Of a stretch of 64,000 nucleotides of DNA, positions 1 to 64,000 are shown piece after piece; position 1 is the first letter of the stretch, and each line of letters opens with the position of its first letter. The stretch is from contig CANPZE010000002.1 of the NCBI GenBank assembly GCA_947589315.1, forward strand, positions 1 to 64,000. The letters are read 5' to 3'. The translations under genes were made by a program, and so were the position numbers. Under the pieces are notes generated by a model that saw nothing but the letters and a program-made list of their open reading frames with translations, was not told the origin of the DNA and searched no databases. This DNA comes from an uncultured Lachnospiraceae bacterium (GTDB lineage: Bacteria; Bacillota; Clostridia; Lachnospirales; Lachnospiraceae).

Positions 1-1
1 A

Positions 2-316
2 CTTGTCGAGAGCGATGACAGATACAGGCATATGAACCCGCTGACTGCAGATATTGCAAACAGCGTTACAAATTCTAAATTGAAACTTACAGCAAACGAG
101 AAAGGAGAGGTCGATATGTGTATTGCTATTTCTGAAATGAGAAAAGAAAGCCATGAGGAAGGCATCCTTGTGGGACGACGTGAGGGACAACGTGAGGGAA
201 CCCTTCAAACTCTGGCAACTCTTGTAAATCTGAAAAAGCTTTCTGTCCAGGACGCTGCCTCTACGGCGGGCATATCGGAAGAGGACTTTGAACGATACAT
301 GGCTTCCTGCAATTAA
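2..316 (+). CDS. C-terminal part of a Rpn/PD-(D/E)XK-type putative transposase nuclease (5' end outside window)
   Basis: Frame is open to the window edge; 'EKGEVDMCIAISEMRKESHEEGILVGRREGQREG' resembles the charged C-terminal tail of this family. Confidence 0.5.
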   Translation, partial: LVESDDRYRHMNPLTADIANSVTNSKLKLTANEKGEVDMCIAISEMRKESHEEGILVGRREGQREGTLQTLATLVNLKKLSVQDAASTAGISEEDFERYMASCN

Positions 317-334
317 CTGACAGGCTTTCTACAA

Positions 335-412
335 TCATAAAACGCTGTCCGGCATCTCGATGCTTGTCAGACTGTCAAGCCCGATAAATGCAGAATCCCC
401 GATACTTGTCAT
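335..412 (-). pseudogene. Remnant of a BspA-like leucine-rich repeat (LRR_5) protein
   Basis: Minus-strand translation MTSIGDSAFIGLDSLTSIEMPDSVL* matches the LRR_5 repeat style; no complete ORF around it. Confidence 0.5.
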
Positions 413-635
413 ATCAGTTTCTACTACTATATGGACATATTTATTTATAACAAGATGCTCATTCCTTTTTCATATGTCAAAACGTACAAGATAGGAAAAT
501 TCTCAGCCGTATGCTAAAATGATACAGAAAACAACAAAAAAATTCCCCAACCAATGGTTGAATCTCCTCAACCCAACCACTGGTTCGTGTGAAAAACATA
601 TAGTTAGGCGTATCGTTCAAGCTGAAAGGAGAGAA

Positions 636-1460
636 ATGATGAATCAGACAGAGATTGGAAAATTCATTGCCAAATGTCGTAAAGAGAAAAAACTAACTCA
701 GGCGCAGTTAGCAGAAAAATTAAACATTACAGATAGGGCGGTATCTAAATGGGAAACAGGTAAAAGTATGCCTGATTCATCTATAATGTTAGAACTTTGC
801 GAAATATTGGGAATTACAGTAAACGAGTTGTTAAGCGGAGAGGAAATTGACATGGAAAGTTTTGAAAAAAAGGCAGATGAAAATTTGATTGCTTTGAAAA
901 GGAAAGATGAAAATAACATGACAAAGAATGTGATTATTTCAATTTTGTTTTCCGTAACACTTTTGATAGGGATTATGGTATGTCTCATTTGCAATATTGC
1001 AATATCCGGTGATTTAACATGGTCACTAATCCCGGTCAGTTCCATTGTTTTTGCATGGGTTATATCTTTGCCAAGTATTATATTGGGGAAAAGAGGGATT
1101 TTTGTAAGTTTAATATCATTAAGCGTTTTTATCATTCCCTATCTGTTTTTATTAGGCAATTTACTAAAAGTGAAAGAAGTATTTTCAATTGGCGCAGTAA
1201 TAGCGGTAACTTCAATCGCTTTCTTATGGATAATAGCCGCAATTTTTAACCACATTGGAAAAACAAGGAAGTTAATTGCTCTAGGAACAACTTTTTTGTT
1301 AGCTATCCCCTTCTTGATCATTGTCAATGTAATACTATCAAAAATGATAGAGGAGCCTACTTCTGATATATGGAATATGCTGTCTATCTTTATATTGTTG
1401 ATATTTGCATTTGTTTCTTTTATTTGTGATTATGCCAAGAAAAAAGGATTGATGAAGTAA
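636..1460 (+). CDS. XRE-family HTH regulator with C-terminal membrane segments
   Basis: 'IGKFIAKCRKEKKLTQAQLAEKLNITDRAVSKWETGKSMPD' HTH_3, then several hydrophobic helices; start at 636 follows AAAGGAG. Confidence 0.85.
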   Translation: MMNQTEIGKFIAKCRKEKKLTQAQLAEKLNITDRAVSKWETGKSMPDSSIMLELCEILGITVNELLSGEEIDMESFEKKADENLIALKRKDENNMTKNVIISILFSVTLLIGIMVCLICNIAISGDLTWSLIPVSSIVFAWVISLPSIILGKRGIFVSLISLSVFIIPYLFLLGNLLKVKEVFSIGAVIAVTSIAFLWIIAAIFNHIGKTRKLIALGTTFLLAIPFLIIVNVILSKMIEEPTSDIWNMLSIFILLIFAFVSFICDYAKKKGLMK

Positions 1461-1783
1461 TAAAAGGAGTTCCGTTCTGCCCGGTTTTGTGATCGGTTAA
1501 TCAAAGAGCAACAGCCTAATGCCGCCACACTTAAATTCCGCTTTGATGGACAGACTACATGATGGGCACATCCATTGCACTGTATGCAGATTGTCCGCAG
1601 TCCAAAAAGATTGCCTTTCGTATCAACAAGTTTAATTGCCTTTCCATAATTCAAAGCCAGACTGGTTATCTTCTTTGCTATACATAATCTCATCTCGCTT
1701 TTAGTTTTAAAAGCCATCTTAATATTGGGGGATTTTCTAGGTCAATGATTCTTAATGGCAGAGCAGTGACAAAACTTTTTCGA

Positions 1784-1822
1784 CCCCAAAAAAGAAGAAA
1801 GTACCATTTCCCGGTACTTTCC
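1784..1822. repeat. Copy 1 of a duplicated terminator-like sequence (CCCCAAAAAAGAAGAAAGTACCATTTCCCGGTACTTTCC)
   Basis: Near-identical to 2887-2926; contains inverted repeat AAAGTACC/GGTACTTT. Confidence 0.8.
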
Positions 1823-1882
1823 TACATAAATAATGGGAGGTAACTGACCTTCTTGAATATTTCGCTTATAGTAATGCATAAT

Positions 1883-1953
1883 AAATCAGTGATAACTGAT
1901 TTTGGACTGGTCGAAAGGCCCTGGTCCACCGAACGGCGGGGAATTTCCCCGCC
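1883..1953 (+). ncRNA. Candidate structured RNA: three consecutive hairpins upstream of a DUF3800 gene
   Basis: AAATCAGT-GATA-ACTGATTT; GGAC-T-GGTC-GAAA-GGCC-CTG-GTCC; GGCGGGG-AATTT-CCCCGCC. Confidence 0.5.
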
Positions 1954-1990
1954 ATTTTCATTTTCAGCTTTATTATCAAAGGGTGATTGT

Positions 1991-2689
1991 ATGTCAGAAA
2001 AGATACTTAGTGTTTTCATAGGCGAGTCCGGCGACTTCGGTCCCTATGAAGCCCATGCACCCTACTACCTTGTTTCTATGATATTACATAACCAAAATAC
2101 GGATATTTCTAAAAACATAAAAGTTTTCGATACCCATCTAGCCAATTTAGGCTATCAAAATCATGCCATTCACACTGGTCTACTGATACGGCGCGAATCC
2201 GTGTATTCCAACGCTTGGATCAAGGAACGGAAACGCCTGTTCAATGCCTTATTCAACTTTGCCCGCAAGCTTGATTTTCAGTATTCCTACATCAAGATAA
2301 GGAAAAGCGAATGTCCAGATGTCATAACAATAACTTCCAAGGTATCAAAGGCTCTGGCTAATGAGCTGAAACGCGATGAGAATTTTTTGAATAGCTTTAA
2401 TAATATTATTGTCTACTATGATAATGGGCAAATTGAACTCACTAAAATCCTCACATCCGTATTCAGCTCGTTATATATCCATGTTGAATTTCGGAAAGCG
2501 AAACCCATAGACTATAAATTATTTCAAATTGCCGACCTTGTCTGTACAATGGAGCTTTTATCCGAAAAGGCAGATAACCATATATTTACCCATTCTGAAA
2601 TGGAGTTTTTTGGAAATATCAGAAATTTTATTCTATCATACATTTTTCAGCTGTACAAGCATAAAATGAAAATATACAGTTTTCCTTAA
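1991..2689 (+). CDS. DUF3800 domain-containing protein
   Basis: N-terminal 'SVFIGESGDFG' (family motif usually FxDESG) and C-terminal 'LFQIADLVC'; ORF has an ATG at 1991. Confidence 0.75.
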   Translation: MSEKILSVFIGESGDFGPYEAHAPYYLVSMILHNQNTDISKNIKVFDTHLANLGYQNHAIHTGLLIRRESVYSNAWIKERKRLFNALFNFARKLDFQYSYIKIRKSECPDVITITSKVSKALANELKRDENFLNSFNNIIVYYDNGQIELTKILTSVFSSLYIHVEFRKAKPIDYKLFQIADLVCTMELLSEKADNHIFTHSEMEFFGNIRNFILSYIFQLYKHKMKIYSFP

Positions 2690-2760
2690 ATAACCGACGG
2701 CGCTTCTTTTGTTGTATTGAATCTTATTCCTAAAAACAGGGGAGACGATTTTTCAGATGT

Positions 2761-2890
2761 AAAAAAAGAACACCGCCTGCACTGACGCCATGCGTCCCAC
2801 TACTTTTGATCAATTTCCTATCCCATAAAAAGGACACCGTCTGCGCTGGCGCCATGCGTTCTGCTTCTCTTCGAGCAATTTCCTATCCCC
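2761..2890. repeat. Two ~64-nt tandem imperfect repeats
   Basis: aaagaacaccgcctgcactgacgccatgcgt...caatttcctatccc and aaaggacaccgtctgcgctggcgccatgcgt...caatttcctatccc. Confidence 0.75.
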
Positions 2891-2926
2891 AAAAAAAGAA
2901 GAAAGTACCATTTCCCGATACTTTCC
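2887..2926 (-). terminator. Intrinsic terminator of tRNA-Ser(GGA), copy 2 of the duplicated sequence
   Basis: On the minus strand GGAAAGTATCGGGAAATGGTACTTTCTTCTTTTTTT lies just downstream of the tRNA. Confidence 0.75.
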
Positions 2927-2963
2927 ATCATTTCGAAGTATATTTTTAACATACTTTCTAAAC

Positions 2964-3051
2964 GGAGAAGGAGGGATTTGAACCCTCGCGCCGCTATTAA
3001 CGACCTACTCCCTTTCCAGGGGAGCCCCTTCAGCCTCTTGGGTACTTCTCC
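2964..3051 (-). tRNA. tRNA-Ser(GGA)
   Basis: GGAGAAG...CTTCTCC acceptor stem, GGTTCAAATCC T-loop, long variable arm, anticodon loop CTGGAAA. Confidence 0.92.
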
Positions 3052-3068
3052 CAATCATATCTCCGGAC

Positions 3069-3100
3069 AAAAAAGAAAACGCTTTCGCGTTCTTCTTTTT
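3069..3100 (-). terminator. Intrinsic terminator between the two tRNA-Ser genes
   Basis: Minus strand AAAAAGAAGAACGCGAAAGCGTTTTCTTTTTT hairpin plus U-tract. Confidence 0.6.
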
Positions 3101-3113
3101 ATCTCGGTAAAGC

Positions 3114-3198
3114 GGAGAGGGTGGGATTCGAACCCACGCGCCCTTGCGGACAAACGGTTTTCAAGACCGCCTCGTTATGACCACTTCGATACCTCTCC
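3114..3198 (-). tRNA. tRNA-Ser(TGA)
   Basis: GGAGAGG...CCTCTCC acceptor stem, GGTTCGAATCC T-arm, long variable arm, anticodon loop CTTGAAA. Confidence 0.92.
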
Positions 3199-3353
3199 AT
3201 AACTTTACACCGTCTCAAATAGTCGCTTCTCAAAAACGCTGCTTGTCAAGTATAACATTCTCCCCGGATTCCGTCAAGCCTTTTTTCACGTTTTGCATAT
3301 TTTCCGGAATCTGAAATGCGAAGCTGCGTCTGACAATCCCGTGAAAAAGTGTA

Positions 3354-3384
3354 GGAGCCGTTTCACACAAGGCAAAACGGCTCC
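3354..3384 (-). terminator. Hairpin downstream of the HK-REC-DegV gene, probable terminator
   Basis: 10-bp inverted repeat GGAGCCGTTT/AAACGGCTCC; T-rich stretch follows on the minus strand after a short gap. Confidence 0.45.
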
Positions 3385-3536
3385 CGGAAGTTTTACTTCC
3401 TGTATTGCAGACAAGTACATTATAACAGAATTTTCCAATTTTTGTACTATTATCGACCGACAGATTTCGACCATTTTCTCGGATCACATCTTACATCGGA
3501 TCAGACGAGCCCACTCAGAGCCCGGCTCTGACAGAA

Positions 3537-6221
3537 TCAGAAGGCGCCTTTTTTCAGATAAGACAAGCCCATTGTGCCGAGCCCCCCGTTACTGGAACAA
3601 GACACCGAAGCTTTTTCTATAATTACCTTTTCAAAGGGAATATATTTTAACACTTCATTGACAAATTCTTCCTGCTCTTTGATCGTACAGCCTGCGTGAG
3701 TAATAAATACGACCGTAGGATCTATGCGGCTCTTCCTCCAAAGGACCCTGCGGATGAAACGCTTCTTTGCCTTATCCAGGTTACCGGTCCGAAATCCTCT
3801 TATTTTGGCATTGCTCTGATGCATTCTCACAATAGGATGCAGCCGGAAAGCATCACAAAACATTTTGATCCCTCTTCCCCCATGCCCGCTGGCATAGTAG
3901 TTCTGTATGGTAGGCATTAAAAATGTTGTGTCAATCTGGTTTTTCAATGTATTCAGTGCATCGCAAAGTTCCTCTACCTGATTGCAGCCATTACGAAGAA
4001 GACGGCTGGCAGCCAATACCAGCAACCCCTCGCCACAGGAGATCTGCCCGGCATCAATAACATGGACATGGTCAAACCCCTCTGCGGCCTGGGCTGCATT
4101 CTGGTAGCTGCCGCCGGCTCCGGAAGCCATAGAAATGTGGATCAACTCCTCTGCCTCAGTAAGGGCTTCTGCATAGAAATTCTCAAACTCCTCTACGGAT
4201 GCACTGACAGCAACCGCCCTGCTTCCCTGATGCGACAGATGGCGGGCAAGGTTATCCGCATCCATTTCTATCGTATCGCGGAAAACACCTTTCTCTGTTT
4301 CCACATAAGAGTATATCATCTTCAGATCATAATACTCCACATATTCTTTGGACAGATCGCTGACGCAGTCGGTAGAAATCTGGATTTTTTTCCGCTTCCG
4401 CCGTAAGATTGCCTGGGCCGCTGCAGCCGATGGATCCGATTTCCCTCCATTGATCCGATACTCGATCAGGCCTTGCGGCAGGAATTTTAATATTTCCCCT
4501 TCCAGCAGGCTCGCATCGATCGGCTTGGCCAGATAACCGTCAAAGCCGTTTTCCAGATATCTCTGCCTGTCGGCAGCAGATACATTAGCCGTAACTATGA
4601 TCACCGGTATCTGCCGGATCAGGCGGCTTTCCCTGTGGCGGATCGCTTTTAAAGTCTGCTCCCCGTCCATCCCCGGCATCATACTATCCAGAAGGATGAC
4701 ATGATACATCTTTTTCTTGATTAATTCCAGACATTCCTCTCCACTTTTGGCGGTGTCGATCTGAACCTTAGTAGCCCGCAGAAGTTTACGGATCACCATC
4801 AGGTTTGTCTCATTGTCGTCCACGACAAGAACTTTGGCCATAGGCGCTTCAAAAGTATGTTTATAGTGCCTCAATTCTTTACTCTGCAATTTCCCGAGAT
4901 AATCCACATTACCGACAGGCTTGCCGTCTACAATCTGCTGATCCAGAGTCACGGTGAACACAGAGCCTTTTTTATAAATACTGTCAACCGTGATCGTTCC
5001 TCCCATCAGGCTGACGAGCTGCTTTGTGATCGCAAGGCCCAGGCCGCTTCCTTCTATTTTACGGTTTTTCTCCCGGTCAATCCTCTTAAAATAATCGTAT
5101 AGTGATTCCAGATCCTCCTTCTTGATACCGATGCCTGTATCCGAAACAGAGACCGTCAGACGTTCCCTGTCCTCTTCTGTCTTCTCGCCCCGCACGGACA
5201 GTGTCACAGATCCCTTCTGGGTATATTTTGCGCTATTAGTCAGCAGATTGATCAAAATCTGCTTAATACGCATTTCATCCCCAAGTAGCACAGCAGGCAG
5301 ATCGCTGTCAATATCGATATAAAAGTTCAGGTTTTTCTCACTCATCCGGATCTGCAGCAACCCTATTACGTCATCAAACAGTTCCCTTGTCCTGTACTCC
5401 ACCGGGACAATCGCCATACGCTCGCTTTCAATCTGGGAAAAATCTAAGATATCATTGATCAGGGCCAGCAGTATCTTACTGGCATTTTTCACTTTCAGCG
5501 CATCTTCTGCCACTTCATCAGAAATCTCTTCCCGCAGGATCATTTCATTTAAGCCGATGATCGTATTGATCGGCGTCCGGATCTCATGGCTCATATTTGT
5601 AAAGAAGGCGTCTTTCGATTTAATAATCTTCTCAATCTCATTCTTTTGCTCCAGAGTCCGCTCCCTCTCTTTTTCGTATGATTGGAGCTGAAAACGCATG
5701 ATAAGTCCCACAGCGATCCCCACAACGACCACGGCAAACAGAGAATCATAATAGACTGCCGATTTGGAGCCAAGGGATATGATCAGCTCCGGATTACGAT
5801 AGGCAAATACATAGGTCCCAATGTCTGTCCCAATAGCCAGGGTAAGAAAAATAACAAGCGTTTTCTTGCGGAACATGATAAAAATATACAGAATCCCCAG
5901 CACAAACCATATTGTAGCGCCCCCATTGATCCCTCCACTGGAGAAAAAGACAAAAGGGAATATCCCGCAGATGACAAATACTGCAAACAATACGGAGGCA
6001 AAGTCCACTTTATGGTATTGGAATGTCATTACGACCGCAATCAAAATAATGAATAGAAGGGCGCATATAGGAAGGGCATTGATCAGGGGATTGTTCAACG
6101 CAAACCCTGCCAGTATCGCAGTGATACATACCATCATTCCCACCACCAGTATCAGGCGGAACAGCTGCTCTCTTATATCTGCAGCCCCTCTGTAAATTAC
6201 CTTTCTTATCTTTTCCCGCAT
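3537..6221 (-). CDS. Membrane hybrid histidine kinase with receiver and C-terminal DegV (EDD-fold fatty-acid-binding) domain
   Basis: N-terminal TM helices; 'NMSHEIRTPINTI' H-box; HATPase motifs; receiver 'VLVVDDNETN...LLDSMMPGMDG'; C-terminal 'ISTDCVSDLSKE', 'LIHISMASGAGGSYQNA', 'VHVIDAGQISCGEGLLVLAA' typical of DegV. Confidence 0.9.
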   Translation of the reverse strand: MREKIRKVIYRGAADIREQLFRLILVVGMMVCITAILAGFALNNPLINALPICALLFIILIAVVMTFQYHKVDFASVLFAVFVICGIFPFVFFSSGGINGGATIWFVLGILYIFIMFRKKTLVIFLTLAIGTDIGTYVFAYRNPELIISLGSKSAVYYDSLFAVVVVGIAVGLIMRFQLQSYEKERERTLEQKNEIEKIIKSKDAFFTNMSHEIRTPINTIIGLNEMILREEISDEVAEDALKVKNASKILLALINDILDFSQIESERMAIVPVEYRTRELFDDVIGLLQIRMSEKNLNFYIDIDSDLPAVLLGDEMRIKQILINLLTNSAKYTQKGSVTLSVRGEKTEEDRERLTVSVSDTGIGIKKEDLESLYDYFKRIDREKNRKIEGSGLGLAITKQLVSLMGGTITVDSIYKKGSVFTVTLDQQIVDGKPVGNVDYLGKLQSKELRHYKHTFEAPMAKVLVVDDNETNLMVIRKLLRATKVQIDTAKSGEECLELIKKKMYHVILLDSMMPGMDGEQTLKAIRHRESRLIRQIPVIIVTANVSAADRQRYLENGFDGYLAKPIDASLLEGEILKFLPQGLIEYRINGGKSDPSAAAAQAILRRKRKKIQISTDCVSDLSKEYVEYYDLKMIYSYVETEKGVFRDTIEMDADNLARHLSHQGSRAVAVSASVEEFENFYAEALTEAEELIHISMASGAGGSYQNAAQAAEGFDHVHVIDAGQISCGEGLLVLAASRLLRNGCNQVEELCDALNTLKNQIDTTFLMPTIQNYYASGHGGRGIKMFCDAFRLHPIVRMHQSNAKIRGFRTGNLDKAKKRFIRRVLWRKSRIDPTVVFITHAGCTIKEQEEFVNEVLKYIPFEKVIIEKASVSCSSNGGLGTMGLSYLKKGAF

Positions 6222-6250
6222 TTTATCCTCTCATTCTGCCTATAAGCTTC

Positions 6251-8824
6251 TTAAGCCTTAAATTCCTGCGCCGCTTTATCCAATGCTTCCTCTCCAAGCT
6301 GTTCCGGCCCGTCCAGGGCCTCCTTGCCAAATTGAGGATGAACCGTCCTGCTCTCTTGAAGTAATTGCAGGATCCGTTCATATTCAGCTGCCATCTGGGC
6401 ATGATGCTCTAATACATATTCTTCATCGCCCCGTTTTGCCGCCAGCTCCAGTTCTTTTGCCATAGCAGACAGCTTTTCCACACCGATGCTGATCATTGTG
6501 CTCTTCAAGGCGTGAACCAGAGTCCCATAATTCTTCCAGTCCCTTTCCTTATAAAATTCTTCTATCCGTTCTCGTTCCTCCTGCCCCTGTATACTGCTCA
6601 GCTGCAGGATTTCAATATAGTTGTCCAGGCTGCCGCAATATTTTATTCCCATTTCCTCGTTAAAGCTTTCCGGCGGCAGATCTGTATAACGCGGGGAACT
6701 GTCCTGTCCTTCGGGAGGCTCCTCCTCTGTCACAGAAGCTTCCGTATGCTTGGAAACAGAATGGAGCTTCTCCTGGGGGAGTATCCGCTTCAGCACTCGT
6801 TCCAATACAGATACTTCGATCGGCTTGGCGATAAAATCCTGAAAACCTTCATTCAAAAATACTTCCCGCATCCCGCCTACAGCGTTCGCTGTCACAGCGA
6901 CCACCGGAAGTTTCCTGAAATAATTCCCCTGCTTCTGGCGGATCCTCTGCAGAGTCTCAATCCCGTCCATTTCCGGCATCATATGGTCCATAAAGACGGC
7001 GTCATATCCCATACCCTCAATCTTTTCCAGGGCTTCCGCCCCACTGGTCGCTATGGCCACTTTAATTTTATACGGCTGAAGCAATCCCTCCAGCACACGG
7101 ATATTCATCAGATTGTCATCCACTACCAGCACATTTGTCTCCGGCGCAATAAAGCCTCCCTGGTAATCATAGTTTGCATCAATCCCCCGGACCATCTTCT
7201 CATCATTTAATATCATGACAATGGGCAAGATGAAAAACGGCTTATACAAACGCTGGATCCTGGGATTGGAAATCCTCATATCGTTAAAGCGTTCAATGAT
7301 CGTGATAACTTTGGCCTCTTCCGAAATCGCATCAAAATAATCTTTGTCTTCTTCGTACTCCTCAATACTGATAAAAATATGGGTAAAATTCTCCCTCTCC
7401 GCCCTTCTCTTTAATTCTTCCAGATTCTGGCAGATATGGCTTTTCACCTTCAGCTGGGTGATCATGTGGAAAATCACCTGGGTATATGCCTCGCGCACCT
7501 CCGGACGGTCATACCGTTCCATATCTACATAGATGGCTATGTTCACGCCTTCCCGGTCCCATACTGAGGCAATAGGGGCGGGATCCTCCACTTTCTGCGG
7601 GACGACAAATTGCACCTCGCTCCCCTTGCCATACTCACTGGATACAGTGATAAAGCCGCCCATAGTCTCCACCAACGCCTGGGAGATCGCAAGGCCAAGC
7701 CCAATGCCTTCCTTTTGGCGGTTGCGCCTGGTATCTACCTGATTAAAATTGGTAAACAGCTTCTCCATACTCTCTTTTTTCATACCGATACCGGTATCCT
7801 TGACACGAACGATCAGATTAATGCCATAGTCCGTTTTTCTTGCGTTGATGATAATGCTGACACAGCCCTCTACAGTAAATTTTAACGCATTATTCACCAG
7901 ATTCATTATGACCCTCCGGATCTTCTGCTCATCCCCTATCAGCCCACTGGGGATACCGGCATCGCAATCCACGATCAGATCGATCTGTTTTGCGCTCTTA
8001 CGGGCCATAGACATATTAATCACATCATTAATGGTAGAAGCGATATTGTAATATTCCTCTACCAGTGTTATTTTTCCAGACTGCATTTCCGTAAAATCCA
8101 ATACATCGCTGACAATGGACTGGAGATTCCGCCCTGCTGTCTGGATGCTGAATACATCTGCCCGGACCTGGTCTTCCAGCTCCTCCCGCAATAGAATCTC
8201 GCTCATTCCACAGATCGTATTGATCGGCGTCCGGATCTCATGGCTGACATTGGCCATAAAATCGTCTTTACTCCGTTCTGCCGCCTGCAGGGAAGCGATT
8301 GTCTTCCTTTGGCGCTCTACCCCTTCCAGACGCTTTTTATTGAGGATATATGTAATATGCTGAATAAAGAAAACGGAACCAATCTCCAAAACAAGCTGGA
8401 AAACTTTATTTTTTGAAGAAAGATCTACTGTGTGCTGGATCAAAAGATGATAAACCACTAAAAAGAGGGATACTCCCACCGTTATGTAGGCAATCTCAGG
8501 GATGCCATAAAATACAAGAGTGATCGCAAGCATAGAAAGAACCGGTACTGTCATAGAAAAACTCCCGGTACAGATTGACCAGATTATGGCGCTGATCTGC
8601 AGCAGACAGGTCATCGCATAGGCGCGGAATATATAAGTCTGGATATTGGCGCAGTGCAGGATGAGGGCAAACAGCCAGCCTCCGTCTACCAGCAGCGCCA
8701 TCCAGATCGACCATCCGTTTTCCACGGCGACAACGGTCAAAGCAGCGCTGAAGATAAAATAGAACAGCAATAAACCTCTCTCTATTACCCCTTGTTCCTT
8801 CTTCTGAATCATCCCTTCCGGCAT
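6251..8824 (-). CDS. Membrane hybrid histidine kinase with degenerate receiver-like segment, receiver and Hpt domains
   Basis: 'NVSHEIRTPINTICGM', HATPase, receiver 'VLVVDDNLMN...MDHMMPEMDG', Hpt 'LVHALKSTM'. Confidence 0.92.
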   Translation of the reverse strand: MPEGMIQKKEQGVIERGLLLFYFIFSAALTVVAVENGWSIWMALLVDGGWLFALILHCANIQTYIFRAYAMTCLLQISAIIWSICTGSFSMTVPVLSMLAITLVFYGIPEIAYITVGVSLFLVVYHLLIQHTVDLSSKNKVFQLVLEIGSVFFIQHITYILNKKRLEGVERQRKTIASLQAAERSKDDFMANVSHEIRTPINTICGMSEILLREELEDQVRADVFSIQTAGRNLQSIVSDVLDFTEMQSGKITLVEEYYNIASTINDVINMSMARKSAKQIDLIVDCDAGIPSGLIGDEQKIRRVIMNLVNNALKFTVEGCVSIIINARKTDYGINLIVRVKDTGIGMKKESMEKLFTNFNQVDTRRNRQKEGIGLGLAISQALVETMGGFITVSSEYGKGSEVQFVVPQKVEDPAPIASVWDREGVNIAIYVDMERYDRPEVREAYTQVIFHMITQLKVKSHICQNLEELKRRAERENFTHIFISIEEYEEDKDYFDAISEEAKVITIIERFNDMRISNPRIQRLYKPFFILPIVMILNDEKMVRGIDANYDYQGGFIAPETNVLVVDDNLMNIRVLEGLLQPYKIKVAIATSGAEALEKIEGMGYDAVFMDHMMPEMDGIETLQRIRQKQGNYFRKLPVVAVTANAVGGMREVFLNEGFQDFIAKPIEVSVLERVLKRILPQEKLHSVSKHTEASVTEEEPPEGQDSSPRYTDLPPESFNEEMGIKYCGSLDNYIEILQLSSIQGQEERERIEEFYKERDWKNYGTLVHALKSTMISIGVEKLSAMAKELELAAKRGDEEYVLEHHAQMAAEYERILQLLQESRTVHPQFGKEALDGPEQLGEEALDKAAQEFKA

Positions 8825-8868
8825 CCTCTTTCCTTCTCCCCTATCCTATTCTCATTGTCTCGGCCAAC

Positions 8869-9231
8869 TTAATCTAATAGGATTTTTTGAATTGTCTTGA
8901 GCAGACGGTCTTGCTCCACCGGCTTCAGAAGATAGCCCTGCGGACGGCATTTCAATACAGCCTCCACATCTTCCCGATCATCTACCCCTGTAAGGAAAAT
9001 CACAGGGATATCCTTCGTTTCGTCCTCATTCTGCAGCTTCCGAAAGGTTTCCTTTCCGCTCATAATAGGCATATCATAATCTAATAAGATCAAATCCGGC
9101 TGTTCCTTCTTAGCAATCTTGATGCCCTCAAGTCCAGATGGCGCCATTAATGTCTCATAGTTATTCTGTAACAGCATATTTAAGGTCCTGCGCTGGATCA
9201 TACTGTCATCAATTAATAAAATGCGTTTCAT
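8869..9231 (-). CDS. Stand-alone response regulator receiver
   Basis: 'MKRILLIDDSMIQ...LILLDYDMPIMSG...IFLTG...GYLLKPV'; no output domain. Confidence 0.92.
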   Translation of the reverse strand: MKRILLIDDSMIQRRTLNMLLQNNYETLMAPSGLEGIKIAKKEQPDLILLDYDMPIMSGKETFRKLQNEDETKDIPVIFLTGVDDREDVEAVLKCRPQGYLLKPVEQDRLLKTIQKILLD

Positions 9232-9308
9232 TTCCGACCATCCTTTATGTAAGTATTCTAATACGGATAAGTATATCACAAAGCATATGATAAGAAAAGA
9301 AGATTCTT

Positions 9309-10340
9309 TTATAAGCAGCCTCTCTGCCCGATCGCCAGAGAGGGGACCGCATTCAGGTCCAGACCATGCCTTATCCCTGCCATATATTCATAATACCCCT
9401 GCACCCCTATCATAGCGCCGTTATCTGTACAGTAAACCGGCGATGGATGATATAATGTCAGGTGTTCCTCTTGGCATGCCTGCTCCATGGCCCTGCGCAA
9501 TGCAGAATTGGCAGCTACTCCTCCCGCCACAGCAATCTTTGTCTCCCCCAGCTTTCGGGCCCCTCTTACAGTGCGGTCCACAAGCACATCCACAACAGCC
9601 TGCTGAAAGGAGGCGGCTACATCCGCCGCATGAATCTCCTCTCCCTTCATACGGCAGCCATTGAGGTAATTTAATACGGCTGATTTTAAACCGGAAAAGC
9701 TGAAATCCAATTCCGATCCTCCCACCTTTGCCCTGGGAAATTCTATGGCATGGGGGTTCCCTTCCCTGGCCAGCCTGTCTACCTTAGGCCCTCCGGGATA
9801 GCCCAGCCCGATTGCCCGGGCTACCTTATCAAAGGCTTCCCCTGCAGCATCGTCATGCGTACAGCCGATGATCTGAAATTTATTATATTCCTCTACCCGC
9901 ACCAGATGGGTATGCCCTCCCGATACTACCAGGCATAAAAACGGCGGCTCCAGTTCCGGATGTTCGATATAGTTGGCAGCAATATGCCCCTCGATATGAT
10001 GGACGCCTACCAGCGGCTTATGCAGGCCGTATGCCAACGCCTTGGCAGTCCCTACTCCCACCAGCAGCGCCCCCACCAGTCCAGGCCCATAAGTTACGCT
10101 GACAGCAGTAATATCTTGCAGAGATACCGATGCCTCTGACAAAGCTTCTTCAATTACCTGATTGACCCTTTCCACATGCTTCCTGGAAGCAATCTCCGGA
10201 ACTACGCCGCCATACAGAGTATGAATATCGATCTGGGAGGAGATTACGTTGGACAGGACCTCCCGCCCGTTCCTGACTACGGCGGCAGCCGTCTCGTCGC
10301 AGGAGCTCTCGATCCCCAGCATTATTACATCCTGACTCAT
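9309..10340 (-). CDS. tsaD: tRNA N6-adenosine threonylcarbamoyltransferase TsaD
   Basis: '[15 protein letters not shown]', '[11 protein letters not shown]', 'SGGHTHLV'. Confidence 0.97.
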
Positions 10341-10343
10341 ATC

Positions 10344-10928
10344 TTATTCCTCTTCATTATCAATTTCCTTCCATCCCAGGATCTTCCATTTTCCATTTTT
10401 ATCCTGACGGCACAGAAATTCCTCATACACTATAGTATGTTTGCTCTTCACGCTCTCAAACATGCTGGTGTCCAGCGTGGCGCACTTTCTGCCATCCTGG
10501 GTGGCATATTTTACATCGCTGTCATTATCCACTGTATAGGAGGATATCAGCCTTCCTTCCTTGGAAAATGCCTTAATCTCCGCCTTCAGCCTGCCTAACA
10601 TTTTCTCCCAGCTATTTTCTTCATATTCCAGAAATTCTTCATCATACAGCAGACGCAGCTGCTTCAGCAGATCCTCCAGATCCTCCTCTTTCATCTCTGT
10701 ATTATACAGACACTGGTTCAGCCGCCAGTACATTTTTACTACCTCTGAGGGAGTCCCCGGATAACTGTTCTCCAGATCCTTCGCCTTCAGCTTTTCAATC
10801 TCAGAGCTGGGAAGTTCCGCCTCCTCCTCCTGCGATTCATTATTCTGGGACATTTTGTAATAACCTCCTAAGAGTAATGCCGCCGCACACAGGATCGCGA
10901 CAAACGCTGTTATCACCTTTCTGTTCAT
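10344..10928 (-). CDS. Uncharacterised membrane-anchored protein
   Basis: One N-terminal hydrophobic helix then a soluble charged domain; adjacent to tsaD. Confidence 0.7.
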   Translation of the reverse strand: MNRKVITAFVAILCAAALLLGGYYKMSQNNESQEEEAELPSSEIEKLKAKDLENSYPGTPSEVVKMYWRLNQCLYNTEMKEEDLEDLLKQLRLLYDEEFLEYEENSWEKMLGRLKAEIKAFSKEGRLISSYTVDNDSDVKYATQDGRKCATLDTSMFESVKSKHTIVYEEFLCRQDKNGKWKILGWKEIDNEEE

Positions 10929-11001
10929 TCTTTATTCCCCCTTCGTAAAGCGCTACAGCCCAATATTATTTGTATTATACAATATATTTCCAGAAATTGC
11001 A

Positions 11002-11916
11002 TTAAGTTTCCTCGGGAAATTGCAGAGTACAGCTCTTTCTGTCCTTGCCTGCCTTTGCCGCCGGAAATATTTTTTTGACCTCCCGCATATAATTCTCCGG
11101 ATAAAGCATGGACGGACTGTAATGCGTCAGCCAAAGCTCCCCCACTCCAGCCTCCTTTGCCGTCCTGGCCGCCTCGTACATCGTCATATGCTTATGTTCC
11201 TCTGCCTTTTTCTGCTTTTCCTCTTCCCCATACATGCCCTCACAGATCAACAGATCGGAATCCGCCGCATTCTCTATCAGAGAAGGCGTTGGCCGGGTAT
11301 CGGTACAATAGGTGAGTTTGATCCCCCGTCTCGGTTCTCCGATAACCATATCCGGGGTATATACCCGCCCTTCTTCCTCAATGGTCTCCCCTTTCTGCAG
11401 CCGGCTCCACAGCTTTAGCGGAACCTGATTCTGCTTGGCCAGCTCTGGATAGAATTTGCCGCCCCGCGGGACTTCAATCGAATATCCATAACAGACGACA
11501 TTATGATTGACGCGGAAGGCCGTTAAGCGGTAGCCGTTAATCTCCAGGGAATGTTCCCGCTCTGACAATTCTATAAACTGCAGTGGAAAAGGAAGCCCCG
11601 GCGCAATCACCCGCAAAGCATTGACTACCCGTTCCAACCCTTTCGGCCCGACCAATGTCACCGGTTCTGTCCGCTCAGAATTTCCCATAGACAGCAGCAA
11701 TCCTGGCAGTCCGCTAATATGGTCTCCATGAAAATGGGTAAAACAAATCGTATCGATAGGGTTCACACTCCAGCCTTTTTCCCGGATGGCAACCTGTGTG
11801 CCCTCCCCACAATCGATCAGCAGGCTGCTCCCTTCCAACCGGGTCATCAAAGCAGTCAGCCACCGCCCTGGCAAAGGCATCATCCCGCTGGTCCCCAGCA
11901 AACATACATCTAACAT
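11002..11916 (-). CDS. rnz: Ribonuclease Z
   Basis: 'MLDVCLLGTSGMMPLPGRWLTALM', 'FTHFHGDHISGLPGLL', 'LTHYSP'. Confidence 0.93.
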   Translation of the reverse strand: MLDVCLLGTSGMMPLPGRWLTALMTRLEGSSLLIDCGEGTQVAIREKGWSVNPIDTICFTHFHGDHISGLPGLLLSMGNSERTEPVTLVGPKGLERVVNALRVIAPGLPFPLQFIELSEREHSLEINGYRLTAFRVNHNVVCYGYSIEVPRGGKFYPELAKQNQVPLKLWSRLQKGETIEEEGRVYTPDMVIGEPRRGIKLTYCTDTRPTPSLIENAADSDLLICEGMYGEEEKQKKAEEHKHMTMYEAARTAKEAGVGELWLTHYSPSMLYPENYMREVKKIFPAAKAGKDRKSCTLQFPEET

Positions 11917-12047
11917 ACAGATCCTCCATGCCGCCTCCTGCGGCTCCAATAATAACGAAAAAACAGAAAAGGGCATGATACTGACTGTCTGGCAGCCAGT
12001 CCAAGCCCCTTACCACGATTGCAGTTCGTTGCTGCGTACCCATTATA

Positions 12048-12263
12048 TCATAATTCTGTAGCCTCTGTCACTACAGGCGGGATCATTAATTTGGATATCA
12101 TGTCTTCATAGCAGTCCTCGCAGAGAAGGAAAGAATGGATTTCTCCATCTTTTTTTGAAAAATAGCCCCACTGCTTTTTTCCTTCAAACACATCTTCCTT
12201 TAAGATCCCATTCTCCATCCGGAGTTCCCTTCCACAACCATTGCATTTGAGTATCTCGTTCAT
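12048..12263 (-). CDS. Small zinc-ribbon-like hypothetical protein
   Basis: CxxC pairs 'CNGCGREL' and 'CEDCYEDM'. Confidence 0.65.
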   Translation of the reverse strand: MNEILKCNGCGRELRMENGILKEDVFEGKKQWGYFSKKDGEIHSFLLCEDCYEDMISKLMIPPVVTEATEL

Positions 12264-12314
12264 CAAAGTATCTCCTTTCCGGCCAAAGCCGTCCATTTTC
12301 TCCCTTACTTTAGA

Positions 12315-12788
12315 TTATAAAAACAAGTCTCTCTTTTGTATAGTGGAAATTTCCGGCAGGCTTCTGCACATAATAACAGCATCCTCTGCAGGCTGCGTAT
12401 AATATCCTTTTCTCCGTCCCAATTTCTGAAAGAAATGCTTCTGGTAGAGCGCTATAGCCGGTGTGTTGGAAGCGCGGACCTCTAACAGGATCCTGTCCGC
12501 TCCCTTCTGCCCGCATTGAAGCAGGCCTTCTTCCAGCAGCCGGGCGCCCACCCCTTGCCTTTTTCTTTCCGGCTTTACAGCAATACGATACAAGTCGCCT
12601 GTGTCAAAGGAAAGCAGAAACAGGCAATAACCCGCCAGTTCTTCATTGATCTGCGCTTTCAAGAAGACAGCAGCCGGATTATCGACAAACCCTTCCAGGC
12701 TGCCCTTGCCCCAAGGCCTGGTAAAATTATCCTGTTCTATTTTACAAATTGCGGGAATGTCCTGTTCCTCGATCTGTTTAATCCTCAT
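12315..12788 (-). CDS. rimI: Ribosomal protein S18-alanine N-acetyltransferase RimI
   Basis: GNAT motif 'RIAVKPERKRQGVGARLLEEGL'; next to tsaB/tsaE. Confidence 0.9.
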   Translation of the reverse strand: MRIKQIEEQDIPAICKIEQDNFTRPWGKGSLEGFVDNPAAVFLKAQINEELAGYCLFLLSFDTGDLYRIAVKPERKRQGVGARLLEEGLLQCGQKGADRILLEVRASNTPAIALYQKHFFQKLGRRKGYYTQPAEDAVIMCRSLPEISTIQKRDLFL

Positions 12789-13485
12789 GAAGCCTTTCCG
12801 CCCTCTCTCTTTCCGCCTGGGATGGACGGAGATAAACCGGCCTGAATTCCGAAGCCTTCTCTATCCTTCCCTCCTGAAAATATACAGCCCCCAACGTTGC
12901 AATGGCAGCCGCGCTCTGGCGTAATCTGTGAGCCGGGGCAAAATCATAGCTTCCTTTCAGCCCCTGTCGGATAGCATCCTGATATACCGGCACCCCGTCT
13001 CCTAAAAAATGGATCTGATCGGAGTATTGGTTCAGATATCCCAGGAGTTCCCAAATATCGATCGCCTGCTGCTCCAGAACCTTCGTCAGCCTTCCCTCTT
13101 CCATGCGGTACACTGCCGTATATACCTGATCCCTCCTGGCATCCATGACCGGACAGATCAATCCTTCCGCTTCTGCCAGTTGATATGCCAGCCCTTCCAG
13201 GGTAGGCACCGCCACCAAGGGCTTGTCCAGGGCTAATCCCAGCCCCTTTGCTGTTGACGCTCCGATCCTGAGGCCGGTAAAAGAGCCGGGGCCGGACGCC
13301 ACAGCAATCCCGTCCAGTTCTTCCAGGGCGATCCCCGACATCTTTACTGCCTGGTCCAGCATGGGCAGCAATGTCTGGGAATGGGTCTTTTTATTATTCA
13401 CGGTAAATTCTGCCGCCAGCACATCATCCGCCAGCACTGCCACGGAAGCCGCCATCCCGGAGCTGTCGATTCCTAATATTTTCAT
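12778..13485 (-). CDS. tsaB: tRNA threonylcarbamoyladenosine biosynthesis protein TsaB
   Basis: 'MKILGIDSSGMAASVAV', 'VASGPGSFTGLRIGASTAKGL'. Confidence 0.93.
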   Translation of the reverse strand: MKILGIDSSGMAASVAVLADDVLAAEFTVNNKKTHSQTLLPMLDQAVKMSGIALEELDGIAVASGPGSFTGLRIGASTAKGLGLALDKPLVAVPTLEGLAYQLAEAEGLICPVMDARRDQVYTAVYRMEEGRLTKVLEQQAIDIWELLGYLNQYSDQIHFLGDGVPVYQDAIRQGLKGSYDFAPAHRLRQSAAAIATLGAVYFQEGRIEKASEFRPVYLRPSQAERERAERLHED

Positions 13486-13499
13486 TTCCTCCTCCCTCC

Positions 13500-13919
13500 T
13501 TATCCGATCAAGATCCTGCGGTAATCAAACCCTTTCTCCATGTCCTTTTCAATCCGTACAGAGACTGCTTTCTCCGGGATCAATTCCCGGATCAGTTCCG
13601 CCCATTCGATCAGGCATACCCCATCTCCATAAAAATATTCCTCATAGCCGATCTCTTCCATTTCCTCAATGTCAGCGATGCGGTACACGTCAAAATGATA
13701 TAAGGGCAGGCGTCCCTCTTCATAGATCTGCAGGATCGTATAGGTAGGGCTGGTGATCGTATCCTGAATCCCCAGTCCCTTCCCAAATCCCTTGGTAAAT
13801 ACAGTCTTGCCCACCCCCAGGTCTCCATTCAGCAGAATAATGTCTCCCGGCTTGCAGGATGCCGCCATCTTCTCTCCGATCTGCCGGGTGTCTTCCTCAC
13901 AAAAGCTTTCCATCGTCAT
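13500..13919 (-). CDS. tsaE: tRNA threonylcarbamoyladenosine biosynthesis ATPase TsaE
   Basis: 'LNGDLGVGKTVFTKGFGKGLG', 'HFDVYRI', 'LIEWAEL'. Confidence 0.93.
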   Translation of the reverse strand: MTMESFCEEDTRQIGEKMAASCKPGDIILLNGDLGVGKTVFTKGFGKGLGIQDTITSPTYTILQIYEEGRLPLYHFDVYRIADIEEMEEIGYEEYFYGDGVCLIEWAELIRELIPEKAVSVRIEKDMEKGFDYRRILIG

Positions 13920-14448
13920 CCTGCCCCTCCTTTTGCTCCTCTTCCTGTTCCGGAATATGATCCCGGTATTTCTCCATCATAGCCGATGTCAGTTCCACTA
14001 ACGCATCGAACTGGCCGCCACACTGGCGTTCCGGGAAAATAAAAGCGCGGACGGGAGACATGTAAAGATAGAGATTTCTTCCGGAAAGGACCTTCTTCCG
14101 GACCTCATGCCACTTTACCCTGACCTCTTCCTCTCCCCGGGATATCCGGATCCCCTCTTCTCCCAGACAGTAATGCAGCGATGCATTGATATTTTTATTC
14201 TTGCGCACCTGCGCCTTAGTCTTAAAGAAAAGCATCACCGGCTGTACCACAGTGAAAAGCAGCCCCAAGATCGCGAAAAGTAACCTGGCGGTCCCGTCCA
14301 ATGTGTCAAAGCGGAGAACCAGGCAGGCTATGCCGGCTGCGCTGATCAACAAGCCAAAGATCCCTGACAGACTCACATAAGTATGGCGCATAGTAAACCG
14401 GTACAATTCTCCGGCAGTAAGCTCTACATCAAACTCAATCTCTTTCAT
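13897..14448 (-). CDS. YcxB-like membrane protein
   Basis: Two TM helices followed by 'GEEGIRISRGEEEVRVKWHEVRKK' and 'FPERQ'. Confidence 0.7.
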   Translation of the reverse strand: MKEIEFDVELTAGELYRFTMRHTYVSLSGIFGLLISAAGIACLVLRFDTLDGTARLLFAILGLLFTVVQPVMLFFKTKAQVRKNKNINASLHYCLGEEGIRISRGEEEVRVKWHEVRKKVLSGRNLYLYMSPVRAFIFPERQCGGQFDALVELTSAMMEKYRDHIPEQEEEQKEGQDDDGKLL

Positions 14449-14650
14449 AAATAAACTCCATTCCTGCATAATAATAACGTAGCGCCTCTTCCTCCCCAGC
14501 GCTTTGCTAATTATAGCAGAACACATGCAAAAGGGCAATCCCGGCAGCTGGGAAAGCAATACACAAATCCTTTTACTTATGGTAAACTATTGACAGTGCT
14601 TTGAAGGATCTCCGGAACGGTCCATGATTCTATAGAAATGAGGAAATGAT

Positions 14651-16513
14651 ATGCAGGAAAAAGAAGAGTTGGAATATCAGCTTAGAGAACAGATAGACTT
14701 TAAGAAATTAAATGAGCTTTGCGAGTACCTCACCGATGCAGTCCGGGAAATCTTCCAGTCCTGCGGCCTTTATTTCCGTATCTTCTCCCGGGTCAAATCA
14801 GTAGAGTCCATCGCCCGCAAGCTTCTCCACGGACAATACGGCACCCAGGCCAATCCCAAGAATCTCCAGGATCTGATCGGCCTCCGTGTCGTCCTCTATT
14901 ATTATGATGACCTGAGCATCTGCAGGGATATTATGGAGAGTACCTTTCAGATGGTGGATTCCTGGTCCAAAACAAATTACAATGCCGATGAATTTAAAGC
15001 AGCCAAGATCAACGGCGTCTTTAAGATCCCCGCAGAATATTTCCGCAGCTACACGAGATCCATTTGGACCCTCCCCATCGACACCACCTTTGAGATCCAG
15101 TTCCGCACCGTTTTCTTTGAAGGCTGGCATGAGATCGAACACGATATGCGTTATAAAAGCCTCCTCTCCGATGCCCAATTCTGGCAGGGCAGCGAAGAGC
15201 TGTCCCGTATTTTGAACTGCATCCTGGCCAACCTGGAATTAAGCGACTGGTCCCTGGTACAGCTTTTCGATCAGCTGTCTTACAACCATTACAAAAATGG
15301 CAATTGGGAACTGATGCTGAAAAGCAAATTCCGCATTAAAATGGATGACAGCATCCCCCTGGATCACAGGATCCTTTCGATCTTTGACCAGAACCGGGAG
15401 GTCGCCAAACAGTTTTTTAAATGTTCCCGCCACAGCCTGATCCGGGAATTGTTAAAGCAGGATTCCACTCATGTGACGCACAATCTGATCATCCAGATCC
15501 TGAATGACACAAGCGTCCACAATGAGGAAATCGGCCGGGTATGCCGCCAGCTTGCCTCCCCGCAGGCAGAACACAGCTTCCAGAAGCCCTCTCTGTCTCC
15601 TTTAGATTCCTATACGCTATTTCATATAGATATCCCTCTGCTCCACCGGGCCAGCCGGGATATGCATAACGAATTTTTAACCGCAGCCAACATCCTGTAC
15701 AAGTGGGCAAAGCATAAGATGAATGCTGTATTTCCTGACCTGCCCGCAGATATTTCCTCCTATCATGGACAGCTCCCGGGTTACAGTCTGGATATCCGTT
15801 TCCAGCCAGGACAGCCCTCCTTTGAGATACAGCTTTGCTATATTGATACCCAGCACATCGGCACTCTTTGGCAAATGGATTCTTCCATCAAAAGAAGAGG
15901 GGATTTGCTGCAGCTTCGCCATGTTACCAGCTACAGCATCCCCCGCGGCACCATCCACAAGGAAACCTTCTGCAAGCCTTCCTTTCTCGCCGACCTGTCG
16001 AATAAGATAGGGCTGTTGGATGGGATCCGCCTGAGCGCCAAGGCGCATTTTGTCAGCAAACAAACGGACTTTGACGGATTGCTCCGCCTTTTGGAGCATC
16101 CGCAGCGCCAGCTTCCCATTGTAGTGCTTTTACAGCACGCCCCCTCTGCCTCCCAGGAAGACAAATGGGACGGATATGATATGAATACCTTTTCTGTCAA
16201 TGGAACCCGCCTTGCGAAAGTAACCGGTCTGTACTCCCATATTTTTATGATAAGCCACAGGTTTCTGGGACAATGGGTGAAGGCCCAGAACCTTTCTCCC
16301 TCAGAGGCAGACGGCTGTATTATGATCTTCTGGCCTGGTTCCCCAGAGAAAAAAGTAGAATTATTCACCCAGGAAATGGTATTTGAGACCCACTTTGATT
16401 TTAACCGGTTTGCATTTCACGATGAAACGATCTGCGAAAAGGCGTTTCGCCACAAGCTGGTACAGCTGCTGAAAAATTATAATTGCAGCAGCCTATCTCA
16501 GGGTGATTTTTAA
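14651..16513 (+). CDS. RelA/SpoT-like nucleotidyltransferase domain fused to a large unclassified C-terminal region
   Basis: 'RVKSVESIARKLL', 'LQDLIGLRVVLYYYDD', 'FEIQFRTVFFEGWHEIEHDMRYK', then ~430 aa without a recognised domain. Confidence 0.8.
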   Translation: MQEKEELEYQLREQIDFKKLNELCEYLTDAVREIFQSCGLYFRIFSRVKSVESIARKLLHGQYGTQANPKNLQDLIGLRVVLYYYDDLSICRDIMESTFQMVDSWSKTNYNADEFKAAKINGVFKIPAEYFRSYTRSIWTLPIDTTFEIQFRTVFFEGWHEIEHDMRYKSLLSDAQFWQGSEELSRILNCILANLELSDWSLVQLFDQLSYNHYKNGNWELMLKSKFRIKMDDSIPLDHRILSIFDQNREVAKQFFKCSRHSLIRELLKQDSTHVTHNLIIQILNDTSVHNEEIGRVCRQLASPQAEHSFQKPSLSPLDSYTLFHIDIPLLHRASRDMHNEFLTAANILYKWAKHKMNAVFPDLPADISSYHGQLPGYSLDIRFQPGQPSFEIQLCYIDTQHIGTLWQMDSSIKRRGDLLQLRHVTSYSIPRGTIHKETFCKPSFLADLSNKIGLLDGIRLSAKAHFVSKQTDFDGLLRLLEHPQRQLPIVVLLQHAPSASQEDKWDGYDMNTFSVNGTRLAKVTGLYSHIFMISHRFLGQWVKAQNLSPSEADGCIMIFWPGSPEKKVELFTQEMVFETHFDFNRFAFHDETICEKAFRHKLVQLLKNYNCSSLSQGDF

Positions 16514-17758
16514 TTTCCTGCTGACCATATCTTCTTCCTTACGCTTCACAGTCACTGTGATCCGTTCTCCCGGCCTGCAGCCGGCGAGATAACGCTGTAA
16601 CTGCTGCAGGGTCTGGACCGGATGGCCGTCTATTCCCACCAGCAGATCCGCCACCCGGATCTCCCCTTCATACGCCGGGGAATCGGGGAGGACATCTGTA
16701 ATATAAATCCCCTGTTCCTCCGAATCTCCAAGGGTTCCCTTCTGCATGTCACTTCCCTGTATCCCCAGATAGGCATGCTTGCGTCCCTGGACCAGATCAT
16801 CAATGGTGTCCTTCAGCTCAGGAAGCCCCAAAAAGGAAAAGCTGCTCTCACTGCCCACATCGGTAAGATTTTCTACTGTGATGCCGATCACCTTGCCTTT
16901 TAGATTGACAATGATCCCATTCCCATCCTCACAGGAATCAATATCCGTACAGTACATATTCACCTGTCCATCTGTGATCCCCGCAGCCACGCTGTCATTG
17001 ATAATATTGCCCCACATAACGGAATACATTACGCCATCCGGGCATCCCAGCGCAATGACGGGCGTCCCTAATTTCAGATTAGATTCACCTCCAAATTCCG
17101 CTATGGTGACAGCCTTTTGCGTATCGTCCGAAAGCTTCTCCTTATCCACCGCCAGCACAGCGATCCCCAGGTCGTCCCTTCTCCCTTTCACCTTAGCCTC
17201 TATCCGTTCCCCGCCAAGAAAGAGTACATCGGCTTTCTTTGACTCTGACAGATTCTCCGTCATCGTCAATATAAAATAGCATTCTTCTGTCTCGCAGAAT
17301 ATCACGCCACATTGCTGCGTTGTTTTCTCATTGGACTGGAACCAATCCTCATCCCGGCTCTGCGCGACTGCCACAATGCAGGACCCGCACCGTTCTCCCT
17401 GTGCGGCAATCCGTTCATTCAGCTCTTTATACTGGGTGATCGTAAAATAATCCTCCAGTTCCTCTTTCGTCAGCTTCTCTGTGGCCGGAAGGCCCGCCTC
17501 CTCGCTGCTGCCCTCCTCCATAAGCCCCGCCTCCATCCTCTGGCGGGCAACCATCGTATCCGTAACGCCAAAAATAGAAGCCACTGCCACTAAAGCCAGC
17601 CCTGATACCCCTCCAAACACGACTGCCAGAACTGCTACAATTCCGATACGTTTTATAAACTGGAGTACATGCTGCTTCTTCTGCGGCCGGATCTGTTCCG
17701 TTATAAATTGATACTTCTCCTTTTCATTGTTTTCCTTATGATCTGTGCTTCTTTTCAT
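16493..17758 (-). CDS. HtrA-like (S1C family) membrane protein with C-terminal PDZ domain, probably inactive
   Basis: 'LGTPVIALGCPDGVMYSV', 'VNMYCTDIDSCEDGNGIIVNLKGKVIGI', PDZ 'GIYITDVLPDSPAYEGEIRVADLLVGIDG'; catalytic His and GNSGG motif not preserved. Confidence 0.8.
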   Translation of the reverse strand: MKRSTDHKENNEKEKYQFITEQIRPQKKQHVLQFIKRIGIVAVLAVVFGGVSGLALVAVASIFGVTDTMVARQRMEAGLMEEGSSEEAGLPATEKLTKEELEDYFTITQYKELNERIAAQGERCGSCIVAVAQSRDEDWFQSNEKTTQQCGVIFCETEECYFILTMTENLSESKKADVLFLGGERIEAKVKGRRDDLGIAVLAVDKEKLSDDTQKAVTIAEFGGESNLKLGTPVIALGCPDGVMYSVMWGNIINDSVAAGITDGQVNMYCTDIDSCEDGNGIIVNLKGKVIGITVENLTDVGSESSFSFLGLPELKDTIDDLVQGRKHAYLGIQGSDMQKGTLGDSEEQGIYITDVLPDSPAYEGEIRVADLLVGIDGHPVQTLQQLQRYLAGCRPGERITVTVKRKEEDMVSRKLKITLR

Positions 17759-18093
17759 TTACATCTCATTCCCTTCTGCTGCTATGGTTCCATATCTTTT
17801 CATTTCTTCAGCCTCTCAATCCTTTTATTTTTCCGTTCTCTCTTGATATGGTAATTATAGCACAAAAATATGAATCTTTTATGAATATTTTGTTACTATT
17901 CACGGCGAATATATTGATTATGTTTATTTTGCACAAATCCATTCCTGATTTATTGTACAGTTTTACCATTCTCTTGTTCCATTTTATATTTCTTTTTTAT
18001 TTCTTAAGGCTATTGCTATTCCCTAAAGAAGTGTTGTATGATAGGAAAAGCTATCAATTCGCATAACCGATTATCAGAATGGAGTTTTTATAT

Positions 18094-20478
18094 ATGAACC
18101 AGAAAGTACTGCGCACCTTGGAATATGATAAGATCAGGGAGCAGTTGACAGCTCTTGCGGCCTCCCCCCTGGGAAAGGAATACTGCCAGCAACTGCTTCC
18201 CTCCTCGGACAGGAACTGGATCCTCACATCCCAGCGCGAGACCTCGGACGCCCTGACACATATTTTAATGAAAGGAGAGATTTCCTTTGGCGGCGTCATG
18301 GATATCCGCGAAAGCCTGAAACGCCTGGAGATCGGTTCCACTCTCAGCTGCCCGGAGCTGCTGGCTATCGCCTCCCTTCTCTCCACCGCCGCTTCCGTGA
18401 AATCTTTTTTCCGCCAGACCTTTGATAAAGAAGAGGCCCCCCGGGACTCTCTCTATGAACGATACGAATTATTGGAGCCCCTGGCTCCCCTGCTGCAGGA
18501 AATCAGGCGCTGCATCCTGGCAGAGGATGAATTGGCCGATGACGCCAGCCCTGGCTTATCCCAGGTACGCCGCCAATTAAAGATCTCCAACGACAGGATC
18601 CGCGAGCAGCTTACCGCTATCCTGAACAATTCCAGGAATATGCTGCAGGACGCCATCATTACTATGCGCAACGGCAGATTCTGCCTTCCTGTCAAGGCAG
18701 AATACCGTTCCTCCTTCCATGGAATGCTGCATGACCAATCTGCTACCGGTTCCACCCTCTTCATTGAACCGGCCGCCGTAGTCAAGCTCAATAATGATAT
18801 CCGGGATTTGGAACTAAAGGAACAGGAAGAAATCGAAAAAATCCTGGCTCAGTTAAGCAATTTAGCCGCCGAGCAGTCCCAGCTCCTGGAACAGGACTTT
18901 ATGATCCTGTCCGAGCTGGATTTTATCTTTGCCAAAGGGATGCTTTCCAAGAAGCAGCGCGGGACGGAGCCAAAATTCCCAGAGGAGGGCTATATTAATA
19001 TTAAGAAGGGACGCCACCCGCTGATCGATCCTTTGCATGTCGTCCCCATAGACATCCATCTGGGGAAAGACTTCTCTCTGCTGATCGTCACCGGGCCTAA
19101 TACAGGAGGCAAGACGGTCTCCCTGAAGACTGTGGGATTATTTTCCCTGATGGGACAGGCCGGACTGCATATTCCCGCCTTCGATGGCTCCAGCCTGAAG
19201 ATTTTTCAGGAGATCTATGCAGACATTGGCGATGAACAAAGCATTGAGCAGAGCTTAAGCACTTTCTCTTCCCATATGACCAATACCGTGTCCATCCTAT
19301 CCCAGGCAGACAGCGACAGCCTGGTGCTTTTCGATGAGCTGGGGGCCGGTACGGATCCAATAGAAGGGGCGGCCCTGGCTACCGCTATCCTCTCCGACCT
19401 GCACCAGCGCCATTCTATCGTTATGGCTACTACCCATTACAGTGAATTGAAGCTGTATGCTCTGCAGACGCCGGATGTGGAAAATGCCTGCTGCGAATTT
19501 GACGTGTCCACACTGCGTCCCACTTACCGCCTGCTGATCGGCGTGCCGGGAAAAAGCAATGCATTTGCCATATCCGGCAAGCTGGGACTTTCTGAATCCA
19601 TCATCCAGGACGCCAGGGAAAGAGTAACCTCTGACGCCCAGAACTTTGAAGATGTCTTAAGTAACCTGGAAGCCACCCGGATCCGCCTGGAGCAGGAGCA
19701 GCAGAAGGCGGCGGCCAACCGCAAGGAAATTTCCGCACTGAAAAAGGAATTGCGGGAGAAGACAGAGAAGCTGGAGCAGAGCAAGGAAAAAATATTACAG
19801 AATGCCAACCAGGAAGCGAGCCGGATTCTTTCCGAGGCAAAGGAATATGCAGACGAAACAATCCGTAAATATACAAAGTGGGCTAAAAGCGACCGCCATA
19901 TCCAGGAAATGGAGGAGGAGCGGGCGCAGCTCCGGGAACAGCTAAACAAACGGCAGGCGGGGGCCGGCCTCTCTGGCGGCAAGCAGCACAAAAACAAGAA
20001 AATCAAAGCTTCAGACCTGAAGATCGGTTCCAATGTGCGCATCCTTTCCCTGAATTCTAAGGGAACTGTCAGCACCCTTCCCAATGAGAAGGGAGATTTG
20101 TTCGTTCATGCAGGCTTGCTGCGGACCCAGGTGAACATTCAGGATCTGGAACTTCTTCCGGAAGAGATCCCCTCTGCCTCTAAGCCAAAGGGAAAAAGCG
20201 GCAGCGGCAGGATACGTATGGAAAAATCCGCCTCAGTCGGGCAAAGCGTAAATTTGATCGGGATGACAGTGGATGAAGCAATCCCCGTACTGAACAAATA
20301 TCTGGACGATGCCTATCTGGCCCATATGAGCCAGGTTACTGTGATCCACGGCAGAGGCACCGGAGCCCTCCGCAAAGCAGTCCATGACCAGCTTAAACAA
20401 CTGAAATATGTTAAATCCTACCGGCTCGGGGAGTTTAACGAGGGGAACACCGGAGCCACGATTGTAACCTTCCGGTAA
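18094..20478 (+). CDS. mutS2: MutS2 family protein with Smr domain
   Basis: 'LLIVTGPNTGGKTVSLKTVGL', 'LVLFDELGAGTDPIEGAALA', C-terminal Smr 'VTVIHGRGTGALRKAV'. Confidence 0.95.
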   Translation: MNQKVLRTLEYDKIREQLTALAASPLGKEYCQQLLPSSDRNWILTSQRETSDALTHILMKGEISFGGVMDIRESLKRLEIGSTLSCPELLAIASLLSTAASVKSFFRQTFDKEEAPRDSLYERYELLEPLAPLLQEIRRCILAEDELADDASPGLSQVRRQLKISNDRIREQLTAILNNSRNMLQDAIITMRNGRFCLPVKAEYRSSFHGMLHDQSATGSTLFIEPAAVVKLNNDIRDLELKEQEEIEKILAQLSNLAAEQSQLLEQDFMILSELDFIFAKGMLSKKQRGTEPKFPEEGYINIKKGRHPLIDPLHVVPIDIHLGKDFSLLIVTGPNTGGKTVSLKTVGLFSLMGQAGLHIPAFDGSSLKIFQEIYADIGDEQSIEQSLSTFSSHMTNTVSILSQADSDSLVLFDELGAGTDPIEGAALATAILSDLHQRHSIVMATTHYSELKLYALQTPDVENACCEFDVSTLRPTYRLLIGVPGKSNAFAISGKLGLSESIIQDARERVTSDAQNFEDVLSNLEATRIRLEQEQQKAAANRKEISALKKELREKTEKLEQSKEKILQNANQEASRILSEAKEYADETIRKYTKWAKSDRHIQEMEEERAQLREQLNKRQAGAGLSGGKQHKNKKIKASDLKIGSNVRILSLNSKGTVSTLPNEKGDLFVHAGLLRTQVNIQDLELLPEEIPSASKPKGKSGSGRIRMEKSASVGQSVNLIGMTVDEAIPVLNKYLDDAYLAHMSQVTVIHGRGTGALRKAVHDQLKQLKYVKSYRLGEFNEGNTGATIVTFR

Positions 20479-20523
20479 CCATACAGAGAGAAAGGACAAC
20501 AGCAATTATCGCTTGGTGAAAAT

Positions 20524-21273
20524 ATGACGCAAAAGCAAAAAATACTCATTGTGGATGATGATAACAATATTGCAGAATTGATCAGCCTCTACCTGACAAA
20601 AGAGTGCTTTGATACCTGTGTAGTAGGAGACGGCCAACAAGCTTTGTCTCAGGTTACGGAATACCAGCCTGACCTGCTGCTTTTGGATATTATGCTGCCA
20701 GGTATGGATGGTTATGAAATACTCCGGGAAATCCGCAAAACCTCCTCCCTTCCTGTCATTATGCTGTCTGCCAAAGGAGAGACCTTTGACAAGGTCCTGG
20801 GGCTGGAGCTGGGGGCCGATGACTATATCATGAAGCCCTTCGATTCCAAGGAACTGGTTGCCCGGGTGAAAGCAGTCCTGCGCCGTTTTTCCCAAAGCCA
20901 GCAAGCCCTGCCTTCCCCCACTCCCTTTCCTGCCACCCTCCCGCAAGAATGCGTCCATTTTGAGGACCTGATCATCAATTTGACAGATTACTCCGTTTAT
21001 TTCCAAAACAAACGGATAGACATGCCGCCAAAAGAACTGGAATTATTCTATTTCCTGGCCTCGCATCCCAACCAGGTATTCACTCGGGAACAGCTGCTGG
21101 ACCACATCTGGAGCTATGACTATGTAGGAGATACCAGAACGGTAGACGTCCATATAAAGCGGCTCCGGGAGAAGTTTACAGACCACCCTCTATGGAATAT
21201 CGCCACTGTCTGGGGCATTGGCTACAAATTTGAATATTTGGGTTCACAGGCAGAAACATTCAAGAAAAGCTGA
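20524..21273 (+). CDS. OmpR-family response regulator
   Basis: Receiver 'ILIVDDDNNIAEL' plus winged helix 'TREQLLDHIWSYDYVGDTRTVDVHIKRLREK'. Confidence 0.95.
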   Translation: MTQKQKILIVDDDNNIAELISLYLTKECFDTCVVGDGQQALSQVTEYQPDLLLLDIMLPGMDGYEILREIRKTSSLPVIMLSAKGETFDKVLGLELGADDYIMKPFDSKELVARVKAVLRRFSQSQQALPSPTPFPATLPQECVHFEDLIINLTDYSVYFQNKRIDMPPKELELFYFLASHPNQVFTREQLLDHIWSYDYVGDTRTVDVHIKRLREKFTDHPLWNIATVWGIGYKFEYLGSQAETFKKS

Positions 21274-21287
21274 GAAAGGAATTTGTA

Positions 21288-22721
21288 TTGAAGACTACAA
21301 TCCGCACAAAATTTATCCTGTACTACCTCTTACTCGCCCTGGCAATGCAGATGTTATTCCATTGTTACGGCCACAAGATCGTTGTCCAAAAGATTTTGGA
21401 ATCGTCTGAAGCCAATCTGTATGACAAAGCCGTTGCAATCTGCCAGGAATATATTTCCGATGATCCCTCTTCGCAGGCGCAGCTGAATATCTCTATTCCC
21501 GAGCTGAGAACCCGGCTCCGCTCTCTGGACACTTTGTCGGATATACGGGTATGGCTGGCAGATGCTTCTGGCAATATACTGCTAGACTCCCATCGGGAAC
21601 ATAATGCAGAACAGGAGAATATCAACGCCTATGACCCCCATTTCCTGACCCAGCGCACCAATATAGGCAACACTCTGGGAACATTGCAGGGGGAAGAGAC
21701 GCTTTCCCTGGTGCAGCCTCTTACCTCCAATATGAATACAAAAGGATACCTGGTATTGTTGCTGCCCATGGAAAACATCCAGAAGAGAGCCCAGTTCTAT
21801 ATCAATACCCTCACCCCCTTCTCTCTTCTGTTCCTCTTCCTACTGCTTTTGGCCTTCCTTTGCCTGGATTACCAGATAACACGCCCTCTCCGCTCCATGA
21901 CTAAGGCCGCCCGACAGTATGCCTCCAATCATTTTGAACACCCCATGCCTCACTTTGCCGATCCAAATTACCGGCAATTGGCGGCGACCCTGGAATACCT
22001 GGCAGAGAAAATGAAAGCCATGAATGACTATCAGAAAAAATTCGTTGCCAACGTATCCCATGACTTCCGCTCTCCCCTCACATCCATCAAAGGCTATACG
22101 GAAGCCATCCTTGACGGCACGATCCCTCCGGAGAAGCAGAAAAAATATTTAGATATCATCCTATTTGAGACCCAAAGGCTTACCAAGCTTACTTCCAACC
22201 TGCTGGAACTCAACCAGTTCGAGACCAGCAAAATGCTATTACAGTTCAGCACCTTTAACATTAACCATATCCTGAAAATGACCACCGCAGCCTTTGAGCA
22301 GCAATGCCTCCAAAAGCGTATTACCTTCCGCCTGACCTTCAGCGATAAAAACTTATTGGTGGACGCCGATATCACTAAAATCGAGCGCGTCATCCAGAAT
22401 CTGGTAGACAATGCCATCAAATTCAGCAAGCCAGATTCTTCTATTGACATCAGTACCGTAAAACGCAATGACAAAGTATTTGTATCCGTGAAAGACCATG
22501 GTGTGGGGATTCCTAAAGAAAACTTAGAAAAGATTTGGTCCCGTTTTTATAAGACAGAAACATCCCGGGGACAGGACAAGACCGGGAATGGTCTGGGATT
22601 ATCCATCACCAAGGAGATCATCCAGGCACACGGCGAGAATATCAAGGTTATAAGCACAGAGGGCGCGGGTACGGAGTTCATCTTCTCTCTCCAGTCCCAC
22701 GCCCCTGATTCCCGGCATTAA
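21288..22721 (+). CDS. Sensor histidine kinase (TTG start)
   Basis: HAMP-like region, 'FVANVSHDFRSPLTSIKGYTEAILDG', 'GNGLGLSITKEII'; directly after the OmpR regulator. Confidence 0.94.
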   Translation: MKTTIRTKFILYYLLLALAMQMLFHCYGHKIVVQKILESSEANLYDKAVAICQEYISDDPSSQAQLNISIPELRTRLRSLDTLSDIRVWLADASGNILLDSHREHNAEQENINAYDPHFLTQRTNIGNTLGTLQGEETLSLVQPLTSNMNTKGYLVLLLPMENIQKRAQFYINTLTPFSLLFLFLLLLAFLCLDYQITRPLRSMTKAARQYASNHFEHPMPHFADPNYRQLAATLEYLAEKMKAMNDYQKKFVANVSHDFRSPLTSIKGYTEAILDGTIPPEKQKKYLDIILFETQRLTKLTSNLLELNQFETSKMLLQFSTFNINHILKMTTAAFEQQCLQKRITFRLTFSDKNLLVDADITKIERVIQNLVDNAIKFSKPDSSIDISTVKRNDKVFVSVKDHGVGIPKENLEKIWSRFYKTETSRGQDKTGNGLGLSITKEIIQAHGENIKVISTEGAGTEFIFSLQSHAPDSRH

Positions 22722-22734
22722 CCCCGCAGGCCTC

Positions 22735-24018
22735 CTATTTTGTTTTCCGGATCTTATAGTCCTCTCCGCTTACGGCGCGGGCAAGCGCTTCTTGCAAGCC
22801 CTCCACCTTCCATTTCATATTGGTCCGGTCATACATCCCGCCATTGTCCCACAGGAAGGTGGCAATGCCCTTGCTGTGGCAATACTGCACCAGATTTTCT
22901 GCAAAGTAAATGCAGCTTGCGGTTTCATTATTTCCAAAGCCATACTCTCCGATCAGGACCGGGATCCCCTTTGCTGTATAATGCCCATATATGGCATCGA
23001 TCTTTTCATGCATAAGCTTAACATCTGCTTTGGTTCCCCAGGTATTCTGAATATTGGTGGTACAAAATTCCCACGGCGTATAGTAATGGACCGAAAGGAT
23101 CAGCTTATCTTTTACGGTATCCTCAGGCATCTGGTAAAGCTTATTGCAGGTTGCCTCAATATCCGTCCAGTATCCTGCGATCAGCAGATGGCGGGTCGCA
23201 TTGTTGCCGCCAGTCCCCCGGACTACGTCTACAAATGCCTGATTCATTTCATTCAGCAGGGCATAAGCCTCCTCACTGGGCAGGTCGTCAAATCCCACCT
23301 CATTCATGGATTCCAGAATCAGATGATCAGAATAATTAGCAAAACGCCGGGCAATCTGCTCCCAAACCGCCTTATACCTGGCCATGACCTCGTCTTTCTG
23401 GCTGCTGTCGGAAGCATTGCGGATCCAGGCGCCAAAATCCGGATCCCCGCCCCCGTCATGGTGCATGTTAAGGATCACATACATTTCATTTTCATATGCG
23501 TACCGGACTACTTCCTCCACCCGGTCCATCCATTCTCCATCAATCGCATAGTCCGGAGCTTCCCCGGTATGATCCCGCCAGGTCACCGGTATCCTCACCC
23601 CGTTGATTCCATCGTTTTTCAGGTTATCCAGCAATTCCTTCGTAGTCTTTACATTTCCCCAAAGAGTCTCATCCACTGTCTCTGCAGTCTCGTCCGCCTT
23701 CCCATCGCCGTCTCGGTCTGCATTGCACACATCCAGAGTATCTCCCAGATTCCAGCCAAGCTGTATCTCATCTACAAGCTGCTGCGCTGTCAAATCCCGC
23801 ATTTGGGCGGGCGTTGTCTCATAGGGGGAACCCTGGCCTGCTTCCTTTTCTCCATCAGCGCTCTCTCCCAGCTGTTCCTGGGTAGCAGAGGCCGCCTGTT
23901 CCTCCCGGCGGGAAGACGCCTCCTGTTCATTTCCCTTGCATCCGGCCAAAACAGATGCCGCCGTCAACAGGGCGATCACTGCCGGAGCAATTCTTTTCGT
24001 TACAAATTGTTTTCTCAT
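22735..24018 (-). CDS. GH5-type endoglucanase-like lipoprotein
   Basis: Lipobox 'SVLAGC'; 'GWNLGDTLD', 'GVRIPVTW', 'LESMNEVGF', 'PVLIGEYGFGNN'. Confidence 0.9.
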   Translation of the reverse strand: MRKQFVTKRIAPAVIALLTAASVLAGCKGNEQEASSRREEQAASATQEQLGESADGEKEAGQGSPYETTPAQMRDLTAQQLVDEIQLGWNLGDTLDVCNADRDGDGKADETAETVDETLWGNVKTTKELLDNLKNDGINGVRIPVTWRDHTGEAPDYAIDGEWMDRVEEVVRYAYENEMYVILNMHHDGGGDPDFGAWIRNASDSSQKDEVMARYKAVWEQIARRFANYSDHLILESMNEVGFDDLPSEEAYALLNEMNQAFVDVVRGTGGNNATRHLLIAGYWTDIEATCNKLYQMPEDTVKDKLILSVHYYTPWEFCTTNIQNTWGTKADVKLMHEKIDAIYGHYTAKGIPVLIGEYGFGNNETASCIYFAENLVQYCHSKGIATFLWDNGGMYDRTNMKWKVEGLQEALARAVSGEDYKIRKTK

Positions 24019-24130
24019 CCCAAAATCTCCTTTTAGTCAAAAAGGATTCCAGCGCCGCCTTGCAAGATCTGAAATCCTTTTCTACATATTATATAATAAT
24101 TACAACAAAGATCATTCTCTTATGGCCAGA

Positions 24131-25111
24131 TCAGTCTCTGCTTCCCAGCAGTCTGGCAATCTCATACTCATATTCATCAATGCCCTTTGTCATCTTAAAC
24201 GCTTCCTCTACATCCACATCATAGAGTTTTCCATCTTTGTAACCGATCAGACGGTTCTTAGAACCTCTGTCGATCAGGTCAATGGCATAGGCTCCCATCA
24301 TAGATGCATAGACGCGGTCTCTTGCAGTCGGGCTTCCACCTCTCTGCAAATGGCCCAGGATGGTAGCCCGGGTCTCTATCCCCGTCTCCTTCTCGATGCG
24401 CTCTGCCAACTCCTCGGAATGGCCTACCCCCTCTGCATTAACAATAACCTGATGGGTCATTCCCTTTTCCCGATTCCTCTTAATGCGGGCGACTAACTGA
24501 TCGATATTATTATTATATTTCTCCGGAAGCAGGATTTCCTCTGCGCCGTTGGCAATACCGCACCAAAGGGCGATATATCCGGCCGAACGCCCCATCACCT
24601 CTACGACACTGCAGCGCTCATGGGAATTAGAGGTCTCGCGAAGGCGGTCGATCGCCTCCATCGCTGTATTTACTGCCGTATCGAATCCTATCGTATAATC
24701 TGTATATGCAATGTCCAGGTCAATCGTGCCCGGAATGCCGATAATATTCACGCCAAAGGTAGAGAGTACCTTTGCCCCGCTGAAAGAGCCGTCTCCACCG
24801 ATCACAATCAGGGATTCGATCCCCAGTTCCTTACAGATTGCCGCTGCCTTTTTCTTCCCTTCAATCTCATAAAACTCTGCGCTTCTGGCTGTAAACAGAA
24901 AAGTCCCTCCATGCTGAAGCTTTTCCGACACATCCTCATACTGCATCAGTTTCATCTCTCTCTTCAGGATCCCATTATAGCCATGGCGTACACCATATAC
25001 TTCATAGCCTCTGGTAATTCCTGTACGAACGACAGCGCGAATGGCAGCGTTCATTCCCGGCGCATCTCCTCCACTTGTCAATACTGCGATCTTTCCTTTA
25101 CTTTCGCTCAT
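24131..25111 (-). CDS. pfkA: 6-phosphofructokinase
   Basis: 'IAVLTSGGDAPGMNAAIRAVVR', 'GGDGSFSGA', 'PGTIDLDIAYTDYTIGFDTA', 'LGHLQRGGSPTARDR'. Confidence 0.96.
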   Translation of the reverse strand: MSESKGKIAVLTSGGDAPGMNAAIRAVVRTGITRGYEVYGVRHGYNGILKREMKLMQYEDVSEKLQHGGTFLFTARSAEFYEIEGKKKAAAICKELGIESLIVIGGDGSFSGAKVLSTFGVNIIGIPGTIDLDIAYTDYTIGFDTAVNTAMEAIDRLRETSNSHERCSVVEVMGRSAGYIALWCGIANGAEEILLPEKYNNNIDQLVARIKRNREKGMTHQVIVNAEGVGHSEELAERIEKETGIETRATILGHLQRGGSPTARDRVYASMMGAYAIDLIDRGSKNRLIGYKDGKLYDVDVEEAFKMTKGIDEYEYEIARLLGSRD

Positions 25112-25412
25112 CTTTTCCTCCATTCCACCGTCCACGACGGCATTAGATCATATCTTATATGGATCCGGTGCAGCAAGGCCAGTCCTATTTCAGCATCTTT
25201 AGCACCTTATCCTAATATGTAAAAACTTTTTAATAAATTAATACACAACGATACTATTTTAGTATGTTAGACCAAGATTTTCAATCATTTTTATTTATTA
25301 TTTGCACTTTTCGCCATAATCACCAATTTTTTTCCCTTCTTTCTGTCTATTTCCACAATTATTATAATTTTGATAAATTAAAAAAAGAGGGTGCTTTTTT
25401 CTGAAATATGTG

Positions 25413-25418
25413 ATATAA
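25413..25418 (+). promoter_or_regulatory. Candidate extended -10 (TGATATAAT) for the PadR-like gene
   Basis: tgatataat about 210 nt upstream of the start codon in an AT-rich intergenic region. Confidence 0.4.
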
Positions 25419-25569
25419 TACTTCACAATAGCGTTGATTAGTAATAATTGCTAACAAATCGACAAAAAAATTGTATATATCCCCACTTGAAATAATAAGT
25501 CAACGGTACGATAATAGTATTAGAGAAAGTATCGCAATATTGTTTGTGGGAGAGAAAGAAGCATATGCG

Positions 25570-25604
25570 AAGGTGTTCATATACTGATCATAAGGAACAC
25601 TTTT
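25570..25604 (+). terminator. Terminator-like hairpin in the 5' leader of the PadR-like gene (possible attenuator)
   Basis: aaGGTGTTC-16 nt-GAACACttttt ending ~22 nt before the ATG. Confidence 0.4.
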
Positions 25605-25626
25605 TCATAAATACAAACGGAAAGGG

Positions 25627-27891
25627 ATGAATGTTATGATGTTCAACACGGGTGATTTAATACTGGATGCAGTAATATTATCTATTGTTGCCCAGAGTCC
25701 AGAGGGTACTTACGGTTACCGGATCACGCAAGAAGTCCGCTCGAAGTTGGATGTACCTGAATCCACATTCTATCCTTTGCTGAAACAGATGGAAATTGAC
25801 GGATATCTTGAAGTATATCATAAAGATATTGGAGGCCGTAGCCGCCGTTTTTACAAGATTACGGACTCTGGCAAAGAGCGGTTGGCATTCTGCCAGCAGA
25901 ATTGGACCAACTATTTGCAAAATGCCAGCGCATTGCTTATGAGTGCTCCTGTAGAAGAGGCCGCAGCGCCTCAGAAGACGCCTGATACGGCGCCTTCCCA
26001 GCAGGAATCCGCTAATGAATATTCTATCGCAATGGACAGCGTGGGACAAATGGAAGATTCCTTTGAATTTTCCATCGGTCAGGATTCTTCCGATGCTTCC
26101 TTAACGGAAGAAGAGGGGCTGTTTGAATTTGACAATACCATGTCAATTCCCGATTCCCCGGTTATTTCGATCGAGGATGCCGCAGCTCCGGCTGACATTG
26201 CAGAGGTACAGCCAGAAGAACCTGTTTACGATGAAGCTTCCGCAGATGAGGCTGATTTCCTTGCAGAAATGGCTTTAGGGGAAGCAGAGGAAGAGATTGC
26301 AACAGAAGCTGAACCGGCAGAGGAGCATGTAGTTTCAGATAAGGTAAGTGAATTGGAAGGGTTACTGTCGCAACTGCGTTCATTTGAATCCCAGATGACA
26401 GCCCACAGTGCATATCAGGAACAGAAAGCACAGAATACGCCTGCTGCACCTGTTGAGGCAGCGGAAATCCACTCTGCTCCGGCAGCAGAGGCAGCTCCCC
26501 AGACCACTTCCACCTATCAGAAATATGCAGAAGTACGGAATCCTGATACGGACGATACGGTGAACAGCCTGGTGGATCTTCTGAAAAATGACGAACCGGC
26601 CAAGAAAACCGGTTTCTTCAGCAGAGTTGTCAAAAGCTCTAATAATGCTAAAGATAAAGTTAAGAATGATAACGCCGAGAACAATACTCCTGTTGCAGCT
26701 AAAACGGAGGAACCCGTTGCAGCTGTGAAAACAGAGGAAAGCGTTGTGGAAAAGGAAAGCGCTGCTGCTGTTGAGACTCCTTCCCCGGCACGCTATGCCG
26801 AGGTACGGAATCCTGATACAGACGATTCCGTAAACAGCCTGGTAGATCTTCTGAAAAATGACGAACCGGCTAAAAAGGCCCGTTTCTTCAAGCCCAGAGC
26901 AAAGAAAGAGACCGTTGCAGCTCCAGTGGAAAAAATCACGGCAGATGCTGTGCCCCAGCCGGTTAAAGCGCCGGAAGAGCCGCAGCAGAAGAAGCCCGAG
27001 ACCATTCAGGCGCATAAGATCCAGTATAAAGAGGTACGGAATCCCGATACCAACGATGCCGTGAACAGTCTGGTAGACCTTCTGAAGGATGACGATACCA
27101 GCGCAAAACCCAAGCTGTTCCGCAAAGCTTCCAAGCCGGCAGCGCCAGTGGAGAAGCTCTCTTCCATCCCTACGCCCGTTGCGGAAGTTAAACCGGCTGA
27201 GAAGGTTAAATCGGAGCCAGTCAAGGCTGCTGCTCCGGAGGCGCCTAAGCGTCCTGCAGAGACTGTAGCTAAGGCTCCTCATATCCACGAAGTAAAAGCT
27301 TCTAATACTGGAGTCGCTGCAGAACAGTCCAGGCCTGCTGCGAAACCTGTGACAGCAAAAGCTCCTGTGGAGCAAAAGCCTGTTTCACTACAGCGCAAGC
27401 CCCAGCCTGTTGCTAAGGCTGCCTCTAATGATGACGGTTCCGTAGACAACTTAGTAGAACTGCTGCGGGGCAATCAGGGTTCCCAGCAAAAGACTTCTAT
27501 GTTTAGCAAAGCAAAGCCTTATGCCGTAAAGAAGTCTCCGATCCCTGCTGTTACCCGTCCATCTACGGAAAACACAGAACAAGAGACTGCGCAGGTTATT
27601 AAGCCTGAAATGAATACAAAATCCTTTGAGGCGAAAGCAGCTTCACCCAATGCCCGTCCAGTAGAGACAAGGGCTACTATTACAAAACCTCTGGAGGCAA
27701 AGGCTATCAGCACCAAACCTGCTACTGCTAAGCCTGCTGAGGCTAAGTCAGTAGAGACTAAGGCAGTGGTTACTCCCAAAGAGGATACCAAGCCCGCTTC
27801 TGCTGAGGCACCCGCATCAGAAGAAATTGACATCAATTCCTTCAAATATCGTCTGATGCAGGCAAATCTACTGCCTAATCAGGACAAATAA
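25627..27891 (+). CDS. PadR-like winged-helix protein with long repeat-containing, low-complexity C-terminal tail
   Basis: N-terminal 'LDAVILSIVAQSPEGTYGYRITQEVRSKLDVPESTFYPLLKQMEIDGYLEV...GGRSRRFYKITDSGKERL'; ~640-aa Ala/Pro/Lys/Glu-rich tail with repeated motif; start may be 25636. Confidence 0.9.
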   Translation: MNVMMFNTGDLILDAVILSIVAQSPEGTYGYRITQEVRSKLDVPESTFYPLLKQMEIDGYLEVYHKDIGGRSRRFYKITDSGKERLAFCQQNWTNYLQNASALLMSAPVEEAAAPQKTPDTAPSQQESANEYSIAMDSVGQMEDSFEFSIGQDSSDASLTEEEGLFEFDNTMSIPDSPVISIEDAAAPADIAEVQPEEPVYDEASADEADFLAEMALGEAEEEIATEAEPAEEHVVSDKVSELEGLLSQLRSFESQMTAHSAYQEQKAQNTPAAPVEAAEIHSAPAAEAAPQTTSTYQKYAEVRNPDTDDTVNSLVDLLKNDEPAKKTGFFSRVVKSSNNAKDKVKNDNAENNTPVAAKTEEPVAAVKTEESVVEKESAAAVETPSPARYAEVRNPDTDDSVNSLVDLLKNDEPAKKARFFKPRAKKETVAAPVEKITADAVPQPVKAPEEPQQKKPETIQAHKIQYKEVRNPDTNDAVNSLVDLLKDDDTSAKPKLFRKASKPAAPVEKLSSIPTPVAEVKPAEKVKSEPVKAAAPEAPKRPAETVAKAPHIHEVKASNTGVAAEQSRPAAKPVTAKAPVEQKPVSLQRKPQPVAKAASNDDGSVDNLVELLRGNQGSQQKTSMFSKAKPYAVKKSPIPAVTRPSTENTEQETAQVIKPEMNTKSFEAKAASPNARPVETRATITKPLEAKAISTKPATAKPAEAKSVETKAVVTPKEDTKPASAEAPASEEIDINSFKYRLMQANLLPNQDK
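26521..27477 (+). repeat. Four coding repeats of (Y)xEVRNPDTDDxVNSLVDLLKNDEPAKK
   Basis: Copies at 26521-26607, 26791-26877, 27022-27108 and a degenerate one at 27427-27477. Confidence 0.92.
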
Positions 27892-27915
27892 CAATCATTA
27901 AAATAATAAATTAAT

Positions 27916-27947
27916 AAGTATCCATTGCCATAAGGCAATGGATACTT
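27916..27947. repeat. 14-bp perfect inverted repeat between the PadR-like and HAAS genes
   Basis: AAGTATCCATTGCC-ATAA-GGCAATGGATACTT. Confidence 0.9.
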
Positions 27948-27995
27948 GCGTAATAAGACAGAATATGCACTGCCGAAATGCAGATGGAGGGAAAA

Positions 27996-28946
27996 ATGAC
28001 AAAATACGAATTTTTAGGTGATTTAAGCCGCCTGATCGCTGATCTTCCACAGGAAGACAGAGATCAGGCTATGGAATATTACGAGGACTATTTTGCTGAT
28101 GCCGGACCCGATAAGGAAAAGGAATTGCTACAGGAATTTGTCTCCCCGGAGTTCATCGCGCAACAGATCAAAGAATCGTCCGCCCAACGGCTTGCCGCGC
28201 AGACACCTGGAGCGAATCAGCATGTCTCTGCAATCTCAGAAGCCACTGAGCATCCGGAAGCTTCTGCCATTCCCTGGACTTCCATTGCTACCGGAGCTGC
28301 TGCCACTCCAGAAGAGAGCGCCCCAAGTACGGCTGCTGTTCCGGAGGCCCCGGCGGCTCCCAGCAAACCCACGCAAATCAAAGATCCCATTCTCTCAGAA
28401 AGAGATATTGAGGCTATGCGGAATCCCATCTTCCAGCAACAGGATGATGACGCCATCAAGGCAGAATTGAAGGCCCAGCAGGATGCAAAGCGTAAAACAC
28501 AGGTCAATATCAAGTCTCTGGATAAAGCGGTATCTGAAGCCAGCAAGCAAAATGCAAAACAGAGAAAGGGAGATTCTTCTGAAAGTGATTATGCCTCCCC
28601 ACTGTATGGAGGACAGAAATCTGGATTGGCCTCTTCCCTGCTGATCCTGACCATCCCCGCTTTTCTGGCCGCCCTGATCCTTCTGGCTGTATTGGCTATA
28701 GGGGTTATCCTGGCAGCTGCCGCAACCTTCCTGGGCAGTATAGGCTGCTTTCTGTTGGCTTTGCTGTGCCTCTTTACGCTGCAGATGCCAAATGTGATGT
28801 TTACCTTTGGCATCTCCTTACTGCTTTTTGTGGGATTGCTGCTCTGTATCCTCCTCGACCGCTATCTTATCACCCGCGCCCTTCCAGGAACATATTACAG
28901 TATGGTGACCCGATTCAAGAATATCCAGGCCAAACTGAAACGATAG
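27996..28946 (+). CDS. HAAS/DUF1700-type membrane protein
   Basis: 'MTKYEFLGDLSRLIADLPQEDRDQAMEYYEDYFADAGPDKEKELLQEFVSPEFIAQQI' plus C-terminal TM helices. Confidence 0.85.
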   Translation: MTKYEFLGDLSRLIADLPQEDRDQAMEYYEDYFADAGPDKEKELLQEFVSPEFIAQQIKESSAQRLAAQTPGANQHVSAISEATEHPEASAIPWTSIATGAAATPEESAPSTAAVPEAPAAPSKPTQIKDPILSERDIEAMRNPIFQQQDDDAIKAELKAQQDAKRKTQVNIKSLDKAVSEASKQNAKQRKGDSSESDYASPLYGGQKSGLASSLLILTIPAFLAALILLAVLAIGVILAAAATFLGSIGCFLLALLCLFTLQMPNVMFTFGISLLLFVGLLLCILLDRYLITRALPGTYYSMVTRFKNIQAKLKR

Positions 28947-28974
28947 GCTACGAGATCAGGACAGGAGGAAAGAC

Positions 28975-29907
28975 ATGAAAAAACCAAATATAAAAACGAT
29001 ACTTATTCTTTTGACCATAGCAGGCGCTCTTCTGCTGTGCGGCGGCATTATAACGGGCGGGAGCATCACTTCCATCGCTACCTCCTTTCAGGGGGAACCG
29101 TTAGAAGAAGGGGCTGTCCCTTTGGCAGAAGTCCCCTCCGATCAGATCAAGGCTGTGGAGCTGAATCTGATCCGCAGCGATATCTCCTTTGCCGTTGGCG
29201 ATAACTTTGATGTATCAGGCACCGGCAACTTTGATAGCTACGTTAAGGACGGCATTTTCTATGCAGGAGCCAGTTCCCGCAAATATACATTAAAAGTCCT
29301 GGGCATGAATCTCAGCCTGCCGTCAAAATGGCTGTGCGGCCACGCCAGCTATGTAATTACCCTTCCCAGGAAATTAACCCTGGACAGTATCAAGATCAAT
29401 ACCTCCTTCAGCGATATCACCGGAGATTCGCTAAAGGCCGATACTATTGATATCAATTGTACGCACGGAGACTTTTCCATGGCTCTGCTATCGGCAGGCC
29501 ACCTGAAACTGAATACCACAGGGGGATCTATCTCCCTTGGAGAGCTTTATCTGGAGGAAGAGGGCGCAATATCCGGCTCCCGGGATATCACTCTGGGACC
29601 GGGGCAAAACAATAATGATATGCATAATATCACCGTCAATTCTGACCGGGGAGACCTGCAGTTTACCGGCAAGGTAGAGGGCGATTCTTCATTTACCACC
29701 TCACGGGGCGATATCCATTTAACCCTGCCAGGCACAGAGAAGAATTATACCCTGACTTCTCCTGAAGAAAATCTTACCATCGGCTCTGCTGCCCCGGCAT
29801 CAGACAACCAGACGCCGGAGCATTATGGCAATATCACGTTTAACTGTGGACACGGTGAGGCCGCCGCAGACTTTACGCCCCAAAGCTCTGATCCTAAAAA
29901 GAAATAG
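28975..29907 (+). CDS. DUF4097-type beta-strand-repeat protein
   Basis: N-terminal TM then repeated 'INTSFSDITGDSLKADTIDINCTHGDFSM', 'TSRGDIHLTLPG' pattern. Confidence 0.85.
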   Translation: MKKPNIKTILILLTIAGALLLCGGIITGGSITSIATSFQGEPLEEGAVPLAEVPSDQIKAVELNLIRSDISFAVGDNFDVSGTGNFDSYVKDGIFYAGASSRKYTLKVLGMNLSLPSKWLCGHASYVITLPRKLTLDSIKINTSFSDITGDSLKADTIDINCTHGDFSMALLSAGHLKLNTTGGSISLGELYLEEEGAISGSRDITLGPGQNNNDMHNITVNSDRGDLQFTGKVEGDSSFTTSRGDIHLTLPGTEKNYTLTSPEENLTIGSAAPASDNQTPEHYGNITFNCGHGEAAADFTPQSSDPKKK

Positions 29908-29942
29908 GAAGAAGACAAAGAAATACAGGAGTCATACAGCTG

Positions 29943-30446
29943 CTATGACTTCCAATGGAGGCGGTGCAGTTCCCCCTCCAGCTCCATCTGAAAGAACTGA
30001 TTCTGGCGCAATGCCTCATACAGGACGATTGCCACCGCATTGGACAGGTTCAGAGAACGTATATTGGCATTCATGGGAATGCGGATTGCGTTCTCTTCCC
30101 GTTCTACCAAAAGTTCCTCAGGAATCCCTGCGCTCTCTTTCCCAAACATAATATAAGCATCCGGCTCATATTCCACCTGGCAGTACGTTCTCCTTGCCTT
30201 TGTGGTAGCCATATACATCTTCTCAGCTGCCCTGGGATTCTGCTCCAGAAAATCCTGGTAGCAGTCATATATTTTCACATCCAGCTGATCCCAATAATCC
30301 AGACCGGCCCGTTTGATCTGCTTGTCATTAATATGAAAGCCCATAGGCTCAATGAGATGCAGACGGGCGCCAACGGCGCAGCAGGTCCTTCCAATATTTC
30401 CGGTATTCGCCGGCATTTCCGGCTCTAATAATACAATGTTTAACAT
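29943..30446 (-). CDS. trmL: tRNA (cytidine(34)-2'-O)-methyltransferase TrmL
   Basis: 'MLNIVLLEPEMPANTGNIGRTC', 'MFGKESAGIPEELL', 'IPMNANIRSLNLSNAVAIVLYE'. Confidence 0.94.
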   Translation of the reverse strand: MLNIVLLEPEMPANTGNIGRTCCAVGARLHLIEPMGFHINDKQIKRAGLDYWDQLDVKIYDCYQDFLEQNPRAAEKMYMATTKARRTYCQVEYEPDAYIMFGKESAGIPEELLVEREENAIRIPMNANIRSLNLSNAVAIVLYEALRQNQFFQMELEGELHRLHWKS

Positions 30447-30457
30447 ATCTGCTCCTG

Positions 30458-31615
30458 TTACAGTCTGCTGATAAAGGCTTCTATCCGCTCTAAGCCCCTC
30501 TTCAGGTCCTCTATGGAATAGGCGTAGGAGATCCGCAGGAATCCTTCCCCGCTGCTTCCAAAAGCCGTTCCCGGCACGACAGCAACTTTCTCCTCCTTTA
30601 ACAGGCGGTTGGCAAATTCTTCGGAACTCATACCAAATTTCTTGATACTGGGGAAGGTATAAAAGGCTCCAAATGGCTCGAAGCATTGCATTCCCATATC
30701 CCGCAAGGCCTTCACCAGATAATTGCGCCTCTGGTTATATGCCGTCCGCATAGACGCTACATCTTCATCGCCGTTGCGCAGCGCTTCTACGGCAGCATAC
30801 TGGCTGTTGGTGGGGGCGCACATAATCGCAAACTGATGGATCTTCAAAATCTGCTCTAATATGACTGCGGGGGCACAGATATATCCCAATCTCCAGCCTG
30901 TCATGGCATAAGACTTGGAAAATCCGTTGATCACCACCGTCCTCTCCTTCATACCCGGGAAAGAGGCAATCGATACATGGTCGCTTCCATATGTCAGTTC
31001 TGAATAAATCTCATCAGAGATCACATACAGGTCTTTCTCCAATACTGTCTGGACAATCTCTTCCAGATCCTCCCGGGTCATGATCGCGCCGGTAGGGTTA
31101 TTCGGATAGGGCATGATCAGTATCTTGGTTTTATCTGTGATATTCTCCAAAATCTGTTCTCTGGTCAGCTTAAAGCTGTTGTCCTCCTTTAATTCAATAA
31201 TCCTGGGGACGCCTCCCGCCAGAACGACACAAGGTTCATAGGAAACATAACTGGGCTGTGGCAGAAGGACCTCGTCTCCGGGATCCAGCATCGCCCGCAG
31301 CGCGCCATCGATCCCTTCACTTCCGCCTACAGTTACCATTACTTCATCGATCGGGTCATATTCCAGGGCAAACCGCCTGGACAGATATTTGCTGATCTCC
31401 TCCTTCAGCTCCTTCAGGCCTGCATTGGACGTATAGAAGGTACGCCCCTGTTCCAAAGAATAAATCCCCTCTTCCCGGATATGCCAGGGCGTATCAAAGT
31501 CCGGCTCCCCCACGCCCAGAGAAATGGCGTCTTTCATTTCACTGACAATATCAAAAAATTTCCGAATGCCAGAGGGTTCAATCTCTTTTATTTGTTTTGA
31601 TAACGGATCTCTCAT
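30458..31615 (-). CDS. Class I/II PLP-dependent aminotransferase
   Basis: 'ISLGVGEPDFDTP', 'PNNPTGA', 'VINGFSKSYAMTGWRLGY'. Confidence 0.94.
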   Translation of the reverse strand: MRDPLSKQIKEIEPSGIRKFFDIVSEMKDAISLGVGEPDFDTPWHIREEGIYSLEQGRTFYTSNAGLKELKEEISKYLSRRFALEYDPIDEVMVTVGGSEGIDGALRAMLDPGDEVLLPQPSYVSYEPCVVLAGGVPRIIELKEDNSFKLTREQILENITDKTKILIMPYPNNPTGAIMTREDLEEIVQTVLEKDLYVISDEIYSELTYGSDHVSIASFPGMKERTVVINGFSKSYAMTGWRLGYICAPAVILEQILKIHQFAIMCAPTNSQYAAVEALRNGDEDVASMRTAYNQRRNYLVKALRDMGMQCFEPFGAFYTFPSIKKFGMSSEEFANRLLKEEKVAVVPGTAFGSSGEGFLRISYAYSIEDLKRGLERIEAFISRL

Positions 31616-32097
31616 GGTGTAATCAACATCCTTCCTGCTTTCTGTGACTCCTGTGTCATTGCCACACCGTGCTCCTTGTATTTCTTCAGTACAAAATATG
31701 TCGCCGTGCTGGTTACATATTCCAGGGTAGACAGCTTCTCAGATACAAAGCGGGCCACCTCTTTCATACTGCTTCCTTCAATGATCACTGTCAGGTCAAA
31801 ATTGCCAGACATCAAATATACGCTTTTCACCTCCGAAAAGCGGTAAATGCGCTCTGCCACCTTATTAAAGCCCATATCTCTCTGAGGCGTCACCTTAACC
31901 TGGATCAGGGCAGTTACTTTTTCGCAATCAGTATTATCCCAATTGATCAAGGTAGTATAACCGCAGATCACTTTGGCGTCCTCCATTTCCTGAAGCTCTT
32001 TCTCTACCTCCTGCTCCGTTGTCCCCAGCATCGCCGCCAGATCCTTGGTGGATATGCGGCTGTTTTTGCTAATCGCATCCAAAATCTGTTTCTTCAT
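31612..32097 (-). CDS. Lrp/AsnC-family regulator
   Basis: N-terminal HTH and RAM-domain 'VYLMSGNFDLTVIIEG'; overlaps the aminotransferase. Confidence 0.9.
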   Translation of the reverse strand: MKKQILDAISKNSRISTKDLAAMLGTTEQEVEKELQEMEDAKVICGYTTLINWDNTDCEKVTALIQVKVTPQRDMGFNKVAERIYRFSEVKSVYLMSGNFDLTVIIEGSSMKEVARFVSEKLSTLEYVTSTATYFVLKKYKEHGVAMTQESQKAGRMLITP

Positions 32098-32144
32098 TAT
32101 TGATTTCCCTCATTTCTGCGCATTGCGACTTGTGATATTTTATT

Positions 32145-33134
32145 TTATGCTTGATATATTTTATACAATTCGTCACTTCCCGCCGGCTCCAGAAAACGGC
32201 ATTCCTCCCCGTTGCGCACAACCCGGTCATTCCCCTCTGTAGCGCGGCCGATCACTGCCGCCGGGATCCCGGCCTCCGCCAGCTTCTCTACCAAAAGATT
32301 CCCCTGGACGGCGCCGATCAGCATGCTTCCACTGGATATCAATTGATAGGGATTAATGTCAAACACTTCGCAGATTTCGATAGTCTCCTGCCGTATGGGA
32401 ATCCTGTGGAGGTCGACCTGGATTCCTACGCCGGAAGCCGCCCCCATTTCCCACAGTGCGCCAAAGATTCCTCCCTCGGTCACGTCATGCATTGCCGTCA
32501 CTCCCACTTCCATGGCAATAGCCGCCTCCGGCAGAACAGATATATGCTGGCGCAATTCCCGCCCTGCCTCTATCAATTCCTGGGGAAGGGTTTCCGATAG
32601 CAGCTCCTCCTTCTCTGCAGCAATAATAGAAGTCCCCTCCAGTCCGGCCCACTTAGTCATTACCAGCTCATCACCCGGCTTAAGGCCTGCAGTAGAGACC
32701 AGCTTTTCTTTCTTTACCTTGCCGATGCCAGTCACTGTGATGACCGGCCGGTTTACTATATCAGTAACCTCTGTATGTCCTCCCATCACCTCAATATGAA
32801 GCTTCTCACACTCTGTTGTAATCTCCTGCATCATCTGGCGAAGCTCCGGCTCCTGGACAGCCGGAGGTAAAAGAACACTGACAAGGATCCCCACCGGTTC
32901 TGCCCCGCTGGATGCCAAGTCATTGGCCGTGATATGTACAGCCAGGCCTCCTATCCCCTTAGAAGCGCCGGTAATAGGATCTGTAGAAAATACCAGAGCT
33001 TCCCCCTGCTCCGTTTCCAGAGCGGCGCAATCCTCTCCCACTCCGGAGTGGAGGAGTATCTCCGGCCTTTTATAATGGATCTGTCTCAGAATCGCCCTTT
33101 TTAATATATTCTCGGGCACCTTTCCTACTTTCAT
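32145..33134 (-). CDS. AIR synthase-related (HypE/ThiL-like) protein
   Basis: 'GVGEDCAALE', 'TDPITGASKGIGGLAVHITANDLASSGAEP', 'HDVTEGGIFGAL'. Confidence 0.85.
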   Translation of the reverse strand: MKVGKVPENILKRAILRQIHYKRPEILLHSGVGEDCAALETEQGEALVFSTDPITGASKGIGGLAVHITANDLASSGAEPVGILVSVLLPPAVQEPELRQMMQEITTECEKLHIEVMGGHTEVTDIVNRPVITVTGIGKVKKEKLVSTAGLKPGDELVMTKWAGLEGTSIIAAEKEELLSETLPQELIEAGRELRQHISVLPEAAIAMEVGVTAMHDVTEGGIFGALWEMGAASGVGIQVDLHRIPIRQETIEICEVFDINPYQLISSGSMLIGAVQGNLLVEKLAEAGIPAAVIGRATEGNDRVVRNGEECRFLEPAGSDELYKIYQA

Positions 33135-33175
33135 TCTTAGCCTCCTGTTCCTGCTTCCCCTGCGCTTTTCTCCAT

Positions 33176-34711
33176 CTATTCATTGACAGCCGTGGCTGCA
33201 GGCTCTGGCGTAGATGGAACCGGCGTCTCTGTCTTCTTCGGCGTTGGTTTGGCCTTTGGCGTTGGTTTGGCCTTCGGCGTTGGTTTTGGCGTAGGTTTGG
33301 ATGTAGATGCAGGCTTCTTGCGCGGGGTAGAGGTTGGCTCCTCCGTAGCATCCGGCTGTTTACCCACTGTAACATACTGAGGCGAAGGGTTATAGGAGCT
33401 GGTATTCAATTGGATCCTCTCCTGCTCCTCTCCGTCCACAAGGACAATCTTCCAGAGCTTAGCCCGGTAACCTACATGCGCCGACTGAGTTACGGAGCGA
33501 TAGGACGCTGGCAGGGACGGATCCTCTGTTACCACTTCTTTCCCCGGTTCTATCGTATCTGTGATCTCAGACTCAAAACGCAGTTCCCTTCCTGCCTCCC
33601 TCTCCTCTTTTCCATAGATTTTAAAGCTCAGTATCCCTCCAGATGCATTTCCTGCAAGATAAACGGGATAATTCAAATTATTCTTAAATTTGAAATCCTT
33701 ATAGTCCCCGGCGATGGCTGCATCCCGGGATACATCTACATAGGCTACCACCATAGAGTGGGGAGAACGCTCCACCACCTCCAGCTCTGCATTGATCACC
33801 GCATTATAGAGAGTGGTAGAGACCTGGCATACGCCTCCCCCGATGCCATCCACCACTTTCCCGCTGGAATATTCCGGGGCAGACTGATACCCATTGGCCT
33901 CTGTCCTGTCTTTGATCACTTTCACTGTGGAAAATGTCTCTCCCGGATAAAGCATTGTGCCATTGATATAATTGGCCGCCGTGGAAATATTGCTGGAACG
34001 CTCCACCTGCCATGTACTGTAATTTGTACTAAAGCTGCCCAGCAGATCCGTACACTCTGCCACCTGTTCCTGGCTATATTCCGGCTCTGTCGTCTCCACA
34101 ACAGCTTTTATGGCAACCTCTTCCTGTCCGGCAGACTGGATCCCATCCCGAATTGCCTGAACAGTCTCCTCCACCTGCACCTCCCGTCCTACATGGGATT
34201 TGGTTGCCGTCAGGCTGCCATTCTTCATCTTAAGCTTAGAATTCTTCATCTTGATGTCATAGGCTCCGCAGGTTTCTTTGACAAAACGGTTCAATACCTC
34301 TTCATCGACATCTGCTTTCAATGCAAAGGAAATTTCTCCCCGTTCTGCCTTCCCAACCTCCTGGAAGCGTTTCCATAGATTTCCTTTTTTACCTATTTCC
34401 AGGGCGTCCTCCACATAGGTTTCTTCATCATAGGAAAATCCCAGCTCCTGATAGGAAGTGGCAATCTGCTCCCCGTCCACATCTATCACAACGGCCCGGC
34501 TTTCCTGCTGTCTCACAAACTCATCGATTGCCTGTGCTGCCTGTTCCCTGGACATTCCTCCCACATCAATGGAGCCGATCCGGATCCCTTCACAGATCTG
34601 GTCCGGGTCTCCAAAGCTGCCCTTTACCAACATAGTGATCAAGCCTGCAGCCACTACGATAACAACACAGCCCGCAATAAAAACGCCGGTTAATATTCTA
34701 TTCTTCTTCAT
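33176..34711 (-). CDS. VanW-family protein with Pro/Thr/Lys-rich C-terminal tail
   Basis: 'YPGETFSTVKVIKDRTEANGYQSAPEYSSGKVVDGIGGGVCQVSTTLYNAV'; tail 'KPTPKPTPKAKPTPKAKPTPKK'. Confidence 0.9.
   Translation of the reverse strand: MKKNRILTGVFIAGCVVIVVAAGLITMLVKGSFGDPDQICEGIRIGSIDVGGMSREQAAQAIDEFVRQQESRAVVIDVDGEQIATSYQELGFSYDEETYVEDALEIGKKGNLWKRFQEVGKAERGEISFALKADVDEEVLNRFVKETCGAYDIKMKNSKLKMKNGSLTATKSHVGREVQVEETVQAIRDGIQSAGQEEVAIKAVVETTEPEYSQEQVAECTDLLGSFSTNYSTWQVERSSNISTAANYINGTMLYPGETFSTVKVIKDRTEANGYQSAPEYSSGKVVDGIGGGVCQVSTTLYNAVINAELEVVERSPHSMVVAYVDVSRDAAIAGDYKDFKFKNNLNYPVYLAGNASGGILSFKIYGKEEREAGRELRFESEITDTIEPGKEVVTEDPSLPASYRSVTQSAHVGYRAKLWKIVLVDGEEQERIQLNTSSYNPSPQYVTVGKQPDATEEPTSTPRKKPASTSKPTPKPTPKAKPTPKAKPTPKKTETPVPSTPEPAATAVNE
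33230..33300. repeat. Short tandem repeat encoding the PTPKAK tail of the VanW protein
   Basis: ggcgttggtttggcctt unit repeated about 3 times. Confidence 0.75.
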
Positions 34712-34901
34712 GTTAATCCCTCACTCTTTATGCCGCATCAAATGCATATCATTCAAAACCGTCTCTTGATGTAATAAAGCACATAGTTAATTTTAGCATA
34801 TCAGACACAATTCGCAAGTCAAAGATTGCTATTGGATTTGACAATTTTTCGTATATTCTGTATAGTCATTATAGTTTTTCGGAGCGTTCCTGTTGGGAGT
34901 A

Positions 34902-34938
34902 TAAAAGGCGGCAGTCCGCTCCCGGTCCGCCGCCTGAT
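34902..34938 (-). terminator. Intrinsic terminator downstream of a 34-aa small ORF
   Basis: Minus strand GGCGGCGGACCGGGAGCGGACTGCCGCCTTTTAT. Confidence 0.65.
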
Positions 34939-34956
34939 ATGACTGGCTGGTATGTG

Positions 34957-35061
34957 CTATATGATACTGCCTAATACCATGGGAATGACCATCGCCAAGA
35001 CCAGTATGATGCAAATGACCATAGCGACTTTTTGCTGGTTTTTTTTATTAAATAAATTCAT
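34957..35061 (-). CDS. Small single-TM membrane protein (34 aa)
   Basis: GGAGGTTAATATG start; MNLFNKKNQQKVAMVICIILVLAMVIPMVLGSII; own terminator; not in the ORF track because of size. Confidence 0.65.
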   Translation of the reverse strand: MNLFNKKNQQKVAMVICIILVLAMVIPMVLGSII

Positions 35062-35117
35062 ATTAACCTCCAATCTGCTGAAAATGTTTGTTTATAATCT
35101 AGGAAGGATGATATCCC

Positions 35118-35732
35118 ATGCCTGTATTTTTGATATGTTTTATTGTATTCATAATATGGATCCGCGTCAAGACCAAACAGGAAGACAAGAGGAGCTCTAC
35201 CTGGGATGAAAATTTCTGGAAACGCGAGAGCGAGGCCAATTTCGTCCGGAAAAAGGATATCTCCCAGTTAGATTATCTAACAGTCCCGGAAGGCGCCCTG
35301 CCCTTTTCTCCTACCGCAGAGGGCAGAGAACAGAAGCTGCAGGAAACGGTCCGGGAATTGTCCGGCCGAAAGATGATCGATCTGTCCGGCCTGTCCAACA
35401 CAGATATCAAAATGACCTATGGGACGGCAAATTTTGAAACCCTCTCTGCCTATGATCAAAACTATACTCTGTTTCTCCGCTCCCTGAACCAGTGGGGCTG
35501 TTATCTTGCCAGAGAAGCCCAGGGACAGCAGGAACGGGCCAGAAAGATTTTGGAATATGGGATCCTGCTGGGCAGTGATATCCGGGATACCTACCAATGC
35601 CTGGCAGAGATTTACCGGGATAATGACGAGATAGAGAAAATACAGCAGCTGATCGACCATGTACAGGATTCGGACTTTTTCTTAAAAGATGCGATCTTAC
35701 GGCAGCTGGCCATCATACTGCAAAATTATTGA
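35118..35732 (+). CDS. Hypothetical membrane-anchored protein, helical C-terminal region
   Basis: One N-terminal TM; 'ILEYGILLGSDIRDTYQCLAEIYRDNDEIEKIQQLIDHV' TPR-like. Confidence 0.7.
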   Translation: MPVFLICFIVFIIWIRVKTKQEDKRSSTWDENFWKRESEANFVRKKDISQLDYLTVPEGALPFSPTAEGREQKLQETVRELSGRKMIDLSGLSNTDIKMTYGTANFETLSAYDQNYTLFLRSLNQWGCYLAREAQGQQERARKILEYGILLGSDIRDTYQCLAEIYRDNDEIEKIQQLIDHVQDSDFFLKDAILRQLAIILQNY

Positions 35733-35758
35733 AATCAAAGGCGGGTGACGCGATCGGT

Positions 35759-35989
35759 CTATTCATGCCAGGGGGCGTTTTTATCTAATACCGGAGGCGC
35801 CGCACGGAAAAAATGGCATTCCTCCTCCTGCTGGCACATCCCCTGCAGGGCATGGCGGCATCCCATCCTGCTCTTATAATATTCCTGCGCCACCCCTTCC
35901 TGCTGAAGGGGCTCGTATTCTACCGGCATCAGGCAGTGATAGCCGTCTACCGGGCAAAAGCCCTCCACCAGCCAGATCTTATGCTCCAT
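35759..35989 (-). CDS. Small Cys-rich hypothetical protein
   Basis: 76 aa with C-x7-C and C-x6-C-x5-C spacing; follows another small ORF. Confidence 0.5.
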   Translation of the reverse strand: MEHKIWLVEGFCPVDGYHCLMPVEYEPLQQEGVAQEYYKSRMGCRHALQGMCQQEEECHFFRAAPPVLDKNAPWHE

Positions 35990-36034
35990 ATCTTCCTCCT
36001 CGCAATAGATATCCCAACGGATAAAACATCTGTA

Positions 36035-36358
36035 TCAGAATACTCCCAGATAAGGATCCTTCCAGGCCTGCTGCCATCGCTCCTGCCCTTCCTCATACTC
36101 ATGGCATAGCCAGCCATATACCTGGTCCAGCCCCTCTTCTGAATAGGGGAAATCTTCTGTCTTCTTTTCCTCCTGAGGCGTCTTTTCAAAACAAAAAGGC
36201 TCCGGCCATACGGTTGCCCGCAGCACGGCGTCCCCATCCTCTGCCTCCTGGTACTGCTGCACCTGATACCGCATTCCTTGAAAGCTTGCTTTGAGCACCG
36301 CCTTTTTGTTATAAAAGGATTTGATATCATAAAGAGATTTTCTTTGATTCACTGCCAT
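36035..36358 (-). CDS. Hypothetical protein
   Basis: 'MAVNQRKSLYDIKSFYNKKAVLKASFQGMRYQVQQ...'. Confidence 0.6.
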   Translation of the reverse strand: MAVNQRKSLYDIKSFYNKKAVLKASFQGMRYQVQQYQEAEDGDAVLRATVWPEPFCFEKTPQEEKKTEDFPYSEEGLDQVYGWLCHEYEEGQERWQQAWKDPYLGVF

Positions 36359-36433
36359 ACCACCCTTATCTTTATTTTCAAGGTGAGAAAAACACTTTCC
36401 CCTCACACATTATAGCACAATATGGCCAAGGCG

Positions 36434-36688
36434 TCACTTCTGAAAGCCAAACAACCCCTTTTTCTTATATGTATCTTTACCCACAGACAGAACCCGATAC
36501 CCTGTCTTGCCGATAACTTCACAGATCTTCTCCTGGTCAAGATCCGTGTCTGTGAGAATAACCGCTTCCCCTTTCCGGTGGGAGGAGGTAACCTTCTTCA
36601 CCGGAAAGACTCTGCGGATGGCATCGTTTACGTGGCTTTCACACATGCCGCACATCATACCGTCAATTTTTACCGTAATCCTGAACAT
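36434..36688 (-). CDS. Heavy-metal-associated (HMA) domain protein
   Basis: 'VKIDGMMCGMCESHVNDAIRRVFPVKKV' MxCxxC metal site. Confidence 0.88.
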   Translation of the reverse strand: MFRITVKIDGMMCGMCESHVNDAIRRVFPVKKVTSSHRKGEAVILTDTDLDQEKICEVIGKTGYRVLSVGKDTYKKKGLFGFQK

Positions 36689-36715
36689 CTTCCCTTCCTC
36701 CTGTTCTTCTCTGTG

Positions 36716-36738
36716 GTTAGTGTTTGCTAACTACAGTT
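36716..36738. promoter_or_regulatory. Candidate metalloregulator operator upstream of the HMA gene
   Basis: Palindrome GTTAG-TGTTTG-CTAAC overlapping a second one, TAACT-AC-AGTTA. Confidence 0.5.
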
Positions 36739-36739
36739 A

Positions 36740-36768
36740 ATTGTATCTTATTATCAGCCTCCTGTCAA
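36740..36768 (-). promoter_or_regulatory. Sigma-A type promoter for the HMA gene
   Basis: Minus strand TTGACA-17 nt-TACAAT. Confidence 0.7.
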
Positions 36769-36834
36769 ACTCTCTTGTGGTTTTCTTCCAGTTATCGTAT
36801 AATGATTCTATCTTTTATGCAGAAATGAGGTACC

Positions 36835-38373
36835 ATGATGAACAGACTTAAGACAGATTCTTTTTTTACAATGACCGGAATAAAACAGATTGCTGTCTTA
36901 CTATGTAAAATCCTATTTTTACTGTGTATAGCCTTTGTATCCTTTCAGGTATTTTTCTGCAATGATGCCTATGACTACAATAAGCTGCTCCTGTTGGGGA
37001 TTGCCGCTGCCGGCCTTCTTTTACTTGCTCTGGCCTATAAGCTGGCGGCGCCGAGAAAAGCGATCTTAGAACGGTATTTTTCCTTCGTGCTGGGAGGCTA
37101 TCTGTTGGTCATGTTTATCCTGGAGGTGGCTTTCGGACTCCGCCTGCGCTTTACTCCCGTTTTTGATATGGGAGCTGTTTACGATGGAGCGATTACCTGG
37201 GTAGATACCGGCGCTATTGAACCTTACCGGGAATATTTTCATTATTTTCCCAATAACCTTGGCCTTCTGACATTGCTCAAGATAGTCTTTTCCCTGGGGA
37301 AGGCCCTTGGAATCACAGATTACTTCCTGTTGGGGATCCTGCTGGGCGCCTTGTCCCTCTGCCTTATGATGTTCTCTGTCTTCATGATCTGTCGAAAACT
37401 ATTGGGGGCAGATTATACGATCGTGGCCATGGTCCTGACAGCCTTATGCTTTCCCTTATATTTTTCGGCTGCCGCCTTCTACTCTGATGTTATGTCAATG
37501 GCTGCGCCCCCTTTGTTTTATCTGCTTTACCTCTACTCCCGGGAGGCTTCCTCCTGGCAAAAACGCCTGGCCCTTTATCTGGGCATGGCCCTTGTAGCAG
37601 GGATTGGCATGGAGATTAAATTTACGGTACTGATCATTGTAATCGCTGCCGGGATTGAGATGCTGCTTTCGGAAGATATCCGCCGCCTGCTTGCCATGGC
37701 GGCCATACATGTGGCTGTGATCGCCGCTATCTTTGGAATAACCAACCGTATCTTTTATCCCAGCCTTTTAGACAAGGAACAGGCAAGGCTGCAGAACACG
37801 CCAATTTATCACTGGATCATGATGGGCGCCAAAGGAAATGGCAGCTATAATCCCGAGGATTACGAGTTTACCCGCTCCTTTTCCGACCCGGAACAGAGGG
37901 ATGAAGCATTAAAACAAGAGATTGTAAAACGATACTCCCAAATGGGCCTATCCGGATATTGGGACTTATTAAAAAAGAAAACCGTAACCGCCCTTGGGGA
38001 CGGTACCTATGCTATCTCTGATTTTCTGGATGACGGTCCTGTCAACGAGACCTCCCTGCATGACTATATCCTATACAGCAGCCCCAAATACGGCAGTTAC
38101 CGTACCCTGTGCCAGGGGAGTTACCTTCTGGTCTTACTACTTATGCTGACAGGAGGCATTGGAAGCCTGCTTGCCGGGTTGAAACGGGAGCGCCAGGAAC
38201 ATAAGGGCAGGGATTCCATCATTCCTCCCCTGGCTTTTCTGGGGCTTTGGATGTTTTTAATGTTATGGGAGACCTCCGGCAGGTACTTCTCCAATTACAT
38301 TTCCATTCTTCTGCTATGCGCCGTATGGGGAACTGCTTATCTGGGAAGGCTGCTTACGCCAACCCAAAAATAA
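36835..38373 (+). CDS. Polytopic membrane protein, GT39/PMT-like glycosyltransferase candidate
   Basis: Multiple TM helices; loops 'FDMGAVYDGAITWVDTGAIEPYREYFHYFPNNLGLLTLLKIVF'. Confidence 0.7.
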   Translation: MMNRLKTDSFFTMTGIKQIAVLLCKILFLLCIAFVSFQVFFCNDAYDYNKLLLLGIAAAGLLLLALAYKLAAPRKAILERYFSFVLGGYLLVMFILEVAFGLRLRFTPVFDMGAVYDGAITWVDTGAIEPYREYFHYFPNNLGLLTLLKIVFSLGKALGITDYFLLGILLGALSLCLMMFSVFMICRKLLGADYTIVAMVLTALCFPLYFSAAAFYSDVMSMAAPPLFYLLYLYSREASSWQKRLALYLGMALVAGIGMEIKFTVLIIVIAAGIEMLLSEDIRRLLAMAAIHVAVIAAIFGITNRIFYPSLLDKEQARLQNTPIYHWIMMGAKGNGSYNPEDYEFTRSFSDPEQRDEALKQEIVKRYSQMGLSGYWDLLKKKTVTALGDGTYAISDFLDDGPVNETSLHDYILYSSPKYGSYRTLCQGSYLLVLLLMLTGGIGSLLAGLKRERQEHKGRDSIIPPLAFLGLWMFLMLWETSGRYFSNYISILLLCAVWGTAYLGRLLTPTQK

Positions 38374-38398
38374 ATCATGAACAAAAGGAGATTATTCT

Positions 38399-39235
38399 AT
38401 GAACCCAATTTATGAAAAATTAATGAAATGCTACGAATGCTTTCAGCAAAAAATTCATTTTACGCCGCAAGTGGCTTTAATCCTCGGCTCGGGCCTGGGC
38501 GACTATGCCAGGGATATTCAAGTAGAGGCGGAGCTGGATTACCGCGATATTGATGGCTTTCCTGTATCCACAGTTCCCGGACACCAGGGGAAATATATTT
38601 TCGGATACGTAGGAAACGTACCTGTGGTCTGCATGCAGGGACGTGTCCACTATTACGAAGGATATGAGATCAGCGATGTGGTCCTGCCCATCCGCCTTAT
38701 GAAATTAATGGGAGCCCAGGTCCTGTTTCTGACCAACGCTTCCGGCGGCCTGAATACCAATTTCCATGCAGGGGATTTTATGATGATCACCGACCAGATT
38801 GCTAATTTTGTCCCTTCTCCCCTGATCGGCCCTAATATAGAAGAACTGGGGGTGCGTTTTCCTGACATGAGCCACATCTACGATCAAGCTCTGCAGCAGA
38901 TCCTCCGGAATACGGCCCGGCAATTAGCCATTCCTCTCCAGGAGGGAGTATATATCCAGCTCACCGGGCCCAATTATGAATCTCCGGCAGAGGTACGTAT
39001 GTGCCAGCGCCTGGGAGGAGATGCGGTAGGCATGAGCACTGCCTGCGAGGCTATTGCCGCCAACCATATGGGAATGCAGATCTGCGGCATTTCCTGTATT
39101 TCCAATATGGGCTGCGGCATTACCGATAAACCGCTGACCCATCAGGAGGTCCAGGAGACAGCGGACCGGGTGGCCCCCCTATTCAAAAAGCTGGTCACAC
39201 AATGCATTATAAATATCGGTGATTCTTTAGACTGA
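38399..39235 (+). CDS. punA: Purine-nucleoside phosphorylase
   Basis: 'LILGSGLGDYA', 'VPGHQGKYIFG', 'MQGRVHYYEGYE', 'LTNASGGLN', 'GVYIQLTGPNYESPAEVRMCQRLGGDAVGMST'. Confidence 0.95.
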   Translation: MNPIYEKLMKCYECFQQKIHFTPQVALILGSGLGDYARDIQVEAELDYRDIDGFPVSTVPGHQGKYIFGYVGNVPVVCMQGRVHYYEGYEISDVVLPIRLMKLMGAQVLFLTNASGGLNTNFHAGDFMMITDQIANFVPSPLIGPNIEELGVRFPDMSHIYDQALQQILRNTARQLAIPLQEGVYIQLTGPNYESPAEVRMCQRLGGDAVGMSTACEAIAANHMGMQICGISCISNMGCGITDKPLTHQEVQETADRVAPLFKKLVTQCIINIGDSLD

Positions 39236-39266
39236 CCAACATAGAAAATAGAAATGAGAGGATAAG

Positions 39267-40607
39267 ATGAAAACACGAATTTTTAACGCCAGGATCCTTA
39301 CTATGGCAGACAGCAGACAGCAGACGACAGCAGATAGAAAAGCCCGCCCGGACAGCCTCCCTCCTGCTGACCCGGAGATCTTTCCGGGGGAGCTGCAGAT
39401 CGAGGACGATATCATTTCCTATGTGGGCCCATCAGCAGAGGAACCCCAGGAAATACACTGGGACAGGGAAATTGATGCACAGGGCAATCTGGTGATGCCA
39501 GGTTTTAAAAATGCCCACACCCATTCCGCCATGACCTTTCTTCGTTCCTGCGCCGATGACCTGCCCCTGCAGGAATGGCTGCAGCAGCAGGTATTCCCCC
39601 GGGAGGCCCGGCTGACGCCAGAAGCCGTGTACTGGTTCAGCCGGCTGGCTATTATGGAATACCTTACCAGTGGGATCACAGCCAATTTCGATATGTATAT
39701 GAAAAACCAGGCCATTGCCAAAGCATCCATAGATTCCGGTTTCCGTACCGTTCTGTGTGGCAGCATCAATGATTTTGGGGGAACTGTAGAGGAAATAGAA
39801 CAGGAGTACCTTCATTTCAATAATCTCCATGGACTGATCTCCTATCAGCTGGGATTCCATGCAGAATATACGACCTCCCCGGCCATCCTCCAGGGTATCG
39901 CTGCCCTGGCGCACAAATACCAGGCTCCTGTCTACACCCACAATTCAGAGACCCGGAAAGAGGTAGCCGAATGTTTGGAACGGGATCAGAAGACCCCCAC
40001 AGCCTATCTGGACAGCCTGGATATGTTCGACTATGGCGGCGGCGGATTCCACTGCGTCCATATGACAGAAGAGGATCTGGAAATATGCAGAGAGAAAAAA
40101 ATCTGGGTGATCACCAACCCAGCTTCTAATACGAAACTTGCCAGTGGCATCGCCCCTATCACCCAGATGGCAGAAATGGGGATCCAGCTTGCCATTGGCA
40201 CAGACGGCCCTGCCAGCAATAACTGCCTGGATATGTTCCGGGAAATGTTCCTGGCCACCGGCCTGCAGAAGCTCCTTCTGGATAATGCCGCCGCCATGGA
40301 CGCCAACGAGGTCCTGTCTATGGCCTGCGTAGGCGGGGCGCGGGCTATGGGCCTGACAGACTGCGATGCCCTCGAGGCCGGCAAGAAGGCCGATCTGATC
40401 CTGTTAGACCTTCACCGTCCTAACATGCAGCCCCTGCACTCAATCTCCAAGAACCTGGTATACAGCGGCAGTAAGGAAAATGTAAAAATGACCATGGTGG
40501 ACGGACAGATCCTATACGAAAACGGACAGTTCCATATCGGCGTGGACCCGGAAGAGGTCTATGCAAAAGTGGCAGAACACACAGAAAACATCTTCCGGGC
40601 CAAATAA
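39267..40607 (+). CDS. Amidohydrolase, MtaD/SAH-deaminase-like
   Basis: 'VMPGFKNAHTHSAMTFLRSCADDLPLQEWLQQQVFPRE', 'THNSET', 'IGTDGPASNNCLDMF'. Confidence 0.92.
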   Translation: MKTRIFNARILTMADSRQQTTADRKARPDSLPPADPEIFPGELQIEDDIISYVGPSAEEPQEIHWDREIDAQGNLVMPGFKNAHTHSAMTFLRSCADDLPLQEWLQQQVFPREARLTPEAVYWFSRLAIMEYLTSGITANFDMYMKNQAIAKASIDSGFRTVLCGSINDFGGTVEEIEQEYLHFNNLHGLISYQLGFHAEYTTSPAILQGIAALAHKYQAPVYTHNSETRKEVAECLERDQKTPTAYLDSLDMFDYGGGGFHCVHMTEEDLEICREKKIWVITNPASNTKLASGIAPITQMAEMGIQLAIGTDGPASNNCLDMFREMFLATGLQKLLLDNAAAMDANEVLSMACVGGARAMGLTDCDALEAGKKADLILLDLHRPNMQPLHSISKNLVYSGSKENVKMTMVDGQILYENGQFHIGVDPEEVYAKVAEHTENIFRAK

Positions 40608-40617
40608 GAGAGGCTTC

Positions 40618-41559
40618 CTACAGGATACGCTTCTTTCTCAGGAAGGCAAAAAGCAGGCCACAGATAGAAATCGTAATCAATGCAATGATCAGGAAACCGT
40701 GGGCAGTACGGGCCAAAGGGACCCAGTCGCTGTCCACGTTCATTCCGTAAAAGCCAGAAATGATGGTGGGAATACCCATGACCAGCGTAATGGAGGTCAG
40801 ATATTTCATCACATTGTTCAGCCGGTTATTGATCACAGAGGAAAGAAGCTCCCGCGTACCATTGATGATATCCCGGTATATGGAGGTCATCTCAATCGCC
40901 TGATGGTTCTCCACGATGACATCCTCCAGCAGATCCTTATCCTCAGGATATTGCTCCAGCCGCCGATACCGGGTCAGACGGTCCAGCACTACCCCATTCG
41001 CCCGCAGAGAGGTGGCAAAATACACCAGTGTAGACTCCAGCGCATGAAGATCGATCAAGTCGATATCTTCCGTATCCCCTTCAATCCGTTCCTCAATCTC
41101 CGTCCGTTTCTTGTCAATGATCCGCAGATCGCTCTGGTATAACGTAGAGATGCGGAACAGGATCTGATACACAAAGCGCAGTTTTTTCTTGGTACTGAAT
41201 TCCTTGACACGGTTGTGGATAAATCCCTGAAGCACAGGGGTATCTTCCGTACACACCGTTATGATATTCTCCTGGGTCAATATAATACCAAGAGGGATCG
41301 TTGTGTACGCCTCTTTCTCCATACGGATCTCTACCGTAGGGATATCCACCAGAATCATAGTATATCCGTCTTCCAGTTCGATACGGGAACTCTCCTCATC
41401 ATCCATTGCCGCCAGCAGATCCTGCACATCGATCCCCAGCTTATGGGCAATGATCTCTCCCTCTGAGATATCCGGATGTATCATAGCAACCCAGACGCCG
41501 TCGGAAATCCCTTCCTCTTCATGAATTTTCCTGTCATCGGTACGGTAATATTTTATCAT
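40618..41559 (-). CDS. CorA-family divalent cation transporter
   Basis: C-terminal 'YGMNVDSDWVPLARTAHGFLIIALITISICGLLFAFLRKK' with the GMN motif. Confidence 0.94.
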   Translation of the reverse strand: MIKYYRTDDRKIHEEEGISDGVWVAMIHPDISEGEIIAHKLGIDVQDLLAAMDDEESSRIELEDGYTMILVDIPTVEIRMEKEAYTTIPLGIILTQENIITVCTEDTPVLQGFIHNRVKEFSTKKKLRFVYQILFRISTLYQSDLRIIDKKRTEIEERIEGDTEDIDLIDLHALESTLVYFATSLRANGVVLDRLTRYRRLEQYPEDKDLLEDVIVENHQAIEMTSIYRDIINGTRELLSSVINNRLNNVMKYLTSITLVMGIPTIISGFYGMNVDSDWVPLARTAHGFLIIALITISICGLLFAFLRKKRIL

Positions 41560-41604
41560 GACTATCCCCCAAATTCTCCCATTTATGCCGCCACGCCGGC
41601 GATC

Positions 41605-42441
41605 CTAACCAATGGAGATCTCCTGTTCCTGCAGAGCCTCCTTGATCTGTTCCTGCAGGCGGTATCGCACATCCCAATACCGTTCGTTGGCAACCCATGC
41701 CTTCACCTGCAGCTTCACCTTTACCGGAGCTAATCTGTCCACATATACTCCCATGGGCTTATCCTGACAGACATCCTCATCCCGGGCCATCAGATCCAGG
41801 ATCAACTCCCTTGCTTTCTGGATATCTGTCTCATATCCTACCATAATATCCAATATCAGAAAACGATACGCCGCTTTGGAATTATTGGTCACGCTTGTAT
41901 TCGTGATCGTGCCATTGGGGATCACCACCATCCGGTTATCTACTGTCATCAGCCGGGTATAAAAGATATCAATGCTGCTGACAGTCCCCTCTAACCCATT
42001 CACAATAATGTAATCCCCTACCTGAAACGGCTTTAACATCAGAATCAGCACTCCTCCGGCAAAATTGGAGAGACTTCCCTGGAGCGCCAGGCCTACCGCC
42101 AGGCCTGCAGAGCCAACGATCGCCACAATCGTACTGGCGCCCACACCCAGTATCCCTGCAACTACAAAGATCAGCAGCAGGTTCAGCGCTACGCCCAGGA
42201 CAGACAGGGTGAATTTGTGTACGCTTACCTCAATCTCCCTTCGGTCCATCCAGTTCCCTGTCAATCTGACCACAAACTTAATGACACGCCTTCCCACCAG
42301 GAAGACCAGAAGAGCGATCAGCAATGTCTTGCACAGGTTCAGCAGGGCGCCCCTCTGCGACAGTAAATATTGGATCAAAAAATTATATTCCTCTTCCACA
42401 GAAGCGCCGCCGCTCTCCCAGGCATCTATCACCTCATTCAT
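41605..42441 (-). CDS. MscS-family mechanosensitive channel
   Basis: 'VAIVGSAGLAVGLALQGSLSNFAGGVLILMLKPFQVGDYI'. Confidence 0.94.
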   Translation of the reverse strand: MNEVIDAWESGGASVEEEYNFLIQYLLSQRGALLNLCKTLLIALLVFLVGRRVIKFVVRLTGNWMDRREIEVSVHKFTLSVLGVALNLLLIFVVAGILGVGASTIVAIVGSAGLAVGLALQGSLSNFAGGVLILMLKPFQVGDYIIVNGLEGTVSSIDIFYTRLMTVDNRMVVIPNGTITNTSVTNNSKAAYRFLILDIMVGYETDIQKARELILDLMARDEDVCQDKPMGVYVDRLAPVKVKLQVKAWVANERYWDVRYRLQEQIKEALQEQEISIG

Positions 42442-42443
42442 GC

Positions 42444-44732
42444 TTACTTAGCCTCCCTGCATTGAAAAATGCTGATCCCCAGGGGAACCACCTCAATAGA
42501 AATGGAATTCTCCTGTCCGTCCCAGGGAATCGGCTTGGAATTCTTCAGGCGCCGATTGCCATGGCCGCTTCCTCCAAACGCCTCGCTGTCACTGTTAAAT
42601 ATCTCTTTATATTTGCCGGCAAAGGGAACACCAACCTTAAAGTTCTCATATAATACCGGCGTAAAATTGCAGACTACCAGCAGTTTCTCACTGCCATCCC
42701 GGCTGGTACGCAGGAAGGTAATAATGCTATGGTCTGCATCCATACTGCTCAGCCAGGCAAAGCCCTCCTCCTCATAATCATTATCATACAGGGCCGGATG
42801 CTTCTGATAAAAGGCATTCAGTTCCTTCACATACGACTGCAGCCTAAGATGGTTTGTCTGTTGGAGTTCTTCCCAAGGCAGGCTGCATTTCTCATTCCAT
42901 TCCGACTGCTGTCCAAATTCCTGCCCCATAAACAATAGCTTTCTGCCAGGATGTACCATCATAAATCCATAAGCCGTCCTGAGATTCGCAAATTTCTGTT
43001 CCACATCCCCAGGCATCTTCGTCAGCATGGAGCCCTTTCCATGCACTACTTCATCATGGGACAATACCAGCACAAAACGCTCGCTATAAGCATAGATCAT
43101 GCTGAAGGTGAGCATCCCATGCCTTCCTTTGCGGAACAGGGGATCTGTCTGCATGTAAGTGACAAAATCATTCATCCAGCCCATATTCCATTTCAGGTCA
43201 AAGCCCAGCCCCTTCTTCTCTACCGGTCCTGTGACCATAGGCCAGGCCGTAGATTCCTCAGCGATCAGCAGAGCCCCGTCTTTCCTCTTGTGGAACTCTT
43301 TACTCAGCTGCTGCAACAGATCTACCGCATCCAGATTTTCATTGCCCCCATACATGTTAGGAATCCACTCTCCATCCTGCTTGCCATAATCCAGATACAG
43401 CATAGACGCAACTGCATCCATGCGGATCCCATCTGCATGATACCGCTCCACCCAGAACAAGGCATTGGCGATCAGGAAATTTCTAACCTGAGGCCGCCCG
43501 TAGTTGTAGATCAGCGTCCCCCAATGGGGATGCTCTCCCTGGCGGGGGTCCAGATGCTCATAGAGGCAGGTGCCGTCAAAGCGGGCCAGCCCATTCTCGT
43601 CCTTGGGAAAATGCGCCGGTACCCAGTCCAGAAATACTCCGATATTCTTTTGGTGCATATAATCCATAAAGTACATAAAGTCCTCTGGCGTCCCATAACG
43701 TGAGGTAACTGCATAATATCCTGTCACCTGGTAGCCCCAGGACTCATCCAGAGGATGTTCCATGACCGGAAGCAATTCGATATGGGTATAATTCATATCC
43801 TTCACGTACTCTGCCAATTTAGGGGCAATCTCCCGGTAATTATAAAACTCCTCCTGGCAGGCGGGATGTTCTTCCTGGGTATCCTTTTTCATCCAGGAGC
43901 CCAGATGCACCTCATAAATAGACATGGGTTCCTTCTCCATATCCAGCTTCTTTCTCCGGGCCAGCCATTTACTATCCTTCCACTGGTATCCCACGGTATT
44001 GCAGACAACGCTGGCATTATTCGGGCGCTGTTCGCAGGCAAACCCATAAGGATCTGTCTTCAATACCAGCTTCTGATAATTTTCCTTAATCTCATATTTG
44101 TAGATATCCCCCGGCTTTACCCCGGGAATAAACAGGGAGAATACACCGGAATCCCCCATCCGGCACATAGGATGGCGTCTCCCGTCCCAGAAATTAAAAT
44201 CCCCTACCACGCTGACGCGCATAGCATTGGGAGCCCAGACAGCAAAATGAGTACCAAATACCTGATCCTCCCCTGCCTCTTCCTCCCTGGCATCCCAGAC
44301 TGCTTCCGCCTCATCGCCGCAGCCGCTTACCGCCATGGTATGCGCTCCCAGATAGTTATAAACAGAATAGTGGATCCCTGCCTCGAAGCGTTTCAGGTCA
44401 TTGGCCGCCAGCAGATCTGTATACAGGTAGCAATCTTCCATTTCCACCTTACTTCCGTCCTCATAGGATACCAGGTACGTGTAAGGAACCAGCTTCTTCC
44501 CGGGGAGCATAACAGCAAATACGCCGGCATCGTCCACCTGCTCCATCTTATATTCCTTCCCGCCCGTCTTAGTCTTCAATACCATTGCTTTGGCATCGGG
44601 ATAAAAGGCGTGGACCAAATGGCCGCCCCTGACCCTGGAAGGCCCCAGCAGACGATCTGGCTGCGCCTCCTCTGAATATACAAGCGCCTCAATTCCCGCC
44701 CAATCCATCATATCATACAATCTCTTATTCAT
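42444..44732 (-). CDS. glgB: 1,4-alpha-glucan branching enzyme
   Basis: 'GTHFAVWAPNAMRVSVVGDFNFWDGRRHPM', 'DGIRMDAVASMLYLDYG', 'LSHDEVVHGKGSM'. Confidence 0.96.
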   Translation of the reverse strand: MNKRLYDMMDWAGIEALVYSEEAQPDRLLGPSRVRGGHLVHAFYPDAKAMVLKTKTGGKEYKMEQVDDAGVFAVMLPGKKLVPYTYLVSYEDGSKVEMEDCYLYTDLLAANDLKRFEAGIHYSVYNYLGAHTMAVSGCGDEAEAVWDAREEEAGEDQVFGTHFAVWAPNAMRVSVVGDFNFWDGRRHPMCRMGDSGVFSLFIPGVKPGDIYKYEIKENYQKLVLKTDPYGFACEQRPNNASVVCNTVGYQWKDSKWLARRKKLDMEKEPMSIYEVHLGSWMKKDTQEEHPACQEEFYNYREIAPKLAEYVKDMNYTHIELLPVMEHPLDESWGYQVTGYYAVTSRYGTPEDFMYFMDYMHQKNIGVFLDWVPAHFPKDENGLARFDGTCLYEHLDPRQGEHPHWGTLIYNYGRPQVRNFLIANALFWVERYHADGIRMDAVASMLYLDYGKQDGEWIPNMYGGNENLDAVDLLQQLSKEFHKRKDGALLIAEESTAWPMVTGPVEKKGLGFDLKWNMGWMNDFVTYMQTDPLFRKGRHGMLTFSMIYAYSERFVLVLSHDEVVHGKGSMLTKMPGDVEQKFANLRTAYGFMMVHPGRKLLFMGQEFGQQSEWNEKCSLPWEELQQTNHLRLQSYVKELNAFYQKHPALYDNDYEEEGFAWLSSMDADHSIITFLRTSRDGSEKLLVVCNFTPVLYENFKVGVPFAGKYKEIFNSDSEAFGGSGHGNRRLKNSKPIPWDGQENSISIEVVPLGISIFQCREAK

Positions 44733-45432
44733 CACCGCTACCTCCATTCCTTACCTTCGCCTGAAGATACCAGGGAACCCGTTCCCTGGCATCCGTCTCC
44801 TCCTCTGTCTCCCCCTGCTCTGGCACATATGCCGCCATTACCTTTTCCATAGGATAAGATAGCAGCAGCGCCACCAGAGACGGCATCAGAAACAGGAGAA
44901 TCGGGACTGACGTCCAACCCAGGATCACGCTGCCTATCAAGAGCAGGCTCAGCAGAAAGCTGCCACATGTTGCCCTTTTATGCATCAGAGACAAATATAA
45001 CGCCGTCTGCAGTAACTCTTTCTCTTTCACAATAAAGCGGGACAAGACGGGAATCGCATATGTCAGGACACTGATAAGGCCGATCCCCACTGCAAAATAG
45101 ATCGCCAGCAATACAGCGCCTGCTATGCCTTTCATATAAGCCATTACCATAACAATTCCCAGTCCCACAACCCCTCCTGCAAGGCAGAAGAGCAGCCATG
45201 TTGCTGTGGCCTGCCAGAAATTCTGTCTGAAACTGTGAAAAAATTCCCGCAAGACATAACCATGGCCATACCGGACTGACTTCACTGCGGCATAGTACAG
45301 GGCGCACAGCGCCGCGCCTATCGTGACCACAGGAATACAGCACACAACAAATATAATGTTTAATATTATCAAGTCCAATATTTTGGACAGTATAAGCATC
45401 GGCTTACTATCCAGCGCCAGCAGACCCCTCAT
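44725..45432 (-). CDS. DUF624/YesL-like membrane protein
   Basis: 'LILSKILDLIILNIIFVVCCIPVVTIGAALCALYYAAVKSVR'. Confidence 0.85.
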   Translation of the reverse strand: MRGLLALDSKPMLILSKILDLIILNIIFVVCCIPVVTIGAALCALYYAAVKSVRYGHGYVLREFFHSFRQNFWQATATWLLFCLAGGVVGLGIVMVMAYMKGIAGAVLLAIYFAVGIGLISVLTYAIPVLSRFIVKEKELLQTALYLSLMHKRATCGSFLLSLLLIGSVILGWTSVPILLFLMPSLVALLLSYPMEKVMAAYVPEQGETEEETDARERVPWYLQAKVRNGGSGDE

Positions 45433-45451
45433 TGCGCTCCCCGCCTTCCTG

Positions 45452-46690
45452 TTATATTTTATGAATAAAAAGCCCGCTCCGGAGCTTTGGCTCAAACCAA
45501 GTGGATTTGGGCGGCATTAAAAGCCCTGCATCCGCCACGGCAAATAGCTCTGTAATGGAAGTAGGATACATGGCAAAAGCCACCTTCATATCGGAATCAG
45601 CCCGTCTCTCCAACTCCTTTAGCCCCCGGATCCCTCCCACGAAGTCAATCCGCTCATCCGTGCGGGGATCCCGGATTCCCAGGACCGGATCCAACAGATA
45701 ATCCTGTAACAAAGACACATCGAGAGAGGCTACCGGATCCTGGATCTCCAATAATTCCGGAGAAGCCTTCAGCAAATACCACTCGCCCTCCAGGTACATG
45801 GAAACTTCCCCCTTATTCCCAGGGGCGATGGGCTGCTTCTGAGGTTCCCCCACATGAAAATGCCGCCCTGCCGCCGAAAGAAACTCTTCTTTGGACAATC
45901 CATTCAGATCCTTAACACAGCGGTTATAATCCATGATCATCAGCTGATCATCGGGAAACAGTACAGACAGAAAGTAGTTAAACTCTTCTGTCCCATCATA
46001 CCCCGGATGCTCCTGCCTTCTCTTCAGCCCCACCTTAACAGCAGATGCCGCCCGGTGATGGCCGTCAGCAATATAGATTTCCTTTATCTCTGCAAAGGCA
46101 GCCTGAAGCGCCTGTACCTTCTCCGGCTCACAGATCTTCCATACCTTATGCCCAATCCCATCCACTGCCGTAAACTGGTACAGCGGAGACTTCTCCATGG
46201 CTTCGCCTACAATCTCATTGATCCTTTTCTGGGAACGGTAGGCCAGAAAGATCGGGCCAGTCTGCGCGCTCAATGTATCTACATGGCGGATCCTGTCCTG
46301 TTCCTTTTCTTCCCTGGTATTCTCATGCTTCTTGATCACATTGCCCAGGTAATCATCTACACTGGCGCAGGCCACAATCCCCGTCTGCTTTCTTCCATCC
46401 ATGATCAGCTGATATACATAATAACTCGGATCCGGATCCTGAATATAAATCCCGTCCTCCTCCATCTGGGCCAGCAGTTGGGCCGCCCTGGCATACACCC
46501 GGTCATCATACATATCCACACTGTCATCAAACTGGGTCTCTGCCCGGTCTATTTTTAAGAAGGAAAGCGGTTCCCTCTCCACCTCCCTGACTGCCTCCTG
46601 CCGGTTATATACATCATAGGGAAGAGCCGCCACCCTGTCTGCTTTTTCCCTGATCGGCCGTACTGCCAAAAATGGTTTTATCCCTGCCAT
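45452..46690 (-). CDS. DUF1015 family protein
   Basis: 'IKPFLAVRPIREKADRVAALPYDV', 'YIADGHHRAASAV'. Confidence 0.92.
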   Translation of the reverse strand: MAGIKPFLAVRPIREKADRVAALPYDVYNRQEAVREVEREPLSFLKIDRAETQFDDSVDMYDDRVYARAAQLLAQMEEDGIYIQDPDPSYYVYQLIMDGRKQTGIVACASVDDYLGNVIKKHENTREEKEQDRIRHVDTLSAQTGPIFLAYRSQKRINEIVGEAMEKSPLYQFTAVDGIGHKVWKICEPEKVQALQAAFAEIKEIYIADGHHRAASAVKVGLKRRQEHPGYDGTEEFNYFLSVLFPDDQLMIMDYNRCVKDLNGLSKEEFLSAAGRHFHVGEPQKQPIAPGNKGEVSMYLEGEWYLLKASPELLEIQDPVASLDVSLLQDYLLDPVLGIRDPRTDERIDFVGGIRGLKELERRADSDMKVAFAMYPTSITELFAVADAGLLMPPKSTWFEPKLRSGLFIHKI

Positions 46691-46790
46691 GTTTCTCCTC
46701 CATATGCGTACTTTTCTATTCCTTTACCATTATAACAGAAAGTGCGCAAGAATGCTACCAAAAAGGGCAAGCCTGCGCCAGCCGCTATAG

Positions 46791-46845
46791 AAAAAACCCG
46801 TTTCCGTTAGCAGGTTTCTACTAAAAGAAGCGGGTTTTAGTTTAT
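46791..46845 (-). terminator. Intrinsic terminator downstream of tpiA
   Basis: AAACCCGTTTC...GAAGCGGGTTT inverted repeat followed by T-tract on minus strand. Confidence 0.7.
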
Positions 46846-46876
46846 ACTATGCGCCAGAAGACCGGCCCATGCCTTA

Positions 46877-47626
46877 TTATTTGTAATTTACAATCTTACC
46901 AAATTCTGCCTTCAGGGAAGCGCCCCCTACCAGGCCTCCGTCTATATCCGGTTTGGAGAAAAGGTCTGCCGCATTTCCTGCATTGACAGATCCGCCATAT
47001 TGAATGCGGATCTCATCAGCAACAGACTGATCATAGATCTCAGCGATGCAGGCGCGGATCGCTCCGCACACCTCTTCCGCCTGATCGGAAGTAGCAGTCT
47101 CTCCAGTCCCGATAGCCCAGATCGGCTCGTAAGCAATGACTGCCTTCTTTGCCTGGTCTGCCGTTACATTCTGGAATGCAATCTTGATCTGCATCCGGAT
47201 CCAGTCAATATAGACGCCCTGCTTTCTCTGGGTCAGACTCTCCCCGCAGCAGATAATGGGCGTAATGCCATGTTCAAAGGCTTTCAGTACCTTCTTATTC
47301 ACAGTCTCATCCGTCTCTGCAAAATATTCCCTTCTCTCAGAGTGCCCCAGAACCACATACTTTACACCTGCATCTACCAGCATATCCGGCGCAATCTCGC
47401 CAGTATAGGCGCCCTTCTCTTCAAAATACATATTCTCTGCGCCAATCTGGATATTGGTGCCTTTTGCGGCCTCCACGGCGGGAATGATGTCGATGGCAGG
47501 GACACAGAATACTACGTCTGCCTCGTCATTTGCCACCAGCGGCTTCAGTTCATCGATCAATGCCACTGCCTCGCTGGGCGTCTTGTTCATTTTCCAGTTA
47601 CCAGCAATAATCTTCTTTCTTGCCAT
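46877..47626 (-). CDS. tpiA: Triose-phosphate isomerase
   Basis: '[16 protein letters not shown]', '[11 protein letters not shown]', '[11 protein letters not shown]'. Confidence 0.97.
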
Positions 47627-47645
47627 ATTAACCCTCATTTCTGTA

Positions 47646-48845
47646 TTATTTATCGTCTGCTGCTGCTACGCCGGGAAGCTCTTTGCCCTCCAGGAACTCC
47701 AGAGAAGCGCCGCCGCCAGTGGAGATATGGGTCATCTTATCACCAAAGCCCAGCTGATTTACTGCAGCTGCAGAATCACCGCCGCCAATAATCGTGGTAG
47801 CTCCCTTCAGCGCCGCCATTGCCTCAGCCACTGCGATCGTACCCTTTGCAAAATTAGGCATCTCAAAGCAGCCCATGGGGCCGTTCCAGACTACCGTCTT
47901 GGCGCCGGCTATTGCCTCGGCAAAAAGCTCTGAGCTCTTAGGCCCGATATCCAGGCCCTCCATATCTGCCGGGATCTCTCCTCTGCCCACTACCTTGAAA
48001 TTAGCATCATTAGAGAAGTCATCCGCTACTGTCGTATCAATCGGGATCAGAAGCTTAACGCCCTTTTCTTCAGCTTTTTTCTCCATATCCAGGGCATACT
48101 CCTTGTAATCCTCCTCCAGAAGAGACTTTCCAACCTCCTCGCCATGAGCGGCCATAAAGGTATATGCCATGCCGCCGCCGATGATCAGCGTATCGACCTT
48201 GTCCAACAGATTATTAATGACAGAAATCTTAGAGGATACCTTTGCGCCGCCCAGGATGGCCACAAAAGGACGCTCCGGATTATTCACTGCATTGCCCAGG
48301 AAATCAATTTCCTTCTGCATCAGATAGCCGACTACGCAGTCGCCGTCAACAAACTGTGTCACGCCCACATTGGAGCAGTGCGCTCTGTGCGCGGTACCAA
48401 AAGCGTCATTTACAAACACATCTGCCAGGGAAGCCAGTTCCTTGGAAAATGCCTCTCCGTTCTTAGTCTCCTCAGCCCTGTAACGAGTGTTCTCCAGAAG
48501 GATTACGTCTCCATCCTGCATTGCAGCCACTGCCGCCTTTGCATTGTCGCCTACCACATTGGAGTCTGCAGCGAACTTTACTTCCTGCCCCAGAAGTTCT
48601 GTCAACCTTGCTGCCACCGGCGCCAGGGAAAGCTCCGGCTTCGGTTCTCCCTTAGGCTTGCCCAGGTGGGAACAAAGAATGATCTTACCGCCGTCAGCTA
48701 TCAGCTTCTTGATCGTAGGAAGAGCTGCCACCAGACGGTTCTCATCGGTAATCTTTCCATCCTGCAGAGGCACATTAAAATCACAGCGTACCAATACCTT
48801 TTTGCCTTTTACATTAATATCATCTACTGATTTTTTATTTAACAT
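47646..48845 (-). CDS. pgk: Phosphoglycerate kinase
   Basis: '[24 protein letters not shown]', '[10 protein letters not shown]', 'GGGDSAAAV'. Confidence 0.97.
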
Positions 48846-48935
48846 AATTTTCCTCTTTCTGCGCTGCTTACAGACATCAGCCGATTCACGGGAAGCAGCC
48901 CAAGACGCAAACCGGCCCATTGTTCTATGACTAAC

Positions 48936-48971
48936 AAAACAGGCCCGGCCCAATAAAAGACCGGACCCGTA
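48936..48971 (-). terminator. Strong hairpin plus TTTTGTT between gap and pgk (possible partial terminator/processing site)
   Basis: Minus strand CGGGTCCGGTC-TTTTATT-GGGCCGGGCCTG TTTTGTT. Confidence 0.5.
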
Positions 48972-48995
48972 GATGGATCAATAAATCACCTTATA

Positions 48996-50012
48996 TTATG
49001 CCAGCTCAGAGAAGTACTTGATCGTCCTTACCATCTGAGAGGTGTAAGAATTCTCGTTGTCATACCAGGATACTACCTGTACCTCATACAGATCATCGGA
49101 AATCTTGGAAACCATTGTCTGAGTTGCATCAAACAGGGAACCATATCTCATTCCAATGATATCAGAGGATACGATCTCATCCTCGTTATATCCGAAGGAC
49201 TCATTTGCTGCTGCCTTCATAGCTGCATTGATACCCTCAACGGTAACATCTGCTTTCTTAACAACTGCTGTCAGGATAGTAGTAGAACCGGTAGGAGTAG
49301 GAACACGCTGTGCAGAGCCGATCAGCTTGCCGTTCAGTTCAGGGATGACCAGGCCGATAGCCTTAGCAGCTCCTGTGCTGTTAGGAACGATGTTTACTGC
49401 AGCTGCGCGGGACCTTCTCAAGTCGCCCTTTCTCTGCGGGCCGTCCAGCGTCATCTGATCGCCGGTATATGCATGGATCGTTACCATGATACCAGACTGA
49501 ACCTCTGCATACTTGTTCAGAGCGTCAGCCATAGGCGCCAGACAGTTGGTAGTACAGGAAGCAGCGGAGATAATCTTGTCCTCTGCCTTCAGCGTCTTGT
49601 GGTTGGTGTTGTATACGATAGTAGGAAGATCATTTCCTGCAGGAGCAGAAATAACAACCTTACGCGCACCGGCATTGATATGAGCCTGAGCCTTCTCCTT
49701 AGAGGTGTAGAAGCCAGAGCACTCAAGGACAACGTCTACGCCAAGCTCGCCCCAGGGACAATTGTTGGCATCCGGGAATGCATAGATCTTAATCTCCTTG
49801 CCGTCGACTGTGATGGAATCATCACCAGCAGAAACTGTATCAGCCTTATCATACTTACCCTGGGATGAATCATACTTCAACAGATGTGCAAGCATCTTAG
49901 GGCTTGTCAGATCATTGATAGCTACCACTTCATAACCCTCAGCGCCGAACATCTGTCTGAAAGCAAGACGACCGATACGACCGAAACCGTTAATCGCAAC
50001 TTTTACTGCCAT
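48996..50012 (-). CDS. gap: Type I glyceraldehyde-3-phosphate dehydrogenase
   Basis: '[18 protein letters not shown]', '[18 protein letters not shown]'. Confidence 0.97.
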
Positions 50013-50217
50013 TTTTAATTCCTCCTAAAATTTTTTTATAATTTACTGTTCTCATAAAAAATTTATCCAAACAGCAATTTATCAATTTCCAATGACTATT
50101 GTAGCTAATTTAGCTGGAAATTTCAAGAATAATTTTCTATTTCGGGCAATTCTCTGGAATTTCACCAAAATTTCCCGACTGCATACGGCATCCAGGCCCC
50201 CTGGGTGCCCCGCCGGA

Positions 50218-50745
50218 TCATCTGTCCGGGCTCCAAAGCCGGATCTCTCCCGCCTTCAGAGATTCCTGCACCAGAATCGTGCGCTGGTTGGCCGAGCCCT
50301 TAAATACCAGCCCCAGATCCTTCTGCTCAATGAGAAATTCCCCGTCCACCAGCACATCCAGGTAAGACAGCAGTTCTCTGGTCTCCGGCCATTCCTGATA
50401 CATTCTTCCCAAAATATCCTTTTCATAGTCATATCCGGTAAAGCACCATATGTTTTTGTCCGGGTAAGCCTGCCGGACCTGGCGCAGCAGCGGGAGAAGC
50501 CCCTGCTGGTTCACCTGCTCCAGCGGCTCCCCTCCCAGCAAGGTCAGGCCCCTTACATATTCCGGCCGCATATATTCCAGGATGCGCTCTGTCGTCTCCT
50601 GCGTATAGGGTTCTCCGTAAGCAAAATCCCAGGTCTCCGGATTAAAACACTCCTTACAGTGGTGGGTACACCCGCTGACAAACAGGGACACCCGCACTCC
50701 CGGCCCATTCGCCACATCGTACTGCTTGATCTCCGCATAATTCAT
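50218..50745 (-). CDS. nrdG: Anaerobic ribonucleoside-triphosphate reductase activating protein
   Basis: Radical-SAM CxxxCxxC 'GCTHHCKECFNPETWDF', 'GLTLLGGEPLEQVN'. Confidence 0.95.
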   Translation of the reverse strand: MNYAEIKQYDVANGPGVRVSLFVSGCTHHCKECFNPETWDFAYGEPYTQETTERILEYMRPEYVRGLTLLGGEPLEQVNQQGLLPLLRQVRQAYPDKNIWCFTGYDYEKDILGRMYQEWPETRELLSYLDVLVDGEFLIEQKDLGLVFKGSANQRTILVQESLKAGEIRLWSPDR

Positions 50746-50780
50746 ATCTGCCCTGTCCTTCCTATTCTGATCCCTGTTCC

Positions 50781-52907
50781 TTACAGGTGAAGGGTACGGG
50801 AATTAATCTCCTTGGTCTTACCCACATTCCAGAAATTCTCTCCCAGATAGCCGCAGGTCCTCCTGGTTACATTCATTTTATTCTTGTCCTTATTATGGCA
50901 TTGGGGACATTCCCACTCTAATCTGTCATTAATAATAATCTCCCCGTCATAGCCGCAGACATGGCAGTAATCTGACTTCGTGTTAAATTCTGCATATTGG
51001 ATGTTATCATAGATGAAACGTACCACATCCTCCAGGGCCTGCAGATTGTGGCGCATATTAGGGATCTCCACATAGGAGATCGCACCTCCCGAGGAGATCT
51101 CCTGGAATTGGCTTTCAAACGTAAACTTACTGAAAGCATCGATCTTCTCCCGCACATCCACATGGTAGGAATTAGTATAATACCCTTTGTCTGTCACATC
51201 TTTGATCTCTCCAAACCGTTTCCGGTCGATCTCCGCAAAGCGGTAACACAGGCTTTCTGCAGGCGTCCCATACAGGCCGAAGGCAATCCCGGTCTCCAGC
51301 TTCCAGGTATCGCAGGCCAGGCGCAGGCGTTTCATCAGCCGCAGGGCAAAATTCGTACCCTTAGGGTCCGTATGGCTTACCCCCGTCATCAGCTTGGTCA
51401 CCTCATAAACGCCAATATATCCCAGAGAAATGGTGGAATACCCATCATGGAGAAGGCGGTCGATAGTCTCTCCCTTCTTCAGGCGGGCAATAGCCCCATA
51501 CTGCCAGTGGATCGGGCTTACATTGGACAAAGTCCCCTCCAGGGCGTGGTGGCGGCACATCAGCGCCTCAAAGCAAAGCGCCAGGCGTTCCTCCAGCAGG
51601 GACCAGAATTTCTCTTCATCCCCCTGGGCCAGTATCCCGATCTGGGGCAGATTCAGGCTGACTACTCCCTGATTGAACCGTCCCTCAAACTGATACTCTC
51701 CCTTCTCATCCTTCCACGGTGTGAGAAAGCTGCGGCAGCCCATACAGGAAAAAACATTCCCTGAATAATTCTTGCGCATCATCTTAGCTGAGATATAATC
51801 AGGATACATCCGTTTTGCAGAACATTTCACTGCCAGCCTGGTAAGATAGTCATACTTCCCGCCCTTCAGGCAGTTGTGTTCATCCAGCACATAGACCAGC
51901 TTAGGGAAGGCGGGCGTCACATAAACCCCCTTCTCATTCTTGATCCCTTCGATCCTCTGTTTGAGGATCTCCTCTATGATCATAGCGTTCTCTTCAATAT
52001 AAGGATCGTCCTGGTCCAGATTCAGGAACAGAGTCACAAAAGGAGATTGTCCGTTGGTGGTCATCAATGTATTGATCTGGTATTGGATCGTCTGCACTCC
52101 AGATTTTAATTCATCCTGTAGCCGGTCCCGGATAAAGCTCTCCCGAATCTCCGGGCTAATGGAGTCCCCATACATTTCCTGATAATGGAGCTCATACTTC
52201 TCCCTGCTCTTGCGCAGGTATCTGCCCAGATGGCGGATATCCACAGACTGGCCGCCGTACTGGCTGCTGGCTACCGCAGAGATAATCTGGGTCATAACGG
52301 TACAGGCTACCTGGAAACTCTTTGGACTCTCAATCAGTTTTCCATTCATTACAGTACCCTTATCCAGCATATCCCCGATATTGATCAGGCAGCAGTTGAA
52401 AATGCTCTGCAGAAAGTAATCCATATCATGAAAATGCAGAACGCCCTCTTCGTGGGCTTTTACAATCTTTTCCGGCAGGAGCACCCTCTTCGTCAGATCC
52501 TTGGAGACCTCCCCTGCGATCAGATCCCTCTGGGTAGAAGCGATATAAGCGTTTTTATTGGAATTCTCCTCCATGACATCCTTATTGCTGTTCTTGATCA
52601 GGCTCATGATGGAATCATCCGTTGTATTGGCCCGGCGTACCATTTCCCGGGTATAGCGGTAAATAATATATTTCTTGGCCAGAGTAAACTTCCGTTCCGC
52701 CATCAGCTTCTGCTCGATCATATCCTGGATAGCCTCTACCTGAAGATTGTCCACGCCTTTGTTCTCAATGCTGGCCACGATCGCATCAATCTTTTCCTCA
52801 GAAATCTGCTCATAATGATCTACCTCGGCATTCGCCTTCTGGATGGCTGCCACAATCTTATTCCTGTCATACTCCACAATCCGCCCATCACGCTTAGTTA
52901 CCTTCAT
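50781..52907 (-). CDS. nrdD: Anaerobic ribonucleoside-triphosphate reductase
   Basis: N-terminal ATP cone, 'SCMGCRSFLTPW', zinc 'CHVCGYDGE...CPQCHNK', glycyl-radical 'RRTCGYLGENFWNVGKTKEI'. Confidence 0.96.
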   Translation of the reverse strand: MKVTKRDGRIVEYDRNKIVAAIQKANAEVDHYEQISEEKIDAIVASIENKGVDNLQVEAIQDMIEQKLMAERKFTLAKKYIIYRYTREMVRRANTTDDSIMSLIKNSNKDVMEENSNKNAYIASTQRDLIAGEVSKDLTKRVLLPEKIVKAHEEGVLHFHDMDYFLQSIFNCCLINIGDMLDKGTVMNGKLIESPKSFQVACTVMTQIISAVASSQYGGQSVDIRHLGRYLRKSREKYELHYQEMYGDSISPEIRESFIRDRLQDELKSGVQTIQYQINTLMTTNGQSPFVTLFLNLDQDDPYIEENAMIIEEILKQRIEGIKNEKGVYVTPAFPKLVYVLDEHNCLKGGKYDYLTRLAVKCSAKRMYPDYISAKMMRKNYSGNVFSCMGCRSFLTPWKDEKGEYQFEGRFNQGVVSLNLPQIGILAQGDEEKFWSLLEERLALCFEALMCRHHALEGTLSNVSPIHWQYGAIARLKKGETIDRLLHDGYSTISLGYIGVYEVTKLMTGVSHTDPKGTNFALRLMKRLRLACDTWKLETGIAFGLYGTPAESLCYRFAEIDRKRFGEIKDVTDKGYYTNSYHVDVREKIDAFSKFTFESQFQEISSGGAISYVEIPNMRHNLQALEDVVRFIYDNIQYAEFNTKSDYCHVCGYDGEIIINDRLEWECPQCHNKDKNKMNVTRRTCGYLGENFWNVGKTKEINSRTLHL

Positions 52908-52978
52908 TCCTTTGCTCCTCCTCGTAATTCTATTGGGATAAATCCGTGAGATATTATAGCATTACGCGCAAAAAAAGT

Positions 52979-53025
52979 CCACTATATCTTGTGATTTTCT
53001 CCTGTTTCTTCACTAGATATAGTGG
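52979..53025 (-). promoter_or_regulatory. Twin NrdR boxes upstream of nrdD, also forming a hairpin
   Basis: CCACTATATCTTGTGA (52979-52994) and TCACTAGATATAGTGG (53010-53025), 31 bp start to start; resemble the NrdR consensus (A)CACTATATATAGTG(T). Confidence 0.8.
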
Positions 53026-53049
53026 AACTCTGCTTTTTTCTAAGTGTTA

Positions 53050-54105
53050 CTACTGTAGTTTGCCCGGCTGGATCTTCTGGTAATAGCGCCGGAATGCCGA
53101 GGGGATGCTGTAAATCTCCTGCATTTCTTCCGGTGTAGACCATGTTTCTTCTCTCAGCGCATCCGGCAGCTTCCTCAGATGGATAAGATATCCCAGCATA
53201 TGCCATTCCACATGAGAAAAAACATGTTTGCCTTTTCCAAGCAGTTCTATCTCATCCTCCTGGGCATCCCACTCTGATAACATATCCTGCAGCTGTCCCA
53301 GCCCCAGCCGCCCTTCCTGGGAAGGAAATTCCCAAAGCCCGGCCAGCAGCCCCTGGTCCGGGCGCTTCTGCAGCAGATACTTTCCCTGATATTCGAGCAG
53401 CAATACCGTCCTCTCTTCCTGCCTCCGCTCCTTCTTTGCCGGTTTCACCGGATAAGCCTGGGGATTGCCCTGACACGCCGCCCTGCAGCAGGAGGCCAGG
53501 GGGCAGGAGGAACAATGCGGCGCGCCGTTGGGCAGGCAGACCAAGGCTCCCAGATCCATCCACGCCTGGTTAAACGCCCCTGCCTCCTTCTCCGGAACAA
53601 TCTCCTGAATCTCCTGGCGGATCCTCTGCCTGACAGGCCCGCGCGTAATATCGGAAGCATCGGCCTTCAATCGTGTATAAATGCGGTATACATTGCCATC
53701 CACTGCAGGTACCGGCTTTCCAAAAGCCATCGATGCGATCGCTCCCGCTGTATATTCTCCAATCCCTGGAAGCTTAAGCAATTCCTCATATTCCCGGGGG
53801 AAATGTCCCTGATATTCCTCCTGGATCATCCGTGCCGCCTTCTGAAGGTTTCTGGCCCGGTTGTAATAGCCCAGCCCCTGCCACAGCTTCATCAGCTGAT
53901 CCTCATCTGCCTGAGCCAGAGCTTCTACAGTAGGAAGCCTGTCCAGGAAACGGCGATAATATTCCTTTACTGCCTCCACCCTGGTCTGCTGCAGCATAAT
54001 CTCCGAGATCCATACATGGTAGGGGGTGGGATCCTGTCTCCAGGGAAGCGTCCTGGCGTTTGTCTCATACCACTGAAGTAATGGTCCTACTATCCTTTTC
54101 ATCAT
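53050..54105 (-). CDS. mutY: A/G-specific adenine glycosylase
   Basis: 'LPWRQDPTPYHVWISEIMLQQTRVEAV', 'LPGIGEYTAGAIASMAF', Fe-S cysteines near 'CLPNGAPHCSSCPLASCCRA'. Confidence 0.96.
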   Translation of the reverse strand: MMKRIVGPLLQWYETNARTLPWRQDPTPYHVWISEIMLQQTRVEAVKEYYRRFLDRLPTVEALAQADEDQLMKLWQGLGYYNRARNLQKAARMIQEEYQGHFPREYEELLKLPGIGEYTAGAIASMAFGKPVPAVDGNVYRIYTRLKADASDITRGPVRQRIRQEIQEIVPEKEAGAFNQAWMDLGALVCLPNGAPHCSSCPLASCCRAACQGNPQAYPVKPAKKERRQEERTVLLLEYQGKYLLQKRPDQGLLAGLWEFPSQEGRLGLGQLQDMLSEWDAQEDEIELLGKGKHVFSHVEWHMLGYLIHLRKLPDALREETWSTPEEMQEIYSIPSAFRRYYQKIQPGKLQ

Positions 54106-54131
54106 TGATCCAATCCCTTTCTCGAAAAAGG

Positions 54132-54965
54132 TCAGGAAAAGGTCTTCCTGGCATCCTCCGACAATGCTCTGATGTCCTGGATCTCTTTTACAGAAATCCT
54201 TGTATATTCTGCCAATTCCTCTCCCGTGGCTGTCCTTCCCAGCTCCTCTGCCAGATATTTGGCTGCCTCGTGGAGAAGGTTCATTTTGGCAAGGATCGTA
54301 TCCTCCCAGTCCCTTCCTGCCGTTGCCTCATCAATCATCTGCTCCATGGCCTGCTTTACTTCTGTCCGGATCACGGAATAAATCTTGTCCATATCAGCCT
54401 GCCCGTCTTCTCCCAGGAAGCTCTCCGGAGATTGTTCCAATACCAGCATCCCATTCATCAGCCCCAGATTCCCTTCTGCAATCAGCTCCTCCTGAGGGAC
54501 TCCCATGGTTCTTCCCCGTTTCCCGTACCGGCCCGCCATCTGAGATACATAGGACAGCTGCCTCTCTGCCAGCGCATTCCGCAGTCCGGTCTCTCCCTTC
54601 AGAAAGCGAAGGAACATTTCCTGTTCCTCCTGGGCCGAACAGGTATCCAGCCTGGCAATCTCCCGGCGGTATGCGTTCAGGTTCCTCTCTGCCTGGGTGG
54701 CCCTTTTCCCTCCGGCGCTTTCTGTCTTTTTAAGGGGCTGCGCAGCTTCCTGTTCCTGGGGCTGGGACTTCTCCCGGATATAGTGATATCCTTCTACCTT
54801 GATCCCACTGTCGCCCAGATATTGATAGACTGCCTGCAGCTGACGGCCATCCAGCTCCATATCGCTTAAATATTGTCCGATCTCTTCCCGGGTCAGTTGA
54901 CCGCCCTGGGAGAGGGCAATCCTTTTCATTTCCTCCATAGATTCTAACAGCTTGCTTTCTTTCAT
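54132..54965 (-). CDS. Sigma-70-like protein lacking region 4
   Basis: Region 1.1-like 'GGQLTREEIGQYLSDMELDGRQLQAVYQYLGDSGIKV'; region 2-like 'QLSYVSQMAGRYGKRGRTMGVPQEELIAEGNLGLMNGML'; region 3-like 'LGRTATGEELAEYTRISVKEIQDI'; then stop. Confidence 0.75.
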   Translation of the reverse strand: MKESKLLESMEEMKRIALSQGGQLTREEIGQYLSDMELDGRQLQAVYQYLGDSGIKVEGYHYIREKSQPQEQEAAQPLKKTESAGGKRATQAERNLNAYRREIARLDTCSAQEEQEMFLRFLKGETGLRNALAERQLSYVSQMAGRYGKRGRTMGVPQEELIAEGNLGLMNGMLVLEQSPESFLGEDGQADMDKIYSVIRTEVKQAMEQMIDEATAGRDWEDTILAKMNLLHEAAKYLAEELGRTATGEELAEYTRISVKEIQDIRALSEDARKTFS

Positions 54966-54972
54966 ATCTTCC

Positions 54973-55026
54973 TCATTTCTATTTCTATTTTTATTTTTAC
55001 TTTTATCTTTACTTCTATTTTTATTA
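54973..55026. repeat. Nine tandem hexamers (minus-strand consensus AARTAR) in the leader of the sigma-like gene
   Basis: tcattt ctattt ctattt ttattt ttactt ttatct ttactt ctattt ttatta. Confidence 0.85.
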
Positions 55027-55228
55027 TCACTATAACAAATCCCTCCGGGAATGTCACCTTATTCTTCTTTATATGAAATTTCTATAAAAAAATTGAAATC
55101 TGGCTACATTTTGCTATACATTTTTCCAAAAAACTGTTATAATGGACTATGAAAAAAATTGTTCAAAAACGGACAGGATTATTTCTCAGGTCTTGTCTAG
55201 CATTTTATTCTAAAAGGAGGATATGATA

Positions 55229-56563
55229 ATGAGAAAAAGTTACAAGAAATTTTTATCTCTGTTTATGGCTGCTGCAATGACAGTTAGCCTGGGCAGCGGT
55301 ATTGGCAATGTAACGCAGCCGAAAGAAGCAGAGGCTGGTACAGTGTACCATGCAGCTCTTGGTTTCTGCACTTCAAGCTCCTGGATCTTCCGGGAAAGAC
55401 TGGAGGGTTCTGCAAATAACGATTATACTACTAAGGATGCAAGCGGTAATGACATCCATCCCAATGAAGGCGGAAAGGGCTGCAGCGTTTATCATCTGAA
55501 GGCTCCTGCACAGACTACACAGTCAGGAGACAACAAGGTAACCGAAATCAATTATGATTACAGCAAGCATTTGCTGAAAACCGGAGCCACTACTCTAAAT
55601 GGTAAGGCGTATCTCCCTGGAACCTATGATGTGACCATCACCGATACGGATCTGGATTATAACAACAAATCCTATTCCATCAAGATTGAAGGACTGGACA
55701 AGATGAACGGAGAAGCTTATCCTCTGCTGCAGAATGATAAGGCAGATTCCGGCTTTACCCAGTTGTATATCAGCACCGATATCCCGAAGTCTGGTGAAGC
55801 AAGCGCCAGCTTTTCAAATATCGAGTTATATTTTGACGGACAGCTGGTTCACAAATTCGCCAAGGCTTATCCCAAGTCTGACAATAAAGATTATTGGCAG
55901 CTGATGCTGATAAACCAGTATGGTTCCAAATCTAATGGAGATTCTCCGGAAAAGGATGGCGACAAGTTCTCCTATACAATGCCTAATTCCAGCATGGAGA
56001 TCAGATTCACTGTATCTGGTGTTGGTTCCATGGACAGTATCGACCCGACTACAGGCGCTACTACTGGAGCACTTACCTCCGGACCTGCCGCATCAACAAC
56101 TCCTACCGATGGAGCTACAAATACTAATAGGTCTCTGGCAAAGGGCAAGACCTTTACTGCAGGCAACTTTACCTACAAGGTAACTAAGGCAAGCAAGAAG
56201 AGCGGCAGCGCTACTGTAGCAGTATCCGGCGTTAAAAAATCTGCCCAGAAGAAGGCTTCCCTGTCCGTTCCTAAGACAGTAAGCAAGAAGAAGTTTAAGT
56301 ATAAGGTCACCGCTGTAAACGGCAACGCTTTTGCAAAGTGCAAGAAGCTAAAGAGCGTTACCCTGGGAGCTAACGTAAAGACTCTGAATAAGAATGCTTT
56401 CGCAAAATGCTCCAAGCTGTCCAAACTGAAACTGAACGCTAAACTGACGAAGGTTGCTAAGGGCGCGTTCAAGGGCTGCAAGAAGAAGATTGTTGTGTCC
56501 GGTAAAGGCAAAGCAGCCAATGTAAAGAAGATCAAGAAAAGTGGATATAAGAAAGTAAAATAA
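55229..56563 (+). CDS. Secreted protein with lysine-rich BspA-type LRR_5 C-terminal region
   Basis: Signal peptide 'FLSLFMAAAMTVSLGSG'; 'YKVTAVNGNAFAKCKKLKSVTLGANVKTLNKNAFAKCSKLSKLKLNAKLTKVAKGAFKGC'. Confidence 0.85.
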   Translation: MRKSYKKFLSLFMAAAMTVSLGSGIGNVTQPKEAEAGTVYHAALGFCTSSSWIFRERLEGSANNDYTTKDASGNDIHPNEGGKGCSVYHLKAPAQTTQSGDNKVTEINYDYSKHLLKTGATTLNGKAYLPGTYDVTITDTDLDYNNKSYSIKIEGLDKMNGEAYPLLQNDKADSGFTQLYISTDIPKSGEASASFSNIELYFDGQLVHKFAKAYPKSDNKDYWQLMLINQYGSKSNGDSPEKDGDKFSYTMPNSSMEIRFTVSGVGSMDSIDPTTGATTGALTSGPAASTTPTDGATNTNRSLAKGKTFTAGNFTYKVTKASKKSGSATVAVSGVKKSAQKKASLSVPKTVSKKKFKYKVTAVNGNAFAKCKKLKSVTLGANVKTLNKNAFAKCSKLSKLKLNAKLTKVAKGAFKGCKKKIVVSGKGKAANVKKIKKSGYKKVK

Positions 56564-56608
56564 TACTTTAACTATATCTACTGAATGTTTTTGAACAATT
56601 GATAACCG

Positions 56609-56648
56609 AAAGAAGCAGATGGATGTAAGATTCATCTGCTTCTTTTTT
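56609..56648 (+). terminator. Intrinsic terminator
   Basis: AGAAGCAGATG...CATCTGCTTCTTTTTT. Confidence 0.88.
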
Positions 56649-56854
56649 AGGAAACGGCAGTGTTGCCCAGGGGCAGCCATATGCCGCCAAGCCAAAAAGA
56701 AAACTGCCTCCTCTCAGAGACAGCCTTCTTATATATAATAGAGAAAAGAGTAAGCAAATTAGCTTTTCAAAATTCTATACATAGTATAGACTCTTCCAAC
56801 ATTTTTGTCAACTTTTTTGTGCATTTTGTCTATTTTTAGTAAGATCCCTTCCTT

Positions 56855-57373
56855 TTAGCAGGTCTCTGGCTCCGGATATTCTACTCCAAAGGTATCCACG
56901 GTCACTTTTACCATCTGCTGGGGCGCCAGAGGCGCATCGGCATAGTCCGTATCAACGGCGGCAATCTTATCTACCACCTCCATCCCCTCTATCACCTTTC
57001 CAAACGCAGCGTAGGCGCCGTTCAGATGGGGCGCATCCTTATGCATGATAAAAAATTGGGAGCCTGCGGAGTCAGGCATCATGGAGCGGGCCATGGAAAG
57101 GACGCCTGGCGTATGGTTCAGATCATTCTCAAAACCATTCTGGGCAAATTCCCCGCGAATCGAATAACCAGGGCCGCCGGTACCTATCCCGTCCGGGTCG
57201 CCACCCTGGATCATAAAACCGTTGATGACACGGTGAAAGATCAATCCGTCATAAAACCCTTTATTGATCAAGGATATAAAGTTATTCACTGTGTTAGGCG
57301 CAATCTCCGGATAAAGCTCCGCCCGGATCACTCCCTGATTCGTCTCAAAAGTAACAATTGGATTCTGTCCCAT
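56855..57373 (-). CDS. Cyclophilin-type peptidylprolyl isomerase
   Basis: 'FHRVINGFMIQGGDPDGIGTGGPGYSIRGEF', 'GSQFFIMHKDAPHLNGAYAAFGKV'. Confidence 0.95.
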   Translation of the reverse strand: MGQNPIVTFETNQGVIRAELYPEIAPNTVNNFISLINKGFYDGLIFHRVINGFMIQGGDPDGIGTGGPGYSIRGEFAQNGFENDLNHTPGVLSMARSMMPDSAGSQFFIMHKDAPHLNGAYAAFGKVIEGMEVVDKIAAVDTDYADAPLAPQQMVKVTVDTFGVEYPEPETC

Positions 57374-57417
57374 AATTCATTTACTTCCTCTCTTTTTTCT
57401 TTCCATCATACGGTATT

Positions 57418-58950
57418 TTATGGAAAAAGTAAAGGCTTTACCCGTTCCGCTTCCTGCCAGAAGGAATAATGTTCGGTCATATTCTCTGGAAGGCTTGTGG
57501 CATTTACCCGCTTTGTGTGAAAGAGCATCTCCTGCCTCCTGGCGATTTTCCAGGAAGCAGGATCCTGCTTCAGCCGCTTAAGCAGATAACTCTCCTGCCT
57601 GGAGTCCGTTTCGCCCAGCCATATGATATCCAGTTTGTCCGATTCCATAGACAGGATCTGCTCCTCCAGCTTCCATTCCCTGCTCTCCAGTAAGATCTCT
57701 TTCGTCTCCGGCTTTCCTTTCCAATAATATCCGTTCCGGTGAAGAAGGTATCCCTCCTCTTTTATTTCCTTCAGATAATAGGCTCCGCTTCCTCGCCCGC
57801 TGACCCATGCCTCCTGCAGGATCGGAGCGATATCCCCCTGAAGGAATCCATATTTTCCATTCTCTGGCTGATATAGCCCAGGATCTCCAAAGCTTTCCAT
57901 AGGCACCAAAAGAATATCGCATAGTTTTTCCAGATCTCCCTTCTGGTTTCTTTCTGCCTGAATGGAAATGGTATGATCGTCTACCACAGAGATCCCCTCA
58001 ATTGAGGTGACCGATCTGTCTTTCCGGCCATTGCCTTTCTCCTCCATCCATTGCCCCAGGGCAATCCGCTGTGCCAGATCGTCATAGCTGTTTCCTGTTA
58101 CCTGAGCCAGTTTCCGATAGTTCCAGCTATATTGCTGCTGGATGTCCTTCAGCACCTGCTTTTTCGACCGCGTCCCCACCTTATAGTCCGGTTTCAGGCT
58201 ATAGAAATAGGCAAAAAGCTGAACCGGCTTCCGGTACCGCTTAGTGAAATAGCGATAGCTTTTATCCTGGTATAAGCTTTCTACCCACTCCAATTCCTGT
58301 TCCAGCACCGGCTCTACAATCTCCTGGCGCAGCCGGCTCTTCAGGCTTTTACTGGGAGAAGCAAGAAAGGCCCGAAGCTGCTTTTTCCGTTCCGCCACCT
58401 TCCTGGTCCCATAGAGATATTCCTCCAGCCCCGCCACCGGCACCTGGTTCGTCTTATCGCTTCCCCGGTATCCGGGATCGAACCGGAGATAATAATTAAA
58501 CAAAAGATCTTTGGCGTTCAGCTCTTCCTTTTCTCCATAATACAAGCCCTTTCTCAGGGCAATGGTATAAGTAGCTTTCCCTTTCTCCCTTTTTACAGTA
58601 ATGTCAGCGATGCCAGGAGTGCTGTACATTTTCCCCTTCCACTCCGTCACCGGTTCTGACACCCCCTGGAGCAGCGGTTCCCCTGACCGGTCTCTGGCCA
58701 GCAGAGGGGAATATAGCAATTCCATCAGAATCCTGTCTTTTTCCTCTTCGCAGGAAAAGGGAGAGAGCTCCTTCCCCACTTCTCCCAGATATATTTTTAA
58801 TACCTCTTCTCCTGTTACTGCCTCCCCTCCCCCTTCCGCACTCTGGCGGGCCACAGAGGTCCCGGCGGCTTTCTCCTTTAGAGAATCTCCCTGGCCGCAG
58901 GCTGTAAATGCCAGCGCCAGGGCCAAAACCAGCAAATATATCCGTCTCAT
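57418..58950 (-). CDS. Solute-binding family 5-like extracellular lipoprotein
   Basis: Lipobox 'LAFTACGQ'; 'YTIALRKGLYYGEKEELNAKDLLFNYYLRFDP', 'GAYYLKEIKEEGYLLHRNGYYWKGKPE'. Confidence 0.8.
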   Translation of the reverse strand: MRRIYLLVLALALAFTACGQGDSLKEKAAGTSVARQSAEGGGEAVTGEEVLKIYLGEVGKELSPFSCEEEKDRILMELLYSPLLARDRSGEPLLQGVSEPVTEWKGKMYSTPGIADITVKREKGKATYTIALRKGLYYGEKEELNAKDLLFNYYLRFDPGYRGSDKTNQVPVAGLEEYLYGTRKVAERKKQLRAFLASPSKSLKSRLRQEIVEPVLEQELEWVESLYQDKSYRYFTKRYRKPVQLFAYFYSLKPDYKVGTRSKKQVLKDIQQQYSWNYRKLAQVTGNSYDDLAQRIALGQWMEEKGNGRKDRSVTSIEGISVVDDHTISIQAERNQKGDLEKLCDILLVPMESFGDPGLYQPENGKYGFLQGDIAPILQEAWVSGRGSGAYYLKEIKEEGYLLHRNGYYWKGKPETKEILLESREWKLEEQILSMESDKLDIIWLGETDSRQESYLLKRLKQDPASWKIARRQEMLFHTKRVNATSLPENMTEHYSFWQEAERVKPLLFP

Positions 58951-59198
58951 TCCCTTCTCCTCCCGGTCCATATACTTTGTTATAAGTGTATGATAAAAAA
59001 GGGAAAGAAGAATCGCAATAAAAAGCCGCCGACAAATTCCTTTCTTTTTCGATGAAATATTACCCTTCTGCGAGTTTGGAGAAAAGAGAACGGAGTCTGG
59101 GGAAATCTGTGAAAAAGCCAAAAAGACGGGGAATATTTGTCCCAGTACCGCCATAGAATAAAAAGAACCTAATATAGATTGGATACCTGATACCATTT

Positions 59199-59882
59199 AT
59201 GAAACCCATTACGGCTACTTTACGGAAACGGAAGTTTTCCCTGCGAAGACTTCCCTCTATCTTTTACGGAACCTTGCTTTTATTTCTTCTTGGGACAGCC
59301 CTTGGATGCCTTCTGGCCCATCTGCTCAAGGATTCCCTCTATGCTCCCATTCTGTCCCTGTACCAGACATTGAAAGAACAGCTAAGCACGGCGGAGACAG
59401 ACCATTATGCTATCTTTCTTCTGTCCGTGAAAGGGCAGCTCAAGCTCTTTCTCCTTCTGTGGTTCTTTTCTGTCACTAATGTATGGCGGTACTATTTCTG
59501 GAGCTTTTGTGTATATTCCGGCTTCTGCAACGGCCTCCTCCTGGCCTTTTGCGTCCTCCTAAGCGGAGCTGCCGGATGCTGGGACTTCATTTGCTTCCAG
59601 CTGCCACAGGCTCTTCTGTTCATTCCTGCCTATTGCCTGGCCATTTACCATTGCAACACCTTGCACAGGCAGCTTTCGGGCAATTGGGATCCTCCCTCCG
59701 GGGAGCCCTCAGGAAACGACAGAGCGGCAAGATACGCCAAGCTGGGAAAAAGCATAGGAAAAAAGCAGCTGGCCTTCCGCCAACTGCCCCTCTTCCTTCT
59801 GGACGGGTGTCTCCTTCTGGCCGGCTGCCTGCTGGAAGGATATTGTAATCTCCCCCTCCTCCGTCTCCTTCTGACCCATTAA
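59199..59882 (+). CDS. SpoIIM-like polytopic membrane protein
   Basis: Several TM helices with arrangement reminiscent of stage II sporulation protein M; weak primary motifs. Confidence 0.5.
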   Translation: MKPITATLRKRKFSLRRLPSIFYGTLLLFLLGTALGCLLAHLLKDSLYAPILSLYQTLKEQLSTAETDHYAIFLLSVKGQLKLFLLLWFFSVTNVWRYYFWSFCVYSGFCNGLLLAFCVLLSGAAGCWDFICFQLPQALLFIPAYCLAIYHCNTLHRQLSGNWDPPSGEPSGNDRAARYAKLGKSIGKKQLAFRQLPLFLLDGCLLLAGCLLEGYCNLPLLRLLLTH

Positions 59883-59889
59883 AGCTATG

Positions 59890-60471
59890 CTATGCCAGAA
59901 GGGAACGGATCTTTCCTGACAAAGCCTGAGGTGTGCTGTCATTCTCCAGCACTTTATCACAACGGCGCAGAAATTCCTGTTCCTCCAACTGCCCTGCCAT
60001 GATCGCCTGGCTCTTTTCCGGGGAATATCCCCGGCTTTCCTGCAAGCGTTTTTGCCGCAGGGACGCCGGTACCCGGACATACCATATCTCATCGCACAGG
60101 GCATCGCAGCCGCTCTCAAAAAGGATAGCCGTCTCAAGGACCAGAAGCCCCTCCTCGTTTTTCCTTCTGCTGATCTCCTGCGCCATGTATGCCTTGACTA
60201 CAGGATGGATGATCTCATTCACTGCCCGGCGGGCGGCGGCATCCTGAAAAATGATCCCGGCCAGCCGATTTCTGTCCAACGTGCCATCCGGCAGGACAAG
60301 CTCTTCCCCAAACCTTCGTACGATCCGTTCAAAGCTGTCTGTCCCCGGCTCCATGGCCGCCCGTCCCAATTCATCTGCAATGAGAAGAACAGCTCCAAGC
60401 TCCTCTTCCATCTTTTGGGCCACTAAGGATTTGCCGCTTCCCACGCCTCCGGTCAATCCTATGACTTTCAT
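59890..60471 (-). CDS. coaE: Dephospho-CoA kinase
   Basis: 'MKVIGLTGGVGSGKSLVAQKMEE', 'LIADELGRAAMEPG', 'FESGCDALCDEIWYV'. Confidence 0.95.
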   Translation of the reverse strand: MKVIGLTGGVGSGKSLVAQKMEEELGAVLLIADELGRAAMEPGTDSFERIVRRFGEELVLPDGTLDRNRLAGIIFQDAAARRAVNEIIHPVVKAYMAQEISRRKNEEGLLVLETAILFESGCDALCDEIWYVRVPASLRQKRLQESRGYSPEKSQAIMAGQLEEQEFLRRCDKVLENDSTPQALSGKIRSLLA

Positions 60472-60516
60472 GCCCTTCCTCCTTCCGGATGCCCCTGAGC
60501 TGCCAGCGATGATCTC

Positions 60517-63393
60517 TCAGTGGGCTTCGTACCAATTCCTTCCTTCTTCCACCTCTACCAGCAGAGGCACCCTCAGCTGGGCCGCCTGCTCCATTTCTTC
60601 CAGCAGCAGCTTCCCCACCGGAATGATCTCCTCCTCCGGCGTCTCCAGCAGAAGCTCATCATGGATCTGAAGCACTACCCTTGCCTTCCTGCCTTCCTCC
60701 AGCAGCCGCAGGGATACGCGTATCATAGCGATTTTAATAATATCTGCCGCAGTGCCCTGGATCGGGGAATTCATGGCGATCCTTTCTCCAAAGGAACGCT
60801 GCATGTAGTTGCCGGAGCTCAATTCCGGCACAGGCCGTTTCCTGCCAAAAAACGTCCTTGCGCTCCCCTCTTCCCTGGCTGTCTTTACGAGACTGTCCAA
60901 ATACTCCTTGACAGCAGGGTAGGTGGCAAAATACTGATTGATATAGCCCTCTGCCTCCTTGCGGGATATATTCAGGTCCTGCCCCAGCCCAAAGGAGCTG
61001 ATCCCATATACAATGCCAAAATTGACTGCCTTGGCATTCCTTCTCTGCAGCTCCGTTACTTTCTCATAAGGCGTATGGAATACCCTGGATGCCGTACTGC
61101 GGTGGATATCCTGATTCTCCCGATAGGCCTGGATCAATTCTTCGTCCCCAGATAAATGAGCCAGTACGCGGAGTTCAATCTGAGAATAATCGGCATCCAG
61201 GAACACACAGCCCTCCCTGGGCTGAAATACCTTCCTCAGCTGCCGTCCCAGTTCCATCCGGATAGGGATATTCTGCAGATTGGGTTCTGTGCTGCTGATC
61301 CTCCCTGTAGCAGTGATGGTCTGGTTAAACTTCCCGTGGATGCGATGGTCCCCCTCAATGTAGACTGGAAGCCCGTCTGCATAGGTGGATTTCAGCTTGG
61401 ATACCTGACGGTAATCCAGGATCTTTGGCACGATAGGATGCTCGGTCCGAAGTTTGTCCAGGATATCTGCCGATGTAGAATATCCCGTCTTCGTTTTCTT
61501 GGCAAAGGGCAGCTTCAGCTTCTCAAATAGGATCACGCCCAGCTGTTTGGGAGAATTAATGTTAAATTCTTCTCCCGCCAGGTCATAGATCTCCTTTTCC
61601 AGTGTCTGCACCCGCTCCTCCAGCAGTGCGGACATGGCGACCAGCTCCTCTCTGTCCGCCTGTACTCCCAGCCGCTCCATTTGATAGAGAAAATATGCGG
61701 TAGGCATCTCAATCTCCCGGTACAATGGCAGCATTCCCTCCTGCTCCAATTTCCGGGACATAACCTCGCAGGCCTGGCATGGCACATAAGCCAGGCTTGC
61801 CAGATAGCTGAGAAGCTTTTGTTCCCACTCCTTCTCCCCTTCCTGCCGCCGGGCCATGATCTCATGAATCTCCGTCTTCCCAAAAAGCTCGCTGTAAGAG
61901 GGAATGGTCCATTCCAGGTAATCCCTGGCGATATCATCGACATAATACGTATCCTTCAGCGGATTCAGCAGATAGGCGGCTATTTGCATGTCCCAGATTT
62001 TGGACATCCAGGCCTCCAGGTCCTTTCTATTGCCATCCGGGAAAAGTCTCTGTCCCGCTGGTTCTATATCCGGCCTTAACTCCTGTATGGGCGTGGTCAG
62101 ATGAAGAATATTCTTCAGGTCAATGAGAGCCAGCTTCTCCACGCAGCCTCCCAATTCCCTTACCTGCCCTAAAAGATAATCTCCCGTCAGATCCTCTCCG
62201 GTAAACATGCAGACTGTCACGGCCTTTTCTTCTTGCTGATAGGAGAGGCTGATCCCATAAAAAAGATACTCTCTCCCCTCCCCGGCATCCTCCTCTGCCA
62301 ATCCGGGATTCTCGTTATCCTCGTCAAAGACAAGGCACATCTGCCCTCCCGACTTCTTTTGGGATTTCTTGCGCCGGGCCCCGGAACTGCTCCACAGATC
62401 TCCCAGAAAGCCCACTCCCAGTACGGCAGGTGTGTTCTTCCTGAGCCGGGCAAAAAAGTCGTCTGCCTCCTTTTTCTCCCGTATCTCCCTCTCTTCCATT
62501 GCCGGCAGCGAGGAGCTGCGTTCTCCCTCTTCAAACCGCTTCAGCAAGGATTTAAATTCCAGACGTTTCATCCACAGAAAGGCCTCCTGGTTAAACAGGT
62601 TCCCCAGCCTGGCCTCCTCCAGGGAATACTCCAGCTCACAGTCTGTCTTGATGGAAGCCAGCTTTTTGCTGAGAAATGCCAATTCCTTATTTGCCGCCAG
62701 AAGGTCATGCGTCCGTTTGGGTGTAATCTCGTCCAGATGCTCATATGCCTCTTCCACACTGGGGAAGGCAGTGAGGATCTTAACGGCGGTCTTCTCTCCC
62801 ACTCCCGGCACACCGGGAATATTGTCGGAGCTGTCCCCCATCAGCCCTTTCAGATCAACAATCTGGGACGGCGTGAGCCCATACCGGTCTATGACATCCT
62901 GCGTATGGTAATTCTCTATCTCCGTGCCTCCCCGTTTCGTCTTAGGGATCCGGATCATAATATGCTCTGTGGCCAATTGGAGCAGATCCCGGTCTCCTGA
63001 TACCAGAGAGACCTCCAGTCCCTGAGCCTCAGCCTGCCGGGCCAGGGTTCCCAGGATATCATCTGCCTCCAGTCCCCCCTGCATGACCATCCGGACTCCC
63101 ATCGCCTCCAGCACCTGCTGGATCACAGGAACCTGCTGCCGCAATTCCTCCGGCATAGCCTTCCTGGTCCCTTTATATTCCTGATACAGCTCATGCCGGA
63201 ACGTAGGCTGGTGCACGTCAAAAGCCACCGTCAAATAATCCGGCTTTTCTTCATCCAGGATTTTTAACATAATATTCAAAAAGCCATACACTCCATTGGT
63301 ATGAAGCCCTTCTGAATTGGTCAGGTCAGGCACCCCATAGAATGCCCGGTTCAATATGCTATGCCCATCGATTAATACCAGTTTTCCCTTCAT
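60517..63393 (-). CDS. polA: DNA polymerase I
   Basis: 5' nuclease 'LVLIDGHSILNRAFYGVPDLTNSEGLHTNGVYGF', polymerase 'DADYSQIELRVLAHLS', 'RRNAKAVNFGIVYGISSFGL', 'QIHDELLLE'. Confidence 0.97.
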   Translation of the reverse strand: MKGKLVLIDGHSILNRAFYGVPDLTNSEGLHTNGVYGFLNIMLKILDEEKPDYLTVAFDVHQPTFRHELYQEYKGTRKAMPEELRQQVPVIQQVLEAMGVRMVMQGGLEADDILGTLARQAEAQGLEVSLVSGDRDLLQLATEHIMIRIPKTKRGGTEIENYHTQDVIDRYGLTPSQIVDLKGLMGDSSDNIPGVPGVGEKTAVKILTAFPSVEEAYEHLDEITPKRTHDLLAANKELAFLSKKLASIKTDCELEYSLEEARLGNLFNQEAFLWMKRLEFKSLLKRFEEGERSSSLPAMEEREIREKKEADDFFARLRKNTPAVLGVGFLGDLWSSSGARRKKSQKKSGGQMCLVFDEDNENPGLAEEDAGEGREYLFYGISLSYQQEEKAVTVCMFTGEDLTGDYLLGQVRELGGCVEKLALIDLKNILHLTTPIQELRPDIEPAGQRLFPDGNRKDLEAWMSKIWDMQIAAYLLNPLKDTYYVDDIARDYLEWTIPSYSELFGKTEIHEIMARRQEGEKEWEQKLLSYLASLAYVPCQACEVMSRKLEQEGMLPLYREIEMPTAYFLYQMERLGVQADREELVAMSALLEERVQTLEKEIYDLAGEEFNINSPKQLGVILFEKLKLPFAKKTKTGYSTSADILDKLRTEHPIVPKILDYRQVSKLKSTYADGLPVYIEGDHRIHGKFNQTITATGRISSTEPNLQNIPIRMELGRQLRKVFQPREGCVFLDADYSQIELRVLAHLSGDEELIQAYRENQDIHRSTASRVFHTPYEKVTELQRRNAKAVNFGIVYGISSFGLGQDLNISRKEAEGYINQYFATYPAVKEYLDSLVKTAREEGSARTFFGRKRPVPELSSGNYMQRSFGERIAMNSPIQGTAADIIKIAMIRVSLRLLEEGRKARVVLQIHDELLLETPEEEIIPVGKLLLEEMEQAAQLRVPLLVEVEEGRNWYEAH

Positions 63394-63423
63394 ATCATCC
63401 TCCATCCATTTCCTCTGCCTTTA

Positions 63424-63732
63424 TCAAAAGATCAACAGCATTCCTATACAGAGCGCCACTAAAAGCAGCAGCTTCTCTATATGTAAAATACGGTACTTCA
63501 TCAGGTAATCTGCAGCAGAACGGAGCTTCTGCCCCGGATCGATATGAAACTGGACGCTGGTCTCATTGGCATCCAGATACCGCATCCCCATGATCAGAGT
63601 ATAATAAATCTCATATTCCTCCCTGCATTCCTGGCAAGTCTCCAGATGCTCTAAAAAAGCATCCAACTCCTCTATATTAAGTTCGTCATCAATAAAAGGA
63701 ATGAATTTTTGTTGTACTTCCCTGCAATCCAT
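63424..63732 (-). CDS. Zinc-finger (zf-HC2-like) anti-sigma-type membrane protein
   Basis: 'MDCREVQQKFIPFIDDELNIEELDAFLEHLETCQECREEYEIY' HCC-type site and C-terminal TM. Confidence 0.8.
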   Translation of the reverse strand: MDCREVQQKFIPFIDDELNIEELDAFLEHLETCQECREEYEIYYTLIMGMRYLDANETSVQFHIDPGQKLRSAADYLMKYRILHIEKLLLLVALCIGMLLIF

Positions 63733-63873
63733 GAGCCTCCTCCATCCTTTCCCTTCCGCTCCATTGGTATAATTATAGCTTTATCCCCATTCCTTGTAAA
63801 GCTTATGGATTTTGACAAATCATTTCCTCCATGGTATACTGTTCCTGCTATAGGTAACAATAGCTACTGTACA

Positions 63874-64000
63874 GGGGGTTGTACAGGTTTCGACGAGTTC
63901 ATTGAAAATGGAGAAGCTGTCCGTGGCCGGGAACCACGTAAAAATCTCGAATTTAAAATTAAACGCTGAAGATAATTTAGCACTGGCTGCCTAAGAGCAG
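63874..64000 (+). ncRNA. ssrA: tmRNA (5' portion, truncated by window end)
   Basis: 'gggggttgtacaggtttcgacga' 5' end and tag ORF ending NLKLNAEDNLALAA-TAA. Confidence 0.92.

Follow-up and report, generated by a model that had tools for sequence, protein, structure and literature searches.

A DegV domain behind a hybrid histidine kinase in Lachnospiraceae: a candidate cytosolic sensor in two-kinase phosphorelay operons

In the LuxN/LuxQ to LuxU and GacS/RetS-type networks, hybrid histidine kinases converge on one Hpt. The sensing of host or dietary fatty acids by gut Firmicutes is a largely open question, and we know of no kinase that uses a DegV/FakB domain as its sensor. The DegV fold itself is represented by fatty-acid binders such as FakB1 and FakB2 of S. 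aureus and TM841 of T. maritima. In FakB1, Thr62, Ser95, Ser171 and His270 hold the carboxylate of the fatty acid, and the R173A variant is catalytically inactive, yet was crystallised with palmitate (PMC8892158; 7scl).

We analysed a window of 64,000 nucleotides (positions 1 to 64,000 of contig CANPZE010000002.1, from an uncultured Lachnospiraceae bacterium). Its minus strand encodes a single open reading frame in which six transmembrane (TM) helices, a HisKA/HATPase kinase core, a receiver and a DegV domain follow one another, and two further signalling genes lie upstream:

3537..6221, minus strand: HK-REC-DegV fusion protein, 894 aa (open reading frame, Pfam and TIGR profiles)
5682..6176, minus strand: six predicted TM helices, aa ~16-180 (hydropathy and AF2 secondary structure)
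5421..5615, minus strand: HisKA with phospho-acceptor His212, nt 5586-5588 (Pfam, family alignment)
4935..5282, minus strand: HATPase_c, with N, G1 and G2 boxes conserved across the fusion family (Pfam)
4500..4832, minus strand: receiver domain with phospho-Asp512, nt 4686-4688 (Pfam, family alignment)
4389..4499, minus strand: linker between receiver and DegV, partly disordered (family alignment, AF2 model)
3549..4388, minus strand: DegV domain (Pfam, AF2, Foldseek, residue mapping)
6251..8824, minus strand: partner hybrid kinase of 857 aa (HK-REC-Hpt), separated by 29 nt from the fusion gene downstream of it
8869..9279, minus strand: stand-alone receiver (lone REC), in a slot that holds REC-HD-GYP, REC-GGDEF or REC-PP2C in many relatives

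A sequence-only reading had proposed this kinase–receiver–DegV architecture with N-terminal helices, and Pfam, TIGR00762 and AF2 all bear it out. The Pfam matches span residues 203-267 (HisKA), 314-429 (HATPase_c), 464-574 (Response_reg) and 612-891 (DegV). The H-box (H212), the N and G boxes and the receiver Asp (D512) are all intact, the H-box and phospho-Asp as that reading had stated, and identify the protein as a hybrid histidine kinase. Hydropathy and the AF2 model (helices at residues 16-41, 49-69, 72-94, 102-116, 119-142 and 153-230) indicate a membrane part without a large extracellular domain, the sixth helix continuing as a long helix that reaches the H-box. The kinase–receiver core scores well against the NCBIfam models of the tripartite kinases BarA and TorS, but below their cut-offs; these kinases carry an Hpt where the fusion has DegV, and in one Lachnospiraceae group an Hpt comes after the DegV.

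The C-terminus is DegV, as the same reading had assigned it: PF02645 is matched along its entire length, positions 1-280 of 280, with E 8.1e-35 and 121 bits (cut-off 27), and TIGR00762 scores 127.7 bits (cut-off 99.7). Modelled in isolation, with 36 aligned fusion homologues as input, the domain reaches pLDDT 93.7 and pTM 0.91. The top solved-structure matches of this model are the DegV/FakB fatty-acid binders 2dt8, 4x9x (FakB2), 1pzx and 5uto, at TM 0.83-0.86 over the full length (Foldseek E 3.4e-26 for 2dt8). The fusion DegV thus shares the fold of FakB1, FakB2 and TM841 across the whole domain, with full-length Pfam and TIGR matches. It differs from them in its place behind a receiver, in its ~20% identity, in the absence of a fakA neighbour and in lacking the residues of the carboxylate network and of FakA-dependent catalysis. 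In the full-length model (pTM 0.40) the DegV fold is again confident, no confident contact of DegV with kinase or receiver is seen, the domains are not confidently placed relative to one another, and linker residues 590-608 fall below pLDDT 50. The gap between the receiver and DegV profile matches stays within a narrow range of 25-36 aa across the family. A polybasic membrane anchor, considered because of the RRKRKK in the linker of the window protein, was rejected as not general (mean net charge of linkers +1.0, against a background of -0.35).

To compare the pockets, S. aureus FakB2 (its sequence verified against 4x9x) was mapped onto 78 fused and 36 stand-alone DegVs in an alignment of 115 sequences. 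The receivers of the fusions were scored by alignment columns of their own. Arg170, Arg202 and His266 occur together in 29 of 36 stand-alone DegVs and in 0 of 78 fused ones. The Arg170 equivalent (FakB1 Arg173, needed for catalysis) is Arg in 35/36 stand-alone domains against 22/78 fusions, the surface Arg202 (FakB1 Arg205) is kept in a single fusion of 78, and the His266 position (FakB1 His270, of the carboxylate network) reads Asn in 68, Ser in 9, Thr in 1 and His in none. In the window protein the counterparts of T61, S93, R170, R202 and H266 are A671, G703, H780, T812 and N878, so that all five differ from FakB2, although Arg811 adjoins Thr812 and leaves the state of R202 uncertain here. 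The change of the usual loop His to Asn, already noticed in the sequence-only reading, is therefore real and belongs to the family as a whole, not to the window; the accompanying remark that ligand chemistry may differ holds. The fusion DegVs also carry shared motifs of their own, KASPAI..NCGPGTFG and D[SA]GHLSSG.

Because the residues that FakB needs for catalysis with FakA are missing in the fusions, a role of the domain as a FakA carrier is unsupported, and the evidence as a whole makes it unlikely that the DegV of the window fusion carries substrate for FakA. An annotation as "DegV family" accordingly does not imply Fak function. Proximity to fakA, named earlier as a point to check, was not found in the window genome: its single FakA homologue lies on another contig (C1), in a housekeeping neighbourhood of recG/rsmD/coaD-like genes, and we rejected linkage of the fusion to fakA. 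Elsewhere in the window, a 620-aa protein at 14651-16510 (plus strand) resembles a RelA_SpoT synthetase over aa 46-170 (E 1e-14) and extends for ~400 further residues that match no Pfam profile, making it an unusually long alarmone-synthetase-like protein. A DUF3800 protein at 1856-2686 (plus strand; a weak match above the cut-off) is convergent to the kinase operon.

A survey for the architecture recovered ~78 distinct homologous fusions, mostly from Lachnospiraceae, and most of the hosts are gut or rumen bacteria according to their record titles. The window genome has four DegV domains: two are stand-alone, one belongs to the window fusion and one to another HK-REC-DegV, encoded on contig C9. 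Of 150 Lachnospiraceae genomes sampled, about 28 hold at least one fusion by manual count of open frames of at least 780 aa. A contig search added dozens more, again mostly Lachnospiraceae but also records that bear the labels Oscillospiraceae and Eubacterium, and a single MAG labelled "Candidatus Avitreponema". A sample of 291 genomes from the class yielded more fusions in the window's family and in one other (f45) only. Among 300 sampled genomes of the phylum, at a stricter cut-off, they were confined to the window's family, and it is on this one Bacillota-wide sample that the distribution beyond Clostridia rests.

Close relatives keep the fusion at 69-78% identity along the whole protein. 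A sequencing frameshift, named at the outset as a finding that would undo the fusion, is thereby ruled out, as it is by the occurrence of fusions in many genomes. All 76 fusions that could be aligned at the kinase His retain it, and 77 of 78 have the receiver Asp. Mean pairwise identity within the family is 62% for the kinase, 56% for the receiver, 38% for DegV and 22% for the TM part, a contrast that fits the expectation for DegV and TM as variable sensory parts. Two divergent fusions, L034 and L164 (7933-10560), have no H-box His that can be aligned; in L164, Asn replaces the receiver Asp, no partner kinase is adjacent and the neighbours resemble sugar ABC transporters. Both are possibly signalling-dead derivatives of the DegV kinases.

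A tree of 122 DegV domains places the fusion DegVs in a single group (SH-aLRT 93). L025 and L095, both unfused, are its sisters, ordinary clostridial DegVs come next (100), and the nearest unfused outgroup members (L035, L172-177) keep all five FakB2 residues. In L025 and L095, R202 and H266 are gone. The L025 locus reads HK-REC-Hpt, DegV, REC-GGDEF, and the L095 DegV directly follows two tandem kinases; there, at 4090-8200, an HK-REC-Hpt kinase with an extracellular dCache domain overlaps the unfused, signature-less DegV gene as a natural split form. At 42 other stand-alone DegV loci, no kinase, receiver or Hpt lies within ~1.5 kb. Since signature-less but unfused DegVs sit in kinase operons, loss of the Fak residues tracks membership of a phosphorelay operon and not fusion as such. 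The fused DegVs share a common ancestry, and in our best explanation they descend from a FakB-type fatty-acid carrier, with loss of the residues that FakA-dependent fatty-acid phosphorylation requires.

The window operon runs from the lone REC through HK-REC-Hpt to HK-REC-DegV. In every case with an intact partner kinase upstream, the fusion comes directly after this second hybrid kinase: all 45 HK-REC-DegV genes follow an HK-REC-Hpt, and all ten HK-REC-DegV-Hpt genes follow an HK-REC without Hpt. Each kinase pair consequently has one Hpt, on either partner, which argues that the two kinases act as one unit. The Hpt-bearing fusions group together in the DegV tree, pointing to few events and not ten. 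The exceptions are L045, in which an in-frame stop splits the Hpt from its kinase; L066, a member of the Hpt-bearing clade in which no Hpt was detected; and L164, with its degenerate receiver and absent partner. We note that L045 (the "Candidatus Avitreponema" contig) holds a whole REC-HD-GYP / HK-REC / Hpt / HK-REC-DegV operon at 1714-8283 and that its DegV falls within a Lachnospiraceae subclade, a case of horizontal transfer or of a mis-binned contig. At L146 (7616-8059), beside the paralogous kinase, the Hpt match is divided between the end of an HK-REC gene and a separate 148-aa open reading frame in another frame, possibly through a frameshift or sequencing error.

By manual reading of neighbourhoods, a response regulator gene adjoins roughly 37 of 58 pairs. 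REC-HD-GYP, REC-GGDEF or the two together, or else REC-PP2C (SpoIIE-PP2C), accompany about half of all pairs, with outputs assigned by Pfam on six representatives, and a few more have a lone REC. The regulator of the window is such a lone REC, with no GGDEF or HD-GYP output domain; the window genome has 10 GGDEF matches elsewhere. Like LuxN/LuxQ-LuxU and GacS/RetS, the systems of the fusion family combine two hybrid kinases, one Hpt and a downstream regulator. In contrast to those networks, the Hpt of the fusion systems is a domain of one of the kinases and occurs on either partner, the putative sensor includes DegV, and the output is often a c-di-GMP enzyme.

Our best explanation, held with about even confidence, is that the window protein is one of two hybrid sensor kinases of a phosphorelay operon and that DegV most likely serves as its cytosolic sensory or allosteric domain. 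This role for DegV is favoured by (I) the loss of the Fak residues, (II) the separate regulator in about half of the operons, and (III) the conservation of kinase and receiver against the variability of DegV and TM. The linker would tether DegV flexibly beneath the membrane, where an acyl lipid or similar amphiphile may bind it, and occupancy of DegV would shift the balance between kinase and phosphatase activity. Both kinases would feed phosphoryl groups into the one Hpt of their pair, which would hand them on to the response regulator of the operon, in the window probably the lone REC; in many relatives this regulator would make or break c-di-GMP or act as a PP2C phosphatase. Of the earlier proposal that the kinase senses or gates fatty acid, sensing is thus the better reading, with the class of ligand conjectural, whereas DegV as an output that presents lipid to FakA is unsupported. 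Against DegV as a sensor stand its position behind the receiver, where an output domain usually sits, headgroup residues so altered that the pocket may bind a non-fatty-acid ligand or nothing, a full-length model in which DegV makes no confident contact with kinase or receiver, and a window regulator without an output domain.

One sub-case of the sensor model, possible if somewhat unlikely, is that DegV senses another class of ligand, such as an acyl-phosphate, acyl-CoA, lysophospholipid, bile acid or short-chain acid. The near-uniform replacement of His266 by Asn and the conserved N-C-G-P-G-T motif suggest a defined, altered headgroup site, and the gut and rumen origin of most hosts is in keeping with such ligands. 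We find it improbable that DegV is instead a degenerate, ligand-free interaction module docking the partner kinase, an Hpt or a response regulator. Headgroup residues have indeed been lost (S93 is retained in 35/78 fusions, Arg202 in 1/78), and new family motifs would be expected for a new partner as much as for a new ligand. However, 59/78 fusions still have Ser/Thr at the T61 position, AF2 gives an intact fold with high confidence over the whole domain that matches lipid-loaded structures end to end, and the free DegV of L025 and L095 fits a soluble sensor equally. Slightly less probable still is DegV as the output, which had been the original proposal and in which the phosphorylated receiver would open or close the pocket to control fatty-acid capture or release, with or without FakA: the classical response-regulator order, the short linker of conserved length and the presence of one FakA homologue speak for it, but the Fak signature is absent in 78/78 fusions, fakA lies on another contig among housekeeping genes, about half of the operons encode separate response regulators with output enzymes, and a membrane-integral, low-copy kinase would probably make a poor bulk lipid carrier.

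Hybrid kinases, relays through a shared Hpt and the DegV fold are each known; a literature search covering open-licence PMC papers returned neither their combination nor the operon or the residue signature, and no description of HK-DegV fusions. Domain databases may list the architecture. We tentatively propose, with somewhat less than even confidence, that a phosphorelay in an ancestor of Lachnospiraceae captured a FakB-type carrier in a single event, and that this carrier shed its enzymatic residues and became a dedicated intracellular acyl-lipid sensor, paired with a second kinase around one Hpt and controlling c-di-GMP or another second messenger. As a conserved family in which the Fak-signature residues separate "sensor" from "carrier" DegVs, the fusions offer a directly testable system. 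If the captured-carrier reading is true, they would constitute a class of cytosolic lipid-sensing kinases undescribed in the open-licence PMC literature.

Follow-up and report, generated by a model that had tools for sequence, protein, structure and literature searches.

From gene context, a dyad of a HAAS membrane protein and a PadR-like winged helix-turn-helix (wHTH) protein has been proposed as a membrane-signal alternative to two-component systems (PMC11237479). A padR-DUF1700-DUF4097 operon of Listeria is under strong repression by its own PadR repressor, LltR, which acts mainly on that operon (PMC6624303). The locus described here lies in a 64,000-nucleotide stretch of DNA from an uncultured Lachnospiraceae bacterium, referred to below as the window. 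It carries, on one strand, genes for a PadR protein, a HAAS membrane protein, and a DUF4097/Toastrack protein, with a phosphofructokinase gene divergent upstream and a SpoU-type methylase gene convergent downstream (Table 1). The gene order and the short-type PadR domain are those of the HAAS-PadR-like wHTH dyad with Toastrack (PMC11237479) and of Listeria lmo0599-lmo0600-lmo0601 (PMC6624303), and the operon is of the PadR-HAAS-DUF4097(Toastrack) type, a known type of envelope-stress module. However, the PadR of those systems is a standalone wHTH, whereas here a conserved disordered tail of 650-900 aa is added. In those systems, too, the PadR and HAAS genes overlap or lie a few bases apart, whereas here about 100 bp separate them and contain a perfect, conserved dyad. 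The HAAS gene is coupled to the PadR gene as in the proposed dyad (PMC11237479), but the PadR partner, with its 649-aa tail, is not a standalone wHTH, and we therefore call the locus a variant of the HAAS-PadR dyad. Our results indicate that a known module has here been elaborated in a way that is real, conserved, and confined to the genus.

Table 1. Features of the long-tailed padR locus, in window coordinates.
Feature	Position	Strand	Basis
Promoter-like site TTGAAA-17-GATAAT, upstream of padR	25487..25515	+	consensus match only
Long-tailed padR gene	25627..27891	+	single 754-aa ORF, ATG start
PadR winged-helix domain, residues 1-105	25627..25941	+	Pfam, structure matches, AlphaFold2; endpoint of short family members
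Acidic spacer, residues 106-252	25942..26382	+	3 Lys/Arg, 40 Asp/Glu
Acidic-aromatic island (FEFSIG...LFEFDN...ISIED), residues 140-181	26044..26169	+	conservation Z=5.6
Helix island DEADFLAEMA...LLSQLRSFES	26239..26427	+	Z=13.2; AlphaFold2 helix, residues 237-267
Repeat R1 with basic-aromatic patch KKTGFFSRVVK	26518..26655	+	repeat profile, patch scan
Repeat R2 with basic-aromatic patch KKARFFKPRAKK	26791..26910	+	repeat profile, patch scan; Z=19.4
Repeat R3 with basic patch KPKLFRKASK	27022..27147	+	repeat profile; Z=17.8
Degenerate repeat R4 (SNDDGSVDNLVELLRG) with basic patch	27424..27525	+	repeat profile, patch scan
C-terminal Lys/Pro/Ala block (ARPVETRATITKPLEAKAISTKP...; TKPLEAKA-type), residues 660-715	27604..27771	+	84% identity, Z=25
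Extreme C-terminal helix FKYRLMQANLL	27826..27876	+	pLDDT 71-84; Z=8.6
Perfect dyad/hairpin between padR and HAAS; arms GTATCCATTGC/GCAATGGATAC	27917..27946	+	shared by the three species
HAAS (DUF1700-type) multi-pass membrane protein, operon partner	27996..28946	+	PF22564, E=6e-10; alternative start 27978
HAAS cytosolic linker island (AMRNPIF...KTQVNIKSL)	28407..28571	+	query search of 250 family genomes
DUF4097/Toastrack protein, operon partner	28975..29907	+	ORF list, Pfam

The initial annotation, made from the sequence alone, had described a normal PadR winged helix running into a very long Ala/Pro/Lys/Glu-rich tail. This description holds: the open reading frame has exactly the extent given there, and Pfam PadR (PF03551) matches residues 17-87 (E=1.6e-12, 47.7 bits against a cut-off of 27). 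The best solved relative by both sequence and fold is PDB 3l7w (SMU.1704; residues 7-99, E=1e-17; TM-score 0.83, target length), and the best matches of the domain in a fold search are PadR structures. The PadR fold is common to both proteins, but the listed solved relatives are about 100-145 aa long and tail-less. AlphaFold2 models the domain with pLDDT 92-98 and most of the tail below 50, and places a helix at residues 80-105, after the wing, in the position of the PadR C-terminal dimerization helix, through which the protein would dimerize. At 754 aa the protein falls outside the usual PadR range of about 100-180 aa, size being a typical and not a defining feature of the family; the tail alone is about six times as long as a normal PadR. 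PadR-domain homologues at E<=1e-18 were present in 205 of 397 family genomes. Outside the genus, the open frames among the matches listed are 104-181 aa, except for a PadR-HAAS frame of 421 aa in genome G298; short relatives in the family end near the same point as the PadR domain (102-138 aa). A literature search for unusually long PadR proteins found none. The promoter-like site is the top sigma-70-type match of the region and aligns in both other species of the genus.

The tail (Ala 15.6, Glu 11.2, Lys 9.6, Pro 9.4%) is predicted to be disordered by AlphaFold2 and by charge-hydropathy, and its charges are segregated along the chain. Confidence in the AlphaFold2 model, in which three sequences only cover the tail, is moderate for two tail helices and low elsewhere in the tail, including the repeats. 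Over its first ~150 residues the tail is acidic and nearly free of Lys and Arg, and this spacer sits between the DNA-binding domain and the repeats. Its counterpart in the related genome G001 has 535 residues with 3 Lys/Arg and 88 Asp/Glu. Spacer length varies more than threefold among species (147-535 residues), with Lys/Arg near zero throughout, and the change in length arises by expansion of near-identical units. These units are proline/glutamine-rich and recently expanded in G001 and in the third genome, G002 (L032:527-3562; L033:3-2204).

All four motif copies quoted in the initial annotation, one of them degenerate, were recovered (x-EVRNPDTDDxVNSLVDLLKND; profile E=5e-19 to 1e-20 for the three strong, full copies and 1.8e-10 for the degenerate one). 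R1 and R2 differ at proportions of 0.43 of synonymous and 0.07 of nonsynonymous sites, and R2 and R3 at 0.53 and 0.24, so that the repeats are not merely a recent DNA duplication. In 9/9 scanned copies an acidic amphipathic 15-mer (net -3 to -5) directly precedes a basic 18-mer (net +3 to +6), and seven of the nine basic patches contain aromatic residues; the scan pattern missed R3, whose KPKLFRKASK patch is basic too. Because a basic patch adjoins each helix motif, the repeat unit is longer than originally written. Aromatics are lost from the patch in one G001/G002 copy, and the patch may therefore equally serve nucleic acid. The motif had been put forward as an amphipathic docking helix. Its amphipathic character stands (hydrophobic moment, p=0.02-0.04 for R1-R3 by shuffling), but AlphaFold2 does not predict the isolated motif as a helix. 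The window genome, G000, has one close repeat copy more than G001 and G002, which have NDINAVAAMLNP at the matching place. A Pfam DUF384 match on R1 fell below the cut-off and was taken as chance amphipathic similarity.

The genus is represented by three genomes, all of them draft assemblies in many contigs, and 3/3 encode the tail with its repeats and C-terminal block. The G001 orthologue has 1011 aa and that of G002 at least about 900 aa, the latter divided between two contigs (N-terminal 173 aa on one, C-terminal 733 aa on the other) that overlap at their ends by 29 bases within repeated DNA; the break falls among the expanded spacer units. Outside the genus the motif was found neither in 296 genomes of the order nor in a 200-genome family sample, where its sole match, a subtilase-like ORF in G127, is due to chance. 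Within the three genus genomes it matched no other place at E<=10, and a docking code common to other proteins of the genome was rejected on this ground. A profile of the tail searched against 250 family genomes gave nothing outside the genus, and no separate copy of the tail there or in the genus. A scan of GTDB contigs returned two loci with the tail, those of G001 and G002. PadR-domain matches only were found among plasmids, and an anti-phage library gave no match. The wider motif search proposed in the initial annotation thus leads back to this gene in this genus. That annotation had also named two ways in which its reading could fail, homologues lacking the motif and a frame-fused unrelated gene. 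Among the orthologues, 3/3 have the motif, and PadR domain and tail share a single reading frame, though the G002 contig break lies inside the tail.

Between the window and G001, synonymous differences per site are saturated (PadR domain, 0.74; tail islands, 0.81-1.07), with nonsynonymous differences of 0.13-0.33. G001 and G002 are identical at 105/105 positions of the PadR domain and at 345/441 of the tail from FLAEMA onward (synonymous 0.75, saturated; nonsynonymous 0.14). Identity between the window and G001 is 77% in the PadR domain, 84% in the C-terminal block, 60-63% in the repeats, 53% in both the helix island and the C-terminal helix, and 50% in the acidic-aromatic island. These islands stand well above the shuffled background (Z 5-25); the degenerate R4 is weakly conserved (30%, Z 4.1), and linkers R2-R3, R3-R4, and R4-C are at or near background (28-37%, Z 0.2-2.5). 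By these sequence comparisons the tail is under protein-level purifying selection and is built as conserved islands joined by freely varying linkers, which, with the low tail pLDDT, bears out the original picture of short motifs on a flexible tether. The most conserved stretch of the tail, and of the whole protein, is residues 660-715 and not the repeats; it had been missed before. Constraint on this block at the DNA level was rejected, its synonymous sites being saturated. Between G000 and G002, HAAS is identical at 139/299 positions (46%) and DUF4097 at 113/295 (38%). As judged from the alignments, conservation of the best tail islands is close to that of the DNA-binding domain and exceeds that of the operon partners.

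In 43 of 46 short relatives, HAAS is encoded immediately downstream, mostly overlapping padR or a few bases off. The cytosolic linker of the long-tail HAAS proteins is 143-270 aa, against a median of about 55 in other HAAS, and contains an island that, as a query, matched its own genome only among 250 family genomes, with a related stretch in the two sister species. For this reason HAAS is the first candidate partner of the tail. In the GxP motif of HAAS helix 3, Pro is kept and Gly replaced by Val or Ile (EFVSP, DFISP) in 3/3 genomes; the Gly is also absent in 7/46 other HAAS sequences. The membrane-proximal charge of the linker, +2 to +4, is within the range of relatives and uninformative. 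In G298 (L074:2105-3367, minus strand), PadR reads in frame into HAAS, and a single PadR-HAAS ORF in one genome is a hint of contact between the two; in its predicted fold both parts fold well, and with no interface confidence the model is silent on contact. The G298 junction lies at the HAAS start and retains a ribosome-binding-site-like sequence; the ORF is either a natural fusion or the product of a lost stop codon.

With the HAAS-PadR membrane-signal proposal (PMC11237479) and the self-repression by LltR (PMC6624303) as context, a tether best explains this anatomy. Our leading explanation, held tentatively, is that the protein is a diverged PadR repressor of its PadR-HAAS-Toastrack envelope-stress operon, whose disordered tail would be a multivalent tether. 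A PadR dimer would sit on its operator. The tail would reach past the acidic spacer, which may repel DNA and membrane, and several weak motifs would dock on the membrane-anchored HAAS/Toastrack assembly, helped by the basic patches at the inner leaflet. Membrane stress would then alter docking, and the repressor would be pulled off, or let back on, its own operon. Operon context and charge make HAAS/Toastrack or the membrane the most likely docking site. More doubtful is the bolder claim of a one-component repressor that spans from operator to membrane stress sensor on a disordered multivalent tether of 650-900 aa, with DNA binding and membrane docking competing or cooperating in one protein. 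If true, it would link a transcription factor physically to the membrane with neither a transmembrane segment nor a phosphorelay. The published account of how HAAS-PadR modules carry a membrane signal to DNA is a proposal from gene context (PMC11237479). Since this natural variant has long conserved PadR interaction islands and a HAAS island, short peptides would serve to look for the contact.

The tail islands are better conserved than HAAS and DUF4097, as could also be expected if the tail bound some other, well-conserved protein, and RNA polymerase is for this reason the main rival. The Bacillus RNA polymerase delta subunit (RpoE) combines a small folded domain at its N-terminus with an acidic disordered region (PMC7749165), a likeness in how the protein might work and not a claim of homology. 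It is possible, if unlikely, that the motifs, together with the spacer rich in acidic and aromatic residues, bind RNA polymerase and that the regulator acts like delta. The spacer, with only 3 Lys/Arg and 40-88 Asp/Glu over its 147-535 residues, and the acidic-aromatic island suit such a role, and a highly conserved partner would explain why the tail islands outdo the operon partners in conservation. However, the repeat compared with bacterial solved structures matched no known RNA polymerase binder (one match, E=1.1, uninformative), and the description of delta used here holds no counterpart to the repeats, the basic patches or the Lys/Pro block.

Less probable still is a tail directed at nucleic acid, whose basic patches and Lys/Pro block would bind DNA non-specifically and whose acidic parts would bind them in turn, drawing several PadR dimers into bridges or clusters at the operator. 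The order of acidic 15-mer and basic 18-mer in the nine scanned copies, the segregated charges, and a C-terminal block rich in Lys, Pro, and Ala would all fit a condensate of this kind. Nevertheless, at 84% identity the C-terminal block holds exact Ile, Leu, Thr, and Glu residues, beyond what charge alone would need, and operon context indicates the membrane.

We find it improbable that the tail is a low-complexity expansion of little function, such as an entropic bristle or a near-neutral insertion. Recently expanded spacer units in G001 and G002 and linker similarity at background are what such an expansion would produce, but the islands have few nonsynonymous changes despite saturated synonymous sites, and the C-terminal block is conserved above the DNA-binding domain. 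In-frame fusion to an unrelated gene through assembly or sequencing error, which the draft state of the assemblies and the G002 contig break in repeated DNA might suggest, is ruled out for practical purposes by three orthologues with the same architecture at saturated synonymous distance and by the lack of a separate tail copy, either within the genus or among 250 family genomes. The protein is, besides, a clear case in bacteria of island-and-linker evolution within a transcription factor's disordered tail.

The dyad between padR and HAAS has 11-base arms that are unchanged across three species, between diverged flanks. The 66-base stretches containing it fold at -21.6 to -24.4 kcal/mol (z -6.7 to -8.6), and its pattern occurs once in G000 and once in G001. 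The dyad has no T-run on the plus strand and is terminator-like, in a consensus scan, on the minus strand only; Rfam gave no match at 25100-28100. Judged from three sequences, the unchanged arms are as compatible with a protein-binding site, possibly the PadR operator, as with an RNA hairpin. In G001, a transposase-like gene (L032:3906-5405, minus strand) lies between the long-tailed padR and a HAAS gene without its N-terminus, so that the PadR-HAAS pair may be broken there.

G001 and G002 carry two tandem PadR-HAAS-Toastrack-like sets ahead of the same methylase gene, while the window genome has the long-tailed set only. In the second set, PadR is of the normal, short kind (L032:8013-8345 in G001, L033:4876-5187 in G002). 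In an unrooted PadR-domain tree with many weak forks, the long-tailed proteins of the three genomes cluster together on a long branch (100/100), separate from the short PadR of the second sets. The simplest reading is a probable duplication in the ancestor of the genus, with one copy diverging and the short set lost in the window lineage. The second set spans L032:8013-10232 and L033:4876-7044, directly downstream of the first; the window genome lacks it at this position. The short PadR of this set is preceded by AT-rich dyads.
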